Shown: positions 1-64,000 of the stretch, piece by piece
How positions within the stretch are numbered: position 1 is the stretch's first letter
Layout: every line of letters starts with the position of its first letter
From: Pseudacidovorax intermedius
Lineage (GTDB): Bacteria; Pseudomonadota; Gammaproteobacteria; Burkholderiales; Burkholderiaceae_C
NCBI RefSeq assembly: GCF_001476815.1
Contig: NZ_LDSL01000051.1
Coordinates: 1-64,000, forward strand
Length of the DNA stretch: 64,000 bases
Direction: 5' to 3'
The notes under the pieces: model-generated
Databases searched by the model: none
The model's input: only the letters and a program-made list of their open reading frames with translations
What the model was told of the DNA's origin: nothing
Made by a program: the position numbers and the translations under genes

Positions 1-411
1 CTGCGCCGCGACGGCCTGCGCTGGATCCCGCGCAACAACGGCGACATCAAGATCCCGGTGGTGACGCTGCACACGCTGGGCGACCTGTTCGTGCCCTTCA
101 GCATGGAGCAGATCTACCGCCAGCGCGTGGTGGCCAAGGGCAACGGCAACTGGCTGGTGCAGCGGGCCATCCGCGGCATCACGCACTGCGACTTCACGGT
201 CGCCGAACAGGTGGCCGCCTTCGACGCCATGATCAAGTGGGAGCGCGACGGCGTGAAGCCGGCGGGCGACGACGTGCTGACGCCGGCCACGGTGGCCAAC
301 ACCAACTACGGCTGCACCTTCACGGTCAACACGGCCGGGCCGGACGACAGTGCGCAGACCATCGGCATCCGTAACCTGCTGGTGTCCAGCGGCGCCGGCT
401 GCCCTCCGTGA
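1..411 (+). CDS. C-terminal part of an alpha/beta hydrolase (5' end outside window)
   Basis: The reading frame is open from base 1, so only the last 136 residues are visible. They include HTLGDLFVPF, which looks like the beta-strand loop carrying the catalytic acid, and GITHCDFT about 50 residues later, which fits the catalytic histidine of an alpha/beta hydrolase. The nucleophile elbow would lie upstream, outside the window, so the fold assignment rests on these two motifs. The substrate cannot be inferred. The gene converges on dadA, with a GC-rich stem-loop between the two stop codons. Confidence 0.5.
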   Translation: MRRDGLRWIPRNNGDIKIPVVTLHTLGDLFVPFSMEQIYRQRVVAKGNGNWLVQRAIRGITHCDFTVAEQVAAFDAMIKWERDGVKPAGDDVLTPATVANTNYGCTFTVNTAGPDDSAQTIGIRNLLVSSGAGCPP

Positions 412-417
412 CGGGAT

Positions 418-469
418 GAGCGCTTGAGGCGGCGCGCGGGCGCAGGCCCCCGCCGCCGCTCCGGCGCTC
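418..469. terminator. Stem-loop between convergent genes
   Basis: GAGCGC (418-423) and GCGCTC (464-469) form outer arms, and GGCGGCG (428-434) and CGCCGCC (451-457) form inner arms. The structure sits exactly between the ends of the hydrolase and dadA and overlaps the dadA stop codon. There is no T-tract on either strand, so a role as a classical intrinsic terminator is only possible, not shown. Confidence 0.4.
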
Positions 470-1769
470 AGGCGGGCTGCACGCCGGCCGACGGGTGCCG
501 GTGCACGCTGCGGCCCCGGCCGGCATAGCGGTCCACCGCCAGGCCGTCGGTGCTGATCTGGGGCCGCTGGCCGGTCACCAGGTCGGCGGTCAGCTTGCCG
601 GAGCCGCAGGCCATGGTCCAGCCCAGCGTGCCGTGGCCGGTGTTGAGGAACAGGTTGCCCCAGCGCGTGCCGCCGACGATGGGCGTGCTGTCGGGCGTCA
701 TGGGACGCAGGCCGGTCCAGAAGCTCGCGGCCGGCAGGTCGCCGCCGGGGAACAGCTCGCCCACCACCTTCTCCAGCGTGGCGCGGCGGGCGGGCTTGAG
801 GCTCAGGTCGAAGCCCGACAGTTCGGCCATGCCGCCGACGCGGATGCGGTCGGCGAATCGGGTGACGGCGATCTTGTAGGTTTCGTCCAGCACGGTGGAC
901 TGGGGCGCCAGCGACTCGTCGACCAGCGGCACGGTCAGCGAGTAGCCCTTGACGGGGTAGACCGGCAGGTCCAGCCCCAGCGGCTCCATGAGTGCACGCG
1001 AATAGCTGCCGAAGGCCAGCACGTAGCGGTCGGCCTCCAGCCATTGGCCGTTGACCTGCACGCCGCTGATGCGGCCGCCGTCCGTGCCCAGGCCCTGCAC
1101 ATGGCTGCCGTAGCGGAATTCCACGCCCAGGCCCCGGGCCAGTTCGGCCAGGCGGGTGGTGAAGATGTGGCAGTCGCCGGTTTCGTCGTTGGGCAGGCGC
1201 AGGCCGCCGACCAGGCCGCCGCCGGTGCGGGCCAGCGCGGGCTCGACGCGGGCCAGGCCTTCGCGGTCCAGCAGTTCGTAGGGCACGCCGCATTCCTGCA
1301 GCACGGCGATGTCGCGCTGCACGGCATCCAGCTGCTGCTGCTTGCGGAAGAGCTGCAGCGTGCCGCCGGTGCGCTGCTCGTAGTCGATGCCGGTGTCGGC
1401 GCGCAGCTGGCGCAGGCAGTCGCGGCTGTACTCGGCCACGCGCATCATGCGTTCCTTGTTGACGGCATAGCGGTCGGCGGAGCAGTTGCGCAGCATCTGG
1501 GCCATCCAGCGCAGCTGGAACAGGCTGCCGTCGGCGCGGATGGCCAGCGGCGCATGCTTCTGGAACATCCACTTGAGCGCCTTCAGCGGGATGCCGGGCG
1601 CGGCCCAGGGCGTGGAGTAGCCGGGCGAGACTTGGCCGGCATTGCCGAAGCTGGTTTCCAGCGCAGCGCCGGGCTGGCGCTCCAGCACCGTCACGCGGGC
1701 GCCCGCGCGGGCCAGGTAGTAAGCCGTGGTCGTACCGATCACGCCGCCGCCGAGAACAATGACTTTCAT
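468..1769 (-). CDS. dadA: D-amino acid dehydrogenase, small subunit
   Basis: FAD enzyme that oxidatively deaminates D-amino acids (classically D-alanine made by DadX) to 2-oxo acids and passes electrons to the respiratory chain at the inner membrane. The 433-residue protein opens with a Rossmann FAD motif, [19 protein letters not shown], and carries the DadA-typical [17 protein letters not shown] segment just after it. Length and motifs fit the family. I chose the ATG at 1769; an in-frame TTG two codons upstream is possible, and neither has a strong ribosome site. An Lrp-family gene is divergent at 143 bp, the usual arrangement for Lrp control of amino-acid catabolism. No alanine racemase gene lies next to it. 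Confidence 0.93.
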
Positions 1770-1912
1770 GGCCAATCCCGCTGAGAAAGAAGACTCAAGG
1801 AGTCGATTGCAGGACTTTATTCAGGACCAATCCGAAAACTTGACGGTTCTTCTGGTGATGTGCAGCAAAATCCGCTGCCCAATCCTGTGCACGCCCCTCC
1901 CGGCCCGACGAC
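1770..1912. promoter_or_regulatory. dadA / lrp divergent control region
   Basis: This 143-bp gap separates two divergent starts and must hold both promoters. It is richer in A and T than its surroundings between about 1790 and 1880. A TTGACG at 1839-1844 could be a -35 element toward the regulator and TAAAGT could be a -10 toward dadA, but neither partner element is convincing. Lrp sites are expected here from context; no clear repeated operator was visible. Confidence 0.35.
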
Positions 1913-2389
1913 ATGCCCGAATTCGCCACCCTGGACCGCATCGACCGCAAGATCCTGGACATCCTCCAGCGCGAGGGCCGCATCGCCATCACCGACCTGG
2001 CGCAGCGCGTGGGCCTGTCCACCTCCCCCTGCTCGGAGCGGGTCAAGCGGCTGGAGCGCACGGGCGTCATCAGCGGCTACCACGCCCGCGTGGCGCCGGA
2101 GGCACTGGGCAAGATGCTGCTGGTGTTCGTGGAGATCAAGCTTTCGTCCAAGTCGGCCGACGTGTTCGACAAGGTGCGCAACGAACTGCTGCACATGCCC
2201 GAGGTGCTGGAATGCCACCTGGTCTCCGGCGGCTTCGACTACCTGGTCAAGGCGCGGCTGCGCGGCATGGGCGAATACCGGCACCTGCTGGGCGACATCC
2301 TCAAGAAGCTGCCCGTGCCGGCGGAATCGCACAGCTATGTGGTGATGGAGGAAGTGAAGGAGACGCTGATCCTGCCGGTGGACCGGTGA
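1913..2389 (+). CDS. Lrp/AsnC-family transcriptional regulator
   Basis: 158 residues with the standard Lrp layout: an N-terminal winged HTH (about residues 5-60: LDRIDRKILDILQREGRIAI, then a recognition helix around STSPCSERVKRLE) and a C-terminal ligand-binding RAM domain (about 70-150) with VLECHLVSGGFDYLVK. It is close to the Lrp subgroup that senses leucine or alanine. Divergence from dadA suggests it activates dadA in response to alanine and controls itself; that is inference from the family. It converges on the cyclase gene with a 36-bp gap. Confidence 0.88.
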   Translation: MPEFATLDRIDRKILDILQREGRIAITDLAQRVGLSTSPCSERVKRLERTGVISGYHARVAPEALGKMLLVFVEIKLSSKSADVFDKVRNELLHMPEVLECHLVSGGFDYLVKARLRGMGEYRHLLGDILKKLPVPAESHSYVVMEEVKETLILPVDR

Positions 2390-2425
2390 GCGAGCAGGCC
2401 CGCCGCGCGGCCAGCCCGGCCCGGC

Positions 2426-3370
2426 TCAGCGCCGCAGCGCCTGCGCCGCCAGCCGCACCTGGCCGCCGCCGGTGTGGAAGCTGATCGTCGGCGCGGTGAA
2501 GTCCGACAGCGGCGCGCCCAGGCCGATCTCGCCGCTGCCGTGCAGCACGCATTCGTCGCGCCGCAGCGCGACCTCGCTGGTGCTGCCCTCGGCATGGTGG
2601 AAGCGCACCCAGGTGCCGTAGCTGCTGACGTCGGTCAGGATGCAGCTGCCGTTGCGCGTGTCGATGCGCGCATGCAGCCGCGACACCCGCGGGTCGTTCA
2701 CCACGAAGTCGGCCTCGTGCACCCGGCCCAGATGGATCGGCAGTTCGTCCGCCAGGAAGGCCGCCTGCACGTCCAGCCAGGCCAGCTCGATCTGGCCGAA
2801 GGAGGACGACGCGCCCGCCTGCGCCATCGCCGACAGGGGCGCCGGCATGGTGAGCAGGTCGGCCAGCTCGTCCTGCCAGTCGATGCGGTGCACCGTCGCC
2901 GCCAGCTGCCGGCCGCGGATGGCGATGGGGCCCAGGCTGCGGTGGCGCACGTCGGGGCCGAGCGGCGCAGCCACCGATTCGGTGGCCCAGATCTGGCCCG
3001 GCCCGGCCAGGTCGCTCAGGCGCGAGGCGACGTTGACCGCGTCGCCGTAGATGTCGCCTTCCACCTCCACCAGCTCGCCGCTGGCAATGCCGATCTGCAG
3101 TTCCATGCGCATCGGCTCGGGCCATTTCAGCAACCGCTTGTGGTGGCTGCGCTGCACCTCCAGCATGGCGTGCACCGCCTGGGCGCAATCGGGAAAGAGC
3201 GCGAACACGCCGTCGCCCAGCGTCTTGACCACCCGGCCGCCGTGCACCTCGCAGACCTGACCCACCCACTGCACCAGCCGGGTGACCGTGTCGGTGGCGC
3301 GCACATTGCCCATCGCCTCGAACACCCGGGTGCTGCCGGTGAGGTCCGCAAAGACGACTGTTTGGGGCAT
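2426..3370 (-). CDS. Class III adenylate/guanylate cyclase with C-terminal FHA domain
   Basis: 314 residues. Residues about 1-165 form a class III nucleotide cyclase domain with both metal-binding aspartates (FADLTGST near residue 9, and KTLGDGVFALF) and the transition-state Asn/Arg pair in GDAVNVASRL, so it looks catalytically competent. The Lys of KTLGDG and the Asp in GDIYGD suggest ATP specificity, hence cAMP. Residues about 205-300 form an FHA domain (HLGRVHEADFVVNDPRVSRLHA, then SSYGTW), which binds phosphothreonine. The protein has no membrane segment, so a cytoplasmic cyclase gated by a phosphorylated partner is the likely design. No kinase gene is adjacent. It lies 76 bp downstream of ldcA on the same strand. 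Confidence 0.85.
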   Translation of the reverse strand: MPQTVVFADLTGSTRVFEAMGNVRATDTVTRLVQWVGQVCEVHGGRVVKTLGDGVFALFPDCAQAVHAMLEVQRSHHKRLLKWPEPMRMELQIGIASGELVEVEGDIYGDAVNVASRLSDLAGPGQIWATESVAAPLGPDVRHRSLGPIAIRGRQLAATVHRIDWQDELADLLTMPAPLSAMAQAGASSSFGQIELAWLDVQAAFLADELPIHLGRVHEADFVVNDPRVSRLHARIDTRNGSCILTDVSSYGTWVRFHHAEGSTSEVALRRDECVLHGSGEIGLGAPLSDFTAPTISFHTGGGQVRLAAQALRR

Positions 3371-3446
3371 GTGACTTATTTAACGAAATGTGTGTGGATT
3401 ATGGCGAGACTCGGCGCAAACGCCATGCACCGGCCGCAGGAGGCGC

Positions 3447-4415
3447 TCAGGCCTCAGCGTGGTTGTGGTGGTGATGGCCGCCGTGCCCGCTGCCGCCCAC
3501 GCCATGGCCCCAGACGATGAAACCCTCGCGGCCTTCCACCGCCACATCCACCGCCGCGCCCACCGGCAGCAGCACCTTGGTCGGCACGTGGCCGAAGGGC
3601 AGGCCCGTGAGCACCGGTGCCTTGACCTGGGTGCGCAGCCGGTCCACCACTGTCCTGAGCTTGAAGCCGCGGTCGTGCGGCGCCGCCTTGAAGCCGGTGA
3701 ACTGGCCGAGCACGATGGCCTTCTGGCGCGCCAGCACGCCGGCCAGGCGCAGCTGCTCCAGCATGCGCTCGATGCGGTAGGGATGCTCGCCCACGTCCTC
3801 CAGGAATAGCACGCCCTTGTCCACCTGCGGGAAGTACGGCGTGCCCAGCAGGCTGCACAGCACCGCCAGGTTGCCGCCCCACAGCGTGGCGCCGCGCACC
3901 GGCTTGAAGACAGGCGGCTCGTCGCGGGCCGGCAGGCGCCAGCCGGTGCCCTCCCCCGCGCCGTCGAGCAGGTCGTCGAAGCAGGCGGCCGTGATCTCGT
4001 CCACCCCGGCCTCGGCACCGAAGTCGCCGGCCAGCGTGGGCCCGGCCCAGCTCACGGCGCCTGTGCGCGCCAGCAGCGCCAGCTGGAAGGCGGTGAAGTC
4101 GCTCATGCCCACGAAGGCGGTGCCGCGCTCGATGGCCTTGGCGACGGCCTTGTAGGGAATCGCGTCGAGGATGCGCGTGAGGCCGTAGCCGCCGCGCGAG
4201 ATCAGCGCCACGTCGGCACCGCTGGCTGCGGCGCGGCCGATGGCGGCCACGCGCGTGGCGTCATCGCCGGCGAAGCGCTGCTGGGCCGTCAGGGCGGTCT
4301 CGTCGACCTCCACCTCGTGGCCCTGGGCGCGCAGCCAGGCCACGCCGCGGCGGAAGGCCGGCTTCTCGCGCACGGCGCTGGAGGGGGAATAGATGTAGAT
4401 GTGCTTCGGATTCAC
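3447..4415 (-). CDS. ldcA: Muramoyltetrapeptide (LD-) carboxypeptidase, S66 family
   Basis: 322-residue S66 peptidase that removes the terminal D-Ala from murein tetrapeptides during peptidoglycan recycling in the cytoplasm. Visible family features are the N-terminal IYIYSPSSAVREKPAF, the RGGYGLTRILD segment, FVGMSDFTA with the nucleophile region, and the later GHVPTKVLLPVG stretch. The C-terminus ends in a His-rich tail (GGHHHHNHAEA), unusual for the family and possibly metal-binding. I chose the GTG at 4415 because it overlaps the tadA stop codon by GTGA and matches the family N-terminus; the frame stays open further upstream without homology. It is the last gene of the paiB-tadA-ldcA set. 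Confidence 0.88.
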   Translation of the reverse strand: MNPKHIYIYSPSSAVREKPAFRRGVAWLRAQGHEVEVDETALTAQQRFAGDDATRVAAIGRAAASGADVALISRGGYGLTRILDAIPYKAVAKAIERGTAFVGMSDFTAFQLALLARTGAVSWAGPTLAGDFGAEAGVDEITAACFDDLLDGAGEGTGWRLPARDEPPVFKPVRGATLWGGNLAVLCSLLGTPYFPQVDKGVLFLEDVGEHPYRIERMLEQLRLAGVLARQKAIVLGQFTGFKAAPHDRGFKLRTVVDRLRTQVKAPVLTGLPFGHVPTKVLLPVGAAVDVAVEGREGFIVWGHGVGGSGHGGHHHHNHAEA

Positions 4416-5635
4416 CCGCGGGAGTATCCCACCCGGCCCCCGGCGACCGCCGCGGCCTCCGCGCGGCGCCACCGGGCGGCCAGGGCGGCGGCGGCGTCGG
4501 GGCCCAGGTCCTGCACCTCGGGCCGCCGGCGGCGGGCGAAGGCGCGCAGCGCGGCGGCATGGCCGCGGTCGGGAAAGGGCGCCGCCCACGCGCGGGCGGC
4601 GGCGGTGGCCGCATCGCCGCGCACGGCGAGCAGTTCGGCGGGCATGGCCAGCCGGGGGCCCGCCAGCACGCCACGCTGCGCCAGCGCCTCGGCCAGCGGC
4701 GCCATGTCCGCATAGAAGAGCAGGCCGACCGGGCCCGCCTGCAGCGCCGCCAGCCACTCCTGCAGCACCTGCGCATGCCAGTCCAGCGCATGCGCGGCCT
4801 CGCGCTTGGGCTTGTCGCTGCGGCCGAAGCCGATCAGGTCGGGGACCAGCAGGCGGCGGTCCGGCAGATGGGCCGGCAGATGGCGGAACAGGTGGCCCCA
4901 CTGGCCCGGGCCATGCAGGCACAGCACGGCGGGCGGCTGCCCGGCCGACGCGGGCGGCGGCGCATCCCCGTCAACGCCGGGGCCGTGGTCGGCATAGGCC
5001 AGCCGCAGGCCGGCCAGCGCGGGCAGCGCGCTGGCGAAGGCATGCGGCCCGTCCAGGCCGGCGAAGCGCGATTCGGGCGTGCGCAGAGCGTCGTCGCGCA
5101 CCGGCTGCGCCTGCGACCGGGCCTGGGCGCGCCGTGCACGGAAGAAGTCCTGCAGCAGCGCGCCGCAGTCCTCGGCCATCACGCCACCCGCCACGGCCGT
5201 CTGGTGGTTCAGCGGGCCGATGCCGAACAGGTCCAGCACCGAGCCGGCGGCGCCGGTGCGGACATCGGGCGCACCGTATACCACGCGCGCCAGCCGCGCA
5301 TGCAGCATGGCGCCGGCGCACATGGCGCAAGGCTCCAGCGTGACGTAGAGCGTGCAGCCGTCGAGCCGGTAGTTGCCCAGCGCCTGGCCGCCGGCACGCA
5401 AGGCGGCCATCTCGGCATGGGCGCTCGGGTCGCAGGTCGCGACGGGCGCGTTGCGGCCGGTGGCGACGACGCGGCCGTCGCGCACCAGCACCGCGCCCAC
5501 CGGCACCTCGCCCGCGTCGGCGGCGGCGCGGGCCTCGTCCAGCGCGAGGGCCATCCAGCGGCGGTCCTCGGCGGTCGCCGGGGATGGCGCCGGCGCGAGG
5601 CCGGACGCGCCGGAACGGGACGCCGGTTCGCGCAT
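4412..5635 (-). CDS. tadA: tRNA adenosine(34) deaminase fused to an alpha/beta-hydrolase-like domain
   Basis: The 407-residue protein has two parts. Residues about 20-180 are TadA, which converts A34 to inosine in tRNA-Arg(ACG); the zinc and catalytic motifs HAE (SAHAEMAAL) and PCxxC (EPCAMCAGAM) are intact. Residues about 210-400 resemble an alpha/beta hydrolase (VLCLHGPGQWGHLFRHL, then VPDLIGFGRSDKP), but the expected Gly-x-Ser-x-Gly elbow reads GLLFYADMA, without a serine nucleophile. Stand-alone TadA is about 150-170 residues, so this is a true fusion in one frame. The start ATG at 5635 overlaps the paiB stop (ATGA), and its stop overlaps ldcA, indicating translational coupling. The second domain's role is unknown. 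Confidence 0.87.
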   Translation of the reverse strand: MREPASRSGASGLAPAPSPATAEDRRWMALALDEARAAADAGEVPVGAVLVRDGRVVATGRNAPVATCDPSAHAEMAALRAGGQALGNYRLDGCTLYVTLEPCAMCAGAMLHARLARVVYGAPDVRTGAAGSVLDLFGIGPLNHQTAVAGGVMAEDCGALLQDFFRARRAQARSQAQPVRDDALRTPESRFAGLDGPHAFASALPALAGLRLAYADHGPGVDGDAPPPASAGQPPAVLCLHGPGQWGHLFRHLPAHLPDRRLLVPDLIGFGRSDKPKREAAHALDWHAQVLQEWLAALQAGPVGLLFYADMAPLAEALAQRGVLAGPRLAMPAELLAVRGDAATAAARAWAAPFPDRGHAAALRAFARRRRPEVQDLGPDAAAALAARWRRAEAAAVAGGRVGYSRG

Positions 5636-6261
5636 CAGCCTTCGGCGCCGACGCGGTCCATCCAGGCACCCAGGCCCGCCGCGGCACCGCCCTGCGCGGC
5701 ATGCAGCCGGCGCATGGCCGCCTCGGCCTCTTGCCGGTGCTGGTTGAGCTTGAGCTTGCACTGCCAGTGCTCGACCCGCAGCGAGAAGGCGGCGATGCCG
5801 GCCAGCATGCGGCGCTGGTAGTCGTCGCCCAGGTCGCGCCATTGCTGCGCGTAGGGCGGCTCGTGCTGGCCGATGAGCTGCTTGAGCAGGGCGTCCTTGG
5901 CCTCGGCCTCCGGCAGCAGCGTGGCGTGCACGCGGCAATGCACGGCCACGTAGTTCCAGGTGGGCACGCGCTGCCGGTCCGGATAGACGGTGGGCGACAC
6001 ATAGCCATGCGGACCGAGGAAGGTGACCAGCGCCTGCGGGCGGGCCTGCAGGTGCTTCCATTGCGGATTGGGACGCGCCACGTGGCCGAGCAGCGTCCAG
6101 CCGGCCGCCGCACCGGCATCGCCTTGCAGCACCAGCGGCAGGTGCGTCACGAAGGGAAAGCCGTCCTCGTCGGTCGTCACCAGGCTGGCGAAGGGATGCT
6201 CGCGCATGAGCTGCGCGGCGAGCGCGGGGTCGGCGGCGTCAAAATGGGCGGGCAGGTACAT
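5635..6261 (-). CDS. PaiB-family FMN-binding protein
   Basis: 208 residues matching the PaiB / FMN-binding negative transcriptional regulator family: MYLPAHFDAADPALAAQLMREHPFA at the start, a central PNPQWKHL and ALVTFLGPHGYVSPTVY segment, and VPTWNYVAVH typical of the FMN-binding split barrel. In Bacillus the relative PaiB represses sporulation and protease genes; in proteobacteria the function is unproven and a flavin-dependent enzyme is equally possible. The ATG at 6261 was chosen over the upstream in-frame ATG because the family begins with MYxPxxF. It is first in an overlapping set with tadA and ldcA. Confidence 0.85.
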   Translation of the reverse strand: MYLPAHFDAADPALAAQLMREHPFASLVTTDEDGFPFVTHLPLVLQGDAGAAAGWTLLGHVARPNPQWKHLQARPQALVTFLGPHGYVSPTVYPDRQRVPTWNYVAVHCRVHATLLPEAEAKDALLKQLIGQHEPPYAQQWRDLGDDYQRRMLAGIAAFSLRVEHWQCKLKLNQHRQEAEAAMRRLHAAQGGAAAGLGAWMDRVGAEG

Positions 6262-6339
6262 GGACAGACCTCGGGGGCGAAGCGGGCGATTGTCCAGCCT
6301 GCGGCCCGCCGCCATGGCCACCGGTGCAACGCGGGCCCC

Positions 6340-7452
6340 ATGCAGGATTCACTTTTCGGCGACGACCTTCCCCTTCCGGCAGCGGCGGCGCCCGCGGCCG
6401 CGCGGCCCGTGCCCGCCGAGGCTGCCGCGCCGGCGCAGGCCGATGCGCCGGCAAGCGCCCGCCGCGCCTCGCGCCCCAAGAACGCGCCCAAGGTGGAGCC
6501 CGCCGCGGTGGACGACGCCTTGCGCGCCCAAGCGGCCCGCCTGCCGCCCGGCCTGCGCCTGGGCACCTCCTCCTGGCACTTTCCCGGCTGGGCCGGGCTG
6601 GTGTGGAACGGCGACTACGACGGCACCGTGCTGTCCCGCCACGGCCTGGCCGCCTATGCGCAGCATCCGCTGCTGCGCACCGTGAGCCTGGACCGCAACT
6701 TCTACCGAGCGCTCACCGCCTCGCAGTTCGCCGCCTATGCGGCGCAGGTGCCGGAGGATTTCCGCTTCGTGGTGAAGGCACCGTCGGTGGTGAGCGACGC
6801 CCTGGTGCGCGCCGAGGACGGCCGCGGCCAGCGGCCCAACCCGGCCTTCCTGAATCCGCAACTGGCCGTGCAGGACTTCGTGCAGCCGGCGCTGGACGGC
6901 CTGGGCCACCGCGTCGGCGCGCTGGTGTTCCAGCTCAGCCCCCTGCCCGCCGCCCTGCTGGCGCGCATGCCCGAGGTGCTGGCGCGGCTGGATGCCATGC
7001 TCGGCGCCCTGCCCGCCCTGCGCGCCACGGCGCCGGATGGCGTCATCGCGGTGGAGGTGCGCAACCCGGAATTCCTCACGCCCGAGTTCGCGCGCGTGCT
7101 CAAGGCCCACGGCGCCACCTACTGCCTGGGCCTGCATCCACGCCTGCCCGCCATCGAGGACCAGTTGCCGCTGCTGCGCGCGCTGTGGCCCGGGCCGCTG
7201 GTGTGCCGCTGGAACCTCAACCGCCTGCACGGCGCCTACGGCTACGAGGAGGCCAAGGGGCTCTACGAGCCATTCGACCGGCTGGTCGATCCCGACCCGC
7301 ACACCCGCCAGGTGCTGGCCCGCGTGATCGCCGGCACCACCCAGGCAGGCCAGGCCGCCTACGTGACCATCAACAACAAGGCCGAGGGCAGCGCGCCGCG
7401 GTCGGTGCAGGCGCTGGTGGATGCGGTGCTGGCGCCACCGCCGGCATCCTGA
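6340..7452 (+). CDS. DUF72 (YecE-like) TIM-barrel protein
   Basis: 370 residues. The first 65 are a low-complexity Ala/Pro-rich lead (QDSLFGDD followed by Ala-Pro repeats), then a DUF72 barrel: GLRLGTSSWHFPGWAGLVW, SLDRNFYRALTASQFAAYA, FVVKAP, a predicted strand VGALVFQLSP, and IAVEVRNPEFLTPEF. The family (COG1801, YecE) is widespread but without a settled biochemical function; structural resemblance to sugar-isomerase barrels has been noted. It is divergent from paiB with a 78-bp gap and converges on pqiC. Confidence 0.85.
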   Translation: MQDSLFGDDLPLPAAAAPAAARPVPAEAAAPAQADAPASARRASRPKNAPKVEPAAVDDALRAQAARLPPGLRLGTSSWHFPGWAGLVWNGDYDGTVLSRHGLAAYAQHPLLRTVSLDRNFYRALTASQFAAYAAQVPEDFRFVVKAPSVVSDALVRAEDGRGQRPNPAFLNPQLAVQDFVQPALDGLGHRVGALVFQLSPLPAALLARMPEVLARLDAMLGALPALRATAPDGVIAVEVRNPEFLTPEFARVLKAHGATYCLGLHPRLPAIEDQLPLLRALWPGPLVCRWNLNRLHGAYGYEEAKGLYEPFDRLVDPDPHTRQVLARVIAGTTQAGQAAYVTINNKAEGSAPRSVQALVDAVLAPPPAS

Positions 7453-7477
7453 GCGTCGTCGGCTATCCGGAGGACCT

Positions 7478-8113
7478 TCAGCCGTTCGGCCCCGGGCAGG
7501 CCGCCGGCCGTCCCGCCTGCAGCGCCGCGACATGGCGCGCCATGGCGTCCGACACCTGCGCCACGATGCGCTGCCCCGCCAGCGCGACGCCCTCGATGCC
7601 GCCGGGCGCCGGCTCGCTGCCGCTCCAGCGGCAGGTGCTGCGCTGCGTGCCGTCGGACTGCCGCACCGTCCAGTTGAAGCCGGCCTGCACCTGGCCGCCC
7701 GCGGTGGCGTCGAAGCGCTCCACCTGGGTGGTGATGCGCCACGGCGGCACCGAGGCCATGCCCGGCCCGCGCGTCGCGTCGGTGGCGCCCAGCCGCGCTG
7801 CCACGCCCGTGGCCAGCGCGTCGCGAAGTTCCTGTTCGAAGGAGGCGGCCCAGCGGTGCTGCTCCAGCACCTGCACTTCGCCACCCGCCGGGCCGCGCAC
7901 CACCATCTGGGGGCGGGCCAGGCGCTCGGGCACGGCCAGCGGCGCCATCTCGATGGCGATGCCGCCCGGCGGCGGCGCCACCAGCGGCTGCGGCAGTGCC
8001 GGCTCGGCCAGGGTGAAGTAGCGGTCGGGCTCGGACGCGCATCCCGCCAGCCCCAGGGCCAGCAGGGCGGCGCCGAGCGCGCCGGCGATTCGTCGGGGTG
8101 CCGTGCGGCTCAT
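7478..8113 (-). CDS. pqiC: PqiC-type outer-membrane lipoprotein of an MCE transport system
   Basis: 211 residues with a lipoprotein signal (ALGAALLALGLAGC, lipobox LAGC) followed by the ABC-type transport auxiliary lipoprotein domain (DRYFTLAEPA; FEQELRDALATGVAARLG; ERFDATAGGQVQAGFNWTV). PqiC anchors the tunnel-forming PqiB to the outer membrane in the PqiABC lipid-transport/envelope-integrity system. The start overlaps the pqiB stop (ATGA), so the genes are translationally coupled. It is the last gene of the operon and converges on the DUF72 gene. Confidence 0.88.
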   Translation of the reverse strand: MSRTAPRRIAGALGAALLALGLAGCASEPDRYFTLAEPALPQPLVAPPPGGIAIEMAPLAVPERLARPQMVVRGPAGGEVQVLEQHRWAASFEQELRDALATGVAARLGATDATRGPGMASVPPWRITTQVERFDATAGGQVQAGFNWTVRQSDGTQRSTCRWSGSEPAPGGIEGVALAGQRIVAQVSDAMARHVAALQAGRPAACPGPNG

Positions 8114-9795
8114 CGCTTCTTGTCCTCCGGTTTGCCGCGCAGCAGCGATTCGGGATGGCGTTCCAGGTAGTCGGTCAGCACGCGGATGGAGCCGGCGGCG
8201 CGCGACAGCTCCTGCAGCGTCTGCCGCAGGTCCTGCTGCAGGGGCGCGTCTTCCGACAGCGTGCGCGTCGCCGCGTTGATGGTGCGGCGCGCATCCTTCA
8301 TGGCGCCGGCCAGCTCCGGCGTGACGTCGGTGTTGATGCGGCTAACCGTGGCCTCGGCGCTGGTCAGCGTGCGGTCCAGCGTGGCCAGGGTCTTGCGCAG
8401 GTCGCCCGCCAGTTCCTTGAAGGGAATGCTGTTGATCTTGGTCGCGATCTCCTGGATCTGCTGCTGCAGCTCGTCGAAGCTGCCGGCCACCGTCGGGATC
8501 TGGATCGGGTCCTGGTTGGTGTCCACCTTCACCGGCTTCTCCTTGGGGAAGAAGTCCAGCGCCACGTACAGCTGGCCGGTCAGCAGGTTGCCGGTGCGCA
8601 GCTGCGCGCGCAGGCCGCGGCTGATCAGGAAGCGGGTGCGCTCCTGCTGCGTGAAGCGCGGCTCCACCGGCGGCGCCGCCTGCGAGCCTTCCAGCGTATT
8701 GGCACGGCGCAGGCGGTCGGGGTAGACCGTGATCACCACCGGCATCAGGAACTCCCGCTCGTTGCGGTCGAACTGCACGCCGATGGACTTGACCTCGCCG
8801 ATGATGACGCCGCGGAAGTCCACCGGCGCGCCCGGCGACAGGCCGCGCAGCGACTGGTTGAAGTACATCAGCAGCGTCTGCGCCGGGCCGTCCGGCGGCT
8901 TCATGGCGGTGGCCTCGTCGTCGGCCAGGGCGAACACCGAGTTCTCGTTGGCCTGCGGGCCCATCACGTCGTCGGGCGCGGCGAAGGCGATGCCGCCCAG
9001 CACGATGGAGGCCAGCGACTGGGTGCGCACCTCGAAGCCGCTGGCGCCCGCCTGCACCTGCAGGCCGCTGGCATGCCAGAAGCGGGTGTTGGCGCCGACG
9101 AAACGGTCGTAGGGCGCGTTCACGAAGACGCGCAGCGCGACGCCGCGGCCGTCCCCATCCAGTTCCACCGAGGCCACCTGCCCCACCCGCACGCGGCGGA
9201 AGTACACCGGCGAGCCGATGTCCAGCGAGCCGGCATCGCGCGCACGCAGCGCGAACTGGCGCCCGCTGGCGTCGCGTGTGACGATGGGCGGCGCCTCCAG
9301 GCCGGCGAATTCGCTGGCCGTTTCCTCGTCGGCCCCGGCATCAGCGCCGATGTAGGCCCCCGACAGCAGGGTGCCCAGGCCCGACACGCCCGAGGTGTCG
9401 AAGCGCGGGCGCACCACCCAGTAGCGCGCATCCTTGGCGGTGAAGCCGCTGGCGGCGTTCTTGTCCAGCTCGACGGTCACCCGCACGTGCGAACGGTCGC
9501 GCGCCAGGCGGATGCTCTGCACGGTGCCGATCTGCACGTCCTTGTACTTGACGGCCGTCTTGTTGGCCTCCAGCCCCTCGGCCGTCTTGAAGGTGATGAC
9601 GACCTCCGGGCCGCGGTTCCACAGCACCTTGGCCACCAGCGTGATGCCGACCAGGGCGGCGATCACGGGGATCAGCCAGATCAGCGACGGCACCCAGTCG
9701 CGCCGGCGCACCACGTGCGGACGCGCCAGCGCGGGCGGGGCGGCGGGCGCATCGCCGCCGGGTTGCTGGCCCGCCTGGGGCCCGGGATCACTCAT
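8110..9795 (-). CDS. pqiB: PqiB, MCE-domain periplasm-spanning protein
   Basis: 561 residues. One transmembrane helix near residues 40-65 (SLIWLIPVIAALVGITLVAKVLW) is followed by three MCE domains (starting around EVVITFKTAEGLEANKT, around SGRQFALRARDAGSLDIGSP, and around LLMYFNQSLRGLSPGAPVDF) and a C-terminal coiled-coil stretch rich in TINAAT/SAEATVSRI-type heptads. This matches PqiB, whose stacked MCE rings and helical needle bridge inner and outer membranes for lipid movement. AAGGAG lies just upstream of the ATG at 9795, which decides this start over an upstream in-frame candidate. A 60-bp gap follows pqiA2. Confidence 0.92.
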   Translation of the reverse strand: MSDPGPQAGQQPGGDAPAAPPALARPHVVRRRDWVPSLIWLIPVIAALVGITLVAKVLWNRGPEVVITFKTAEGLEANKTAVKYKDVQIGTVQSIRLARDRSHVRVTVELDKNAASGFTAKDARYWVVRPRFDTSGVSGLGTLLSGAYIGADAGADEETASEFAGLEAPPIVTRDASGRQFALRARDAGSLDIGSPVYFRRVRVGQVASVELDGDGRGVALRVFVNAPYDRFVGANTRFWHASGLQVQAGASGFEVRTQSLASIVLGGIAFAAPDDVMGPQANENSVFALADDEATAMKPPDGPAQTLLMYFNQSLRGLSPGAPVDFRGVIIGEVKSIGVQFDRNEREFLMPVVITVYPDRLRRANTLEGSQAAPPVEPRFTQQERTRFLISRGLRAQLRTGNLLTGQLYVALDFFPKEKPVKVDTNQDPIQIPTVAGSFDELQQQIQEIATKINSIPFKELAGDLRKTLATLDRTLTSAEATVSRINTDVTPELAGAMKDARRTINAATRTLSEDAPLQQDLRQTLQELSRAAGSIRVLTDYLERHPESLLRGKPEDKKR

Positions 9796-9855
9796 TCCAA
9801 CTCCTTGTTCGCCCACGAGGGGCGGGATGCGGCCGGCTCCGCGGCGGGGCCCGTC

Positions 9856-10638
9856 TCACGCACCGGCTTTCGAGACGGGCGCCGGCACCGCGGCGCCCTG
9901 GTCGTCCACGGCGTCTTCGGGCTCCGGCGGGCCCGCGTCCCAGATGAGCCGCGGATCGAAGCTCAGCGAGGCCAGCATGGTCAGCACCACCACCGCGCCG
10001 AAGGCCCCGATGCCCAGGCCCGCCTGCACCACGGCAAAGCCCTGGATGCGCACCAGCCCGGCCAGCAGCGCGACCACGAAGACGTCCAGCATCGACCAGC
10101 GGCCGATGAATTCCAGCACCTGGTACAGCCGGGCCCGCTCGCGCTGGCGCCAGCGGCTGCGGCGCTGGGTGGTGACCGCGAGCACCGCCAGCGCGGCCAG
10201 CTTGAACAGCGGCACCAGGAAGCTGGCGGTGAAGATCAGCGCCGCCAGCCCGTAGGAGCCCGAGATCCAGAAGAAGATGATGCCGCTGAGGATGGTGTCC
10301 TGCTGCGTGCCGAGCAGGCTCTTGGTGATCATCACCGGCAGCAGGTTGGCCGGCAGGTAGAGCGCCGCCGCGGCGATCAGATAGGCCCAGGTGCGGCGCA
10401 GGCTGTCGGGCTTGCGCTCGCGCAGCCGGGTGCCGCACAGCGCGCAGGGCTCGCCCGGGCGGGCGCCTTCCCACACGCTGGCGCAGCGATGGCAGTCGAG
10501 CAGGCCGGCATCGTGCGCCGTGACGATGGCGCCGCCGCCCTGTTCGACGCTCAGGTGCGGGCTCGCACGGCCGGCCAGGCGGGCGAGGCGGTCGCGCGCC
10601 GCCAGGGCGCGGCCGATCGGACGCGACGGGCCGCTCAC
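9856..10638 (-). CDS. pqiA2: PqiA-domain inner-membrane protein, second of two
   Basis: 260 residues with a zinc-ribbon-like pair of CxxC motifs (LDCHRCASVW and CALCGTRL) followed by about four transmembrane helices (AYLIAAAALYLPANLLPVMI, GLAALIFTASFLVPLFKLAAL, the RWSMLDVFVVALLAG segment, and FGAVVVLTMLASL). In E. coli PqiA both halves are one polypeptide; here the two homologous halves are separate genes. The GTG at 10638 overlaps the stop of the upstream gene (GTGA), so the pair is translationally coupled. The protein likely loads lipid into PqiB at the inner membrane. Confidence 0.86.
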   Translation of the reverse strand: MSGPSRPIGRALAARDRLARLAGRASPHLSVEQGGGAIVTAHDAGLLDCHRCASVWEGARPGEPCALCGTRLRERKPDSLRRTWAYLIAAAALYLPANLLPVMITKSLLGTQQDTILSGIIFFWISGSYGLAALIFTASFLVPLFKLAALAVLAVTTQRRSRWRQRERARLYQVLEFIGRWSMLDVFVVALLAGLVRIQGFAVVQAGLGIGAFGAVVVLTMLASLSFDPRLIWDAGPPEPEDAVDDQGAAVPAPVSKAGA

Positions 10639-11306
10639 CGCCCGCCTCCGGCCTCGGCCAAGCCTTCGCGCTCGAAGGCCATCTCCCAGAAGCTGCGCGG
10701 GTCGAAGGACAGCAGCGAGGTCAGCAGCACCGTCAGCCCGACGAAGGCCCACAGCGCCGGCCCGACGACCACCGTCGCCATGCCGAAGAGCTTGACGATG
10801 GCGACCAGCACGCCGAGCAGGAACACCTCCACCATGCCCCAGGGTCGCAGCGACTGCAGCGCCTTCACCAGCACCGCGAAGCCGGGCGGGCGGCGCGGCG
10901 CCGCCGCTACGCCGCCGGTCCGGCCCGCGCCCCACACCAGCGGCGCCGCCTGCAGATAGAAGAGGATGCACAGCTGTGCCAGCGGAAAGAGCAGCGTCGT
11001 CGCCAGCACCAGCAGCGCGACGGGCGACATGCCCTCGCCCGCCAGCACCACCACGGCGCCGGCCAGCGTGGTCTGGCTGCTGCGGCCCTGCAGCTCGATT
11101 TCGACGATGGGGAACAGGTTGGCGATGGCGAACAGGATCAGGCTGGCCAGCGTGAGCGGCAGTAGGCGTTCGCGTTGCTGGCCGGGATGCCGCGCCAGCT
11201 CCGTGCCGCAGCGCGGGCAGTGGGCGATTTCGCGCGGCCGAAGACGCGGCGTGCGAAATACTGCATCGCATCCCTCACAGACCGTCACATCACGCACCAG
11301 CTTCAT
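10635..11306 (-). CDS. pqiA1: PqiA-domain inner-membrane protein, first of two
   Basis: 223 residues: two CxxC pairs at the N-terminus (VCEGCDAVF and HCPRCGTEL), then membrane helices LTLASLILFAIANLFPIVEI, VALLVLATTLLFPLAQLCILFYL, and GMVEVFLLGVLVAIVKL. LFPIVEIELQG is typical of the PqiA family. The ATG at 11306 was chosen because it precedes the conserved zinc-ribbon segment directly; an in-frame start 17 codons upstream adds no homologous sequence. It is the first gene of pqiA1-pqiA2-pqiB-pqiC and its promoter must lie in the 153-bp gap shared with the divergent DUF2239 gene. Confidence 0.86.
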   Translation of the reverse strand: MKLVRDVTVCEGCDAVFRTPRLRPREIAHCPRCGTELARHPGQQRERLLPLTLASLILFAIANLFPIVEIELQGRSSQTTLAGAVVVLAGEGMSPVALLVLATTLLFPLAQLCILFYLQAAPLVWGAGRTGGVAAAPRRPPGFAVLVKALQSLRPWGMVEVFLLGVLVAIVKLFGMATVVVGPALWAFVGLTVLLTSLLSFDPRSFWEMAFEREGLAEAGGGR

Positions 11307-11411
11307 CGGCCGGGATTCTGCCCAAACGCGCTGACGGCAGCCGGGCCTGCCCGTCACCAGCCCCCGGCATCCGGCGACCAGAACCGGCGTAGGACAAATG
11401 CCGGCTTGTTT

Positions 11412-11453
11412 TTACCCGGGCATATTGCAACCGTGATTTCAGCCGGGTAATAT
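11412..11453 (+). promoter_or_regulatory. Promoter with overlapping dyad upstream of the DUF2239 gene
   Basis: TTGCAA (11425-11430) and TAATAT (11448-11453) are separated by 17 bases, a good sigma-70 match. The predicted transcript start falls at about 11459-11460, which is the A of the start codon. A perfect inverted repeat, TTACCCGG (11412-11419) and CCGGGTAA (11443-11450), brackets the -35 and overlaps the -10, as a repressor operator would. I do not recognise the regulator. Confidence 0.5.
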
Positions 11454-11459
11454 TTGGCG

Positions 11460-12035
11460 ATGACCGACGCCACTTCGACCCCAGGGCTCACGGCCTTTCT
11501 GGGCTGCACGCGCATCGCACAGGGCCCGCGCGAGCGCGTGCTCGCCGACCTGCGCCGGCGCAACGACAACCCGCCCGCCCTGGTCTTCGACGATGCGAGC
11601 GGCGAGCGCGTGGAGCTGGACCTGTGGTCCACGGCGCCCGCGCCTGCCGCCGACGGCGGCGCGCGGCCGGCCCGCGGCGTCGGCCGGCCGCGCCTGGGCG
11701 TGGTGGCGCGCGAAGTCACCCTGCTGCCGCGCCACTGGGACTGGCTCAGCCGCCAGCCGGGCGGCGCCTCCGTGGCCCTGCGCCGGCTGGTGGAGGACGC
11801 ACGGCGGGTCTATGCCGACCGCGACGCCGCGCGTGCCGCCCGCGAAGCCGCCTACGGCTTCATGAGCAGCGTGGCCAGCGCCCTGCCCGGCTTCGAGGAA
11901 GCGTCCCGCGCGCTCTTCGCGGGCGATCCGGAGCGCTTCGCCGCGCATCTGAGCGGCTGGCCCGCCGACGTGGCGGACTACGCCCGGCACCTGGCCCGCG
12001 GCGCCTGGGCGGCCGTCCCGGAGCAGGCCTCGTGA
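11460..12035 (+). CDS. DUF2239-family protein
   Basis: 191 residues matching DUF2239: LTAFLGCTRIAQGPRERVLADL near the start, ALVFDDASGERVELDLW, and the central GRPRLGVVAREVTLLPRHWDWLSRQPGGASVALRRLV segment. There is no signal peptide or membrane helix. Function of the family is unknown. The ATG at 11460 has no Shine-Dalgarno sequence and coincides with the predicted transcription start, so translation may be leaderless. Its stop overlaps the start of the MATE exporter (GTGA), so the two are co-translated; a link to export of a toxic compound is possible but unproven. Confidence 0.82.
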   Translation: MTDATSTPGLTAFLGCTRIAQGPRERVLADLRRRNDNPPALVFDDASGERVELDLWSTAPAPAADGGARPARGVGRPRLGVVAREVTLLPRHWDWLSRQPGGASVALRRLVEDARRVYADRDAARAAREAAYGFMSSVASALPGFEEASRALFAGDPERFAAHLSGWPADVADYARHLARGAWAAVPEQAS

Positions 12036-13456
12036 GCGGCCGCCCGCCGCTGGACGCCGCGCCCGCCCACGCCCTGCCTGCGGCCCCGCCAGGGGGCGCC
12101 GCCCTGCCCGATCCCTCGCGCCCGCTGTGGAAGACCTTCCTGTTCTTCCTGCTGCCCATGCTGCTGTCGAACGTGCTGCAGTCGCTGTCGGGCACCGTCA
12201 ACAACATCTACCTGGGCCAGATGCTGGGCGTGCGCGCGCTGGCGGCCGTCTCGGGCTTCTTCCCGGTGATGTTCTTCTTCATCGCCTTCACCATCGGCCT
12301 GGGCGCCGGTGCCTCGGTGCTGATCGGCCAGGCCTGGGGCGCGCGCGAGCCCGAACGGGCGCGGGCCGTGGCCGGCACCGCCCTGTCGGTGGTGCTGGTC
12401 TTCGGCCTCATGGTGGCGGTGTTCGGCGGCCTGTTCACCCGGCCGCTGCTGCATGCGCTGGGCACCCCGGCGGACATCCTGCCGGACGCGACGGCCTATG
12501 CCCGCATCATCCTGATCGCCATGCCGGGGCTGTTCGTCTACCTGCTGTCCACCGCCATGCTGCGCGGCGTGGGCGACACGCTGACGCCGCTGTACACGCT
12601 GCTCATTTCCACCGGCACCGGCCTGCTGCTGACGCCGGCGCTGATCCGCGGCTGGGCCGGGCTGCCGCAACTGGGCGTGGCCAGCGCGGCCTGGGCGACC
12701 GTGGTCGGCTTCGTGCTCGCCAGCCTGTGGATGGGCCTGCACCTGCGCCGCCGGCGCAGCCCGCTGGCCCCTGACCGGGCGCTGCTGCGCCATCTGCGCA
12801 TCGACTGGACGCTGCTGCGCGCGGTGCTCAAGGTGGGCGTGCCCACGGGCGTGCAGATGATCGTGATCTCGCTGGCGGCGGTGGTGCTGCTGTCGCTGGT
12901 CAACGGCTTCGGTTCGGACGCCACGGCGGCCTACGGCGCGGTGAACCAGGTGATCGCCTATGTGCAGTTTCCGGCCATCTCCATCGCCATCACCGCCTCG
13001 GTGCTGGGGGCGCAGGCCATCGGCGCCGGCCGCGCCGACCAGCTGGGCCGCATCACGGCCACGGCGCTGGGCATGAACCTGGCGCTCACCGGCGGGCTGG
13101 TGCTGCTCGCCTACCTGGCCTCACGGCCGCTGATGGGCCTGTTCATCACCGACCCGGCGGTGATCGAGGTCGCGCAGCAGCTGCTGCACATCATGCTGTG
13201 GAGCCTGGTGGTCTTCGGCATGGGCTCGGCGCTGGCGGGCGTGATGCGCGCCAGCGGCTCGGTGCTGGTGCCCACCGCCATCACCATCGGCGCCGTGCTG
13301 CTGGTGGAGGTGCCCGCCGCCTGGTGGATGAGCCACCGCTTCGGCCTGCAGGGCATCTGGATGGCCTACCCCCTGGGCTTCTGCGCCATGCTGCTGATGC
13401 AGACGGCGTACTACCGCGGGGTGTGGCGGCACAAGAGGATCGAGCGGATGGTGTGA
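12032..13456 (+). CDS. MATE-family multidrug efflux transporter
   Basis: 474 residues with about twelve membrane helices. Family marks include FFLLPMLLSNVLQSLSGTVN at helix 1, NIYLGQMLGVRALAAVSGFFP, IGLGAGASVLIGQAWGARE, and in the second half GVPTGVQMIVISLAAVVLL. MATE proteins expel cationic drugs using Na+ or H+ gradients across the inner membrane. The GTG start at 12032 overlaps the DUF2239 stop. A Pro/Ala-rich 35-residue lead precedes helix 1. It converges on the lyase gene with a 30-bp gap. Substrate not predictable. Confidence 0.9.
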   Translation: MSGRPPLDAAPAHALPAAPPGGAALPDPSRPLWKTFLFFLLPMLLSNVLQSLSGTVNNIYLGQMLGVRALAAVSGFFPVMFFFIAFTIGLGAGASVLIGQAWGAREPERARAVAGTALSVVLVFGLMVAVFGGLFTRPLLHALGTPADILPDATAYARIILIAMPGLFVYLLSTAMLRGVGDTLTPLYTLLISTGTGLLLTPALIRGWAGLPQLGVASAAWATVVGFVLASLWMGLHLRRRRSPLAPDRALLRHLRIDWTLLRAVLKVGVPTGVQMIVISLAAVVLLSLVNGFGSDATAAYGAVNQVIAYVQFPAISIAITASVLGAQAIGAGRADQLGRITATALGMNLALTGGLVLLAYLASRPLMGLFITDPAVIEVAQQLLHIMLWSLVVFGMGSALAGVMRASGSVLVPTAITIGAVLLVEVPAAWWMSHRFGLQGIWMAYPLGFCAMLLMQTAYYRGVWRHKRIERMV

Positions 13457-13486
13457 GCGGCACCGCGCGGCTGCGCTCACACCTTC

Positions 13487-14341
13487 TCAGCCTTCGTAGC
13501 GCTTGCCGAGGGCCAGCAGTTCGGGCGTGCCGATCACGGCATTGAGGCCGTCGAAGTCCAGCATCGCGCCGCGCCAGGGCTCGGTGGTCTGGTGCGAACG
13601 CAGGCTGGCGAAGTAGCCCTGCATCGCATGGGCCAGCGCCCGCACCGTGCCACCGGGAAAGATGACGATGCGAAAACCCATCCGGCCCAGTTCGTCGGCG
13701 GGCGTGATCGGCGTCTTGCCGCCTTCGACCATGTTGGCCAGCAGCGGCACGCGGCCGGCGAACTGCCGGGCGGCCCGGGCCAGCTGCTCGGGCGTGCGCA
13801 AAGCCTCGATGAAGAGCGCGTCGACGCCGCACGCCAGATAGGCCTCGGCGCGGTCCATGGCCGCGTCCCAGCCTTCTACCGCCAGTGCGTCGGTGCGCGC
13901 GAGGATCAGCGTGTCGGCGCTGCGGCGCGCGTCCAGCGCGGCGCGCAGCTTGCCCTGCATCTCGGCGACGGGCACCACGGTCTTGCCGTCCAGGTGCCCG
14001 CAGCGCTTGGGAAAGCCCTGGTCCTCCAGCTGGATCATGGCGGCGCCGGCGCGCTCCAGGCCGGCCACGGCGCGCTGCACGTTCAGCGCATTGCCGAAGC
14101 CGGTGTCGGCATCGACGATGACCGGCGTGCGCACCCGCTCGGTGATGTGGGCCAGCGTGTCGCAGACCTCGGTGAAGGTGGTGAGCCCGACGTCGGAGCG
14201 GCCCAGCCGCGTGTAGGCGATCGAGGCGCCCGACAGGTACAGCGCCTCGAAGCCGGCCTGCTCGGCCAGCAGGGCGCTGAAGGCGTCGTACACGCCCTCG
14301 GCGCCCTGCTGGGCCTGGCCCGGCTCTTCGACCGAGTGCAC
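13487..14341 (-). CDS. Isocitrate lyase/PEP mutase superfamily lyase with altered N-terminus
   Basis: 284 residues. From GVYDAFSALLAEQAGFEALYLSG onward it matches the oxaloacetate decarboxylase / methylisocitrate-lyase-like branch of the family, with DADTGFGNALNV for Mg binding and the catalytic PKRCGHLDGK motif intact. The first about 17 residues do not resemble relatives, which read LVxPGVYDA at this point, so the 5' end appears replaced. The start is a GTG without a ribosome site, 26 bp from the divergent aldehyde dehydrogenase start, too close for two promoters. Likely a C-C lyase on a small 2-oxo or hydroxy diacid; it may be poorly expressed. Confidence 0.75.
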   Translation of the reverse strand: MHSVEEPGQAQQGAEGVYDAFSALLAEQAGFEALYLSGASIAYTRLGRSDVGLTTFTEVCDTLAHITERVRTPVIVDADTGFGNALNVQRAVAGLERAGAAMIQLEDQGFPKRCGHLDGKTVVPVAEMQGKLRAALDARRSADTLILARTDALAVEGWDAAMDRAEAYLACGVDALFIEALRTPEQLARAARQFAGRVPLLANMVEGGKTPITPADELGRMGFRIVIFPGGTVRALAHAMQGYFASLRSHQTTEPWRGAMLDFDGLNAVIGTPELLALGKRYEG

Positions 14342-14367
14342 GGCCTGTACCCCGAACCCAACCCCGC

Positions 14368-15606
14368 ATGACCATGAAGACCCACGGCAACTACATCGGC
14401 GGCCAATGGACCGAAGGCCAGGACGCCGCGCCCAACGTCAACCCGTCGGACACGCGCGACGTGGTCGGCCTCTACGCACGCGCCAGCCGCGCCGACGCCG
14501 TGGCCGCCATCGCCGCGGCGCATGCCGCCCAGCCCGCGTGGGCTGCGCTGTCGCCCCAGCAGCGCGCCGACGCGCTGGACCAGGCCGGCAGCGAGATCCA
14601 GGCGCGCAGGGCCGAACTGGCCGAACTGCTCGCGCGCGAGGAAGGCAAGGCCCTGCCCGACGCGCTGGGCGAGGTCGTGCGCGCCGCGCAGATCTTCAAG
14701 TTCTTCGCCGGCGAGGCACTACGCGTCGGCGGCGAACTGCTGCCCTTCACCCGCCAGGGCATGAGCGTGGAGATCACGCGCGAGCCGGTCGGCGTGGTGA
14801 GCATCATCACGCCGTGGAACTTCCCCATCGCCATCCCGGCCTGGAAGATCGCGCCAGCCCTGGCCTAAGGCAATGCGGTGGTGTTCAAGCCGGCCGAGCT
14901 GCTGCCGGGCAGCGCCTGGGCGCTGGCCGAGACCCTGAGCCGCTGCGGCCTGCCCGCCGGCACCTTCAACCTGGTAATGGGCCGCGGCCGCGAGATCGGC
15001 GACACCCTGCTCGAAGACCCGCGCGTGGCGGCGGTCACCTTCACCGGCTCGGAAGCCACCGGCCGCAGGGTGGCGCAGGCCTGCGTGTCGCGGCCCCGCG
15101 CCATGGCCAAGTTCCAGCTCGAGATGGGCGGCAAGAACCCCCTGGTCGTGCTCGACGATGCCGACCTGGAGGTGGCCGTGTCCTGCGCCATCAACGGCGC
15201 CTTCTATTCGACCGGCCAGCGCTGCACCGCGTCCTCGCGCCTGATCGTCACCGACGGCATCCACGACCGCTTCGTGGCCGCCATGGTCGAGCGCATGCGC
15301 GGCCTGGCCGTGGGCGATGCGCGCGCCGGGCACCGTGATCGGCCCCGTCGTCGATGCGAAGCAGCTGGAACAGAACCTGGACTACATCCGCATCGGCCGC
15401 GAGGAAGGCGCACGCCTGGTGGCCGGCGGCGACGCGATGGCCCAGGTCGACGGCAAGCCGGGCTTCTACCTGCAGCCGGCCCTGTTCACCGAGACCACCA
15501 ACGCCATGCGCATCAACCGCGAGGAGATCTTCGGCCCGGTGGCCACGGTGATCCGCGTGCGCGATGCGGACGAAGCGCTGGCCGTAGCCAACGCTGCAGG
15601 CCCGCC
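14368..15606 (+). pseudogene. Aldehyde dehydrogenase (2,5-dioxovalerate / succinate-semialdehyde type), broken
   Basis: The N-terminus (GNYIGGQWTEGQD; IITPWNFPIAIPAWKIAPALA) is cut by an in-frame TAA at 14866-14868 where relatives have Tyr. The frame resumes (GNAVVFKPAELLPGSAWALAE; TFTGSEATGRR; QLEMGGKNPLVV; the Cys region FYSTGQRCTASS), then shifts near 15320-15335 into the frame that reads GTVIGPVVDAKQLEQNLDYI and NREEIFGPVATVIRV. Homology ends near 15600 at EALAVAN, so about the last 60 residues are missing. Three separate lesions mean it is not functional. Intact members oxidise alpha-ketoglutarate semialdehyde or similar sugar-acid intermediates with NAD(P). Confidence 0.88.
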
Positions 15607-15713
15607 AGCAGGGCGGCACCGGGCGCAACCCCTTCGTCACCGGCACCGACAACGTCGTGCGCGGCCTGCCAGTGCTGAGGCGCGTGCCGCGCTCGCTTAG
15701 CCACGGCCACTGA
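15606..15713 (+). pseudogene. Short coding remnant joined to the truncated aldehyde dehydrogenase
   Basis: In a third frame a short open stretch reads QQGGTGRNPFVTGTDNVVRG and ends at TGA 15711-15713. GRNPFV followed by a helix of this kind resembles the C-terminus of some metallo-beta-lactamase-fold hydrolases, but the match is by eye and short. It begins where aldehyde dehydrogenase homology stops, as expected for a deletion junction. Confidence 0.3.
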
Positions 15714-15759
15714 CTGGCCTCGCCTACCTCCACCACCACCCACGAACCCATTCCGCGCC

Positions 15760-17046
15760 ATGCCTGCGGCCATCCCGATCTTCGTCTTCACCCTCGTTCT
15801 GGTCATGTGGCAGCCCCGCGGGCTGGGCATCGGCTGGAGCGCCAGTGCCGGTGCGCTGGTCGCCATGGCGCTTGGCGTCGTGCACCCGTCGGACATCCCG
15901 GTGGTCTGGGGCATCGTCTGGAACGCCACGGCGACCTTCGTGGCCGTCATCGTCATCAGCCTCCTGCTGGACGAGGCCGGCTTCTTCAAGTGGGCAGCGC
16001 TGCACGTCGCGCGCTGGGGCCGGGGCAGCGGTGCGCGGCTGTTCGCCCTGATCGTGCTGCTCGGGGCCGCCGTGGCGGCGCTGTTCGCCAACGACGGCGC
16101 GGCGCTGATCCTGACGCCCATCGTGATGGCCATGCTGGTCGCGCTGGGCTTCTCGCCGGCGGCCACCCTCGCCTTCGTGATGGCGGCCGGCTTCATCGCC
16201 GACACCGCCAGCCTGCCGCTGGTGGTGTCCAACCTGGTCAACATCGTCTCCGCCGACTTCTTCGGCATCGGCTTCGACGCCTATGCCTCGGTCATGGTGC
16301 CGGTCAACCTGGCGGCGGTGGCCGCCAGCCTGGTCGTGCTCTACCTGTACTTCCGTCGGGACGTGCCGGCAGGCTACGACATCGGGCAGCTCAAGGCGCC
16401 CCGCCAGGCCATCCGGGACCGCGCGACCTTCCGTGCCGGCTGGGCGGTGCTTGCGCTGCTGCTGGGCGGCTTCTTCTGGCTGGAGCCATTGGGCGTGCCG
16501 GTCAGCGCGGTCGCGGCCGCGGGTGCGGCGGTCCTGCTGGCGGTGGCCGCCAGAGGCCGCGTCATCTCCACGCGCAAGGTGCTCCGGGGGGCGCCCTGGC
16601 AGATCGTCGTGTTCTCCCTGGGCATGTACCTGGTGGTCTATGGCCTGCGCAACGCCCGACTCACGGACCACCTCGCCCGACTGCTGGACCAGGTCGCGCA
16701 TGGGGGCATCTGGGGCGCCGCCTTCGGCACCGGCTTCGTCACGGCCGGACTGTCCGCCGTGATGAACAACATGCCGACGGTGCTGGTCGGCGCGCTGGCC
16801 ATCGACCAGTCGGCGGCGACGGGGGTGGTCAGGGAGGCCATGGTCTACGCCAACGTGATCGGCTGCGACCTGGGCCCCAAGATCACGCCGATCGGCAGCC
16901 TGGCCACCCTGCTTTGGCTGCACGTGCTGTCGCGCAAGGGCATGACCATCGCGTGGGGTGATTACTTCCGCGTCGGCCTTGTGCTGACGCTGCCCGTGCT
17001 GGCGGTCACGCTGGCCGCACTCGCTCTGCGCCTGAGCGCAGCCTGA
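15760..17046 (+). CDS. arsB: Arsenite efflux permease ArsB
   Basis: 428 residues, the same length as characterised ArsB (about 429), with about twelve membrane helices. Characteristic stretches are [55 protein letters not shown], and [20 protein letters not shown] near the end. ArsB extrudes As(III)/Sb(III) across the inner membrane, alone or with the ArsA ATPase. The gene is intact while the adjacent arsC is broken, and no arsR or arsH is visible, so it is a leftover of a larger ars operon. It can protect against arsenite but not arsenate by itself. Confidence 0.92.
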
Positions 17047-17069
17047 CGCATCGAACCCAGGAGCCGTGC

Positions 17070-17539
17070 ATGCGCACCATCACCATCTTCCACAACCCGG
17101 CCTGCGAAACCTCGCGCAACACCTTGGCCTTGATCCGCAACAGCGAGGACGAGCCCGACGTCGCCGACTACCTCAGGACGCCGCCGGACCGCCGGACCGC
17201 CAGACGCTCAAGCGCCTCATCGCCGCGACCTGCATGACCACGCGCGAAGCGATGCGCCGCAAGGGCACGCCCTACGACGCGCTGGGCCTGGACGATCCGA
17301 AGTGGACCGACTAGCAACTGCTCGACTTCATGCTGCAGCATCCCATCCTCCTCAACCGGCCCATCGTCGTCACGCCGCTCAGCACGCGCCTGTGCCGCCC
17401 TTCCGAGCAGGTACTGGACATCCTGCCCAACCCCCAGCGCGGTGCGTTCACCAAGGAAGATGGCGAGCCGGTCATCGATGCACAGGGCCAGCGTGTCGAG
17501 CCCCGCTGTCCTTCGCGCGCGGCTCAGCCGAAACCGTAG
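17070..17539 (+). pseudogene. arsC: Arsenate reductase ArsC (glutaredoxin-dependent), broken
   Basis: The N-terminus TITIFHNPACETSRNTLALI carries the catalytic Cys. The frame is lost between about 17175 and 17205 (at the repeated CCGGACCGCC), and homology continues in the +2 frame with RQTLKRLIAATC and GLDDPKWTD. An in-frame TAG at 17312-17314 follows, then LLDFMLQHPILLNRPIVV, TRLCRPSEQVLDILP and FTKEDGEPVIDAQGQRV. Homology ends near 17498 and the frame runs into foreign sequence to a stop at 17539. Intact ArsC (about 141 residues) reduces arsenate to arsenite for ArsB. One frameshift plus one nonsense codon make this a pseudogene. Confidence 0.9.
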
Positions 17540-17645
17540 AGCCGCGCCGGGTTGTCGACCAGGATCGCTTGGCGCGCCCGCGCATCCGGCACCCAGTCGC
17601 AGAACTGGTCCACAAGGTCCACATCGCCGGGCACCTGCGTGGGGG
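17524..17645 (-). pseudogene. C-terminal remnant of an amidohydrolase-2 family protein
   Basis: Read on the minus strand, about 37 residues end with ILVDNPARLYGF plus a final Gly and stop. This is the signature C-terminus of TIM-barrel amidohydrolase-2 enzymes such as 2-pyrone-4,6-dicarboxylate lactonase relatives. Upstream on the same strand the homology stops abruptly at about 17645, where a LysR fragment on the other strand begins, so only the tail survives. Confidence 0.7.
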
Positions 17646-18522
17646 GCGGCCGAGTACCTCAGCCTGACCCCCTCGGCCGTCCGCCAGCTCATCATGGAAC
17701 TGGAGTCGCTGCTGGGCTACAAGCTGTTCGACCGCAGCACCCGCAAGGTCGCGCTGTCCGCGGCAGGCCGCACCTTCCTGCCTTCCGTGCGCCACCTGCT
17801 GCGGCAGATGGACACCACGCGCATGGTGGCCACCGACATCCGCGACCAGGCGGCCGGGCTGGTGCGGGTCGCCGCGCCGCTGGTCATCGCCAGCACCATG
17901 CTCCCTCGCCTGCTGGCGGGTTTCAGGAAGAAGCATCCGAAGTCGATCGTGCGGCCGCTCGACTGCGCGGTGGAAGAGCTGGTGGAAAAGGTCGCCTCGC
18001 GGCAGGCGGACCTGTCCATCGGGCCCGACCGCCCCGTCGGCCCCGAGGTCCGGCGCATCGCGCTGTTTCCGAGCCCCTGGCGGGTGTGGTGCGCGCCCAG
18101 TCACCGCCTGGCACGGATGGAAACGCATCGGGTGGTCCGATCTCGCGCGATTCGAACTGGTCACCGCCGGCCGGGACCACGAGATCCATCTGGCGAGCAT
18201 GCGCTCGCAGTTGCCCGATGGCGGCCGGGTCGTGCCGCAGCATGTGGTCGACAACATTTCTACCGCCCTGGGCCTGGCCGCCGCCGGCCTGTGCTTCACC
18301 TTGTCGCCGGCCTACGTGGAGTCGCTCGCCAGGCCCCTGGGGCTGGTGCGCCGCGACATCGACGACCCGACGCCCATGCGCGAAATGTCGCTCTACGTGC
18401 CGGCCGATCGGCATCCCTCGCCGGCTGCGGAAGCGTTGGCGGACTACCTGCAGAGAAACGTCGCCAACGCGCGCCGCGAGCCTGTCGGCCAGGCGTCCGC
18501 CGGGGCTCGAGCAGCCCCGTGA
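17646..18522 (+). pseudogene. LysR-family regulator, 5'-truncated and frameshifted
   Basis: Homology begins inside the HTH (AAEYLSLTPSAVRQLIMELE; GYKLFDRSTRKVALSAAGRTF) with no start codon, so roughly 25 N-terminal residues are missing. It continues through VRVAAPLVIASTMLPRLLAGF and LSIGPDRPVGPEV, then changes frame near 18110-18125 to reach WKRIGWSDLARFELVTAGRD and VVDNISTALGLAAAGLCF. The stop is at 18522. It once coded for a substrate-responsive activator, probably of a neighbouring catabolic operon. Confidence 0.85.
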
Positions 18523-18547
18523 GGTCGGCGGCGGCGCGATCTCGGGG

Positions 18548-19468
18548 TCACGCGGCGTGGCCCGATGCACGCGCCCATTCAGGGGGATGGCGCGCCCACT
18601 CCTTGAGGAATTCGAGCAAACGCCTCACCCGGATGGGCATGTTGCGGCGGGTGGAGAAGACAACGTTGATGTCCATGGCCTCGGGCTCCTTGCCCGGCAG
18701 CAGCGCTTCGAGAAGGCCCGCTTTCAGTTCCTCCGACACCATGTAGTACGGGTGGACCGAGATGCCTTCGCCGAGCAAGGCAGCCTGCTTGAGGGCGTCG
18801 CCGAAGTTGGAGCGCACACTGCCGCGCACGCGCACCTCGCAGGGTGGGTCGCCCTGGAAGCGCCAGACGCTCGCCTCGGACTTCACCGTGTGCACCAGGC
18901 AGTTGTGCCGGGCCAGATCGGTGGGTACGGCCGGCCTGCCGTATCGGCGCAGATAGGACGGCGCAGCCACCACCACCTGGGCCGACTTCATCAACGACTG
19001 CGCCACATAGCTCGCATCCTGCAAGGAAGGCGCGATCCGGATGGAGAGATCGAGCGCCTCGCCGACCAGGTCCGAACGACCATCGTCGTAGACCAGTGTG
19101 ACGGCGATGTCGGGATACCGGCGGGTGAACTCCGCGACCAGGCCCACCAGGTGACAGGCACCGAATGACGGCGGCGTGCCGACACGGATCGCGCCACGCG
19201 GCAGGTGCACGGCGTCGCGCACTTCGGCTTCGATGGCGTCGTAACGCTCCAGCAGATCGCGCCCGGACTCCAGCACCCGAGCCCCGGCCTCGGTCAACGC
19301 CACCTGCTTCGAGCTGCGCTTGAGCAACTGAGCGCCCATGGTCGCCTCCAGCGCCGCCACGTGTTTGGTGATGGTGGCCTTGGACAGCGAAAGCTGCGTG
19401 GCCGCCCGTACGAAGCTGCCGCAGCGGGCCACTTCCGAGAAGATCTGAAGGCAGCGAAGGCGATCCAT
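18548..19468 (-). CDS. LysR-family transcriptional regulator
   Basis: 306 residues, full length. HTH at about residues 1-60 (DRLRCLQIFSEVARCGSFV; ATQLSLSKATITKHVAALE) and a periplasmic-binding-like effector domain (GAIRVGTPPSFGACHLVGLV; DLSIRIAPSLQDASYVAQSL). Closest in style to the group that regulates aromatic and hydroxy-acid catabolism. It is divergent from the NTF2/maleylacetate-reductase/dioxygenase operon with an 87-bp gap that holds a dyad, so it probably regulates that operon and itself. It is intact, unlike the LysR fragment it converges on. Confidence 0.88.
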   Translation of the reverse strand: MDRLRCLQIFSEVARCGSFVRAATQLSLSKATITKHVAALEATMGAQLLKRSSKQVALTEAGARVLESGRDLLERYDAIEAEVRDAVHLPRGAIRVGTPPSFGACHLVGLVAEFTRRYPDIAVTLVYDDGRSDLVGEALDLSIRIAPSLQDASYVAQSLMKSAQVVVAAPSYLRRYGRPAVPTDLARHNCLVHTVKSEASVWRFQGDPPCEVRVRGSVRSNFGDALKQAALLGEGISVHPYYMVSEELKAGLLEALLPGKEPEAMDINVVFSTRRNMPIRVRRLLEFLKEWARHPPEWARASGHAA

Positions 19469-19481
19469 GCCGTCAATTCCA

Positions 19482-19498
19482 GTTTCTGTTTTCGAAAC
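19482..19498. promoter_or_regulatory. Candidate LysR operator
   Basis: GTTTC (19482-19486) and GAAAC (19494-19498) form an inverted repeat with a 7-base spacer, containing the perfect palindrome GTTTTCGAAAC (19488-19498). Spacing and position in the divergent gap fit a LysR-type site. Confidence 0.4.
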
Positions 19499-19555
19499 AT
19501 CGGATTGTCGAACAGCGTGCTCCGGCGGACAACCCGCTTCCTAGACTTCTTCGCC

Positions 19556-19996
19556 ATGACGCCCGTTCCCTCCAGCGCCGCCGCGCCCCTTCTGGGCCAG
19601 CTCGTGCAGCAGCTGCACCGCTTCTTCCACCAGCTCGACGAACGCCGCTACGACGCGATGCTGGCGCAGTTCACCCACGATGGCCGCTGGCTGCGGCAGG
19701 GCCAGTGGCTGGACGGCCGCGAAGCCATCGGTGCCGCCTTGAAGGCGCGTGCCGGCCATGTGCAGACCCTTCACGTCATGACCAATGCCTACGTCGCCGA
19801 CATGTCGGACGACCAGGCCGTCCTGGAGGCCTACATGACCGCCTACCGCTATACAGCCGCGGATGGCGTGGCCGTGGCACGCATCGCCGGTCCCTCGAAG
19901 CTGAACCGGGTGCACACCGTGTTCAGGCGAGATGCGGGCCACGACTGGCGCATCGCCGAGCAGCAGATGGTGGCAGCGCTCGCCTTCGTGGAATGA
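19556..19996 (+). CDS. NTF2-like (SnoaL-type) protein
   Basis: 146 residues with an NTF2/SnoaL fold pattern: a helix LVQQLHRFFHQLDERRYDAML, FTHDGRWLRQGQWLDGREAI, then strands ending in NRVHTVFRRDAGHDWRIAEQQ. Proteins of this fold act as isomerases, dehydratases or small subunits of ring-hydroxylating dioxygenases. No large dioxygenase subunit is adjacent. It is first in an operon with the maleylacetate-reductase-like gene, overlapping it by ATGA. I chose the ATG at 19556; the longer upstream frame has no homology. Confidence 0.72.
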   Translation: MTPVPSSAAAPLLGQLVQQLHRFFHQLDERRYDAMLAQFTHDGRWLRQGQWLDGREAIGAALKARAGHVQTLHVMTNAYVADMSDDQAVLEAYMTAYRYTAADGVAVARIAGPSKLNRVHTVFRRDAGHDWRIAEQQMVAALAFVE

Positions 19997-21186
19997 GCGC
20001 GCAGCCGACCTCCCCGGCCCTGATGCCGGACATGCGCGCCTTCGTCCATCGCAGTCCGGCCACGCGGCTGGTACTGGGCGACGGCTGCATCGGCCGTCTC
20101 GGCGAGGAACTCGCCGGGCTTGGCATCCGCCGGCCGCTCGTGCTCACTGGCACCCGTGTCAGAGCGTCGGCACTCTACCGGCACGCCCACGAAGCACTTG
20201 CCGCAGCGGACCACGTGCTGGCAGAGCCGGTGCCGGCGCATTCCAGCGTCGCCCTGGTGGAGCGCCTGGCGAGGCGGGTGCGTGCCAAAGGCATCGATGG
20301 CTTCGTCGCCATCGGCGGCGGCAGCGCCTCCGATACCGCGAAGGCGGTGTGCCTGCTGGCGGCCGAGGGCGGCCGGCTCGCCGATCACGCCGTACGTTTC
20401 ACGCCGCCCGCGACGCTGGTCGCGCCGCCGCTGCGCGCGCCCAAGCTGCCCATCGTGGCCCTGCCGGGTACCGCGTCGGGCGCCGAGGTCACGCCCAGCC
20501 TGGGCGTGCGCGACGAAGAAGGCGCCAAGCTGCTGCTCACGGACTTCCAGCTCGCTGCCCGTCTTGTGCTGATCGACCCGGCAGCCACGCTGGACATTCC
20601 GGCGGCATTGATGTGCGCCACCGGCATGAACGGCCTGGCCCACTGCATCGAGGGCCTGTATTCCCGGGAGCGCTCGCCCCTGGCGGAGACCATCGGGCTG
20701 GACGCCATCGGCCGGTTCTTCACGGCGCTGCCGGCCGTTCACCGGCAACCGCACGACCCGCACGCGAGGGCAGCGCTGCTCTATGCCGCGCACCTGTCGG
20801 GCCTGGTGCTGATCAACGCCCGCACCTGCCTGCACCACGCGGTCTGCCATGCCATCGGCGCCGTCACCGGCGTGGGCCATGGCGCGGCCAATGCGGTGAT
20901 GCTGCCGCACAGCGTCGCGTTCAACGCCGAGGAAGCGGCTGCGCCGCTGGCCCGCGCTGCCGCGGCCCTGCCGGGTGGCGGCACGGGCGCAGGCGAGCTG
21001 GTGTCGGCCCTGCGATGGCTGCAGACGGCCGCAGGCGTGCCGACCCGGCTGCGCGACATCGGCGTGCCGGCCGACGCCCTGGACCGCATCGCCGCCAAGT
21101 CGCTGCGCGAGCGCGGCCTCTTCTACAACCCACGCCCCGTCGCCGATGCCTCGCCGCTGCGCGCATTGCTCGAAGCGGCCTTCTGA
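19993..21186 (+). CDS. Iron-type alcohol dehydrogenase family, maleylacetate-reductase-like
   Basis: 397 residues. The N-terminal NAD(P)-binding part has the GGGSASDTAKAV signature and LPGTASGAEVTPS; the C-terminal helical part has CLHHAVCHAIGAVTGVGHGA. In metal-dependent relatives the ligand segment reads GMDxxxH; here it is ATGMNGLAHCIEGLYS, with Asn in place of the first metal Asp, as in maleylacetate reductases. This points to reduction of maleylacetate (or a similar enone diacid) to 3-oxoadipate with NAD(P)H, though the true substrate is not proven. It sits between an NTF2-like gene and a TauD/TfdA dioxygenase gene. Confidence 0.75.
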   Translation: MSAQPTSPALMPDMRAFVHRSPATRLVLGDGCIGRLGEELAGLGIRRPLVLTGTRVRASALYRHAHEALAAADHVLAEPVPAHSSVALVERLARRVRAKGIDGFVAIGGGSASDTAKAVCLLAAEGGRLADHAVRFTPPATLVAPPLRAPKLPIVALPGTASGAEVTPSLGVRDEEGAKLLLTDFQLAARLVLIDPAATLDIPAALMCATGMNGLAHCIEGLYSRERSPLAETIGLDAIGRFFTALPAVHRQPHDPHARAALLYAAHLSGLVLINARTCLHHAVCHAIGAVTGVGHGAANAVMLPHSVAFNAEEAAAPLARAAAALPGGGTGAGELVSALRWLQTAAGVPTRLRDIGVPADALDRIAAKSLRERGLFYNPRPVADASPLRALLEAAF

Positions 21187-21227
21187 GTGCGGTCTTTCCC
21201 CCACATCCCCTTCTGAGGACAACCACC

Positions 21228-22148
21228 ATGCCTTTGCACATCGTTCCAAGTGGCGCCACGCTCGGCGCGCGCGTCGATGACCTCGACCTGTCGAAACCGC
21301 TCTCCGACGCCAACTTCCAGCAACTGCTCGGCGCCCTGGGCCGCTACGGCGTGCTGAGCTATCCGCGCCAGGACCTGACCGCCACGCATCTGCGCGACTT
21401 CTCGCAGCGCTTCGGCCGTCTGGAGATCAACGTGGCTGGCGCCTACCAGGAACCGGGCCTGCCCGAGGTGATGGTGCTGTCCAACATCGTGGAGAACGGC
21501 AAGCCGCTGGGCCTTTCGGATGCCGGGCAGGACTGGCACACCGACATGTCCTACAGCCACATGATCGCCTTCACGAACGTGCTCTATGGCCTGAAGATTC
21601 CCCATCGGGACGGCCGGCCGCTGGGCAATACGGCGTTCTGCAACATGCACGCCGCCTACGCCGGACTGCCGGACGAATGGAAGCAGCGCCTGCAGGGAAT
21701 GACCGTGCTGCACGACTTCGACAAGTTCTGGGAAATGATGCGCCGCGAGCGTGGCAGCACCCGCCCGCCGCTGACGCCGGCCCAGCGCGCCGCCAAGCCG
21801 CCGGTGTCGCATCCGCTCTTCCTGCGGCATCCGATCACCGGCAAGCAGGTGCTGTACTGCAATCCCGGGTACGCCGTCCGCATCAACGAGATGGACGAGA
21901 AGGAAAGCCAGGAGGCGCTCGACTTCCTGTTCGCGCATCAGACCCAGCCCCAGTACCGTTACGCCCACCAGTGGCAGGTCGGCGACGTGCTGATGTGGGA
22001 CAACATGGGCACCATCCACAACGCGATTCCGGACTACCGCCCCGACGAGCCGCGCCTCATCAAGCGCTGCCAGGTGATGGCCACGCGCTTCTTCCATGAC
22101 GACGGGACACCCCGCGCGCCCGTGGCGCAGGAAGCCCAGGCCGCGTGA
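21228..22148 (+). CDS. TauD/TfdA-family Fe(II)/2-oxoglutarate dioxygenase
   Basis: 306 residues. The 2-His-1-Asp iron triad is visible: HTD in GQDWHTDMSYSHM and a distal His in MWDNMGTIHNAIPDY, followed by the 2-oxoglutarate-binding Arg region RLIKRCQVMATRFF. TauD releases sulfite from taurine and TfdA cleaves 2,4-D ethers; the substrate here is unknown. The pairing with a maleylacetate-reductase-like enzyme recalls phenoxyacid pathways, but no ring-cleavage dioxygenase is present. GAGGAC lies shortly upstream of the ATG at 21228. The stop overlaps the next gene. Confidence 0.82.
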   Translation: MPLHIVPSGATLGARVDDLDLSKPLSDANFQQLLGALGRYGVLSYPRQDLTATHLRDFSQRFGRLEINVAGAYQEPGLPEVMVLSNIVENGKPLGLSDAGQDWHTDMSYSHMIAFTNVLYGLKIPHRDGRPLGNTAFCNMHAAYAGLPDEWKQRLQGMTVLHDFDKFWEMMRRERGSTRPPLTPAQRAAKPPVSHPLFLRHPITGKQVLYCNPGYAVRINEMDEKESQEALDFLFAHQTQPQYRYAHQWQVGDVLMWDNMGTIHNAIPDYRPDEPRLIKRCQVMATRFFHDDGTPRAPVAQEAQAA

Positions 22149-23428
22149 ACGAGCGCAAGCACCGCATGCCGAAGGACGTCGCCAGCTGCTACGCCATCGC
22201 CGACCTGCGTGCACTTGCGCGGCGCCGTCTGCCCCGCGCCGTGTTCGACTTCTACGACGGCGGCGCCGAGGACGAAGTCACGCTGGCCGGCAACCGCGAG
22301 GCTTATGCGCGCTGGCGCCTGGCGCCCCGCGTCCTGGTGAACGTGGCCGAGGCCTCCACCGCGTGCACCTTGCTGGGCGCCGCGGCGGGCATGCCTGCGG
22401 CCATCGCGCCCACGGGTGCGGCCGGCTTCGGATTCAGGGGCGCGGATCTCGCGCTCGCGCGCGCAGCGGCCCGACACGGCATTCCCTACACCCTGTCGAG
22501 CAGCGCCACCACCGCCATCGAGACCATCGCCGATCAGGCGCCCGGCCGCCACTGGTTCCAGGCCTATGTGCTGCGCAACCGCGAGTTCTTCTGGCAACTC
22601 GTCCAGCGCGCCGAGGCCGCCGATTACGAAGCGCTGGTCATCACGGTGGACCTGCCCGTGGGCGGCAAGCGCGAGCGCGACTTCCGCAACCACTTCTCCA
22701 TCCCGTTCCGCTTCTCCACGCGCAACGTCCTGGACTTCGCCTCACGCCCGCGCTGGGCGCTGGACATGCTGTTGCGCGGCATGCCCGTGATGGAGAACCT
22801 GCGCGGCCTGCAGACGGGCGCCACCAGCGCCACGGCCATCGCCTCCTCCGTCGGGCGCAGCTACGACCCCGCCTTCGACTGGGACCGGCTGGCCGAGGTC
22901 CGTGACCGCTGGCGTCGCAAGCTCATCGTCAAGGGCGTCTGCCGGGCCGAGGACAGCCGGCGCCTGGCCGCCATGGGTGTCGATGCCATCGTGGCGTCCA
23001 ACCACGGCGGGCGGCAGCTCGACGGCGCAGTGCCCAGCCTGCAGGCGCTGCCGGAAGTGCTTCAGGGCGCCGCCGGACGCGTGCCGGTGCTGGTGGACGG
23101 CGGCATTCGTCGTGGCAGCGACATCGCCAAGGCGCTGGCCTTGGGCGCGCATGGCGTGCTGCTGGGCCGGGCCACGCTGTTCGGCGCGGTGGCCGGCGCA
23201 GACGCGGGTGCCCTGCGCGCGCTGGACATCCTGCACGACGAACTGCTGCGCACGCAGCAGCTCTGTGGCGCCAATGCGCCCCATCTGATCACGGCCGAGT
23301 TGCTGAGGCCCGCCGATCCGCCGCACGCAGCGCCCCTCGTCGCGCCGCAGCCCGGACCGCGGCCATGTGCCGGCGAGCAAGCCATTCCCACTGAAACGCC
23401 AAGCGAAGCGACGCGCGGCAATCGATAA
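22145..23428 (+). CDS. FMN-dependent alpha-hydroxy-acid oxidase/dehydrogenase
   Basis: 427 residues of the LldD / mandelate dehydrogenase / glycolate oxidase family. FMN and catalytic marks are FDFYDGGAEDEVTL, PTGAAGFGFRGAD, TVDLPVGGKRERD, the catalytic His-Gly-Gly-Arg in ASNHGGRQLD, and VDGGIRRGSDIAKALALGA. It oxidises a (S)-2-hydroxy acid to the 2-oxo acid. The GTG start at 22145 overlaps the dioxygenase stop (GTGA); an in-frame ATG at 22166 is an alternative. The last about 50 residues are a Pro/Ala-rich tail without homology. Confidence 0.87.
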   Translation: MNERKHRMPKDVASCYAIADLRALARRRLPRAVFDFYDGGAEDEVTLAGNREAYARWRLAPRVLVNVAEASTACTLLGAAAGMPAAIAPTGAAGFGFRGADLALARAAARHGIPYTLSSSATTAIETIADQAPGRHWFQAYVLRNREFFWQLVQRAEAADYEALVITVDLPVGGKRERDFRNHFSIPFRFSTRNVLDFASRPRWALDMLLRGMPVMENLRGLQTGATSATAIASSVGRSYDPAFDWDRLAEVRDRWRRKLIVKGVCRAEDSRRLAAMGVDAIVASNHGGRQLDGAVPSLQALPEVLQGAAGRVPVLVDGGIRRGSDIAKALALGAHGVLLGRATLFGAVAGADAGALRALDILHDELLRTQQLCGANAPHLITAELLRPADPPHAAPLVAPQPGPRPCAGEQAIPTETPSEATRGNR

Positions 23429-23441
23429 CAGGAGACATCGC

Positions 23442-24443
23442 ATGGACAAGCAACTACCCCGTCGCACCGTACTGCGGCTTGCGGCGTTCGGCGCCGCCAC
23501 GCTGCTGGGCGCTACGGCCCTGCCCGCCATGGCCCAGCCCGACTACCCTTCCAGGCCCATCCGCCTGGTGGTGGGTTACAGCGCCGGCGGCCCCACCGAC
23601 GTGCTGGCCCGGGTGCTCGGCCAGGAGATGGCCAACCGCCTGGGCCAGCCGGTGGTGGTCGAGAACAAGGCCGGCGCCAATGGCAACATCGCGACCGAGT
23701 TCGTGAGACATGCCGCACCCGACGGCTACACGCTGCTCATGAACACGATCTCGCACAACGTGAACCCGTTGCTGCAGCCCGAGCTCGTCAAGTACGACCC
23801 CATTGCCGACTTCACCCCGGTGGCCCAGGTGGCCGTGCTGCCGCAGATGATCGTGGTGGCCGGCAACTCGCCCTTCAAGACCCTCGAAGATCTGGTGAAG
23901 AAGGCGCAGGAGGCGCCGCAGCGCGTGAGCTACGGCAGCGCCGGCGTGGGCGGCTCGGCGCATCTGGCCGCCGCCCTGCTGGAGCAGCGCAGCAAGACCC
24001 GCATGAACCACATCCCCTTCAAGGGCAACGGACCGGCGTTGACCGAAGTGATGGCCGGCCGGGTGGACTTCATGTTCTTCCCCATGATCGGTGCGGGCGA
24101 CTTCGTCGCCACCGGCAAGCTGCGCATCCTGGCCGTCACCACGGCCCGCCGGCATCCCGACTACCCGACCATCCCGACGACGTCCGAAGAGGGCCTTCCG
24201 GGCTTCGAGGACTACGCGCAGCCCATCGGCTTCATCGCACCGGCCGGCCTGCCGCCGGCCATAGCCGACAAGCTGGACGCCGCCGTGGTCGCCGCACTGG
24301 CGGCACCGGCCACGCAGGCGCGGCTGAAGGCACTCGGCGCGGAAGTCGTCCATCGCGGCCCGACGCAGTACCGGGAATGGCTGACCCAGGACCGCAAGCG
24401 CTGGGCCGACCTGATCCGCAGCGCCAACATCAAGGCGGAATGA
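23442..24443 (+). CDS. Bug-family tripartite tricarboxylate transporter substrate receptor
   Basis: 333 residues. The signal peptide has a twin-arginine look (RRTVLRLAAFGAATLLG, cleavage near AMAQ). The mature part has the family marks YPSRPIRLVVGYSAGGPTDV, VVENKAGANGNIATEFV, DGYTLLMNT, and GRVDFMFFPM. Bug proteins bind organic acids and related solutes in the periplasm. No TctA/TctB membrane partner is present in the window, as is common for Bug genes in Burkholderiales. It is intact, unlike the other two Bug genes nearby. A ribosome site AGGAGACA precedes the ATG. Confidence 0.9.
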   Translation: MDKQLPRRTVLRLAAFGAATLLGATALPAMAQPDYPSRPIRLVVGYSAGGPTDVLARVLGQEMANRLGQPVVVENKAGANGNIATEFVRHAAPDGYTLLMNTISHNVNPLLQPELVKYDPIADFTPVAQVAVLPQMIVVAGNSPFKTLEDLVKKAQEAPQRVSYGSAGVGGSAHLAAALLEQRSKTRMNHIPFKGNGPALTEVMAGRVDFMFFPMIGAGDFVATGKLRILAVTTARRHPDYPTIPTTSEEGLPGFEDYAQPIGFIAPAGLPPAIADKLDAAVVAALAAPATQARLKALGAEVVHRGPTQYREWLTQDRKRWADLIRSANIKAE

Positions 24444-24471
24444 CCGCACCCACCGCAATCAGGAGACAACC

Positions 24472-25245
24472 ATGGCTATGACCAGTGTCGTCGTCCGGAC
24501 CCGCCGGCATGACGTGAGCCCCCAGGAATGGCAGACCCGCGTGGACTTGGCCGCCGCCTACCGGCCGGCGTCGGTCTACGGCATGACCGACATGATCGCC
24601 AATCACATCTCGGCATCCGTGCCCGATGAACCCGGCCATTTCCTCATCAACGCCTAAGGCTTGCTCTACACCGAGATCACCGCATCGAACCTCATCAAGA
24701 TCGACCTGGACGGCACCATCGTCGACCGGTCCGAACTCGACCTTGGCGTCAATCGCGCAGGCTTCGTGATCCACAGCGCCATCCATGCCGCACGGCCCGA
24801 TGCGCACTGCGTGATGCATACCCACACCCGCGCCGGCATGGCCCTGTCGGCGTTGAAATGCGGCCTGCTGCCGCTGACCCAGACCGCCACCCGCTTCGAC
24901 AAGGTGGCCTACCACGACTTCGAGGGCATTGCGGTGGACCTGGCCGAGCGCGAGAGCCTGGTGAGCGACCTGGGCGATGCGGAGGTGATGGTGCTTCGCA
25001 ACGACGGCCTGGTCGCGCTCGGCGCATCGGTGCCCGAATGCTTCAACACGATGTACCGCCTGGAGCTCGCCTGCAAGGTGCAGGTGGATGCCATGGCCTG
25101 CAACACCGAGCTGGTGATGCCGCCGGAACACGTGGTGCGGCTCGCCGAATCGCAGTGGAAGCCCGGCGTCACCCGGCGCGGCGTCCTCGAATGGCCGGCC
25201 ATGCTGCGGCAACTCGAACACATCGATCCGACCTACAAGGACTGA
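24472..25245 (+). pseudogene. Class II aldolase/adducin-family protein, interrupted by a stop codon
   Basis: The start (AGGAGACAACC then ATG at 24472) and first 61 residues (WQTRVDLAAAYRPASVYGMT; DMIANHISASVPDEPGHFLI) run into an in-frame TAA at 24655-24657, where relatives have Tyr. The same frame then continues for 195 more residues with LLYTEITASNLIKIDLDG, the zinc-binding CVMHTHTRAGM, and ALGASVPECFNTMYRLE. Only this one lesion is visible. An intact product would be a zinc aldolase or decarboxylase of about 257 residues acting on a sugar-acid or hydroxy-oxo acid. Confidence 0.87.
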
Positions 25246-25299
25246 GATCCTGGCCTCGTTCACCCCACCCCGGCCGACCGCGCCGGAGGAGACAACACC

Positions 25300-26267
25300 A
25301 TGAAAAAGCCCATCGCCCGTGCCGTGCTGGTCTGCTGCGTCTTGAGCGCCAGCGTCTGCGCCCACTCGCAGACCTTCCCGGACAAAGCCGTGACGATCGT
25401 CGTTCCCTTCGCCCCGGGCGGCAGCTCGGATGCGATCAGCCGCATCCTGGGCCAGGAACTGAGCAAGAAGTGGAAGCAGCCCGTCATCATCGACAACCGC
25501 GCGGGCGGGCAGACGACCATTGCCACCCACTACGTCGCCAAGCGCCTGCCAACGGCTACACCATCGGCTACGTGAGCTACGCCTTCACCGTCAACCAGCT
25601 CCTGGCCAAGAACCTGCCCTACCAACCCGCCGACCTGGCACCGGTGACGCTGCCGGGCCGGTATCCGCTGGCGCTCTTCGTCAAGGGCGACCTGCCGGTG
25701 AACTCGTTGGCCGAGTTCGTCGCGTATGCCAGGAAGGCCTCCAGGCCACTCGCCTTCGGCCATGCTGGCACCGGCTCCAGATCCCATCTCGCGGCCCTGG
25801 ACTTTGCCGACACCGTCGGCATCAAGGTGCTGCGGGTCGGCTACAAGGCGGGCACCATCGGCGCATTCAACGACCTCATGGGCGGCCAGATCGACGCGTT
25901 CTCCGAAGGCCGCAACTTCAAGCAGTACGCGGACGAGAAGCGACTCAAGGCCCTGGTGCTGGCGCCGCCCGATCGCCTGCCCAACTGGCCCGACCTGCCG
26001 GCGTCGCCGCAGGCCGGCTATCCCGGGCTGGACGTGTCGGGCTACTTCGGACTGGTCGTGCCCGCGCAGACGCCCAAAGCCATCCAGGCACAGATCGCGG
26101 CAGACGTCGCCGCGGTGCTGAAGGACGAGAAGATCCATGAGCGCGTGATGGCGCTCGGCCTGCAGCCTGCACCCATGCGCCCCGAACAGTTCGGCGCCTT
26201 TCTGCAAGACCAGCGCGACAAGCTGAGCAAGCTGGTCGAGCGCCACCGCGACCAGATGGCTGAATGA
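25300..26267 (+). pseudogene. Bug-family substrate receptor, frameshifted
   Basis: The signal peptide (ARAVLVCCVLSASVCAHSQ) and FPDKAVTIVVPFAPGGSSDA, VIIDNRAGGQTTIATHYVA read in one frame to about 25545. Homology then moves to another frame with APANGYTIGYVSYAFTVNQ, DLAPVTLPGRYPLALFV and GGQIDAFSEGRNFKQYADEK to the stop at 26267. AAGCGCCTGCC at the break is explained by loss of a single G from AAGGCG. The intact protein would be about 322 residues. Confidence 0.87.
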
Positions 26268-26271
26268 AGCC

Positions 26272-26297
26272 CGCCGGCTCGGTGCCGGCGCTTTTTG
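26272..26297 (+). terminator. Rho-independent terminator after the Bug pseudogene operon
   Basis: CGCCGGC (26272-26278) and GCCGGCG (26284-26290) form a 7-bp stem followed by CTTTTTG. A second perfect stem, GGCGCCC (26311-26317) with GGGCGCC (26322-26328), follows at once and probably serves the convergent minus-strand gene, though it lacks a strong T-tract. Confidence 0.7.
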
Positions 26298-26338
26298 TTG
26301 AGAGAAGATGGGCGCCCGTCTGGGCGCCTGTCCCCCAG

Positions 26339-27311
26339 CTACTCCATCGTGATGCCGTTGCGGGAGATCACCGAGTGCAGTTTGACGCGCTCGCTGTCGA
26401 GGAAAGCCGCGTACTCGGCCGGCGTCCCCGGCGCCGGCAGCAGGCCAAGCTTGCGCAACTGCGCGTCGAGCGCCGGCTTGCGCAGGGCCGCCCCCGCATC
26501 GCTGGCGATCCGCGCCAGCACGGCGTCGCGGGGTACGGGCCGGCGCCATCAGGCCGAACCACGAGGCCATGCTGAAGTCGGCGACGCCGGCCTGGCGCGC
26601 ATCCGGCAGTTCCGGCCATTCGAGCAACGCCTTGGGCTGGGCCACGGACATGGCGCGGATGCGCCGCCCGTCGGCGAGCGGCCTGAAGGTGAGGCCTTCG
26701 AACATGGCATCGACCTGGCCTCCGGCCACGTCCTGCATGGCCGTGGCGCTGCCGCGGTAGGAGACGTGCGTAAGGGGTATGCCTGCGGCATCGCCGAATG
26801 CGGCAGCCGCCAGATGCAGGCTGGAGCCCGGGCCGGAATTGGCGAAAGTCATCGGCCGGCCGGCGCGTTTGACCCAGGCTGCCAGTTCGGACACGTTGGT
26901 CGTCGGTATGTCGGCGCGCAAGAACAGCATCTCCGGGTAGGTTCCCAGCAGCGTGACCGGCGCCAGTGCGGCGGGCGTGTAGGGCAGCTTGGGATGCAGG
27001 AACTGGTTGGTCACCCAGGCATAGCTGGCGCACAGCAGGGTGTAGCCGTCCGCGGGCGCCCCGGCGACGACGCTCGTCGCGATGACGGTGTTGCCGCCGC
27101 CGCGGTTGTCCACCACCACGGCCCGTCCCCACCGGCTCGACAGTTCCTGGGCCAGAGCGCGCACGATGACGTCCGCGCTGCCTCCCGCCGCGAAGGGCAC
27201 GACGATGGTCACGGGTCGGGCCGGGTAGTCGCTGGCGCCCTGGGCCTGCGCCAGCCCGGTGCAGGCGCCCGCCGCCAGCGCGGCCGATTTCAACAGAACA
27301 CGTCTCTTCAC
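26339..27311 (-). pseudogene. Bug-family substrate receptor, frameshifted
   Basis: Minus-strand Bug gene with signal peptide KRRVLLKSAALAAGACTGLA and family motifs YPARPVTIVVPFAAGGSADV, VVVDNRGGGNTVIATSVVAG, GRPMTFANSGPGSSLHLAAA and GQVDAMFEGLTF. The frame breaks around 26530-26545 just after LMAPARTPR; the C-terminus (LARIASDAGAALRKPALDAQ; AEYAAFLDSERVKLHSVI) lies in another frame. Loss of one base restores it on paper. The intact protein would be about 323 residues. Confidence 0.85.
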
Positions 27312-27372
27312 TCGCTTGTCTCCTTGGGGTTGGGTGTGCGACTGCCCGTTCCTGGCCCGCCGCGCGGCGTGC

Positions 27373-28386
27373 TCAGGCTGGGCTGCGCGCTTTCCATTCG
27401 TTGGCGGGCGGCTGTCCGGCTGCCAGGCGTTGCAGGTTGTCGCGGAACATCTCGATCACATTGCGCTGGTGCTGGGTCGAATTGCCGGCGCTGTGCGGGG
27501 AAATCAGCAGATGCGGCACGTCCCACAAGGGCGACGCGGACGGGGGTGGCTCGACGGCGAAGACGTCCATGTAGGCGCCTGCCAGCGTGCCGGCGGGAAG
27601 CGCATCGGCCAGCGCATCCTCGTCGACGATCTCTCCGCGGACGACGTTGATCAACCGGGCGCCGGGCTTCATGGCGGCGAGCCGTGCGGCATTGAAGAGG
27701 CCCCGCGTCTCGTCCGTCAGCGGACAGGCGAGCACGACCCAATCGGCCTGGGGCAGCACCGTGCCCAGGGCGTCGAATCCAACGACGTGGTCGAAGTGCG
27801 TGGCAGGCGCGGCCGCGCGTCGCACACCGGTGACCCGGACATCGAGCGCCGACAGCAGGCGCGCGACATGGGTGCCGATGCCGCCCATGCCCACGACGAC
27901 CGCGCGTTGGCCTTCCAGCGCCACGGGCGTGAGCCCACCGCGCCAGGGCAGCCAGCGGTGCTCGCGCTGCGCCGCGATCCATTGCGGAACGCCGCGTGCC
28001 AGGGCCAGCACGGCGGCGATCGAGGTCTGCGCCACCGCCAGCGCGTTGCTGCCCGATCCTGAAGACAGGCGCACGCCACGGTCGTACTACTCGCTGTAGA
28101 GGCCCCGGTCCATGCCTGCGCTGCATGCCTGCAGCCAACGCAGGCGCGGGGCCCGGCGCAGCGTGTCCGAGAAGGTGGCGAGTTCAGGCTCGATGAAGCT
28201 CTTGCTGGAGCCGCCGATGACATCGACGGACAGCAGCGCGTAGTCGATCTGCGCCAACGCCGCCTCGGTCGGCGCACGGTGCCGGTCGTGCACCACCAGC
28301 ACGGCCTCCAGGCCGACCGCGGCGCAGGCTTCGAGCAGGCGCTGCCCGTCGCTGGCGGCAACCGGCGCGGAAACGAACAGGCCCAC
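27373..28386 (-). pseudogene. D-2-hydroxyacid dehydrogenase, interrupted by a stop codon
   Basis: 337 codons in one frame with a single TAG at 28087-28089, inside the catalytic domain (GLYSE, stop, YDRGVRLSSGSGSNALAVAQ). Downstream parts are complete: NAD-binding VVVGMGGIGTHVARLL, the catalytic Arg/Glu/His set in NVVRGEIVDEDAL, DVFAVEPPP and ISPHSAGN. Members reduce 2-oxo acids such as hydroxypyruvate or glyoxylate. It is the most lightly damaged of the island's pseudogenes, and a sequencing error cannot be excluded. Confidence 0.83.
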
Positions 28387-28614
28387 GGGCCGTGGTGCGA
28401 CTTAGGTATTCCGCGAATCGGTGAGCATGGCGAAGAGGGTCTCCTGCAAGGTGATGTCCGGGAGAAATCTAGGGTCCAGGTACGGCGCAGCCGTGCCGCT
28501 TTCGCCAATCCGAGGTTTACGAAATCGAAACCCGGCGTCTTCGCGTTGCCGATCCTGTCGGCCGCGTGCGGTGCGACAGTCCAGAGCTTTCACCCCCACG
28601 AGGACAGACCGCCC

Positions 28615-29400
28615 ATGCGATGGATACAGTTTTCCGAGCCGGCCAGCGGCGCAATGCACCACGGCATCCTGGACGATGACGACCGGGTTCACGCCGTGCG
28701 CGGCTTGCCCTGGATGGACCCCGAAAGGACGGGGCAGGTCCACCGACTGGCCGACGTGAAGGTCGAAGTGCCGCTGATCCCGCGCACCTTCTACGCGGCA
28801 GGACTGAACTATGTGACGCACATCCGGCAATACGCTGCCGAGACGGGAACGCAGGCCGTCGTTCCCCAGCAGGCCGACATCGGCTACCGCGCCATCAATG
28901 CGCTCGTTGCGCATGGGGAGGACGTGGTGATCCCTTCGGATGCCCAGCAGATCGAGTACGAAGGCGAGCTCGTCGTGGTGATCGGCAAGCGGGCACGCAA
29001 CCTGAGCCCCGACGAGGCGCTGGGCTGCGTGTTCGGCTACACCATCGGCAACGACGTGAGCGAGCGCCTCTGGCAAAAATCCGACCGCACGTTCTGGCGC
29101 GCCAAGAACGCGGACACCTTCAAGCCCATGGGCCCGTGGGTCGACACGGACTTCGACCTGGCGAAGGCCGAGACCACGGTCAGCGTCAATGGGGCAGTCA
29201 CGACGCGGTTTGCCTCATCCGCGATGCTGTTCGACATCCCGACCTTCATCAGCCGCATGAGCCGCTATCTCACGCTGCATCCCGGGGACGTGATCTGGAT
29301 GGGCACCGACGGCAAGTCGCCCCGGATCGTCGCCGGCGATGTCGTGGAAGTCGCCATCACGGGCCTGGGCGCACTGCGCAACCGCTTCGTCGCGGAGTAG
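28615..29400 (+). CDS. Fumarylacetoacetate hydrolase family protein
   Basis: 261 residues. N-terminal RWIQFSEPASGAMHHGILDD, then the FAH catalytic domain: PRTFYAAGLNYVTHIRQYA, metal-binding Glu pair in QIEYEGELVVVIGKR, FGYTIGNDVSER, GPWVDTDFDLAK and the C-terminal LTLHPGDVIWMGTDG. The family includes hydrolases, decarboxylases and isomerases of oxo-diacids in aromatic breakdown. The start follows CACGAGGACAG. It is divergent from the broken hydroxyacid dehydrogenase with a 228-bp gap in which I see no coding sequence. Confidence 0.87.
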   Translation: MRWIQFSEPASGAMHHGILDDDDRVHAVRGLPWMDPERTGQVHRLADVKVEVPLIPRTFYAAGLNYVTHIRQYAAETGTQAVVPQQADIGYRAINALVAHGEDVVIPSDAQQIEYEGELVVVIGKRARNLSPDEALGCVFGYTIGNDVSERLWQKSDRTFWRAKNADTFKPMGPWVDTDFDLAKAETTVSVNGAVTTRFASSAMLFDIPTFISRMSRYLTLHPGDVIWMGTDGKSPRIVAGDVVEVAITGLGALRNRFVAE

Positions 29401-29483
29401 CGGGCCGAAGAGACTGGGCCATCACTCGTATCTCCGCTGCCCGCTGCTGAGTCGACATCAGCAGCCTTCAAAAGCCCGCCGTC

Positions 29484-29514
29484 GTGTCCCGGGTGGGTCA
29501 CTTTGACTTCGGCG
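29484..29514. other. Possible IS21-type terminal-repeat remnant in a 298-bp gene-free gap
   Basis: Between the FAH gene and the DoxX gene (29401-29698) I see no gene. GGGTGGGTCACTTTGACTTC (29491-29510) resembles the repeated ends of IS21-family elements as I remember them. There is no transposase and no second end nearby, so this is only a hint. Confidence 0.22.
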
Positions 29515-29698
29515 CAGTCGATCGGTTCTCCATCGACGCCAACACCGGATCCATGGCGGCGCAGGTCGGGAAGGCCAGCATGGCCCCACCATGACATGCA
29601 TCAACAGCCTTCGGCGTGCGCCTGGGAAGATGGCGTGTGCCCCGCTCCCGCCTGCGCGGGACGCCGCAGCGCCAATTCATTGCTCAAGGCTTCTTCCC

Positions 29699-30277
29699 AT
29701 GCGTCAGCCCTTCGACTTCAGCGTCTCCAGAGACGAACTGTGCATCCCGGCACTGGCCGGCCTGTATGAACACTTCGCGCAGCCCGCGGGATGGCTGCTG
29801 CTGCGGCTGGTCCTGGGCGGCTGGCTGCTGCACGAGGGCTGGCCGAAGATCCTCGATCCGATGGGCCAGGTGCAGTTCGTGGAGATGGTCGGCTTCCACC
29901 CGGGCTGGCTGTTTTCGCCGCTGCTGGCGGTCATGCAGGTCGTCGGGGGTGCGGCCATCATGCTGGGGCTGCTGACGCGGCCCTTCGCCCTGGCCAACGC
30001 CGTGATGCTGTTCGTGACCGTGTGGTTCCACTTCCACTTTCCATACAACGCCCAGCCGCTGCTCAGCGGTGCCGGCCTGGAAGCGATCAAGGCCCACCCC
30101 GAGTTCCTGACGCCCAACGGCGCCAGGCGGCTCATGGACGGCGGTGTCGCCTTCACCGACCTGCTGCAGGGCAAGGCCGTGCAGCTGTCCAGCATCTGGG
30201 CCTTCGGCTGCCTGTTCTTCGCCGCGTTCGGCGGTGGCATCTGGTCGGTCGATCGGAGGTTGGGCAAGGCCTTCTGA
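29699..30277 (+). CDS. DoxX-family membrane protein
   Basis: 192 residues with about four membrane helices: GWLLLRLVLGGWLLHEGWPK, WLFSPLLAVMQVVGGAAIML, PFALANAVMLFVTVWFHFHF and SSIWAFGCLFFAAFGGGIW. The first-helix GWxxLxEGxxK pattern is typical of DoxX proteins, which are linked to quinone or redox functions, mostly unproven. An upstream in-frame start would add 36 unrelated residues. It closes the island; after it comes a 208-bp gap to guaA in which I see no gene. Confidence 0.8.
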   Translation: MRQPFDFSVSRDELCIPALAGLYEHFAQPAGWLLLRLVLGGWLLHEGWPKILDPMGQVQFVEMVGFHPGWLFSPLLAVMQVVGGAAIMLGLLTRPFALANAVMLFVTVWFHFHFPYNAQPLLSGAGLEAIKAHPEFLTPNGARRLMDGGVAFTDLLQGKAVQLSSIWAFGCLFFAAFGGGIWSVDRRLGKAF

Positions 30278-30485
30278 TGCGCCCGGTCGTGCCCGGTCCG
30301 GCATGATCGGCAGCGGGCGCATCCGCTACTTGGCCAGGATGCTCGCCCACATGCCTTTCACGACACATCGTTCCCCATGCGATGAAGCGATGGGCCGGTA
30401 GAACCGCCTGCTCCAGCAACAGCCACCGTATTGAGAACGTCGCAGCGGTGTCACGCCCGCGGCGTTGATCCTGCAGAGGACCGCT

Positions 30486-32105
30486 TCACTCCCATTCGAT
30501 CGTCGCCGGCGGCTTGCTCGACACGTCGTAGGTCACCCGGTTGATGCCGCGCACCTCGTTGATGATGCGGCTCGACACCTTCTTGAGCAGTGCGTAGGGC
30601 AGCTCGGCCCAGTCGGCGGTCATGAAGTCGCTGGTCTGCACGGCGCGCAGGGCCACCACGTAGTCGTAGGTGCGGCCGTCGCCCATCACACCCACGCTCT
30701 TGACCGGCAGGAAGACGGTGAAGGCCTGGCTGGTGAGGTCGTACCAGGTCTTGCCGGTGGACGCGTCCACGAAGTTGCGCAGTTCCTCGATGAAGATCGC
30801 GTCGGCCCGGCGCAGCAGGTCGGCGTACTCCTTCTTCACTTCACCCAGGATGCGCACGCCCAGGCCGGGGCCCGGGAAGGGATGGCGGTACACCATCTCG
30901 GGCGGCAGGCCCAGCGCCACGCCCAGTTCGCGCACCTCGTCCTTGAACAGGTCGCGCAGCGGCTCCAGCAGCTTCAGACCCAGCTGTTCGGGCAGCCCGC
31001 CCACGTTGTGGTGGCTCTTGATGGTGACGGCCTTCTTGCTCTTGGCGCCGCCGGACTCGATCACGTCCGGATAGATGGTGCCCTGGGCCAGGAAGGTGGC
31101 GCCCTTGTGGCCGCCGGTGCCGGCCTTGAGCTTGGCAGCCTCGGCCTTGAACACCTCGACGAACTCACGGCCGATGATCTTGCGCTTCTGCTCGGGATCG
31201 CTCACGCCCTTCAGATGGCCGAGGAACTGCTCGCTGGCATCGACGTGGATGACGCGCGCATGCAGCTTGCCGGCGAACATCTCCATCACCATCTTGCCCT
31301 CGTCCAGGCGCAGCAGGCCGTGGTCGACGAACACGCAGGTGAGTTGGTCGCCGATGGCGCGGTGGATCAGCGCCGCGGCCACGCTCGAATCGACGCCGCC
31401 GGACAGGCCCAGGATCACCTCCTCGTCGCCCACCTGCTGGCGGATGGCTTCCACCGCCTCGGCGATGTGGTCCTTCATCACCCAGTCGGGCTGGGCCTGG
31501 CAGATGCCGAGCACGAAGCGCTCCAGGATCGCCTTGCCCTGCTGCGTGTGCGTCACCTCGGGGTGGAACTGCACCGCGTAGAACTTGCGCGCTTCGTCGG
31601 CCATGCCGGCGATGGGGCAGCTGTCGGTGCTGGCCATCAGCTTGAAGCCGGGCGGCAGCTCGCTGACCTTGTCGCCGTGGCTCATCCAGACGTTGAGCAT
31701 GCCGTGGCCATCGTCGGTGGTGAAGTCGGCGATGTCGCGCAGCAGTTCGGTGTGGCCACGGGCGCGGACGGCCGCGAAACCGAATTCACGCTTGTGGCCG
31801 CCCTCGACCTTGCCGCCCAGTTGGTGCGCCATGGTCTGCATGCCGTAGCAGATGCCCAGCACCGGCACGCCCAGCTCGAACACGGCCTGCGGCGCCTTGT
31901 CGGTGGTCTCCTCGTACACGCTGGCGTGGCTGCCCGACAGGATCACGCCCTTGAGCGAGCCATCGGCCGCGTACTGGCGCACCCAGTCGTCGCTGACGTC
32001 GCAGGGATGCACTTCGCTCAGCACATGGGCCTCGCGCACGCGGCGGGCGATCAGCTGCGTGACCTGCGAGCCGAAGTCGAGGATGAGGATCTTGTCGTGT
32101 TGCAT
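30486..32105 (-). CDS. guaA: GMP synthase (glutamine-hydrolysing)
   Basis: 539 residues. Class I glutamine amidotransferase domain first (catalytic Cys in [17 protein letters not shown] near residue 86, with [10 protein letters not shown]), then the ATP pyrophosphatase domain with the P-loop [16 protein letters not shown], and the C-terminal dimerisation domain ending [18 protein letters not shown]. It converts XMP to GMP in the cytoplasm. It lies downstream of guaB but is separated from it by a toxin-antitoxin pair and a terminator, so it probably has its own promoter in 32106-32210. Confidence 0.97.
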
Positions 32106-32210
32106 GGTGGGCTCCGAAAGAAGGGGTTGGCAGGACCGTGCGGTGCGTGGTTCAGAGGCTGGGCGTTGGTTGCCGTGCGAGGCGGGCGTGGGCGAGCGAC
32201 GCTCGGGCGC

Positions 32211-32633
32211 TCACTGCAGGTCCGTGATCAGGGGATGGTCCAGCTGGACACAGGCGCGGCACAGCGCCGGGTCCATCGTGACCAGCGGCGCCTTGAGGTC
32301 GACGGCCAGCTTGAGGTAGGCCGCGTCGTGCGGGCCGAGCTGCATCGACTGCGCCCAGGTCCAGAACTCCAGCGGCGAGATGCGCATGGGCGCCAGCGCC
32401 ACCGGCAGCCGGCTCAGCAGCCGCAGCACGTGCTGGTGGACGGCGGTCGTGAAACGGCCGGTGGCGAGGGCACAGCCGGTGGCCTGCAGCACGTCGAGCG
32501 GGAAGGTGGCGGCGCTGGTCGCACTCTCTTCCTCCGTCATGACGCGGATCAGCGCCTGCGACACACGGTCGCTGCCCTCGGCCGGGAAGGCCCAGCGGGT
32601 GAAGGCCGAGGCGTCAATGACCAGCATCGGCAT
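32211..32633 (-). CDS. PIN-domain toxin (VapC-like)
   Basis: 140 residues. PIN-domain acidic residues are visible in MLVIDASAFTRWAF at the start, in LGPHDAAYLKLAVDLKAPLV and in TMDPALCR. VapC toxins are Mg-dependent ribonucleases cutting tRNA or rRNA. The start overlaps the antitoxin gene by 20 bp, the normal coupling. It is longer than many VapC proteins only in its middle part. Confidence 0.85.
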   Translation of the reverse strand: MPMLVIDASAFTRWAFPAEGSDRVSQALIRVMTEEESATSAATFPLDVLQATGCALATGRFTTAVHQHVLRLLSRLPVALAPMRISPLEFWTWAQSMQLGPHDAAYLKLAVDLKAPLVTMDPALCRACVQLDHPLITDLQ

Positions 32634-32958
32634 CCTTGCGCGTGTTCATCGCTGCTGCGTCGGCGCCGCCCCAGGCAGCCGTGCGCGACACCTGCGCGGC
32701 CTGATGCTGATGCCACAGCAGGTCGAAACCGACACCCTGCCCCGCGGCCGTCGCGGCCACCTTGGCGCGTAGGGCCTGCAGTTCAGCCACGATGGCCTGG
32801 CGGCGGGCCTCGATGCTCGGCTGCACAGACTCGGGCTCCTTGATGAGCCGGATCACCCGCTTGCCGTGGCGCGTCAGCACGACCTCCTCGCCGTTCTCGA
32901 CGGCGCGGATCAGTTCGGAGAGCTGACTCTTGGCCTGGTGGATCGGAACGGTGTGCAT
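32614..32958 (-). CDS. Phd/YefM-type antitoxin
   Basis: 114 residues. The N-terminal DNA-binding part MHTVPIHQAKSQLSELIRAV and VVLTRHGKRVIRLI is typical of Phd/YefM antitoxins; the C-terminal part with RAKVAATAAGQGVGFDLLW would neutralise the toxin. The chosen ATG at 32958 begins the conserved motif. It is first in the operon with the PIN toxin, downstream of a perfect 7-bp dyad suited to autorepression. Confidence 0.85.
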   Translation of the reverse strand: MHTVPIHQAKSQLSELIRAVENGEEVVLTRHGKRVIRLIKEPESVQPSIEARRQAIVAELQALRAKVAATAAGQGVGFDLLWHQHQAAQVSRTAAWGGADAAAMNTRKDADAGH

Positions 32959-32969
32959 GGCGGCGAATC

Positions 32970-32996
32970 TGGTCCATCTATGGAGAATTTGGACCA
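32970..32996 (-). promoter_or_regulatory. Dyad operator upstream of the antitoxin gene
   Basis: TGGTCCA (32970-32976) and TGGACCA (32990-32996) form a perfect inverted repeat with a 13-base spacer, 11 bp upstream of the antitoxin start. Toxin-antitoxin pairs repress themselves through such sites, so this is the expected autoregulatory operator and overlaps the likely promoter. Confidence 0.55.
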
Positions 32997-33004
32997 TATT
33001 CTAG

Positions 33005-33042
33005 GCCAAAAATGAAAAAGGGCCAGAACAATCTGGCCCTTT
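33005..33042 (-). terminator. Rho-independent terminator of guaB
   Basis: An 11-bp perfect stem (33017-33027 with 33032-33042, loop 33028-33031) is followed on the minus strand by TTTTTCATTTTT. It lies 16 bp after the guaB stop and should separate guaB from the toxin-antitoxin operon. Confidence 0.88.
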
Positions 33043-33057
33043 CCCTCGAGAACTGGA

Positions 33058-34524
<1,467 letters not shown>

Positions 34525-34584
34525 GGTGGAAGCTCCAAAAGACGGATTGTAACGAGGCGCCACTGCAGCCACTACACTGGCCGG

Positions 34585-35085
34585 ATGAGACCCGCACTCT
34601 GCGTCATGGTGGCCCTGCTGGCGCTGCCGCTGGCTGCCCAGGCCCAATGGCAATGGATCGACGGCAACGGCCGCAAGGTCTTCAGCGACCGCGCACCGCC
34701 GCCCGAAGTGCCCGAGCGCAACATCCTGGCCCGTCCGCCGGGCGGCACGCCCCCACCGATGGTCACGCCCTCCACCGACGCCGGCCGCGCTCCGGCACCT
34801 GCCGCGGCCGCCTCGGCGCCCCGCGTGGACAAGGCGCTGGAAGAACGCACCCGGCAGGCCGAGCAGGCGGAAAAAGCCAAGCGTGCGGAGGAAGAGCAGA
34901 AGCTCGCCCGCGCCAAGCAGGAGAACTGCAGCCGTGCGCGCCAGGGGCTGGCCACGCTGGACAGCGGCATGCGCATCGCCCGCGTCAACAGCCAGGGCGA
35001 GCGCGAAGTGATGGACGACGCCGCGCGGGCCGCCGAGCAGCGCCGGCTGCAGTCCGTCGTGCAGAGCGACTGCGCGGCGCGTTGA
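34585..35085 (+). CDS. DUF4124-domain secreted protein
   Basis: 166 residues: signal peptide [20 protein letters not shown], then the DUF4124 motif [20 protein letters not shown], a Pro/Ala linker and a charged coiled-coil region ([20 protein letters not shown]) with two cysteines further on. Commonly found next to guaB in Burkholderiales. The product is likely periplasmic; its function is unknown. It is divergent from guaB with a 60-bp gap. Confidence 0.83.
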
Positions 35086-35192
35086 ACGGGCGGGGGCATG
35101 GCCCCTTCGATGCTGGATGTGCCAGGGGCCCGAGCCCAGGTCAGATCATTTCTTGCCGACCGTCGTGCCAAGCCCGGCACGACGCCCCGCCC

Positions 35193-35522
35193 TCAGTAGC
35201 CTGCCTTCGCGCCCTGCCGCCGCCGCGCGAACAGCCCCGCGGTGCGCGACCCCTGCCGCTGGAAACGCTCCCGGCGCGCCACCTTCGGATCGACCAGCAG
35301 CGGCCGGCACAGCTCCACCCGGTCGCCATTGCGCAGCGGAGCGCGCCAATCGGCCGCACGGCCCCAGATGCCCGGCGTGCTGCCCACTTGCCATTCGGGC
35401 CACTGGTGAACGACGTCCGCCGCCATGACCGCGTCTTCGAGCGATGCGCCATCGGGCAGACGCACCACCTGCTCGACCACCTGCCGCGCCGCCGCCGACC
35501 AGCAGACCACCACCTCGATCAT
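35193..35522 (-). CDS. RnfH-family ubiquitin-fold protein
   Basis: 109 residues: IEVVVCWSAAARQVVEQVVR, LPDGASLEDAVMAAD, LRNGDRVELCRPLLVDPKVA. This is the beta-grasp RnfH (YfjF) family, often encoded beside ratA. It may belong to a toxin-antitoxin-like pair with RatA, but that role is disputed. The start overlaps the ratA stop (ATGA). The C-terminal tail is Arg/Gly-rich. Confidence 0.85.
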   Translation of the reverse strand: MIEVVVCWSAAARQVVEQVVRLPDGASLEDAVMAADVVHQWPEWQVGSTPGIWGRAADWRAPLRNGDRVELCRPLLVDPKVARRERFQRQGSRTAGLFARRRQGAKAGY

Positions 35523-35977
35523 GCGGCCGGACCGCCTTCGCCGTAGACCTGCTCGGCGCGCTTGACGAAGGCCTCCACCAGCGTCGAGGCGATCTTGTCG
35601 AACACCGGTCCCACCAGCGCCTGGAGCGCGAAGTTGTCGAAACCGTAGTTCAGGTCGAGCGTGACGCGGCAGGCGCGTTCGCCTTCCTGGCCCACGGGCG
35701 CGAACTTCCAGACGCCTTCCAGCTGCGAGAACGGCCCCTTCACCAGCTTCAGCCGCACCTCGCGGCCGGCCACATGGGTGTTGCGGGTGGTGAAGCTCTG
35801 GCGTATGCCGCTGAAGGCCAGGCCCACTTCGGCGGTCATGCCGGCCTCGTCCTGCTCGAGGACCTGGGCCCGGTCGCACCACGGCAGGAACTCCGGGTAG
35901 CGGGCCACATCGGTCACCAGGTCATACATCTCGGTGGCGCTGTACCAGATCAGGACGGACTTATGGACACTTTTCAT
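35519..35977 (-). CDS. ratA: RatA, START/coenzyme Q-binding family protein
   Basis: 152 residues with START-domain marks: KSVHKSVLIWYSATEMYDLV, ARYPEFLPWCDRAQVL, SFTTRNTHVAGREVRLKLVK and LNYGFDNFALQALVGPVFD. In E. coli RatA was reported to block 70S formation; homologues (COQ10-like) bind ubiquinone intermediates, so either role is possible. The ATG at 35977 fits the family. It is divergent from smpB, the conserved Burkholderiales order. Confidence 0.9.
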   Translation of the reverse strand: MKSVHKSVLIWYSATEMYDLVTDVARYPEFLPWCDRAQVLEQDEAGMTAEVGLAFSGIRQSFTTRNTHVAGREVRLKLVKGPFSQLEGVWKFAPVGQEGERACRVTLDLNYGFDNFALQALVGPVFDKIASTLVEAFVKRAEQVYGEGGPAA

Positions 35978-36039
35978 AGAATCTGCACGTGTGTGCGGGC
36001 CGATTGTAGGAATGCCATGCGCCCCCATCTGGAATCCAC

Positions 36040-36519
36040 ATGGCCAACAAAAAGCAGGACAACTCCAACGCCCGCATCGCCGACAACAAGAAGGCGGCAT
36101 TCAACTATTTCTTCGAGGAACGCTACGAGGCGGGCATGGTCCTCGAAGGCTGGGAAGTCAAGGCGCTGCGCGAAGGCAAGGTGCAGCTGACCGACGGCTA
36201 CGTGATGATCCGCGACGGCGAGATGTTCATCGTCGGCTGCCAGATCAACCCGCTGAAGAGCGCGTCCACGCACGTCAACCCCGACGCCATCCGCACCAAG
36301 AAGCTGCTGCTGCACAAGGAAGAGATCCGGCGCCTGACCGGCAAGGTCGAGCAGAAGGGCTACACGCTGGTGCCGCTCAACCTGCACTGGAAGGCGGGCA
36401 AGGTCAAATGCGACATCGCCCTGGCCAAGGGCAAGGCCGAGCACGACAAGCGCGACACCATCAAGGACCGCGAAGGCAAGCGCGAGGTCGAGCGGGCACT
36501 CAAGACCCATAACCGGTGA
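36040..36519 (+). CDS. smpB: SsrA-binding protein SmpB
   Basis: 159 residues: [60 protein letters not shown] and the basic C-terminal tail [20 protein letters not shown] that inserts into the mRNA channel. It carries tmRNA to stalled ribosomes for trans-translation. The start lies 62 bp from divergent ratA. No tmRNA gene is visible in the window. Confidence 0.97.
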
Positions 36520-36708
36520 ACCGGTCCACGACGGGGTGACCCCGCTCGGTCGGCCGCTGACGCTGCCCGATCTGGCCTTTTGACGCCATCCCCGGGTCGG
36601 AAGGCAGGCCTTGGCCAACGCTGCGGAATTCGCCCTGCGCCTACGTGCTCGGCGCTGTCCCTCTTCCTACACTCCCATGGCTGTCTTTCGTTCAACCAGG
36701 AGAACCGC

Positions 36709-37110
36709 ATGATTGCCATGAAGAAGACCCCCCTGATCGGCGTGCCCGCCCTCGCCCTGGCCGCGCTGCTGGCCGGCTGCGCCACGACATCCGCGCCCGA
36801 CACGCCCACGCGCACCGTCGACGGCGTGCTGATCGGCCCGAACGGCAAGACGCTCTACACCTTCGCCCGCGACGCGCAGAACAGCGGCAAGTCGATGTGC
36901 AACGGCCAATGCGCCACCAACTGGCCGCCGCTGATGGCCCCGGCCGATCCCAAGCCCATGGGCGGCTACACCATCGTGATGCGCGATGACGGCAGCAAGC
37001 AGTGGGCCTACAACGGCTGGCCGCTCTACTACTGGTCCAAGGATGCCAAGCCCGGCGACCGCACCGGCGAAGGCATGCTCAACGGCGCCTGGAAGGTCGC
37101 CCGTCCGTAA
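36709..37110 (+). CDS. COG4315-type lipoprotein with Y-X4-D repeats
   Basis: 133 residues. Lipoprotein signal with lipobox LLAGC (ALALAALLAGCATTS). Two repeats typical of the family follow: GKTLYTFARDAQNSGKSMCN with GQCATNWPPLMAP, and GWPLYYWSKDAKPGDRTGEG. Such small envelope lipoproteins are often stress-induced; function unknown. AGGAGAA at 36698-36704 supports the ATG at 36709. I see no gene in the 189 bp between smpB and this gene. Confidence 0.85.
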   Translation: MIAMKKTPLIGVPALALAALLAGCATTSAPDTPTRTVDGVLIGPNGKTLYTFARDAQNSGKSMCNGQCATNWPPLMAPADPKPMGGYTIVMRDDGSKQWAYNGWPLYYWSKDAKPGDRTGEGMLNGAWKVARP

Positions 37111-37170
37111 ACCGGATCCGGCAGGTGCCCAGGGCCGTCTTTTCAGGAGGCCCTGACGCCAAGAAGCACG

Positions 37171-37193
37171 AAGGGGGCATGACGCCCCCTTTT
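37171..37193 (+). terminator. Rho-independent terminator after the lipoprotein gene
   Basis: AAGGGGGC (37171-37178) pairs with GCCCCCTT (37184-37191), followed by TT. It lies between convergent genes and could act in both directions, stronger on the plus strand. Confidence 0.8.
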
Positions 37194-38133
37194 GCTTGGC
37201 ACCGGCCTAAGCCGTGACGCCGCGCCTCAACGGGCAACGCGCGCCCCGCGCCAACCCAGCCACTCGTTGGCCACCAGCGCGCCGATCACCAGCAGGCCGC
37301 CGCTGAACACCGTCGGTGCCGGCACCTCGCCCGCACCGAACCAGGCCAGGGCGATGCCGAACAGCACCTCCAGCAGGGCCAGCAGCGCCACCTCGGGCGC
37401 CTTGAGCACGCCCGCCACCACCATCGACAACATGCAGGGAATGGCGAGCTGGAACACGCCCAGGAAGCCCAGCAGCGCAAGGTCGCGTCCGCTTGCCGTG
37501 AACGGCCAGGCCAGCGGCAGCGTGCAGGCGGCCGACACGGCCGCGCCGATCAGCACCGCAGGCAGCAGGTCGACGTCGGCCCCGCCGGCATGCGCCTGCT
37601 GCACGTTGGTCCAGTGGCAGGCGCCGGCAACGGGCACGCACAGCGCCACCAGCGTGCCCGCCAATGCGCCCTGGTCGCCGATCTGCGCCCCGTACATCCA
37701 CGCGATGCCGGCGCCGGCGACGGCAATGGCAGCCCAGGTGCGCGGCGGCAGCCGATGGCCGATGAAAAGGCGCGCCGCCAGGGCCGCGAGCAGCGGCCCG
37801 ATGGCCAGCGTGACCAGCACATTGGCCGTCGTGGTCAGCGTGAGCGCCACCATGAAGGCGGTGAACATCACGCTCCAGCAGGCGCCGGAAATCCAGAGGT
37901 GGCGCCCGCCCTCGCGCAGGCTGCGCCAGAGGCCCCGCCCCCCGCGCCAGGCACCGAGGATCAGTGCCATGGCCAGCAGCGTGAAGAAGCTCCGCCAGAA
38001 GGTGACCTCGAAGCTGGCGGCCCGCTCCAGCTGCCGGGTGACGACGCCGGCCGTCGCCCACATGAGCGTGACCAGCACCATCAATGCGACGGCGCGGCCA
38101 TGCGTCAGGCCGCGCCGCGCCGGGCGCGCGGGA

Positions 38134-39956
<1,823 letters not shown>

Positions 39957-39960
<4 letters not shown>

Positions 39961-40949
39961 GGTGTCGTTACCTCCTGCGAGGCCTCCGGGGACTTTGATT
40001 GGGTTTGCAATAGGGTTTGCTGGATTTCGGTCGGGCTCAGCAGTCGGCCCGGGATCAGTTCGCCGGCCTTCGCATGGGCCGAGCCCAGGAAGGCGCGCGG
40101 CCTGGCGCCGAAGACGGCCACCGCCTCGGCATCGGCCCAGCTGCCGCGCCGGCGCATGCCGGACAGGAAGCGCCCGGCATCCTCCGGGCCCAGCGTGACG
40201 GGCACGTGGCCGTCCACCAGCACCTCGGTGGGCAGCAGCGCCGAAACGCGCTGCGCCTCGTCCATCGCTTCCAGCGCCTGCAGCGACACGCATTGCGGCG
40301 CCTCGAACGGCCCGGTGCGCGTGCGGCGCAGGGCCGTCAGGTGGCCGCCGCAGCCCAGCGCCGCGCCGATGTCGGCGCCGAGCGTGCGGATGTAGGTGCC
40401 CTTGGAACACTGCACCGCCAGGCGAAGGAAGGGCTCCGGCCCGTCCAGCTGCAGCGCGAGCAGCGTCAGCGCATGGATCACGACCGCGCGCGGCTCGCGC
40501 TCCAGCACGATGCCTTCGCGGGCGTATTCGTACAGCGCCTTGCCGTCCTTCTTGAGCGCACTGTGCATGGGCGGCACCTGCGAGATCGGCCCGCGAAAGC
40601 GCGCCAGCACCGCATGCACCTGCTCGGGCGTGCAGTCGACCGGCCGCTCGCCGGTCACCTCGCCCTCCGCGTCGCAGGTGCTGGTCGTGCGGCCCAGGCG
40701 GACCGTGGTCTCGTAGCACTTGTCGGCGTCCAGGTGCAGCTGGCTGAACTTGGTCGCGGCGCCGAAGCACAGCGGCAGCACGCCGGTCGCGAGCGGATCC
40801 AGCGTGCCAGTGTGGCCGGCCTTCTCGGCGCGCAGCAGCCACTTGGCCTTCTGCAACGCCTGGTTGCTGGACAGGCCCAGCGGCTTGTCGAGCAGCAACA
40901 CCCCATGCACAGGGCGCCGCTGCACCCTGACACGGGATGGCGACGTCAT
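39957..40949 (-). CDS. truB: tRNA pseudouridine(55) synthase
   Basis: 330 residues. [20 protein letters not shown] and the catalytic Asp in [19 protein letters not shown], then [20 protein letters not shown] and [17 protein letters not shown]. It makes psi55 in the T-loop of tRNAs. It sits 4 bp after rbfA and overlaps typA. The C-terminal PUA-like part is followed by a short Ser/Gln-rich tail. Confidence 0.96.
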
Positions 40950-40953
40950 CGGT

Positions 40954-41325
40954 CTACTCGTCTTTCGAGCGCGAGGACACCGCCTTGGCGATCAAGGCGT
41001 TCATGTCCGCCGCACGCTCGGTGGTGCGGTCGAACACGAAATGCAGCGTCGGCACCGTGTGGATGTGCAGCCGCTTGAACAGGCCGTTGCGCAGGAAGCC
41101 GGCGGCCTGGTTCAGGGCCTCCTGCGTCTCCTGCGGATCGCCCACCAGCAGGCTGAAGAAGACCTTCGCATGGGCATAGTCGGGCGTGACCTCGACGGCC
41201 TGCAGGGTGACCATGCCCACGCGCGGATCCTTCAGCTCGCGGGCGATCAGCTCCGACAGATCGCGCTGGATCTGGTCCGCGACCTTGAAGCCGCGGTTGG
41301 GGACGGATGACTTCTTCGCTGGCAT
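40954..41325 (-). CDS. rbfA: Ribosome-binding factor A
   Basis: 123 residues with RbfA marks: [38 protein letters not shown], and [20 protein letters not shown]. It binds the 30S near helix 1 of 16S rRNA in late maturation. It is preceded by infB (23-bp gap) and followed at once by truB, the usual order. Confidence 0.96.
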
Positions 41326-41348
41326 GGCGTGGGACCTCTGGCCGGCGC

Positions 41349-44342
41349 TTACAGCGTCCGGGCGATTTCCTTGATCTCGAAGAGCTCCAGCTGATCACCC
41401 TCGCGGATGTCGTTGTAGTTCTTGAGCTTGATACCGCACTCGAAGCCTTCGCGCACTTCCTTGACGTCGTCCTTCATGCGCTTGAGCGAATCGAGCTCGC
41501 CGGTGTAGATCACCACGTTGTCGCGCAGCAGGCGGAAATGGGCGTCGCGCTTGACCACGCCGTCCAGCACGTACGAGCCGGCCACCGTGCCGATCTTCGT
41601 GGCCACGAACACCGTGCGGATCTCGGCATGACCGATGATCTCTTCGCGGCGCTCGGGCGCCAGCATGCCGGCCATCGCCGTCTTCAGCTCGTCCACGGCG
41701 TCGTAGATGATGCTGTAGTACTTGATGTCCACGCCGTTGCCTTCGGCCAGCTTGCGCGCACCGGAATCGGCCCGCACGTTGAAGCCGATGACGATGCCCT
41801 TGGAGGCGATCGCCAGGTTGACGTCCGACTCGCTGATGCCGCCGACGCCGGCGTACACCACCTGCACCCGCACCTCTTCGTTGCTCAGCTTGAGCAGCGA
41901 CTGCGACAGCGCTTCCTGCGAGCCCTGCACGTCCGCCTTGATGATGATCGGCAGCGTCTTGACCTCGCCCGCCGTCATCTCGGAGAACATGTTCTCCAGC
42001 TTGGCGGCCTGCTGCTTGGCCAGCTTGGTGTTGCGGAACTTGCCGGCACGGTAGGTGGCGATCTCGCGCGCACGGCGCTCGTCGACCATCACCATGAAAT
42101 CGTCGCCGGCCTGCGGCACCTCGGTCAGGCCCTGGATCTCCACCGGGATGGAGGGACCGGCCGACTTGGTGTTCTTGCCGTCTTCGTCGGTCATGGCGCG
42201 GACGCGGCCGAAGGTCGCACCGGCCAGCACCACGTCGCCCACCTTGAGCGTGCCCGACTGCACCAGCACCGTGGCCACCGGGCCGCGGCCCTTGTCCAGC
42301 TGGGCTTCGATGACCAGGCCCTTGGCGGCGGCATCCACCGGCGCCTTCAGTTCCAGCACTTCGGCCTGCAGCAGTACCTGCTCCAGCAGTTCGTCGATGC
42401 CCTTGCCCGTCTTCGCCGAGACCTCGACGAAAGGCGAGTCGCCGCCGAATTCTTCGGGCACCACCTCTTCGGCCACCAGCTCGCTGCGCACGCGCTCGGA
42501 ATTGGCGTCGGGCTTGTCGATCTTGTTGATCGCGACCACGATCGGCACCTTCGCCGCCTTGGCGTGCTTGATGGCTTCCTTGGTCTGGGGCATGACGCCG
42601 TCGTCCGCCGCCACCACCAGGATGACGATGTCGGTCGCCTGCGCACCGCGGGCCCGCATGGCCGTGAAGGCCTCGTGGCCCGGGGTGTCCAGGAAGGAGA
42701 TCATGCCGCGCGGCGTTTCGACGTGGTAGGCGCCGATGTGCTGCGTGATGCCGCCGGCCTCGCCCGCCGCCACCTTGGTGGTGCGGATGCGGTCCAGCAG
42801 CGAGGTCTTGCCGTGGTCGACGTGGCCCATGACGGTGACCACGGGTGCGCGCGGCAGGGCATCGGCCGCTGCGGCCTGCACTTCTTCCTCGGTGAACGCT
42901 TCGGGATCGTCCAGCGCGGCCACGACGGCCTTGTGGCCCATTTCCTCGACGAGGATCATGGCCGTGTCCTGGTCCAGCGACTGGTTGATGGTCGCCATCT
43001 GGCCCAGCTTCATCAGCTGCTTGATCACCTCGGAGGCCTTGATGGCCATCTTGTGCGCCAGCTCGGAGACGGTGATCGTCTCGGGCACGTGCACTTCGAG
43101 GATGCGCTGCTCGGCCGGTGCCGATTGCTGCTGCGCATCGTCGCGGTCGTTGCCGCCACGGCGGCTGCGGGGCCCGCTGCGCCAGTTGTTGCGGCCCACG
43201 CCGCCGCTGGCATCGCCGCGGGTCTTGATTTCCTTCTTCTTGGCGTTGTCGTTCGCCCAGCTGGAGGACAGCTTGGCCGATTTGACTTCCTTGCCAGGAC
43301 CTGCGGGTGCCGCGGCCGGAGCACCGGCGGCGCCGGCCGGACGTGTGCCCGTGCCGGTGGCCGGCTTGTGCAGCGTGCCCTTGACGGCGGGCTTGGCCTC
43401 GACCGGCTTCGGCTCTTCCTTCTTGGCGACGAGCACGCGCTTGGGCGCGTTCATCATCTGGCGGATGGCCTCGGCCTCGGCCAGGGCCTTGCGGCGGCGC
43501 TCGTCCAGGTCGCGGGCACGGGCGGCCTCGGCATCGGCGGCGGCCTTGGATTCGGCGGCGGCCTTGGCGCGGGCTTCTTCCTTGGCGTCCTCGCGGGCCT
43601 TCTCGGCCGCGGCGCGGTCGGCGGCCACCTTGTCGGCGCTGGCCTTGGCGGCGGCGGCGGCATCGGCTTCGGCCTGGGCGCGGGCGGTGGGCGACGAGGC
43701 CACGCGGGCCTGGTGGGCGGCGGCGTTCAGCGCGGCGGCTTCGGCGCGGGCGCGCTCGGCCTGCACCTCGCGGTCGCGGCGGGTGCGGTCGACGGCGTCG
43801 ACCGCATCGGCCTTGGCGCGGGCGGCGGCCTCTTCGGCGTCTTCGCGCGCCTGGCGTTCGCGCTCGGCGGCCTCGGCCGCTTCACGCTCGGCGCGCTGGC
43901 GGGCGAGTTCTTCTTCTTGACGGCGCAGCGCCTCGGCGGCCTGGCGCGCCTCTTCCTCGCGGCGGGCCAGCTCGGCCGCGCGGCGGGCGAGTTCGGCCTC
44001 TTCCTCCTCGCGGGCGGCGGCGTTGTCGGCCGGGGCGTCGTCGCGCTGCATGAAGGTGCGCTTCTTGCGCACCTCCACCTGGATCGTGCGCGCACGGCCC
44101 AGGGCGTCGGCCTGCTTGATCTCGCTGGTCGACTTCTTGGTCAGCGTGATCTTCTTGCGCTCGGCGGGCGCGGCAGTGCCATGGCTCGCCTTGAGGTGGC
44201 TGAGCAGGCGCTGCTTGTCGCCCTCGGTGAGGGCATCCGAAGCGGCAGACTTGGCCACGCCGGCGCTGCGGAGTTGGTCAAGCAAGGTTTCGGGCGTCTT
44301 CTTGAGTTCCTGTGCGAACTCTGCAACGGTGGTGCTGGACAT
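41349..44342 (-). CDS. infB: Translation initiation factor IF-2
   Basis: 997 residues, at the long end for the family. An N-terminal IF2N motif ([19 protein letters not shown]) is followed by about 250 residues of charged coiled-coil and Ala-rich sequence, then a second IF2N motif ([20 protein letters not shown]). The G domain near residue 500 has [31 protein letters not shown] and NKIDKP. C-terminal domains end [16 protein letters not shown]. It delivers fMet-tRNA to the ribosome. It lies between nusA and rbfA. Confidence 0.97.
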
Positions 44343-44365
44343 AGGATCTGGTGCCTCCCATCACA

Positions 44366-45853
44366 TCACTCTTGTGCGCCGTCGAACCAGTGTTCGCGCG
44401 CCTTGAGGATGAGGGACTTTGCTTCGTCGGCGGTCTGGCCGGTGATTTCGGTGAGTTCATCGACGGCGAGGTCGGCCAGGTCGTCGCGGGTGTGGATGCC
44501 GGCTTCCGCCAGCTTGCCGATCAGTTCGGGCGTCAGGCCTTCCAGGTCGCGCAGGTTCTGCGACACGGCCTCCACCTTCTCCTCGCGGGCGATCTCCATC
44601 GTGAGCAGCACGTCCTTGGCACGGGCGCGCAGTTCGTTGACGGTGTCTTCGTCGAAGGCCTCGATCTCGAGCATCTCGGCGATGGGCACGTACGCCACCT
44701 CTTCCAGGCTGGAGAAGCCTTCCTGGATCAGGATGTCGGCGATCTCCTCGTCCACGTCCAGCTTCTCCATGAAGAGCTGGCGCGTGACGGCGCTTTCCTC
44801 GGCCTGCTTCTGCGCCGACTCGTTCGCGTCCATGATGTTGATCTTCCAGCCCGTGAGCTCGGAAGCGAGCCGCACGTTCTGGCCGCCGCGGCCGATGGCG
44901 ATGGCGAGGTTTTCCTCGTCCACCACCACGTCCATGGCGTGCTTCTCTTCGTCGACGACGATGGACTGCACGTTGGCCGGGGCCAGCGCGCCGATGACGA
45001 ACTGGGCCGGATCGTCCGACCACAGCACGATGTCCACGCGCTCGCCGGCGAGCTCGTTGGTCACGGCGTTGACGCGCGTGCCGCGCACGCCGACGCAGGT
45101 ACCGATGGGGTCGACGCGCTTGTCGTGGCTCAGCACGGCGATCTTGGCGCGGCTGCCGGGGTCGCGGGCGCAGCTCTTGATCTCGAGCAGCCCCTGTTCG
45201 ATCTCGGGCACTTCGTTGCGGAAGAGCTCGATCATGAACTCCGGCGCCGAGCGGGACAGGATGATCGGCGCGCCGCGCAGCGTCAGGTCGACCTCCATGA
45301 TCATGGCCCGCACGCGGTCGCCGTTGCGCAGGTTCTCCTTGGGGATCATCTCGCTGCGGCGCAGGCGGCCTTCCACGCGGCCGGACTCGACGATGATGTC
45401 GCCCTTGTCCATGCGCTTGACCGTGCCGGTGAAGATCTTCTCGCCGCGCGACATGAAGTCGTTGAGCAGCATCTCGCGCTCGGCGTCGCGGATCTTCTGC
45501 AGGATGACCTGCTTGGCGGCCATGGCGCCGATGCGGCCGATGGGCAGCGACTCGACGGGTTCCTCGATGTACTCGTCCACCTGGACGTCGGGCACGTCTT
45601 CCTTGGCTTCGAACAGCAGGATTTCCTGGTCGGGCAGTTGCAGGCCGGCCTCGTCGGGCACGACGTGCCAGCGACGGAAGGTTTCATAGGCGCCGGTGTC
45701 CCGGTCGATGGCCACACGGATGTCCACATCGCCCGGATACAGCTTCTTGGTCGCCTGAGCCAGGGCGGATTCCACGGCGGCGAAGACGACGTCGCGCTCG
45801 ACGTTCTTCTCGCGCGAGATCGCATCCACCAGCATCAACATTTCGCGATTCAT
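44366..45853 (-). CDS. nusA: Transcription elongation/antitermination factor NusA
   Basis: 495 residues. N-terminal RNAP-binding domain ([20 protein letters not shown]), S1 domain ([20 protein letters not shown]), two KH domains ([39 protein letters not shown]) and two C-terminal acidic repeats ([20 protein letters not shown]) typical of proteobacteria. It affects pausing, termination and antitermination. It follows rimP by 25 bp; NusA may act on the terminator-like leader of its own operon. Confidence 0.97.
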
Positions 45854-45878
45854 TCGATGACCCTACTGTTCGTTCTTG

Positions 45879-46490
45879 TCACTGCGGCGTCGCCGCGCCG
45901 CTCCTGGGCTTGCGGCCCTTGAAATCCACGATGGGGGCGAGGCGCGCCTCGCGCAGCTCGTCCAGGGTGAAGCCCAGCGCCTGCAGCGTGGCAGGCGGGC
46001 GCTTCTTGCTGACCTTCTGGCCCGGCTTGGCGGCGGGCTCGTCGCTCCAGACGATCTGCCAGCCGTGGCTGCCGTCCGCGGCCTCCACGCGCTCCAGCGT
46101 GCCGCGGAACTTCTTGCGGTTGGCGCTGACCTGGCCGGCGGCCGCTTCGCCCATGGGTGCCTTGAGCACGATGTCGATCACCTCGCCGGCGAAGCGCTCG
46201 AAGTCGCGCTCGTGCCGCAGCGGGCGGTCGATGCCAGGGGAGGACACCTCCAGCCGCTTGTAGTCGACGCCCTCGACTTCCAGCGCATACTGCAGCTGGC
46301 GCGTGACCTTCTCGCAGTCCTCGACGGTGACCAGTGCGTCATCGGCACCGTCGGCCGCGGGTCCGGCCCAGGGAAGGTCGATGGTGACGCGCAGCAGCCC
46401 GCCCGCCGAGCGTTCGATCTCGACCAGGTCGTAACCCAACCCAGACACCGTCTGGGTCACCGTTTTTTCCACCGTCTGCTGCAATGCCAC
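45879..46490 (-). CDS. rimP: Ribosome maturation factor RimP
   Basis: 203 residues: ALQQTVEKTVTQTVSGLGYD, LVEIERSAGGLLRVTIDLPW, CEKVTRQLQYALEVEG, and the diagnostic LEVSSPGIDRPLRHERDFERF. Required for 30S assembly. The likely start is GTG at 46490, preceded by AGAAGGA; the frame stays open upstream without homology. It has a C-terminal extension of about 30 residues compared with shorter RimP proteins. First gene of the operon ending with typA. Confidence 0.93.
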   Translation of the reverse strand: MALQQTVEKTVTQTVSGLGYDLVEIERSAGGLLRVTIDLPWAGPAADGADDALVTVEDCEKVTRQLQYALEVEGVDYKRLEVSSPGIDRPLRHERDFERFAGEVIDIVLKAPMGEAAAGQVSANRKKFRGTLERVEAADGSHGWQIVWSDEPAAKPGQKVSKKRPPATLQALGFTLDELREARLAPIVDFKGRKPRSGAATPQ

Positions 46491-46827
46491 CGGTCGCGTG
46501 CGTCCTTCTGTGCAAATCTGTTTCCGCTGCCCCAGAACCGAAGGCCTGCCGGACGGCGGGGCATCCGGCGGGCCTGCAAATGGAGTACCCGAGACAGCGG
46601 AGGAAAATGACAACCAAAAAAAACGGGCGGTAAGTACCCGCCCGTTTGGTCGTGAGCCTCCGATTATAGGGAATTTGCCACGCAAATGCATCTGCGCCGC
46701 GTGCGAATGTAGGCGGGCATCGGGAAAAGGCCTGTCATTCGCGCCAGGCCACGCGAATGCCGTGCCTGGTTTCCGGGGCATCACGGCAGGTCCTGCCGCG
46801 CAGTCGGCCCCGAATCGCCCGGTCGTC
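46491..46827 (-). promoter_or_regulatory. rimP leader region with promoter-like box and strong terminator hairpin
   Basis: This 337-bp gap holds no gene. On the minus strand a perfect TATAAT lies at 46668-46663. Directly after it comes a perfect 10-bp stem, 46647-46638 with 46630-46621 (loop of 7), followed by eight T residues (to 46616). Closer to rimP a second hairpin forms from GCCGGA and TCCGGC within 46547-46580. Either the first hairpin ends transcripts of the upstream MFS gene, or it is an attenuator for the rimP operon. Confidence 0.5.
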
Positions 46828-48023
46828 TCAGCCGGCCGTCGCGCGGCCCGGGGCGACCCGCCAGCGCCACACGAACAGCACCGCGCCGGTTGCCAGCGTC
46901 GCGGCGGCCACCAGCAGCGGCACCGCAAAACTGCCCGAGCGCTGCGCCACCGGCGCCGCAAACAGCGGGCCGACGATCTGGCCCAGCCCGTACGACGCGG
47001 TCGCATAGCCGATCAGTCCCGCCGCGGCATTGCCCCGAAGCCGCCGCGCCTCGCGCACCGCGAACAGCGTGATCGCCGTGAAAGGCAGCCCCAGCAGCAG
47101 GCTGCCGAGCGCGAAACCCGGAATGGACGGCCACACCACCGACAGCAGCACGCCCGCCGCCTGCATGGCATAAGCCGCTGCCAGCAGCAGCCGGTTGTCC
47201 CAATGCACGGGCGCCCTGCCCCCGATCAGCACGCCCGGCACCACGGCCAGGCCGAACAGCGGCCAGAACAGGTCCGGCCACGGCGAACCCGGCAGCGCCT
47301 GGCGCGCGATCACCGGCAGGAAGGTGGCGGTGATGATGTAGCCGAAGCCGGCCAGGCCGTAGCCGCCGATCAGCCAGCGCGCATCCGCATCCGGTGATGC
47401 GGCATTCGGAACGGGCGGGGCGGCCGCCGTCGGCGCCCCGGCGTCGCCATCGCCGAACAGCGACCACACCGCGGCGACGAGCGCGACGGCCAGCAGCCCG
47501 TAGGCGATCCACGCCCAGGCGGCGCCCCAGCGCCCGGCCGCGCCGCCCAGCAGGCCGGTGACGGCAATGCCGATGCCCGGGCCGGCGTAGATCACGCCGC
47601 CCAGCGCCGGCATGCCGCATTCCGCCAGCCGGCGCGCGCCCCAGCCCGAGGCGAAGACGAACACCCATGCACTGGCCAGGCCCGCCGCCGCGCGCAGCAG
47701 CCCCCAGGCCGCGAAACCGTGCAGCAGCCCCATGCCCAGCAGCAGCGCCGCGGTCGCCGCCAGCCCGCCGCGCACCATGGCGCGGGCCGGCACCCGCAGC
47801 CAGGCGCTGCTCAGCGCGCCGAGGAAGTAGCCCAGGTAGTTGAGCGAGGCCAGCACCCCGCCCTGCTGCAGGCCGATCTGCCCCTCGTGCAGCATGACCG
47901 GCAGCATGGGCGTGAAGGCGAAGCGGCCCAGGCCCATGGCGACCGACAGCGCGACCATGCAGGCCAGCGCCGCCCGCCAGCCCTGGGCGGCGTCCGAGCG
48001 TGCGTCGCCCCGTCCACGGCCGC

Positions 48024-48027
<4 letters not shown>
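46828..48027 (-). CDS. YbfB/YjiJ-family MFS transporter
   Basis: 399 residues, about twelve helices. N-terminal GWRAALACMVALSVAMGLGR followed by FAFTPMLPVMLHEGQIGLQQ is the YbfB/YjiJ signature; later GGVLASLNYLGYFLGALSSA and GVIYAGPGIGIAVTGLLGG. Substrate unknown. The GTG start overlaps the yejF stop (GTGA), so it is probably the distal gene of the yej operon rather than part of the rimP unit. Confidence 0.87.
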
Positions 48028-49640
<1,613 letters not shown>

Positions 49641-49643
49641 GGC

Positions 49644-50687
49644 TCAGGTCTTCCGCGGGTCCATGGCGTCGCGCAGCGCGTCGCCCATGAAGGTCAGCAG
49701 CATCAGCGTCACCACCAGCACGCCGAAGGTGGACAGCGAGATCCACCAGGCGTCGATGTTGGCCTTGCCCTGGTTGAGCAGTTCGCCCAGCGACGGCGTG
49801 CCCGGCGGCACGCCCAGCCCCAGGAAGTCGAGCGAGGTCAGTGCCAGGATGGCCGCGCTCATGCGGAAGGGCAGGAAGGTGACGACGGGCACCAGGCTGT
49901 TGGGCAGGATGTGGCGCCACATGATGGCCACGTTGCCCACGCCCAGGGCCCGGGCCGCGCGCACGTAGTCCATCTGCCGGTTGCGCAAAAACTCGGCCCG
50001 CACGTAGTCCGACAGCCCCATCCAGCCGAAGAGCGACAGCAGCACCAGCAGCAGCGCCACGCTGGGCGCGAAGATGGCGCTGAAGATGATCAGCAGGTAC
50101 AGCTCGGGCATGGAGCCCCAGATCTCGATGAAGCGCTGGAAGGCCAGGTCGGTCCTGCCGCCGAAGAAGCCCTGGATGGCGCCGGTGACCACGCCCAGCA
50201 CCACGCCGATGGCCGTGAGCGCCAGCGCGAACAGCACGCTCACCCGGAAGCCGTAGATCAGCTGCGCCAGCAGGTCGCGGCCGCGGTCGTCGGTGCCCAG
50301 CAGGTTCTCGGACGAGGGCGCCGCCGGGTTGGGCCGGCTGGCGAAGTAGTTGAGCGTGCGCGGGCCATAGGGATTGGGCGCGTAGATGGCCCAGTTGGCG
50401 CCCTGGGTGATGCGCTCGCGGATGAAGGGGTCGAGGTAGTCGGCCGGCGTCTCGAAGTCGCCGCCGAAGGTCTTCTCCGAATGGTCGGTCAGCACCGGGA
50501 AGTACAGCCGCCCCTCGTAGCGCACCACCAGCGGCCGGTCGGACGACAGCACCTCGGCGAACAGGCTCAGCACCACGAGCACGGTGAAGAGCACCAGGCT
50601 GACGAAGCCCAGCCGGTTGCGGCGGAAGCGCCGCCAGGCACGGCGGCCGGGCGACAGCGGGACGGAAGGCGCGGAGGGCTCGCTCAT
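49644..50687 (-). CDS. yejE: Peptide ABC importer permease YejE
   Basis: 347 residues. N-terminal helix FVSLVLFTVLVVLSLFAEVL, a periplasmic stretch with YFPVLTDHSEKTFGGDFETP typical of YejE, then the permease core LLGTDDRGRDLLAQLIYGFR, EAA-type loop VRAARALGVGNVAIMWRHIL and SLDFLGLGVPPGTPSLGELL. It pairs with YejB. The ATG at 50687 lies 2 bp from the yejB stop. Confidence 0.95.
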   Translation of the reverse strand: MSEPSAPSVPLSPGRRAWRRFRRNRLGFVSLVLFTVLVVLSLFAEVLSSDRPLVVRYEGRLYFPVLTDHSEKTFGGDFETPADYLDPFIRERITQGANWAIYAPNPYGPRTLNYFASRPNPAAPSSENLLGTDDRGRDLLAQLIYGFRVSVLFALALTAIGVVLGVVTGAIQGFFGGRTDLAFQRFIEIWGSMPELYLLIIFSAIFAPSVALLLVLLSLFGWMGLSDYVRAEFLRNRQMDYVRAARALGVGNVAIMWRHILPNSLVPVVTFLPFRMSAAILALTSLDFLGLGVPPGTPSLGELLNQGKANIDAWWISLSTFGVLVVTLMLLTFMGDALRDAMDPRKT

Positions 50688-50689
50688 GC

Positions 50690-51724
50690 TCAATCGAACT
50701 TCACGCGCGGATCCACCCACACGTAGCACAGGTCGCTGATCAGCTTGGTCACCAGGCCGATCAGCGTGAAGAGGTAGAGCGTGCCCAGCACCACGGGATA
50801 GTCGCGGCGGATCACGCTCTCGTAGCTCAGCAGGCCCAGGCCGTCGAGCGAGAACAGCGTCTCGATCAGCAGCGAGCCGGTGAAGAAGGCGCCGATGAAG
50901 GCCGCCGGGAAGCCGGTGATGATGGGGATGAGCGCGTTGCGCATCACGTGCTTCCAGAGGATCTGCTTCTCGCGCAGACCCTTGGCGCGGGCCGTCAGCA
51001 CGTACTGCTTGCGGATCTCCTCCAGAAAGGCGTTCTTGGTCAGCATGGCCGTCACGGCGAAGCTGCCGAGCACCATGGCCGTCACGGGCAGCACGATGTG
51101 CCACAGGTAGTCGACGATGCGCGCGCCCCACGACAGCTGCGCCCAGTTGGCCGACGTCAGCCCGCGCAGCGGGAACCACTGCAGCTGCCCGCCGAACACC
51201 ACCAGCAGCGCGACGCCGAGCACGAAGCCGGGAATCGCATAGCCGATCAGCACGATGAGCGTGGTGACGAAGTCGAAGCGCGAGCCCGCCCGCACCGCCT
51301 TGGCCACGCCCAGCGGCACCGCGATCAGGTAGCTGATGAAGAAGGTCCACAGCCCCAGGCTGATCGAGACCGGCAGCTTCTCCTTCACCAGTTCCCACAC
51401 GGCCTTGCGCTGGTAGAAGCTCTGGCCGAGGTCGAAGGTGGCGAAGGCCTTGAGCATCTGCCAGAAGCGCTCGACCGGCGGCTTGTCGAAGCCGTAGAGG
51501 GCGCGGATTTCGTTGACCTGCTGCGCACTCAGGCCCTGCCGGCCGCGGTAGGCGGAGCCGCCGGCCGACGGCCCTTCGCCGCCCGCGGCGCGGCCCTGCA
51601 ACTGCGACACCATCTGCTCCACCGGCCCGCCAGGCACGAACTGGATGACGACGAAACTCACCAGCAGCACGCCGAACAGCGTCGGCACCATCAGCAGCAG
51701 GCGTTTGAGGATGTAGCTGCCCAT
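50690..51724 (-). CDS. yejB: Peptide ABC importer permease YejB
   Basis: 344 residues: YILKRLLLMVPTLFGVLLVS, FVVIQFVPGGPVEQMVSQL, a Gly-rich periplasmic loop, FDKPPVERFWQMLKAFATFD, and the EAA loop VLTARAKGLREKQILWKHVM. The insertion between the first helix and the core is characteristic of YejB. It lies between yejA and yejE in the importer operon. Confidence 0.95.
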   Translation of the reverse strand: MGSYILKRLLLMVPTLFGVLLVSFVVIQFVPGGPVEQMVSQLQGRAAGGEGPSAGGSAYRGRQGLSAQQVNEIRALYGFDKPPVERFWQMLKAFATFDLGQSFYQRKAVWELVKEKLPVSISLGLWTFFISYLIAVPLGVAKAVRAGSRFDFVTTLIVLIGYAIPGFVLGVALLVVFGGQLQWFPLRGLTSANWAQLSWGARIVDYLWHIVLPVTAMVLGSFAVTAMLTKNAFLEEIRKQYVLTARAKGLREKQILWKHVMRNALIPIITGFPAAFIGAFFTGSLLIETLFSLDGLGLLSYESVIRRDYPVVLGTLYLFTLIGLVTKLISDLCYVWVDPRVKFD

Positions 51725-51730
51725 GGCGCC

Positions 51731-53527
51731 TTATTTGTTGCGGGCCGACGGCCACCAGGTGGCGGCGGCCCAGGTGTCAGGCTCGTAGTACGGCGGGATG
51801 ACCGGCGGCAGCACGAAGCCCGCCGGCCGGTAGCCGACCAGGAAAGAACTGCTGTACCACTGCGGAATGCCGTAGTAGCCGGTCGTGAGTATCCGGTCGA
51901 GTGCGCGCATGGCCGTGCCCAGCTGCTCGCGCGTGGTTGCGGCCAGCGCGTGCCGGATCAGCGCGTCCACCGCCGGATCCTTCAGGCCCCAGTAGTTGGC
52001 CGAGCCATGCGTGCCCGCCGCCTCCGAGCCGAAGTACTCCAGCAACTCGCTGCCGGGCGTGGTGCGTGCCGGGATGCGGATGCTGCCGAGCTCGAAATCG
52101 AAGTCGTCCATGCGTTGCTGGTAGAGCGCCCCGTCGACGTTGCGCACGGTCATCTGGATGCCCAGCTTGGCCATGGCGGCCTGCATGGGCAGCACCAGCC
52201 GCACGCCGGAGGGCTGGGCATTGAGGAACTCCACGGTGAAGGCCTCGCCCTTGGCGTTGCGCAGCGCCCCATCGCGGTAGGTCCAGCCGGCCTCGGCCAG
52301 CAGCGCGCGCGCCTTGCGCAGGTTCTCGCGCAGGCTGGACGGCGGCGCGGTGCTGGGCGATGCCGGCACGGGTCCGAAGACCTCGGGCCGCAGCTTGTCG
52401 CGCAGCGGCTCCAGCAGTGCCAGTTCGTCGGGGCCCGGCGCGCCCTTGGCCTGGAAGTCGCTGTTGGGAAACCAGCCCTGCACCCGCGTGTAGATGCCGT
52501 AGAACAGCTGGCGGTTGAGCCATTCGAAGTCCATCGTCAGGCCCAGCGCCTGTCGCACCCGCACGTCCTGGAACTTGGGATTGCGCAGGTTGAAGATGTA
52601 GCCCTGGTAGTCGCCCGGCGCGCCGCTCGGGAACACCTGCTTCTTGACCTCGCCGCTGTCGAAGGCCCGGCCGGTGTACTGACGCGCCCAGTTGCGCGAG
52701 ATGAATTCACGCTTGAGGTCGTACTCGCCCGCCTTCAGGCCCTCGAAGCGGGCCGTGTCGTCGAGGTAGAGCTTGTAGGTGATGCGGTCGAAGTTGTACT
52801 GGCCGCGGCGCACGGGAAGGTCGCGGCCCCAGTAGTTCTTGTCGCGCACATAGGTAATGTCACGCCCCAGGCGCGCGCTGGACGGCTGGTAAGGCCCCGA
52901 GCCGATGGGCAGCTCGGTGATGACCTGGTCGAAGGGCTTGCCCTTGCCCCAGCGCGGGCTGAAGACCGGGATGCCGCCGGCCAGAAGCGGCAGTTCGCGG
53001 CTGTCCGAATCGAAGTCGAAGCGCACCGTGCGCTCGCCCACCGCCTTGACGCTGCGGATGCCGGCCAGCAACGTGCGGAACTGCGGCGATGCCTGCTTGC
53101 TGATGAGCGTGCGCCAGGAATAGACCACGTCTTCGGCCAGAACGGGCTGCCCATCGCTGAAGCGCGCCTCGGGCCGCAGGCGGAACACGGCCGAGCGATG
53201 GTCCGGCGCCACCTCCACGTCCTCGGCCAGCAGACCGTAGGCCGTGGACGGCTCCTCGAGATTGCCGATGAGCAGCGATTCGAAGACCAGGTCCGTGAGG
53301 CCCGCAGGCGCCGTGCCCTTGAGGGTGAAAGGATTGAACTTGTCGAACTGCGTGACGGCAATGGGCGGCACCAGCCGGATCTCGCCACCCTTGGGCGCGT
53401 CCGGATTGACGTAGTCGAAGTGGGTGAAGCCCGCCGGGTACTTGATGTCGCCGAACTGGGCATAGGCGTGCGCACCCCAGGCGGGCAGCGCCGCAACCAG
53501 AAGGGCCGGGAGCAGCCAGAGTCGCAT
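51731..53527 (-). CDS. yejA: Peptide-binding protein YejA
   Basis: 598 residues with signal peptide [20 protein letters not shown] and the family-5 solute-binding fold: [71 protein letters not shown], and [17 protein letters not shown] near the end. It captures small peptides in the periplasm for YejBEF. It is divergent from fabI with only 37 bp between starts, so promoters must overlap coding sequence. Confidence 0.94.
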
Positions 53528-53564
53528 GCGAGAATTCTGCCCAAGTTTTTCTCAAGGCAGACCC

Positions 53565-54359
53565 ATGGGCTTTCTCAGCGGCAAGAAACTTCTGATCACC
53601 GGCGTCCTCTCCAACCGTTCCATCGCCTACGGCATTGCCAAGGCCTGCCATGCGCAAGGGGCCGAACTGGCCTTCAGCTACGTGGGCGAGCGCTTCAAGG
53701 ACCGCATCACCGAGTTCGCTGCCGACTTCGATTCCAAGCTGGTCTTCGACTGCGACGTGGGCGACGACGCCCAGATTGCCAAACTCTTCGAAGACCTGTC
53801 GCAGACCTGGCCCAGGTTCGACGGCTTCGTGCACAGCATCGGCTTCGCGCCGCGCGAGGCCATCGCCGGCGACTTCCTCGAAGGCCTGTCGCGCGAGGCC
53901 TTCAAGATCGCGCACGACATCAGCGCCTACAGCTTCCCGGCCATGGCCAAGGCGGCCCTGCCCTACCTCAACGACCAGGCCGCGCTGCTCACGCTGACCT
54001 ACCTGGGCGCCGTGCGCGTGGTGCCCAACTACAACACCATGGGCCTGGCCAAGGCCAGCCTCGAAGCCTCGGTGCGCTACCTGGCCGGCTCGCTGGGCCC
54101 GAAGGGCGTGCGCGTCAACGGCATCAGTGCCGGCCCCATCAAGACGCTGGCCGCCAGCGGCATCAAGGGCTTCGGCAAGCTGCTGCCCGCCGTGGCGGCC
54201 GTGTCGCCCATCCGCCGCAACGTGACCATCGACGACGTGGGCAACGTCGCGGCCTTCCTGCTGTCCGACCTCGCCGGCGGCGTGACCGCCGAGATCACCT
54301 ACGTGGACGGCGGCTTCAGCAACGTGGTCGGCGGCATCGACGAGCCGGCCGAAGGCTGA
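53565..54359 (+). CDS. fabI: Enoyl-[acyl-carrier-protein] reductase (NADH)
   Basis: 264 residues. [20 protein letters not shown] is the FabI nucleotide-binding start; [33 protein letters not shown] and the catalytic Tyr-x6-Lys in [20 protein letters not shown] follow, then [18 protein letters not shown]. It reduces trans-2-enoyl-ACP in fatty-acid elongation and is the triclosan target. It leads a plus-strand set with ligE (26-bp gap) and a DUF454 gene. Confidence 0.97.
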
Positions 54360-54385
54360 CCCGGCCGCCGGTCCACGGCCCATCG

Positions 54386-55222
54386 ATGCAGCGCCGCGCA
54401 TTCCTGCTGACGGCGTTCGCGGCGACGCTGGCCGCGCCGGCATGGAGCGCACCGCCCGCCCTGATGCTGGCGGAGGTGTGGCGCCCGGGCATGCCGCTCG
54501 CCGGCTACTGGGTCAGCGAAAAGTACGACGGCGTACGCGGCTACTGGGACGGCCGCGCGCTCTGGACGCGCGGCGGCGAGCGCATCTTCGCGCCCGCCTG
54601 GTTCACCGCCAACTGGCCCGCCGTGCCCATGGATGGCGAACTGTGGGCCGGGCGCGGACGCTTCGAGCAGGCGTCGGGCGCCGTCCGCAGCCAGGTGCCC
54701 GATGACACCGAATGGCGGGGCCTGCGCTTCATGGTCTTCGACCTGCCCCGCCAGGGCGGCGACTTCGACCAGCGCCTGGCCGCGCTGCAGCGCCTGCTTC
54801 CCGTGCCCGATGCACCCTGGCTGCAGGCCGTGCCGCAGGAACGGGCCACCACGCCGGCGGCCCTGCGGCAGCGGCTGAACGCGGTGGTGCACGCCGGCGG
54901 CGAGGGCCTGATGCTGCACCGGGGCGCCTCGCTCTACGGCGCGGGGCGCAGCGCCGACCTGCTCAAGGTCAAGCCCTACGACGATGCGGAGGCCGTGGTG
55001 CTGGCCCATCTGCCCGGCCGGGGCCGCCACCAGGGGCGCATGGGCGCGCTGCAGGTGCGCACGCCACAGGGCGTGGTGTTCCGCCTCGGCGGCGGCTTCA
55101 CCGACGCGCAGCGCGACGACCCGCCGCCGGTGGGCAGCACCGTCACCTACCGCTACAACGGCTTCAGCGCGCAGGGCGTGCCGCGCTTCGCCCGCTTCCT
55201 GCGGGTGCGCGAGGAGCGCTGA
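54386..55222 (+). CDS. Periplasmic-type ATP-dependent DNA ligase (LigE family)
   Basis: 278 residues, the compact size of LigE-type ligases. Signal peptide QRRAFLLTAFAATLAAPAWS suggests export, perhaps by Tat. Nucleotidyltransferase motifs are visible: motif I KYDGVR (adenylated Lys) in WVSEKYDGVRGYW, a central FMVFDLPRQGGDFDQRL, motif IV EGLMLHRGASLY and motif V DLLKVKPYDDAEAVV; an OB-like C-terminus follows. Such ligases seal nicked DNA outside the cytoplasm, perhaps incoming DNA during transformation. No Ku or competence gene is adjacent. Confidence 0.88.
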   Translation: MQRRAFLLTAFAATLAAPAWSAPPALMLAEVWRPGMPLAGYWVSEKYDGVRGYWDGRALWTRGGERIFAPAWFTANWPAVPMDGELWAGRGRFEQASGAVRSQVPDDTEWRGLRFMVFDLPRQGGDFDQRLAALQRLLPVPDAPWLQAVPQERATTPAALRQRLNAVVHAGGEGLMLHRGASLYGAGRSADLLKVKPYDDAEAVVLAHLPGRGRHQGRMGALQVRTPQGVVFRLGGGFTDAQRDDPPPVGSTVTYRYNGFSAQGVPRFARFLRVREER

Positions 55223-55227
55223 GCGTC

Positions 55228-55650
55228 GTGCAGTCGCCGCCGCCCCTTCCGCCTTCCGAGTCCGATCCGGCGAGCCCACGGCCGCTGCGCGGCTTGGCAC
55301 GCTGGCTGATGATGGCGCTGGCGGTCGTCGCCCTGGTGCTCGCGGTCGCAGGGGTGATCCTGCCCGGCCTGCCCACCACGCCCTTCGTGCTGCTGGCGGC
55401 CTGGGCGGCGGCGCGGAGCTCGCCGCGCCTGGCGGGTTGGCTCGAAGCGCACCGGCTCTTCGGCCCGCTGATCCGCAACTGGCGCAGCGGCGGGCGGGTC
55501 AGCCGGCGCGCCAAACGCAGCGCGGCCGCCGCGATGGCGGTGTGTGCGGTGCTGCTGCTGTGGCTGTCGCCTTCGCGCTGGGGCGCCGCGGCCGGCATCG
55601 TCGCCATGGCCTGCGTGCTGGTGTGGCTCTGGCGTCGGCCGGAGCCCTGA
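55228..55650 (+). CDS. DUF454 (YbaN-family) inner-membrane protein
   Basis: 140 residues: RGLARWLMMALAVVALVLAV, GVILPGLPTTPFVLLAAWAA, SSPRLAGWLEAHRLFGPLIR and NWRSGGRVSRRAKRSAAAAM, the DUF454 pattern with three or four helices. GLPTTPF is the family hallmark. Function unknown. The likely GTG start at 55228 is 5 bp after the ligase stop, so it is co-transcribed with fabI and the ligase gene. Confidence 0.83.
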   Translation: MQSPPPLPPSESDPASPRPLRGLARWLMMALAVVALVLAVAGVILPGLPTTPFVLLAAWAAARSSPRLAGWLEAHRLFGPLIRNWRSGGRVSRRAKRSAAAAMAVCAVLLLWLSPSRWGAAAGIVAMACVLVWLWRRPEP

Positions 55651-55690
55651 AGCCCCTGCCGGCCGGTGCACCATCACCGGCGACGGCCAT

Positions 55691-56509
55691 TCAGGCAGTC
55701 GGCCGCTCGCCCCGTGCCAGACGCGCGTCGATGTCGTCCAGCACCGGCATCAGGTCCGCCACGCTGTCGATCACGTAATGCGCGCCGGCCGCCTTCAGCT
55801 CTGCGGTGGCGCGTTCACGCACGGCCTGCTGCTCTACCGCGCCGAGCGCCTGCCAGTCGGCGAGGCTGAAACCCGCCGCATTGCCGCTGATGGCCAGGCC
55901 CACGGCCCAGGTGCCCGCATTCAAACCTTCCTGCACGCCCACGCCCGTGTCGTCCACCTTGACCACCGTGTGCGCCGGCCACACGCCCAGGTCGGCGAAG
56001 CAGCGGTACATCATGAGCGGCGAGGGCCGGCCGGCCGCCAGGTCGCCGGCGCAGACCAGGTTGTCCGGCACGTAGCCGCCCGCGGCGGCGATGCGGGTGA
56101 CCACCTCCATGATCGGCCGGTTGTAGCCGGTGGTGGAACCGATGCGCAGGCCGCGCGCACGGGCCGCGGCCACGGCCGCCAGCGCGCCGGGAATGAAGTC
56201 GCAGAAGTCCGGCACCACGGCGGCATTCATCGGCGTGAACACCTCGTAGAGCTCGTCGATGTCGGCGCGCGTGAAGCCGCGGCCGAAGCGCTCGGCCCAC
56301 TGGGCCGCGACGGCCGGCAGCTGGCTGAGCGCGTGGATGTGGTCCCACTTGGCCATGCCCATGGGGCCGCGGGCCTCGGCGATGCTCAGCGTGATGCCGT
56401 AGCGCTCGAAGAGCCGCACGAAGGCGCCCATCGGCGCGCGGGAGCCGAAGTCGATGATGGTGCCGGCCCAGTCGAAAACGACGGCCTGGAGTCGGGAGTG
56501 ATCGGTCAT
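55691..56509 (-). CDS. phnX: Phosphonoacetaldehyde hydrolase (phosphonatase)
   Basis: 272 residues of the HAD superfamily. The nucleophile Asp is in VVFDWAGTIIDFGSRAP, the Schiff-base Lys in GPMGMAKWDHIHAL, and the Mg-binding acid in VVKVDDTGVGVQEGLNAGTW. It cleaves phosphonoacetaldehyde to acetaldehyde and phosphate. The ATG at 56509 matches the family; an upstream in-frame start is less likely. It follows the FAD oxidoreductase gene by 84 bp. The usual partner phnW is absent from the window. Confidence 0.93.
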   Translation of the reverse strand: MTDHSRLQAVVFDWAGTIIDFGSRAPMGAFVRLFERYGITLSIAEARGPMGMAKWDHIHALSQLPAVAAQWAERFGRGFTRADIDELYEVFTPMNAAVVPDFCDFIPGALAAVAAARARGLRIGSTTGYNRPIMEVVTRIAAAGGYVPDNLVCAGDLAAGRPSPLMMYRCFADLGVWPAHTVVKVDDTGVGVQEGLNAGTWAVGLAISGNAAGFSLADWQALGAVEQQAVRERATAELKAAGAHYVIDSVADLMPVLDDIDARLARGERPTA

Positions 56510-56593
56510 GGCAAGCGAGGAATGACGAAACGGCGCGCGACGGCCGGTTGCGGATGAATCGAAGGAAGGGGCCACCGGCGTGCAGCCCTGCAG

Positions 56594-57727
56594 CTACCAG
56601 CTGGCAAAGACTTCCTCCGCGATGCCGAAGGCCGTGCTGGCGCCGGTGCCGCTGGTGACCACCACCAGCCGCGTGGCGTCGTCCGGCGCATCGATCAGGC
56701 AGTCGGTGCTGGGCGAGGAGGGATAGGTGCCCACCCAGCGCTGGGTGACGGTGTAGTCGGGCAGCTTGAGCGCCTCTTGCATGTGGCGCAGCATCAGCGC
56801 ATCCACGTGCGTGTCGGCAAAGGGTTCGAGCACCGGGCCGTAGTGGTGGGAATCGCCCACCACCAGCGAGCCATCGGCGCTCTGCACCACGATCAGGTGG
56901 ATGCCGTGGGCGAGCGACTCGCCCTCCTCCGCCTCCAGCTGCGCACGCAGCGCCTGGGCCGCCGGCAGCTGGCTGTAGCCGTGGTAGCGCACGAGGCTGA
57001 GGTCGGCCATGACCGAACCGGGCAAGTGAAAGCCCGCCGGCGGCTGCACGCGCAGCATGTGCAGCTGGCACAGCCGCAGCCCGTGCGGCGCCAGACGCTC
57101 GGCGAACAGGCCGTTCAGCTCGATGTTGGTGCAGACGGCCACGCGCTCCGCCTGCAGCAGCGCCCGCGAGGTGCGCACGCGCGGCGTGGCCACCTCCATG
57201 ACCTGCTCGCCGAAGCGGAAGACCACGCCGTGCGCCTCGGCCAGCCAGGCCGCGAGCAAGCCGATGGCGGTGCGCGATTCCACGCGTGCCTCGTGCGGGC
57301 TGTGGAGCACCGCGCGCGCCGGGCCGTGGTGGCTGTCCAGCCGCAGGGCGGGCGCGCGACGGGCGGCCTCGGCCACGTCCAGCAGTTCGCAGCCGGCGGC
57401 CATCTCGGTGGCCATGAACTGCTCGAGCACGGCCAGTGCCTTGTCGCGGAAGGCCGTGAGATACAGGCCGCGGTGGACGATGTCGATGCCCGCCTGCGGT
57501 GCCACCGCGCCCCACACCTCGCGGGCGCGGCGCGCGCGGCGCCAGGTGTCGCCGGCGCCCTGCCCCGTGACGGTGAGGAAGCCGAAGTTGCGGATGGAGG
57601 CGCCGATGCAGGCCGCGTCCTTCTCGACGACGCAGACCTTGAGGCCCCGCTGCGCCGCGGTATAGGCATGCGCCAGCCCGACGATGCCGGCGCCGACGAC
57701 GATGAGGTCGAAGTGGGTGTTGCTCAT
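56594..57727 (-). CDS. FAD-dependent oxidoreductase of phosphonate clusters (TIGR03364-like)
   Basis: 377 residues with an N-terminal FAD motif, FDLIVVGAGIVGLAHAYTAA, then CIGASIRNFGFLTVTGQGAG, HSPHEARVESRTAIGLLAAW, and C-terminal WVGTYPSSPSTDCLIDAPDD. This DadA/glycine-oxidase-like family occurs beside AEP genes; related enzymes oxidise AEP or N-methyl-AEP to phosphonoacetaldehyde. Directly upstream of phnX and with no transaminase gene present, it probably supplies PhnX. That role is inferred from context. It follows the permease gene by 11 bp. Confidence 0.85.
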   Translation of the reverse strand: MSNTHFDLIVVGAGIVGLAHAYTAAQRGLKVCVVEKDAACIGASIRNFGFLTVTGQGAGDTWRRARRAREVWGAVAPQAGIDIVHRGLYLTAFRDKALAVLEQFMATEMAAGCELLDVAEAARRAPALRLDSHHGPARAVLHSPHEARVESRTAIGLLAAWLAEAHGVVFRFGEQVMEVATPRVRTSRALLQAERVAVCTNIELNGLFAERLAPHGLRLCQLHMLRVQPPAGFHLPGSVMADLSLVRYHGYSQLPAAQALRAQLEAEEGESLAHGIHLIVVQSADGSLVVGDSHHYGPVLEPFADTHVDALMLRHMQEALKLPDYTVTQRWVGTYPSSPSTDCLIDAPDDATRLVVVTSGTGASTAFGIAEEVFASW

Positions 57728-57738
57728 GAGGAGGGAAT

Positions 57739-59439
57739 TCAGCGCCGGCGCCAGCGTTGGGTGCGCCGTTCGACCCAGCGGCCCAGCAGCAGGTACAGCA
57801 GCGTGACCACGGCCGAGGTGCCGGCGATCAGCACCGCCATGGCGGCCGCCGCACCGGTGTCGCCGGCCTCGTCCAGGTTGAGGATGGCGACCGACGCCAG
57901 CCGCGTGTCGGGCGAATACAGGAACACCACCGCCGAGATGGTGGTCATGGCGTTGATGAAAAAGTAGCGCGACACGTCCAGCAGCACCGGCAGGCAGATG
58001 GGCAGCGTGACCCGGCGCAGCGTGGTGAACATCGACACCTTCAGCGAGGCCGACACGGCCTCGAACTCGCCGTCGATGGCCTTCAGCGCCGTCACCATGG
58101 TCAGGTGGCCCGTGGTGTAGAAGTGCACCACCGTGCACAGCACCAGCAGCGCCAGGGTCTGGTAGAGCCCGTTGAGGGGGTTCCACGGCGCGTTGAAGAA
58201 GAAGATGTAGCCCAGGCCCAGCACCAGGCCGGGCACGGCCATGGGCAGCATGGCCATCAGCCGCACCACAGGCCGCAGTGCGTCCAGCCCCCGCGTCTTC
58301 TCGAGCACCCAGGCGCCCAGGAACACCAGTACCGTGCCCGCCACGGCCGTGCAGGCGGCCAGCAGCACGCTGTTGAGCACCGCACCGCCCAGCTCTGCAT
58401 CGACGATGCCGGCGGTGTAGTGGTCCAGGCTGGGCGTCAGGTTGTAGGGCCAGAATTTGGCGAAGGAGGCGAACACCGCCATGCCGAACATGGCCAGCAT
58501 GAGTGCGCACACCAGCAGGCAGTAGGCCGTCATCGCAGCGTCGAAGCCGCGCGCGGGCCGCGGCACCAGCGCCACGGCCCGGGCGCCCAGCATCGCGGTC
58601 TGGCGACGCTGCACGAAATGGTCCACCGCGAAGGTGAAGGCCGCCGGCGCCAGCAGCAGCAGTGCCACCACCGCGCCGCGCTGGAAGTCCTGCTGGCCGA
58701 TCACCAGCTTGAACACGTCGGTGGCCAACACGTTGAAGTTGCCGCCCACCACCTTGGGAATGCCGAAGTCGGTGATGACCAGGGTGAAGACCACCAGCGA
58801 GGCCGAGATCAGCCCGTACTTGGCGCCCGGCAGCGTGATGGTGAAGAAGCGCCGCACGGTGCGCGTGCCCATGGCGTCCGCCGCCTCGTACAGCCGTGCG
58901 TCGGCCAGCGACAGGGCCGTGACCAGGATCATGAGCGCATGCGGAAAGGTGGCGAAGCATTCGGCCAGCACGATGCCGGGTGCGCCGTAGATGCCGTCGA
59001 AGCCCAGCGCCTGCCACAGTCCGCGCGCCGCGCCCTGGTTGCCGAACCAGTAGATCAGCGAGATGGCCGACAGCAGCGAGGGCGCGAGCAGCGGCAGCAG
59101 CGTGATGCTGCGCAGCAGTCCCTTGGCCGGCATGCAGCTGCGCGTGAGCGCATAGGCGAAGGCGAAGGCCAGCGGAATGACGATGACGGTCACCAGGGCC
59201 GACACCCAGACGCTGTTCCACAGGCTGCCGAGCAGCGCGGGCGAGGCCAGGTAGCTGCGGAAGTGCTGCCAGCCGGATCGGCCTTCGGCCTCCTGCAGGG
59301 CCTGCGACAGGATGGCGCCCAGCGGCAGCAGCAGGCCGACGAGCAGCAGCAGGGCCACGGCGACCAGCACGCCGTGCGCGGCGCGCTCGGTCCAGTGCAC
59401 CTGCAGCCGCACGGGCGGAAGACGGACGGCGGCTTCCAT
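57739..59439 (-). CDS. 2-Aminoethylphosphonate ABC importer, fused permease (PhnU2-like)
   Basis: 566 residues with two permease modules in one chain, about twelve helices. First module: AFAYALTRSCMPAKGLLRSI and the EAA loop LYEAADAMGTRTVRRFFTIT; second module: LGLGYIFFFNAPWNPLNGLY and FEAVSASLKVSMFTTLRRVT. Length and fusion match the AEP permease family TIGR03262. The ATG at 59439 was chosen because the longer frame enters the palindromic repeat; there is no clear ribosome site, so translation may depend on structure or coupling. Confidence 0.87.
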   Translation of the reverse strand: MEAAVRLPPVRLQVHWTERAAHGVLVAVALLLLVGLLLPLGAILSQALQEAEGRSGWQHFRSYLASPALLGSLWNSVWVSALVTVIVIPLAFAFAYALTRSCMPAKGLLRSITLLPLLAPSLLSAISLIYWFGNQGAARGLWQALGFDGIYGAPGIVLAECFATFPHALMILVTALSLADARLYEAADAMGTRTVRRFFTITLPGAKYGLISASLVVFTLVITDFGIPKVVGGNFNVLATDVFKLVIGQQDFQRGAVVALLLLAPAAFTFAVDHFVQRRQTAMLGARAVALVPRPARGFDAAMTAYCLLVCALMLAMFGMAVFASFAKFWPYNLTPSLDHYTAGIVDAELGGAVLNSVLLAACTAVAGTVLVFLGAWVLEKTRGLDALRPVVRLMAMLPMAVPGLVLGLGYIFFFNAPWNPLNGLYQTLALLVLCTVVHFYTTGHLTMVTALKAIDGEFEAVSASLKVSMFTTLRRVTLPICLPVLLDVSRYFFINAMTTISAVVFLYSPDTRLASVAILNLDEAGDTGAAAAMAVLIAGTSAVVTLLYLLLGRWVERRTQRWRRR

Positions 59440-59443
59440 GGTC

Positions 59444-59604
59444 AGAAGGTGTGAATGAATCGGGCATGGCCGAGCGGGCTGCGAAAACGCGCCCAATCAA
59501 GGCGCAACGCGCAGCCATAGCTCGGGCTATGGCGAGCATTTGCAACGCCGAGTGGGCGTGTTTTGGCAGGACGAGCGGACATGGCGGGTTCGTTCATACC
59601 TTCT
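59444..59604. repeat. 161-bp imperfect palindrome between the AEP ATPase and permease genes
   Basis: AGAAGGT at 59444-59450 is matched by ACCTTCT at 59598-59604, and the arms between them are alignable along nearly their whole length with point differences (for example CGAAAACGCGCCCA against the complement of TGGGCGTGTTTTGG). The centre is a perfect hairpin, CCATAG-CTCGGG-CTATGG (59515-59532). It fills the gap almost completely and touches the ATPase stop codon. It could be a MITE-like or REP-like element, or an RNA structure that sets permease expression. Confidence 0.8.
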
Positions 59605-60770
59605 CAAACCTCGGGGGCCGCGAAGACGCGCAGGCGGTCCAGCCGCAGGGCGAAGCGCAGGCGACGCCCCTCCTGCACGCCGAACTCGTCCATCTGGTTG
59701 AGCGAGAACTGCATCTGCAGCGGCCCGGGCAGGCCATCCACCACCAGCTCGGCCAGGCAGTTGCCGCCCAGGAACTCGATCTGCGCCACGGTGCCGGTGC
59801 ACAGGCCGGGATGGTCGGGCGCGAAGCCGGTCATCGCCCGGTCTTCGGGCCGCAGATAGAGCATCACCGGCCGGCCCGGCCGGAAGTCGGCGCCGTGGTC
59901 CGCATCGACCTGCCAGCGCCGGTCGCCGCAGCGGAACCAGCGCTCGCCCTCGGCCACGGCCGGCAGGCGGTTGACCTTGCCGACGAATTCAGCCACGAAG
60001 GGCGTGGCCGGCTCGCGGTACACCTGCAGCGGCGTGCCCACCTGCTCGATGACGCCATGGTTCATCACCACGATGCGGTCGGCGATGGACAACGCCTCTT
60101 CCTGGTCGTGCGTCACCATGATGGTGGTGACGCCCAGCCGCCGTTGCAGGGCACGGATCTCGTTGCGCAGGTGCACGCGCACGATGGCATCGAGCGCGGA
60201 CAGCGGCTCGTCCAGCAGCAGCAGCCCGGGCGAGGCCGCCAGCGCACGCGCCAGGGCCACCCGCTGTTGCTGGCCGCCCGACATCTGCGCCGGGTACTTG
60301 GCGCCACTGCCGGGCAGGCCGACGAGCTGTAGCAGTTCGTCGACCCGTGCCGCGATCTCCCGGCGGGGCCGCCGCTGGTTGACCAGGCCGTAGGCCACGT
60401 TGTCGGCGATGCTCAGATTGGGAAAGAGCGCATAGGACTGGAACACGATGCCGTAGTCCCGCCGCGCCGGCGGCAGCCGCGAGATGTCAACGCCGCCCTG
60501 CGCTAGGCGGCCGCCCGTCTGCACCTCCAGCCCCGCAATGATGCGCAGCAGCGTGGTCTTGCCGCAGCCGGAGGGGCCGAGGAAGCACACCAGCTCGCCC
60601 TGCGCGATCTCCAGGTCGATGGACTCCAGCGCCGTGAAGGCGCCGAAGCGTTTGTGGACGCCTTCCAGCCGCAGGTAGGCGGGCCGCTCCGTGGCCTCCA
60701 CCAGGGACAGCGGCGCCGGCGCAGCACCCACGCTGCGCTCGGCCGCATAGGCGCGCGCCGGCGCGTTCAT
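59604..60770 (-). CDS. phnT: 2-Aminoethylphosphonate ABC importer ATPase (PhnT-like)
   Basis: 388 residues. Walker [18 protein letters not shown]-loop [20 protein letters not shown], signature [15 protein letters not shown], Walker [13 protein letters not shown], and His switch [13 protein letters not shown]-terminal TOBE-like regulatory part ([29 protein letters not shown]) follows. It energises AEP import with the fused permease. The start overlaps the binding-protein stop by one base (TGATG). Confidence 0.9.
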
Positions 60771-61807
60771 CACTTCTTCGCCTCGCTCTTGGCGTCGTAG
60801 CGGCGCGTCCACTCGGCCAGGATGCGCTCGCGGTTCACGGCGGACTTTTCGAAGTCCATCTTGACCAGTCGTGCCTCGTAGTCGTCGGGAATGCCGGCCA
60901 GCTTGGGTGCCACGCCGGGCTGCGCCGTCAGGGCGAAGTTCTTGCCGTAGAGCAGCATCGCGTCCTTGGACGTGGCCCAGTTCGCCAGCTTCTTCGCGGC
61001 CTCCAGCTTCCTGGTGCCCTTGTAGATGCCGATGGCTTCCAGGTCCCAGCCCAGGCCCTCCTTGGGGAACACCAGTTCGATGGGCGCGCCCTTGGCCTTG
61101 TTGGTGTAGCCGCGGTATTCGAAGGAGATGCCCGCCACGTACTCGCCGGCCGCGGCCATGTTGCAGGGCTTGGAACCGGAGTGCGTGTACTGCGCGATGT
61201 TGTCGTGCAGGGCGTCCATGTACTTCCAGCCGCCGCCCTTGCCGTTGTCGTCGCCCCAGAGCTGCAGCCAGGCCGCGACGTCGAAATAGCCGGTGCCCGA
61301 CGAGGCCGGATTGGGCATCACCACCTGGCCCTTGTACTCGGGCTTGGTGAGGTCCTTCCAGCTGGTGGGGACGGGAATGTTCTTCTTCTTGGCCTCGACC
61401 GTGTTGAAGCAGACGACGGCGCCGAACACATCCATGCCCACCCAGGCGGGCGGGTTCTTCTTGTCGCGGTACTGCGGCATGACCGCATCGAGGTTGAGCG
61501 GCGCATAGGGCTCGAGCATGCCCTGCTTGTCGAACAGCGCCATGCTGGAGGCCGCCACGCCCCACACCACGTCCGCCTGCGGGTTGGCCTTTTCGGCCAG
61601 CAGCTTGGCGGTGATGACGCCGGTGGAGTCGCGCACCCACTTGATCTCAATGTCGGGCTCCACCTTGTTGAAGGCGGTCTGGTAGGCCTTGAGCTGGTCG
61701 GTCTCCAGCGCGGTGTAGACCGTCAGCTGGGTTTTCTGCGCGAAGGCCGCGCCGGTGGCGGCCAGGCCGATCAGGGCGGTGGCGATGGTCTTGACGGAAA
61801 AGTGCAT
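60770..61807 (-). CDS. phnS: 2-Aminoethylphosphonate-binding protein (PhnS-like)
   Basis: 345 residues: signal peptide [18 protein letters not shown], then the iron/AEP-type family-1 binding fold with [76 protein letters not shown] and [20 protein letters not shown]. Matches the AEP-binding family TIGR03261. GAGGAGC precedes the ATG at 61807. It is first in the minus-strand phn operon and divergent from the GntR gene. Confidence 0.9.
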
Positions 61808-61904
61808 GAGCAGGCTCCTCGGGAAATGACCGGGCGAATGTGCCGCCGCGAAACGACATCTTCGTGACACGGTCGCCAAGCAAAATCAGGGCCTGCTTCG
61901 TCAC

Positions 61905-61937
61905 TTTGTCTATTGTCATTCGTAGATCGTAGACAAT
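61905..61937. promoter_or_regulatory. Candidate GntR operator between phnS and the regulator
   Basis: TTGTCTA (61906-61912) and TAGACAA (61930-61936) form a perfect 7-bp inverted repeat. Read on the minus strand, ATTGTCTACGAT (61937-61926) is one base off the ATTGT-N2-ACAAT pattern common to FCD-type GntR operators. TTGTCT and ATAGAC spaced by 17 bases on the minus strand could be the phnS promoter, so the site would overlap it. Confidence 0.5.
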
Positions 61938-61964
61938 CTTCACTCTGAAACCTACCATCGCGCC

Positions 61965-62684
61965 ATGCCCGCCGCCCCCGCCAAGAAGGTCTCCACCCAT
62001 CCCGTCATCGCACAGCTTCAGTGCCATTCGCTCGCGAATGTGGTGCAGACGGAGATCGAACGCCTGATCCTGGACGGCACGCTGGGCCCCGGCGCCAAGC
62101 TCACCGAGGCCACGCTGGCCGACCAGCTGGGCGTGTCGCGCGGACCGGTTCGCGAGGCCTTCCGCATGCTGGAGGAAGGCGGCCTGGTGCGCACCGAGAA
62201 GAACCGCGGCGTCTTCGTGCGCGACGTGCCCATCGAGGAAGCGCTGGAGATCTTCGAGGTGCGCGCGGTGATGGACCTCTACGTCGGCCGCAAGCTGGCC
62301 GAGACCGCCACCCCGGCCCAGGTGCGCGAACTGCGCCAGCTGGTGGAAGCCATGGACCAGGCCGTGAAGGCCGGCGATGCCAAGGACTACCACCGCTTCA
62401 ACCTCGCCTTCCACGACCGCCTGCTCGAGCTGGCGGGCAACGCCAAGCTGGTGGCCACCTACCGCAAGCTGGTGAACGAGCTGTCGCTGTTCCGCCGCCA
62501 GAACCTCAACGACGAGTCGATGGCGGTGTATTCCCGCGAGCACCGTGCCATCCTCAAGGCCATTGCCTCGGGCGACCCCGATGCGGCCGGGCAGGCCATG
62601 TACCAGCATGTGATGAACAGCCGCGAACGCACGCGCGCGCATTTCGAGAAGAAGCGCCACGCCGCCGCGGCAGCCGCTTCCTGA
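61965..62684 (+). CDS. phnR: GntR/FCD-family regulator of phosphonate use (PhnR-like)
   Basis: 239 residues. Winged HTH at about 25-90 (VVQTEIERLILDGTLGPGAK; LADQLGVSRGPVREAFRMLE) and an FCD effector domain (VRAVMDLYVGRKLAETATPA; HRFNLAFHDRLLELAGNAKL; REHRAILKAIASGDPDAAGQ) with the metal-binding Asp/His residues of that family. It fits the Burkholderia-type phosphonate regulator family (TIGR03338). It is divergent from phnS with the dyad between them and is followed 7 bp later by the HD-domain gene. Confidence 0.87.
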   Translation: MPAAPAKKVSTHPVIAQLQCHSLANVVQTEIERLILDGTLGPGAKLTEATLADQLGVSRGPVREAFRMLEEGGLVRTEKNRGVFVRDVPIEEALEIFEVRAVMDLYVGRKLAETATPAQVRELRQLVEAMDQAVKAGDAKDYHRFNLAFHDRLLELAGNAKLVATYRKLVNELSLFRRQNLNDESMAVYSREHRAILKAIASGDPDAAGQAMYQHVMNSRERTRAHFEKKRHAAAAAAS

Positions 62685-62691
62685 GGCCCTC

Positions 62692-63264
62692 ATGGTCACG
62701 CTGAACGACATCGAGGCCCTGTTCGCCCGCCGCGGCGGCGAGCAGTACAGCGGCGAGCCCGTCACCCAGCTGCAGCATGCGCTGCAGACCGCCTGGCTGG
62801 CGGAGCAGGAGGAGGCGGACGACACGCTGGTCACCGCGGCGCTGCTGCACGACATCGGCCACCTGCTGAACGACCAGGGCCAGACGCCCACGCTGCGCGG
62901 CATCGACGACCGGCACCAGTTCCATGCCCTGCCCTTCCTGCGTGGGCTCTTCGATGCGCGCGTGCTCGACCCCATCGCCTGGCATGTGGATGCCAAGCGC
63001 TACCTCTGCGCCACGCGGCCGGACTACCGGGCCGCCCTGTCGGAAGATTCCCGGCGCAGCCTGGTGCTGCAGGGCGGCGTGTTCGACGATGCCCAGGCCG
63101 CGCTCTTCATCCAGCGGCCGCACGCCGCCGAGGCCGTGCGCCTGCGGCTGTGGGACGACCGCGCCAAGCAGGCGGACTGCGCCACGCCCGGCCTGCCCCA
63201 CTACCTCGCAAGGGCGCGCCGCTGCGTGACCGCGCTTCCGGGCGCCTCGGCCGCGCCCGCATGA
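62692..63264 (+). CDS. PhnZ-like HD-domain mixed-valent diiron oxygenase
   Basis: 190 residues. All PhnZ iron ligands have counterparts: H29, H53 and D54 (LLHDIGHLL), H75, H98 (WHVDAKRY) and D155 (LRLWDDRAK). The substrate residues also match: Y19 and E22 in QYSGEPV, H57 and K102. PhnZ oxidatively splits (R)-2-amino-1-hydroxyethylphosphonate into glycine and phosphate. The family is annotated as phosphonate-operon HD protein (TIGR03276). The hydroxylase PhnY that makes its substrate is not in the window, so the true substrate may differ. It overlaps the next gene (ATGA). Confidence 0.85.
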   Translation: MVTLNDIEALFARRGGEQYSGEPVTQLQHALQTAWLAEQEEADDTLVTAALLHDIGHLLNDQGQTPTLRGIDDRHQFHALPFLRGLFDARVLDPIAWHVDAKRYLCATRPDYRAALSEDSRRSLVLQGGVFDDAQAALFIQRPHAAEAVRLRLWDDRAKQADCATPGLPHYLARARRCVTALPGASAAPA

Positions 63265-64000
63265 CACTGACCGGTCCGGTCGTCCTGGCCGTCCTGTTCG
63301 CCGCCCTGCTCCATGCGAGCTGGAATGCGCTGATCAAGTCCGCCACCGACAAGTCGCTGGACACGGCCCTGATCCACAGCCTAGGGCTGGTCGCCGCCCT
63401 GCCCATCCTGCTGTTCACGGGCCTGCCGGCAGCCGCGTCGTGGCCCTACCTGGCGACGTCCACGGTCATCCACGTCGGCTACTACGTCGCGCTGTCTGGC
63501 GCCTACAAGCACGGCGACCTGGGACTGGCCTATCCGGTGATGCGCGGCAGCGCGCCGCTGCTGGTGGCGCTGAGCAGCCTGGCGGTGATGGGCGAGCGGC
63601 TGTCCAGCCTGGCCTGGCTGGGCGTGGCGGGCATCTGCGCCGGCGTGCTCACGCTCGGCCTGTCGCGCGGCCATGGGCAGCCGGGCGGCCACCGCGGCAA
63701 GGCCCTGGGCTTCGCGCTCGCCAACGCCTGCATCATCGCGCTCTACACCGTGGTCGACGGCCTGGGCGTGCGCGCCAGCGGCAATGCGGCGGCCTACGTC
63801 GGGCTGCTCTTCGTCTTCGACGGCCTGCCCTTCCTGGCCCTCGTGATGTGGCGCCGCGGCCCGCAGGGCCGGCCCGCGGCACTGCGCTACATGGCCGGAC
63901 GGCTGCACGTCGCGTGGCTGGGCACGCTGGCCTCCCTGGCGAGCTACGGCATCGCGCTGTGGGCCATGACGCGGGCGCCGGTGGCGGTGGTGGCCGCGCT
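63261..64000 (+). CDS. DMT/EamA-family membrane protein of phosphonate clusters (3' end outside window)
   Basis: 246 residues are visible before the window ends. Helices include VVLAVLFAALLHASWNALIK, ATSTVIHVGYYVALSGAYKH, GLAYPVMRGSAPLLVALSSL and ALGFALANACIIALYTVVDG, with the EamA repeat pattern. A family of such proteins (TIGR03340) is found with phosphonate operons. It may export a product such as glycine or import a phosphonate; unproven. The ATG at 63261 overlaps the HD-gene stop. Confidence 0.85.
   Translation, partial: MTLTGPVVLAVLFAALLHASWNALIKSATDKSLDTALIHSLGLVAALPILLFTGLPAAASWPYLATSTVIHVGYYVALSGAYKHGDLGLAYPVMRGSAPLLVALSSLAVMGERLSSLAWLGVAGICAGVLTLGLSRGHGQPGGHRGKALGFALANACIIALYTVVDGLGVRASGNAAAYVGLLFVFDGLPFLALVMWRRGPQGRPAALRYMAGRLHVAWLGTLASLASYGIALWAMTRAPVAVVAA

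Follow-up and report, generated by a model that had tools for sequence, protein, structure and literature searches.

The window, a stretch of 64,000 nucleotides from Pseudacidovorax intermedius (contig NZ_LDSL01000051.1), contains an operon in which a gene of the DUF2239 family precedes a gene for a MATE efflux transporter (Table 1). The DUF2239 protein matches PF09998 over profile positions 2-182 of 182 with 212.6 bits (cut-off 25), and the transporter is assigned by the MatE and TIGR00797 profiles, both above their cut-offs. The GTG start of the transporter gene overlaps the DUF2239 stop by 4 bp, an arrangement that bears out the efflux operon of the original prediction. Pfam scans of further neighbours returned two proteins of the PqiA type, one MlaD and one of the PEP-mutase type, and a known regulator was not found among the five neighbouring window proteins scanned. 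One PqiA-type gene (10635-11306, minus strand) is divergent from the operator region. A terminator-like stem with a T-rich tail is located at 11384-11404, just upstream of the first operator palindrome; one such stem was found where 0.5 were expected.

Table 1. Features of the DUF2239-MATE operon and its promoter region (window coordinates).
Feature	Position	Strand	Basis and remarks
Operator palindrome O1, TTTTACCCGGGCATAT	11410..11425	+	Just 5' of the -35 element, one base common to both
-35 element, TTGCAA	11425..11430	+	Sequence; TTGAC in 33/49 aligned sites
Operator palindrome O2, TTTCAGCCGGGTAATA	11437..11452	+	Overlaps the -10 element; centre 27 bp from the O1 centre
-10 element, TAATAT	11448..11453	+	17-nt spacer from the -35 element; ends six bases before the ATG
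DUF2239 gene (PF09998, 191 aa)	11460..12035	+	Pfam E = 5.3e-63; predicted leaderless; proposed autorepressor
Conserved core GRP[KR]LGVV.RE[VI]TLLPRHW[DE]WL..QPGGAS..LR[KR]LV, codons 75-111	11682..11792	+	71-row alignment
MATE efflux transporter gene	12032..13456	+	Pfam MatE E = 2.8e-58; TIGR00797 E = 1.1e-72

The TTGCAA-N17-TAATAT promoter that had been predicted directly before the DUF2239 gene is present, and the same promoter with its sites recurs upstream of DUF2239 in other genera and phyla. A generic promoter scan of the window (threshold 9) called no promoter at 11425-11453 because the two hexamers agree with the consensus at 8 of 12 positions only, and the case for the promoter therefore rests on its conservation. 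The stretch before the ATG, TTGGCG, is not a Shine-Dalgarno sequence. In all 15 genus members the first in-frame ATG lies 6-10 nt downstream of the -10 element, which leaves no room for a Shine-Dalgarno sequence, and the five members with a distance of 10 nt would carry a leader of a few bases. The DUF2239 mRNA of the window is accordingly predicted to be leaderless, as first proposed, from a geometry that is kept throughout the genus. The same short distance was found in 21 of the 71 loci that have a palindrome in reach (among the best 80 of 587, described below), some of them from acidobacterial, armatimonad and verrucomicrobial records; of the remaining 50 loci, 42 have their first in-frame ATG 12-41 bases after the -10 element, some with a Shine-Dalgarno-like stretch. 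Start codon and hexamer were picked mechanically in this comparison, and six of the 71 rows (L054, L083, L091, L103, L111 and L116) have no usable start or an implausible one.

The original prediction further described a dyad covering the promoter, with arms TTACCCGG and CCGGGTAA. Both arms are present (11412-11419 and 11443-11450). The window holds two matches to TTACCCGG, both at this dyad, where 0.32 are expected; since 2 of 100 shuffles also give two matches, the arms by themselves stand out only slightly. The search elsewhere in the genome that had been recommended found the exact dyad (gap of up to 30) nowhere else in 5.5 Mb. What did not stand is the single operator with a 23-bp gap. 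Comparison with relatives revealed each arm to be one half of its own palindrome, TTTTAYCCGGRTAAAA, and the operator is now read as two separate palindromes, O1 and O2, a reading made plain by relative L021, which has a third copy. The palindromes flank the -35 element and O2 covers the -10 element. The consensus from 49 aligned sites, AATTTTACCCGGGTAATATTGAC-N5-AATTTTACCCGGGTAAAATT, has the order palindrome, -35, spacer, and palindrome over the -10. We regard it as virtually certain that the sites and the promoter are real.

Conservation of the dyad, the lack of which had been named beforehand as a refutation, turned out to be strongly favourable. We compared 80 loci, the best 80 of 587 confirmed, for which two peptide patterns from the DUF2239 core had served as seeds, and counted pairs above a score threshold set for this purpose with a centre spacing of 25-30 bp. 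The pair lies between -260 and +60 of the DUF2239 match in 60 of these loci. In 8 further loci, from Variovorax, it lies 514-985 bp upstream of DUF2239, where it heads a GIY-DUF2239-MATE operon. The pair thus precedes the DUF2239 gene or the operon that contains it, the place of an autoregulator's operator, at 68 of the best 80 of 587 loci, and no additional pairs were found in their 650,780 bases. Single palindromes, or palindromes at another spacing, were seen in 11 of the other 12 loci; the twelfth (L043) is truncated where its contig begins. The centres of the 60 adjacent pairs are 26-29 bp apart (28 bp in 31 pairs, 27 bp in 17), with a closer spacing of 18-20 bp in a few loci (L018, L065, L080, L087 and L256); relative L024 has a similar layout with CCATGG and CCGTGG centres. 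Among the record titles of the 80 are Burkholderia, Bradyrhizobium, Serratia, Sorangium and Candidatus Chloroploca, together with one Melainabacteria bin and bins titled as acidobacterial, verrucomicrobial and armatimonad, all bins being open to contamination. A window-like MATE gene follows DUF2239 on the same strand at 36 of the best 80 of 587 loci, and the pair is kept in 40 of the 44 without one. Where scanned, the neighbours in loci without MATE vary (alpha/beta hydrolases, an RPE65-type oxygenase, a SpoIIE-type protein and several without a match), and no recurring regulator was seen among the neighbours in the loci scanned. In one locus, L106, a gene of the LysR type follows DUF2239 at a distance of about 500 bp.

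To follow the site beyond these loci we used R1, a sequence-only model of 49 sites upstream of DUF2239 (the window and 48 of the 60), which matches the window at 11409-11458 with E = 4.2e-8. Because R1 was built from such sites, its matches at DUF2239 genes are partly circular; the near-absence of the site from genomes without DUF2239 is not. Among 60 relatives, an R1 match was obtained in 19 of 23 genomes with DUF2239 versus none of 37 without (Fisher 4e-12). A draw of 299 genomes across the phylum, which has some genomes in common with the relatives, gave matches in 24 of 26 versus 4 of 273 at E<=0.01, the four being weak, partial matches with E between 6e-4 and 0.0095, and in 18 of 26 versus 0 of 273 at E<=1e-4. 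At most 94 candidates per genome (relatives) or 19 (phylum draw) were scored under strict filters, so that sites may have been missed in genomes of both kinds. DUF2239 genomes without a match are G034 and G068 in the phylum draw and G005, G029, G030 and G034 among the relatives; on inspection G005, G029, G030 and G068 have variant, single or closer palindromes, and none was seen in G034. The site tracks DUF2239, not MATE or the GIY-YIG-like gene.

Sites away from DUF2239 are few. At E<=1e-4 the phylum draw yielded 22 distinct sites, 15 of them at DUF2239 genes or operons, with GIY-YIG-like genes and MATE genes accounting for 2 each and other enzymes for 3. For the DUF2239 genomes of this draw, 14 unlinked sites were listed at E<=0.01, and all of them were taken: 7 lie upstream of a GIY-YIG-like gene, 3 upstream of a MATE gene and 3 upstream of genes for unrelated enzymes, one each of alpha/beta hydrolase, short-chain dehydrogenase and SnoaL type; no clear gene follows the last site (L236). 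As judged from the sites, these genes form a small putative regulon. The three enzyme-linked pairs (L225, L227 and L228, at G262:C35, G320:C18 and G320:C8) come from two genomes of the phylum that belong to other classes, and precede the hydrolase gene, the SnoaL-type gene, from which a GFA-type gene diverges, and the dehydrogenase gene. They suggest a wider detoxification regulon.

The most frequent unlinked target resembles the GIY-YIG nuclease I-TevI. The profile of the family matched the I-TevI catalytic domain chains 1ln0 and 1mk0 with E = 1e-10 (1ln0_A), a similarity to a solved domain of the GIY-YIG superfamily; two members scanned against Pfam had no match. Unlike I-TevI, the regulon protein, a putative nuclease, stands alone with about 110-130 amino acids. 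Its gene occurs in 13 of the 60 relatives, all 13 of which have DUF2239. The window's own genome has one other strong palindrome (C168:11305), which precedes this gene by about 148 bp and covers a putative -10 element, TAAAAT, with TTGATC further upstream. All 11 genus members in which the gene was found keep a palindrome 143-155 bp ahead of it, and in each of them the gene is on a different contig from DUF2239. One such site (G006:C190, E = 0.006) is the only R1 match among the relatives away from DUF2239. In the other two relatives (L268 and L269) the gene follows DUF2239 and lacks a separate site. Two further near-palindromes of the window's genome, C31:7597 with a CCCAGG centre and C292:26661, were set aside as probable chance. 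Between operator and GIY-YIG-like gene, a leader of about 130 nt (C168, around 11166-11305, minus strand) occurs genus-wide (L257-L267), with a strong first hairpin, long invariant blocks and length differences, some of which are not divisible by three. No Rfam family matches it in the three loci scanned (best E 0.19, below the cut-off), and the leader is a candidate structured RNA.

Since an operator kept across phyla is nearly confined to genomes that have DUF2239, the family is best explained as its reader, and on these comparisons DUF2239 is probably the regulator. An operator over the promoter, as originally predicted, is supported. The repressor had been taken to be an unknown protein; it is instead most likely DUF2239 itself, because the site follows DUF2239 and neither MATE nor GIY-YIG. 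That a separate, unlinked transcription factor binds the pair, with DUF2239 a mere target such as an efflux accessory protein, would agree with the want of a recognised DNA-binding domain in DUF2239 and with the other genes in the regulon. We consider it improbable, as the site is essentially absent from genomes without DUF2239 (none of 37 relatives and four weak matches in 273, under capped scoring) and its sequence is kept across phyla, so that such a factor would need to be passed on together with DUF2239 without exception. The scanned neighbourhoods hold no recurring regulator, and DUF2239 genes without MATE still have the site.

A second alternative keeps the same binder and reverses the sign: DUF2239 could be an activator or dual regulator that recruits polymerase from O1, with O2 serving autogenous feedback. 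The position of O1 upstream of a weak -35 element (TTGCAA) in the window would suit such a role, but O2 overlaps the -10 element in the aligned sites, the genus has a single good palindrome at its GIY-YIG promoter, placed over the putative -10, and the near-consensus TTGAC of 33 of the 49 aligned sites should need no activator, all of which makes activation quite improbable. The idea that the dyad is an inverted repeat due to chance, or resembles a terminator, can be dismissed almost entirely: the arms are short (8 bp) and the double match to TTACCCGG was reached in 2 of 100 shuffles, but the dyad is conserved across phyla, the pair arose in one of 3950 shuffled upstream regions, which refutes chance, and the palindromes lie upstream of the predicted start and would therefore be absent from the transcript.

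The core of the DUF2239 protein is nearly invariant over 71 sequences and, like the operator, across phyla, a conservation that is partly built into the 80-locus set because the loci were seeded by core peptide patterns. Genes found by Pfam are a fairer sample, as most of the alignment loci were seeded by parts of the core, and GRP[KR]LG is present in 18 of 18 such genes (18 of 26 genomes). One alignment (A2) holds the window and 19 of 24 further loci of the relatives; the 71-row alignment (A3) consists of the window, 8 of those loci and 62 of the 80; and L027, a weak match (E = 2e-5) with one internal stop, was left out. Genome G034 has a diverged second DUF2239 copy (L026, contig C23) in which the GRP[KR]LGVV stretch is missing and which no good operator precedes; this copy has perhaps lost DNA binding.

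An AlphaFold2 model of the monomer (mean pLDDT 80.6) has a small alpha/beta domain (residues 10-44), helices at 90-97 and 102-138, and three more helices. Residues 57-82, modelled with low confidence, are probably a disordered linker, and contain R-G-x-G-R-P-[KR], which we take to resemble an AT-hook motif. The core with its hook-like GRP[KR] is our proposed DNA-binding region. As for AT-hook proteins of the HMGA type, A/T tracts are at hand, flanking CCGG in the palindromes; unlike these proteins, DUF2239 has a single hook ahead of a helical domain, and binding in the minor groove is hypothetical. At E values up to 10 DUF2239 is the only Pfam family that the window protein matches, with no recognised DNA-binding domain; in four other members there are weak matches, the best with E = 0.03, to an antitoxin Xre-like N-terminal family. 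Foldseek with the first model returned nothing from the PDB at E<=0.001. VIA-align with the second gave middling matches, the best (Z = 6.8) to pectin methylesterase inhibitors over the helical part, and the best hit of a PDB sequence search was a designed protein with E = 0.94.

A ribbon-helix-helix fold was suggested by REVTLLP-RHWEWL-GGASVALRRLV; in profile comparison 8 of 100 column shuffles outscored the real profile. The likeness to Arc, MetJ and CopG lies in a short extended stretch, a short helix, a second helix of the GxSxxLR type and paired sites; unlike their DNA-reading strand, the alternation in REVTLLP fits poorly by eye. Aligned with RHH_1 by hhalign, DUF2239 scored 11.3 over the second helix only, in a comparison with 20 of 28 matches (8 were dropped as their loci are cut short, and two of the 20 are identical). 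RHH_4 had no match in the 15 genus genomes. Ribbon-helix-helix chains were not among the matches listed in the fold searches, which carries little weight; the models, all of monomers, cannot form the two-chain ribbon. We keep this fold as a less probable reading.

We propose that DUF2239 is most likely a local autogenous repressor that reads the conserved site ahead of its own operon; if it is the regulator, repression as its mode is highly probable. We infer that DUF2239 binds the operator, a dimer occupying each 16-bp palindrome. The two sites, about 28 bp apart, would sandwich the -35 element with the second over the -10, and through this placement the bound protein would exclude RNA polymerase from the -35/-10 region. 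A toxic compound sensed by DUF2239 may release it from the DNA, whereupon DUF2239 and MATE would be expressed together from the leaderless mRNA, MATE being translated via the 4-bp overlap, to give a self-limiting switch. The one further site in the genome would control the GIY-YIG nuclease-like gene on another contig.

In the literature searched, with most subscription journals outside its reach, no mention of DUF2239, PF09998, COG3644 or IPR018715 was found. Searches with the DNA motif gave no title about such an operator among the matches listed, and in three regulator papers (PMC9820535, PMC5401885 and PMC5711951) the motif matches are primers. Nothing was found for ribbon-helix-helix with MATE and autorepressor or for leaderless with MATE and repressor, and GIY-YIG with MATE gave no relevant title among the matches listed.

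A widespread family would thereby gain a concrete proposed function, that of a sequence-specific autorepressor, together with its putative exact DNA target, and the highly conserved operator offers a ready-made probe. An efflux pump and a GIY-YIG nuclease-like protein are linked under one proposed switch, and this link suggests a response to a DNA-active toxic compound. On balance we find it fairly likely that DUF2239 founds a new family of DNA-binding autorepressors, spread across many phyla with its own operator, which controls a stress module of MATE and GIY-YIG-like proteins and, in some other genomes of the phylum, detoxifying enzymes; we picture it as an AT-hook-like hook joined to a helical core of undescribed fold.

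The closest parallels are the efflux autorepressors of the TetR/AcrR and MarR families, in which the gene for a small protein likewise adjoins that for a drug pump, the promoter is covered by a palindromic operator and the regulon is very small. Unlike them, DUF2239 gives no match to those Pfam families, shares its operon with the pump, and has two palindromes at near-fixed spacing and a predicted leaderless start.
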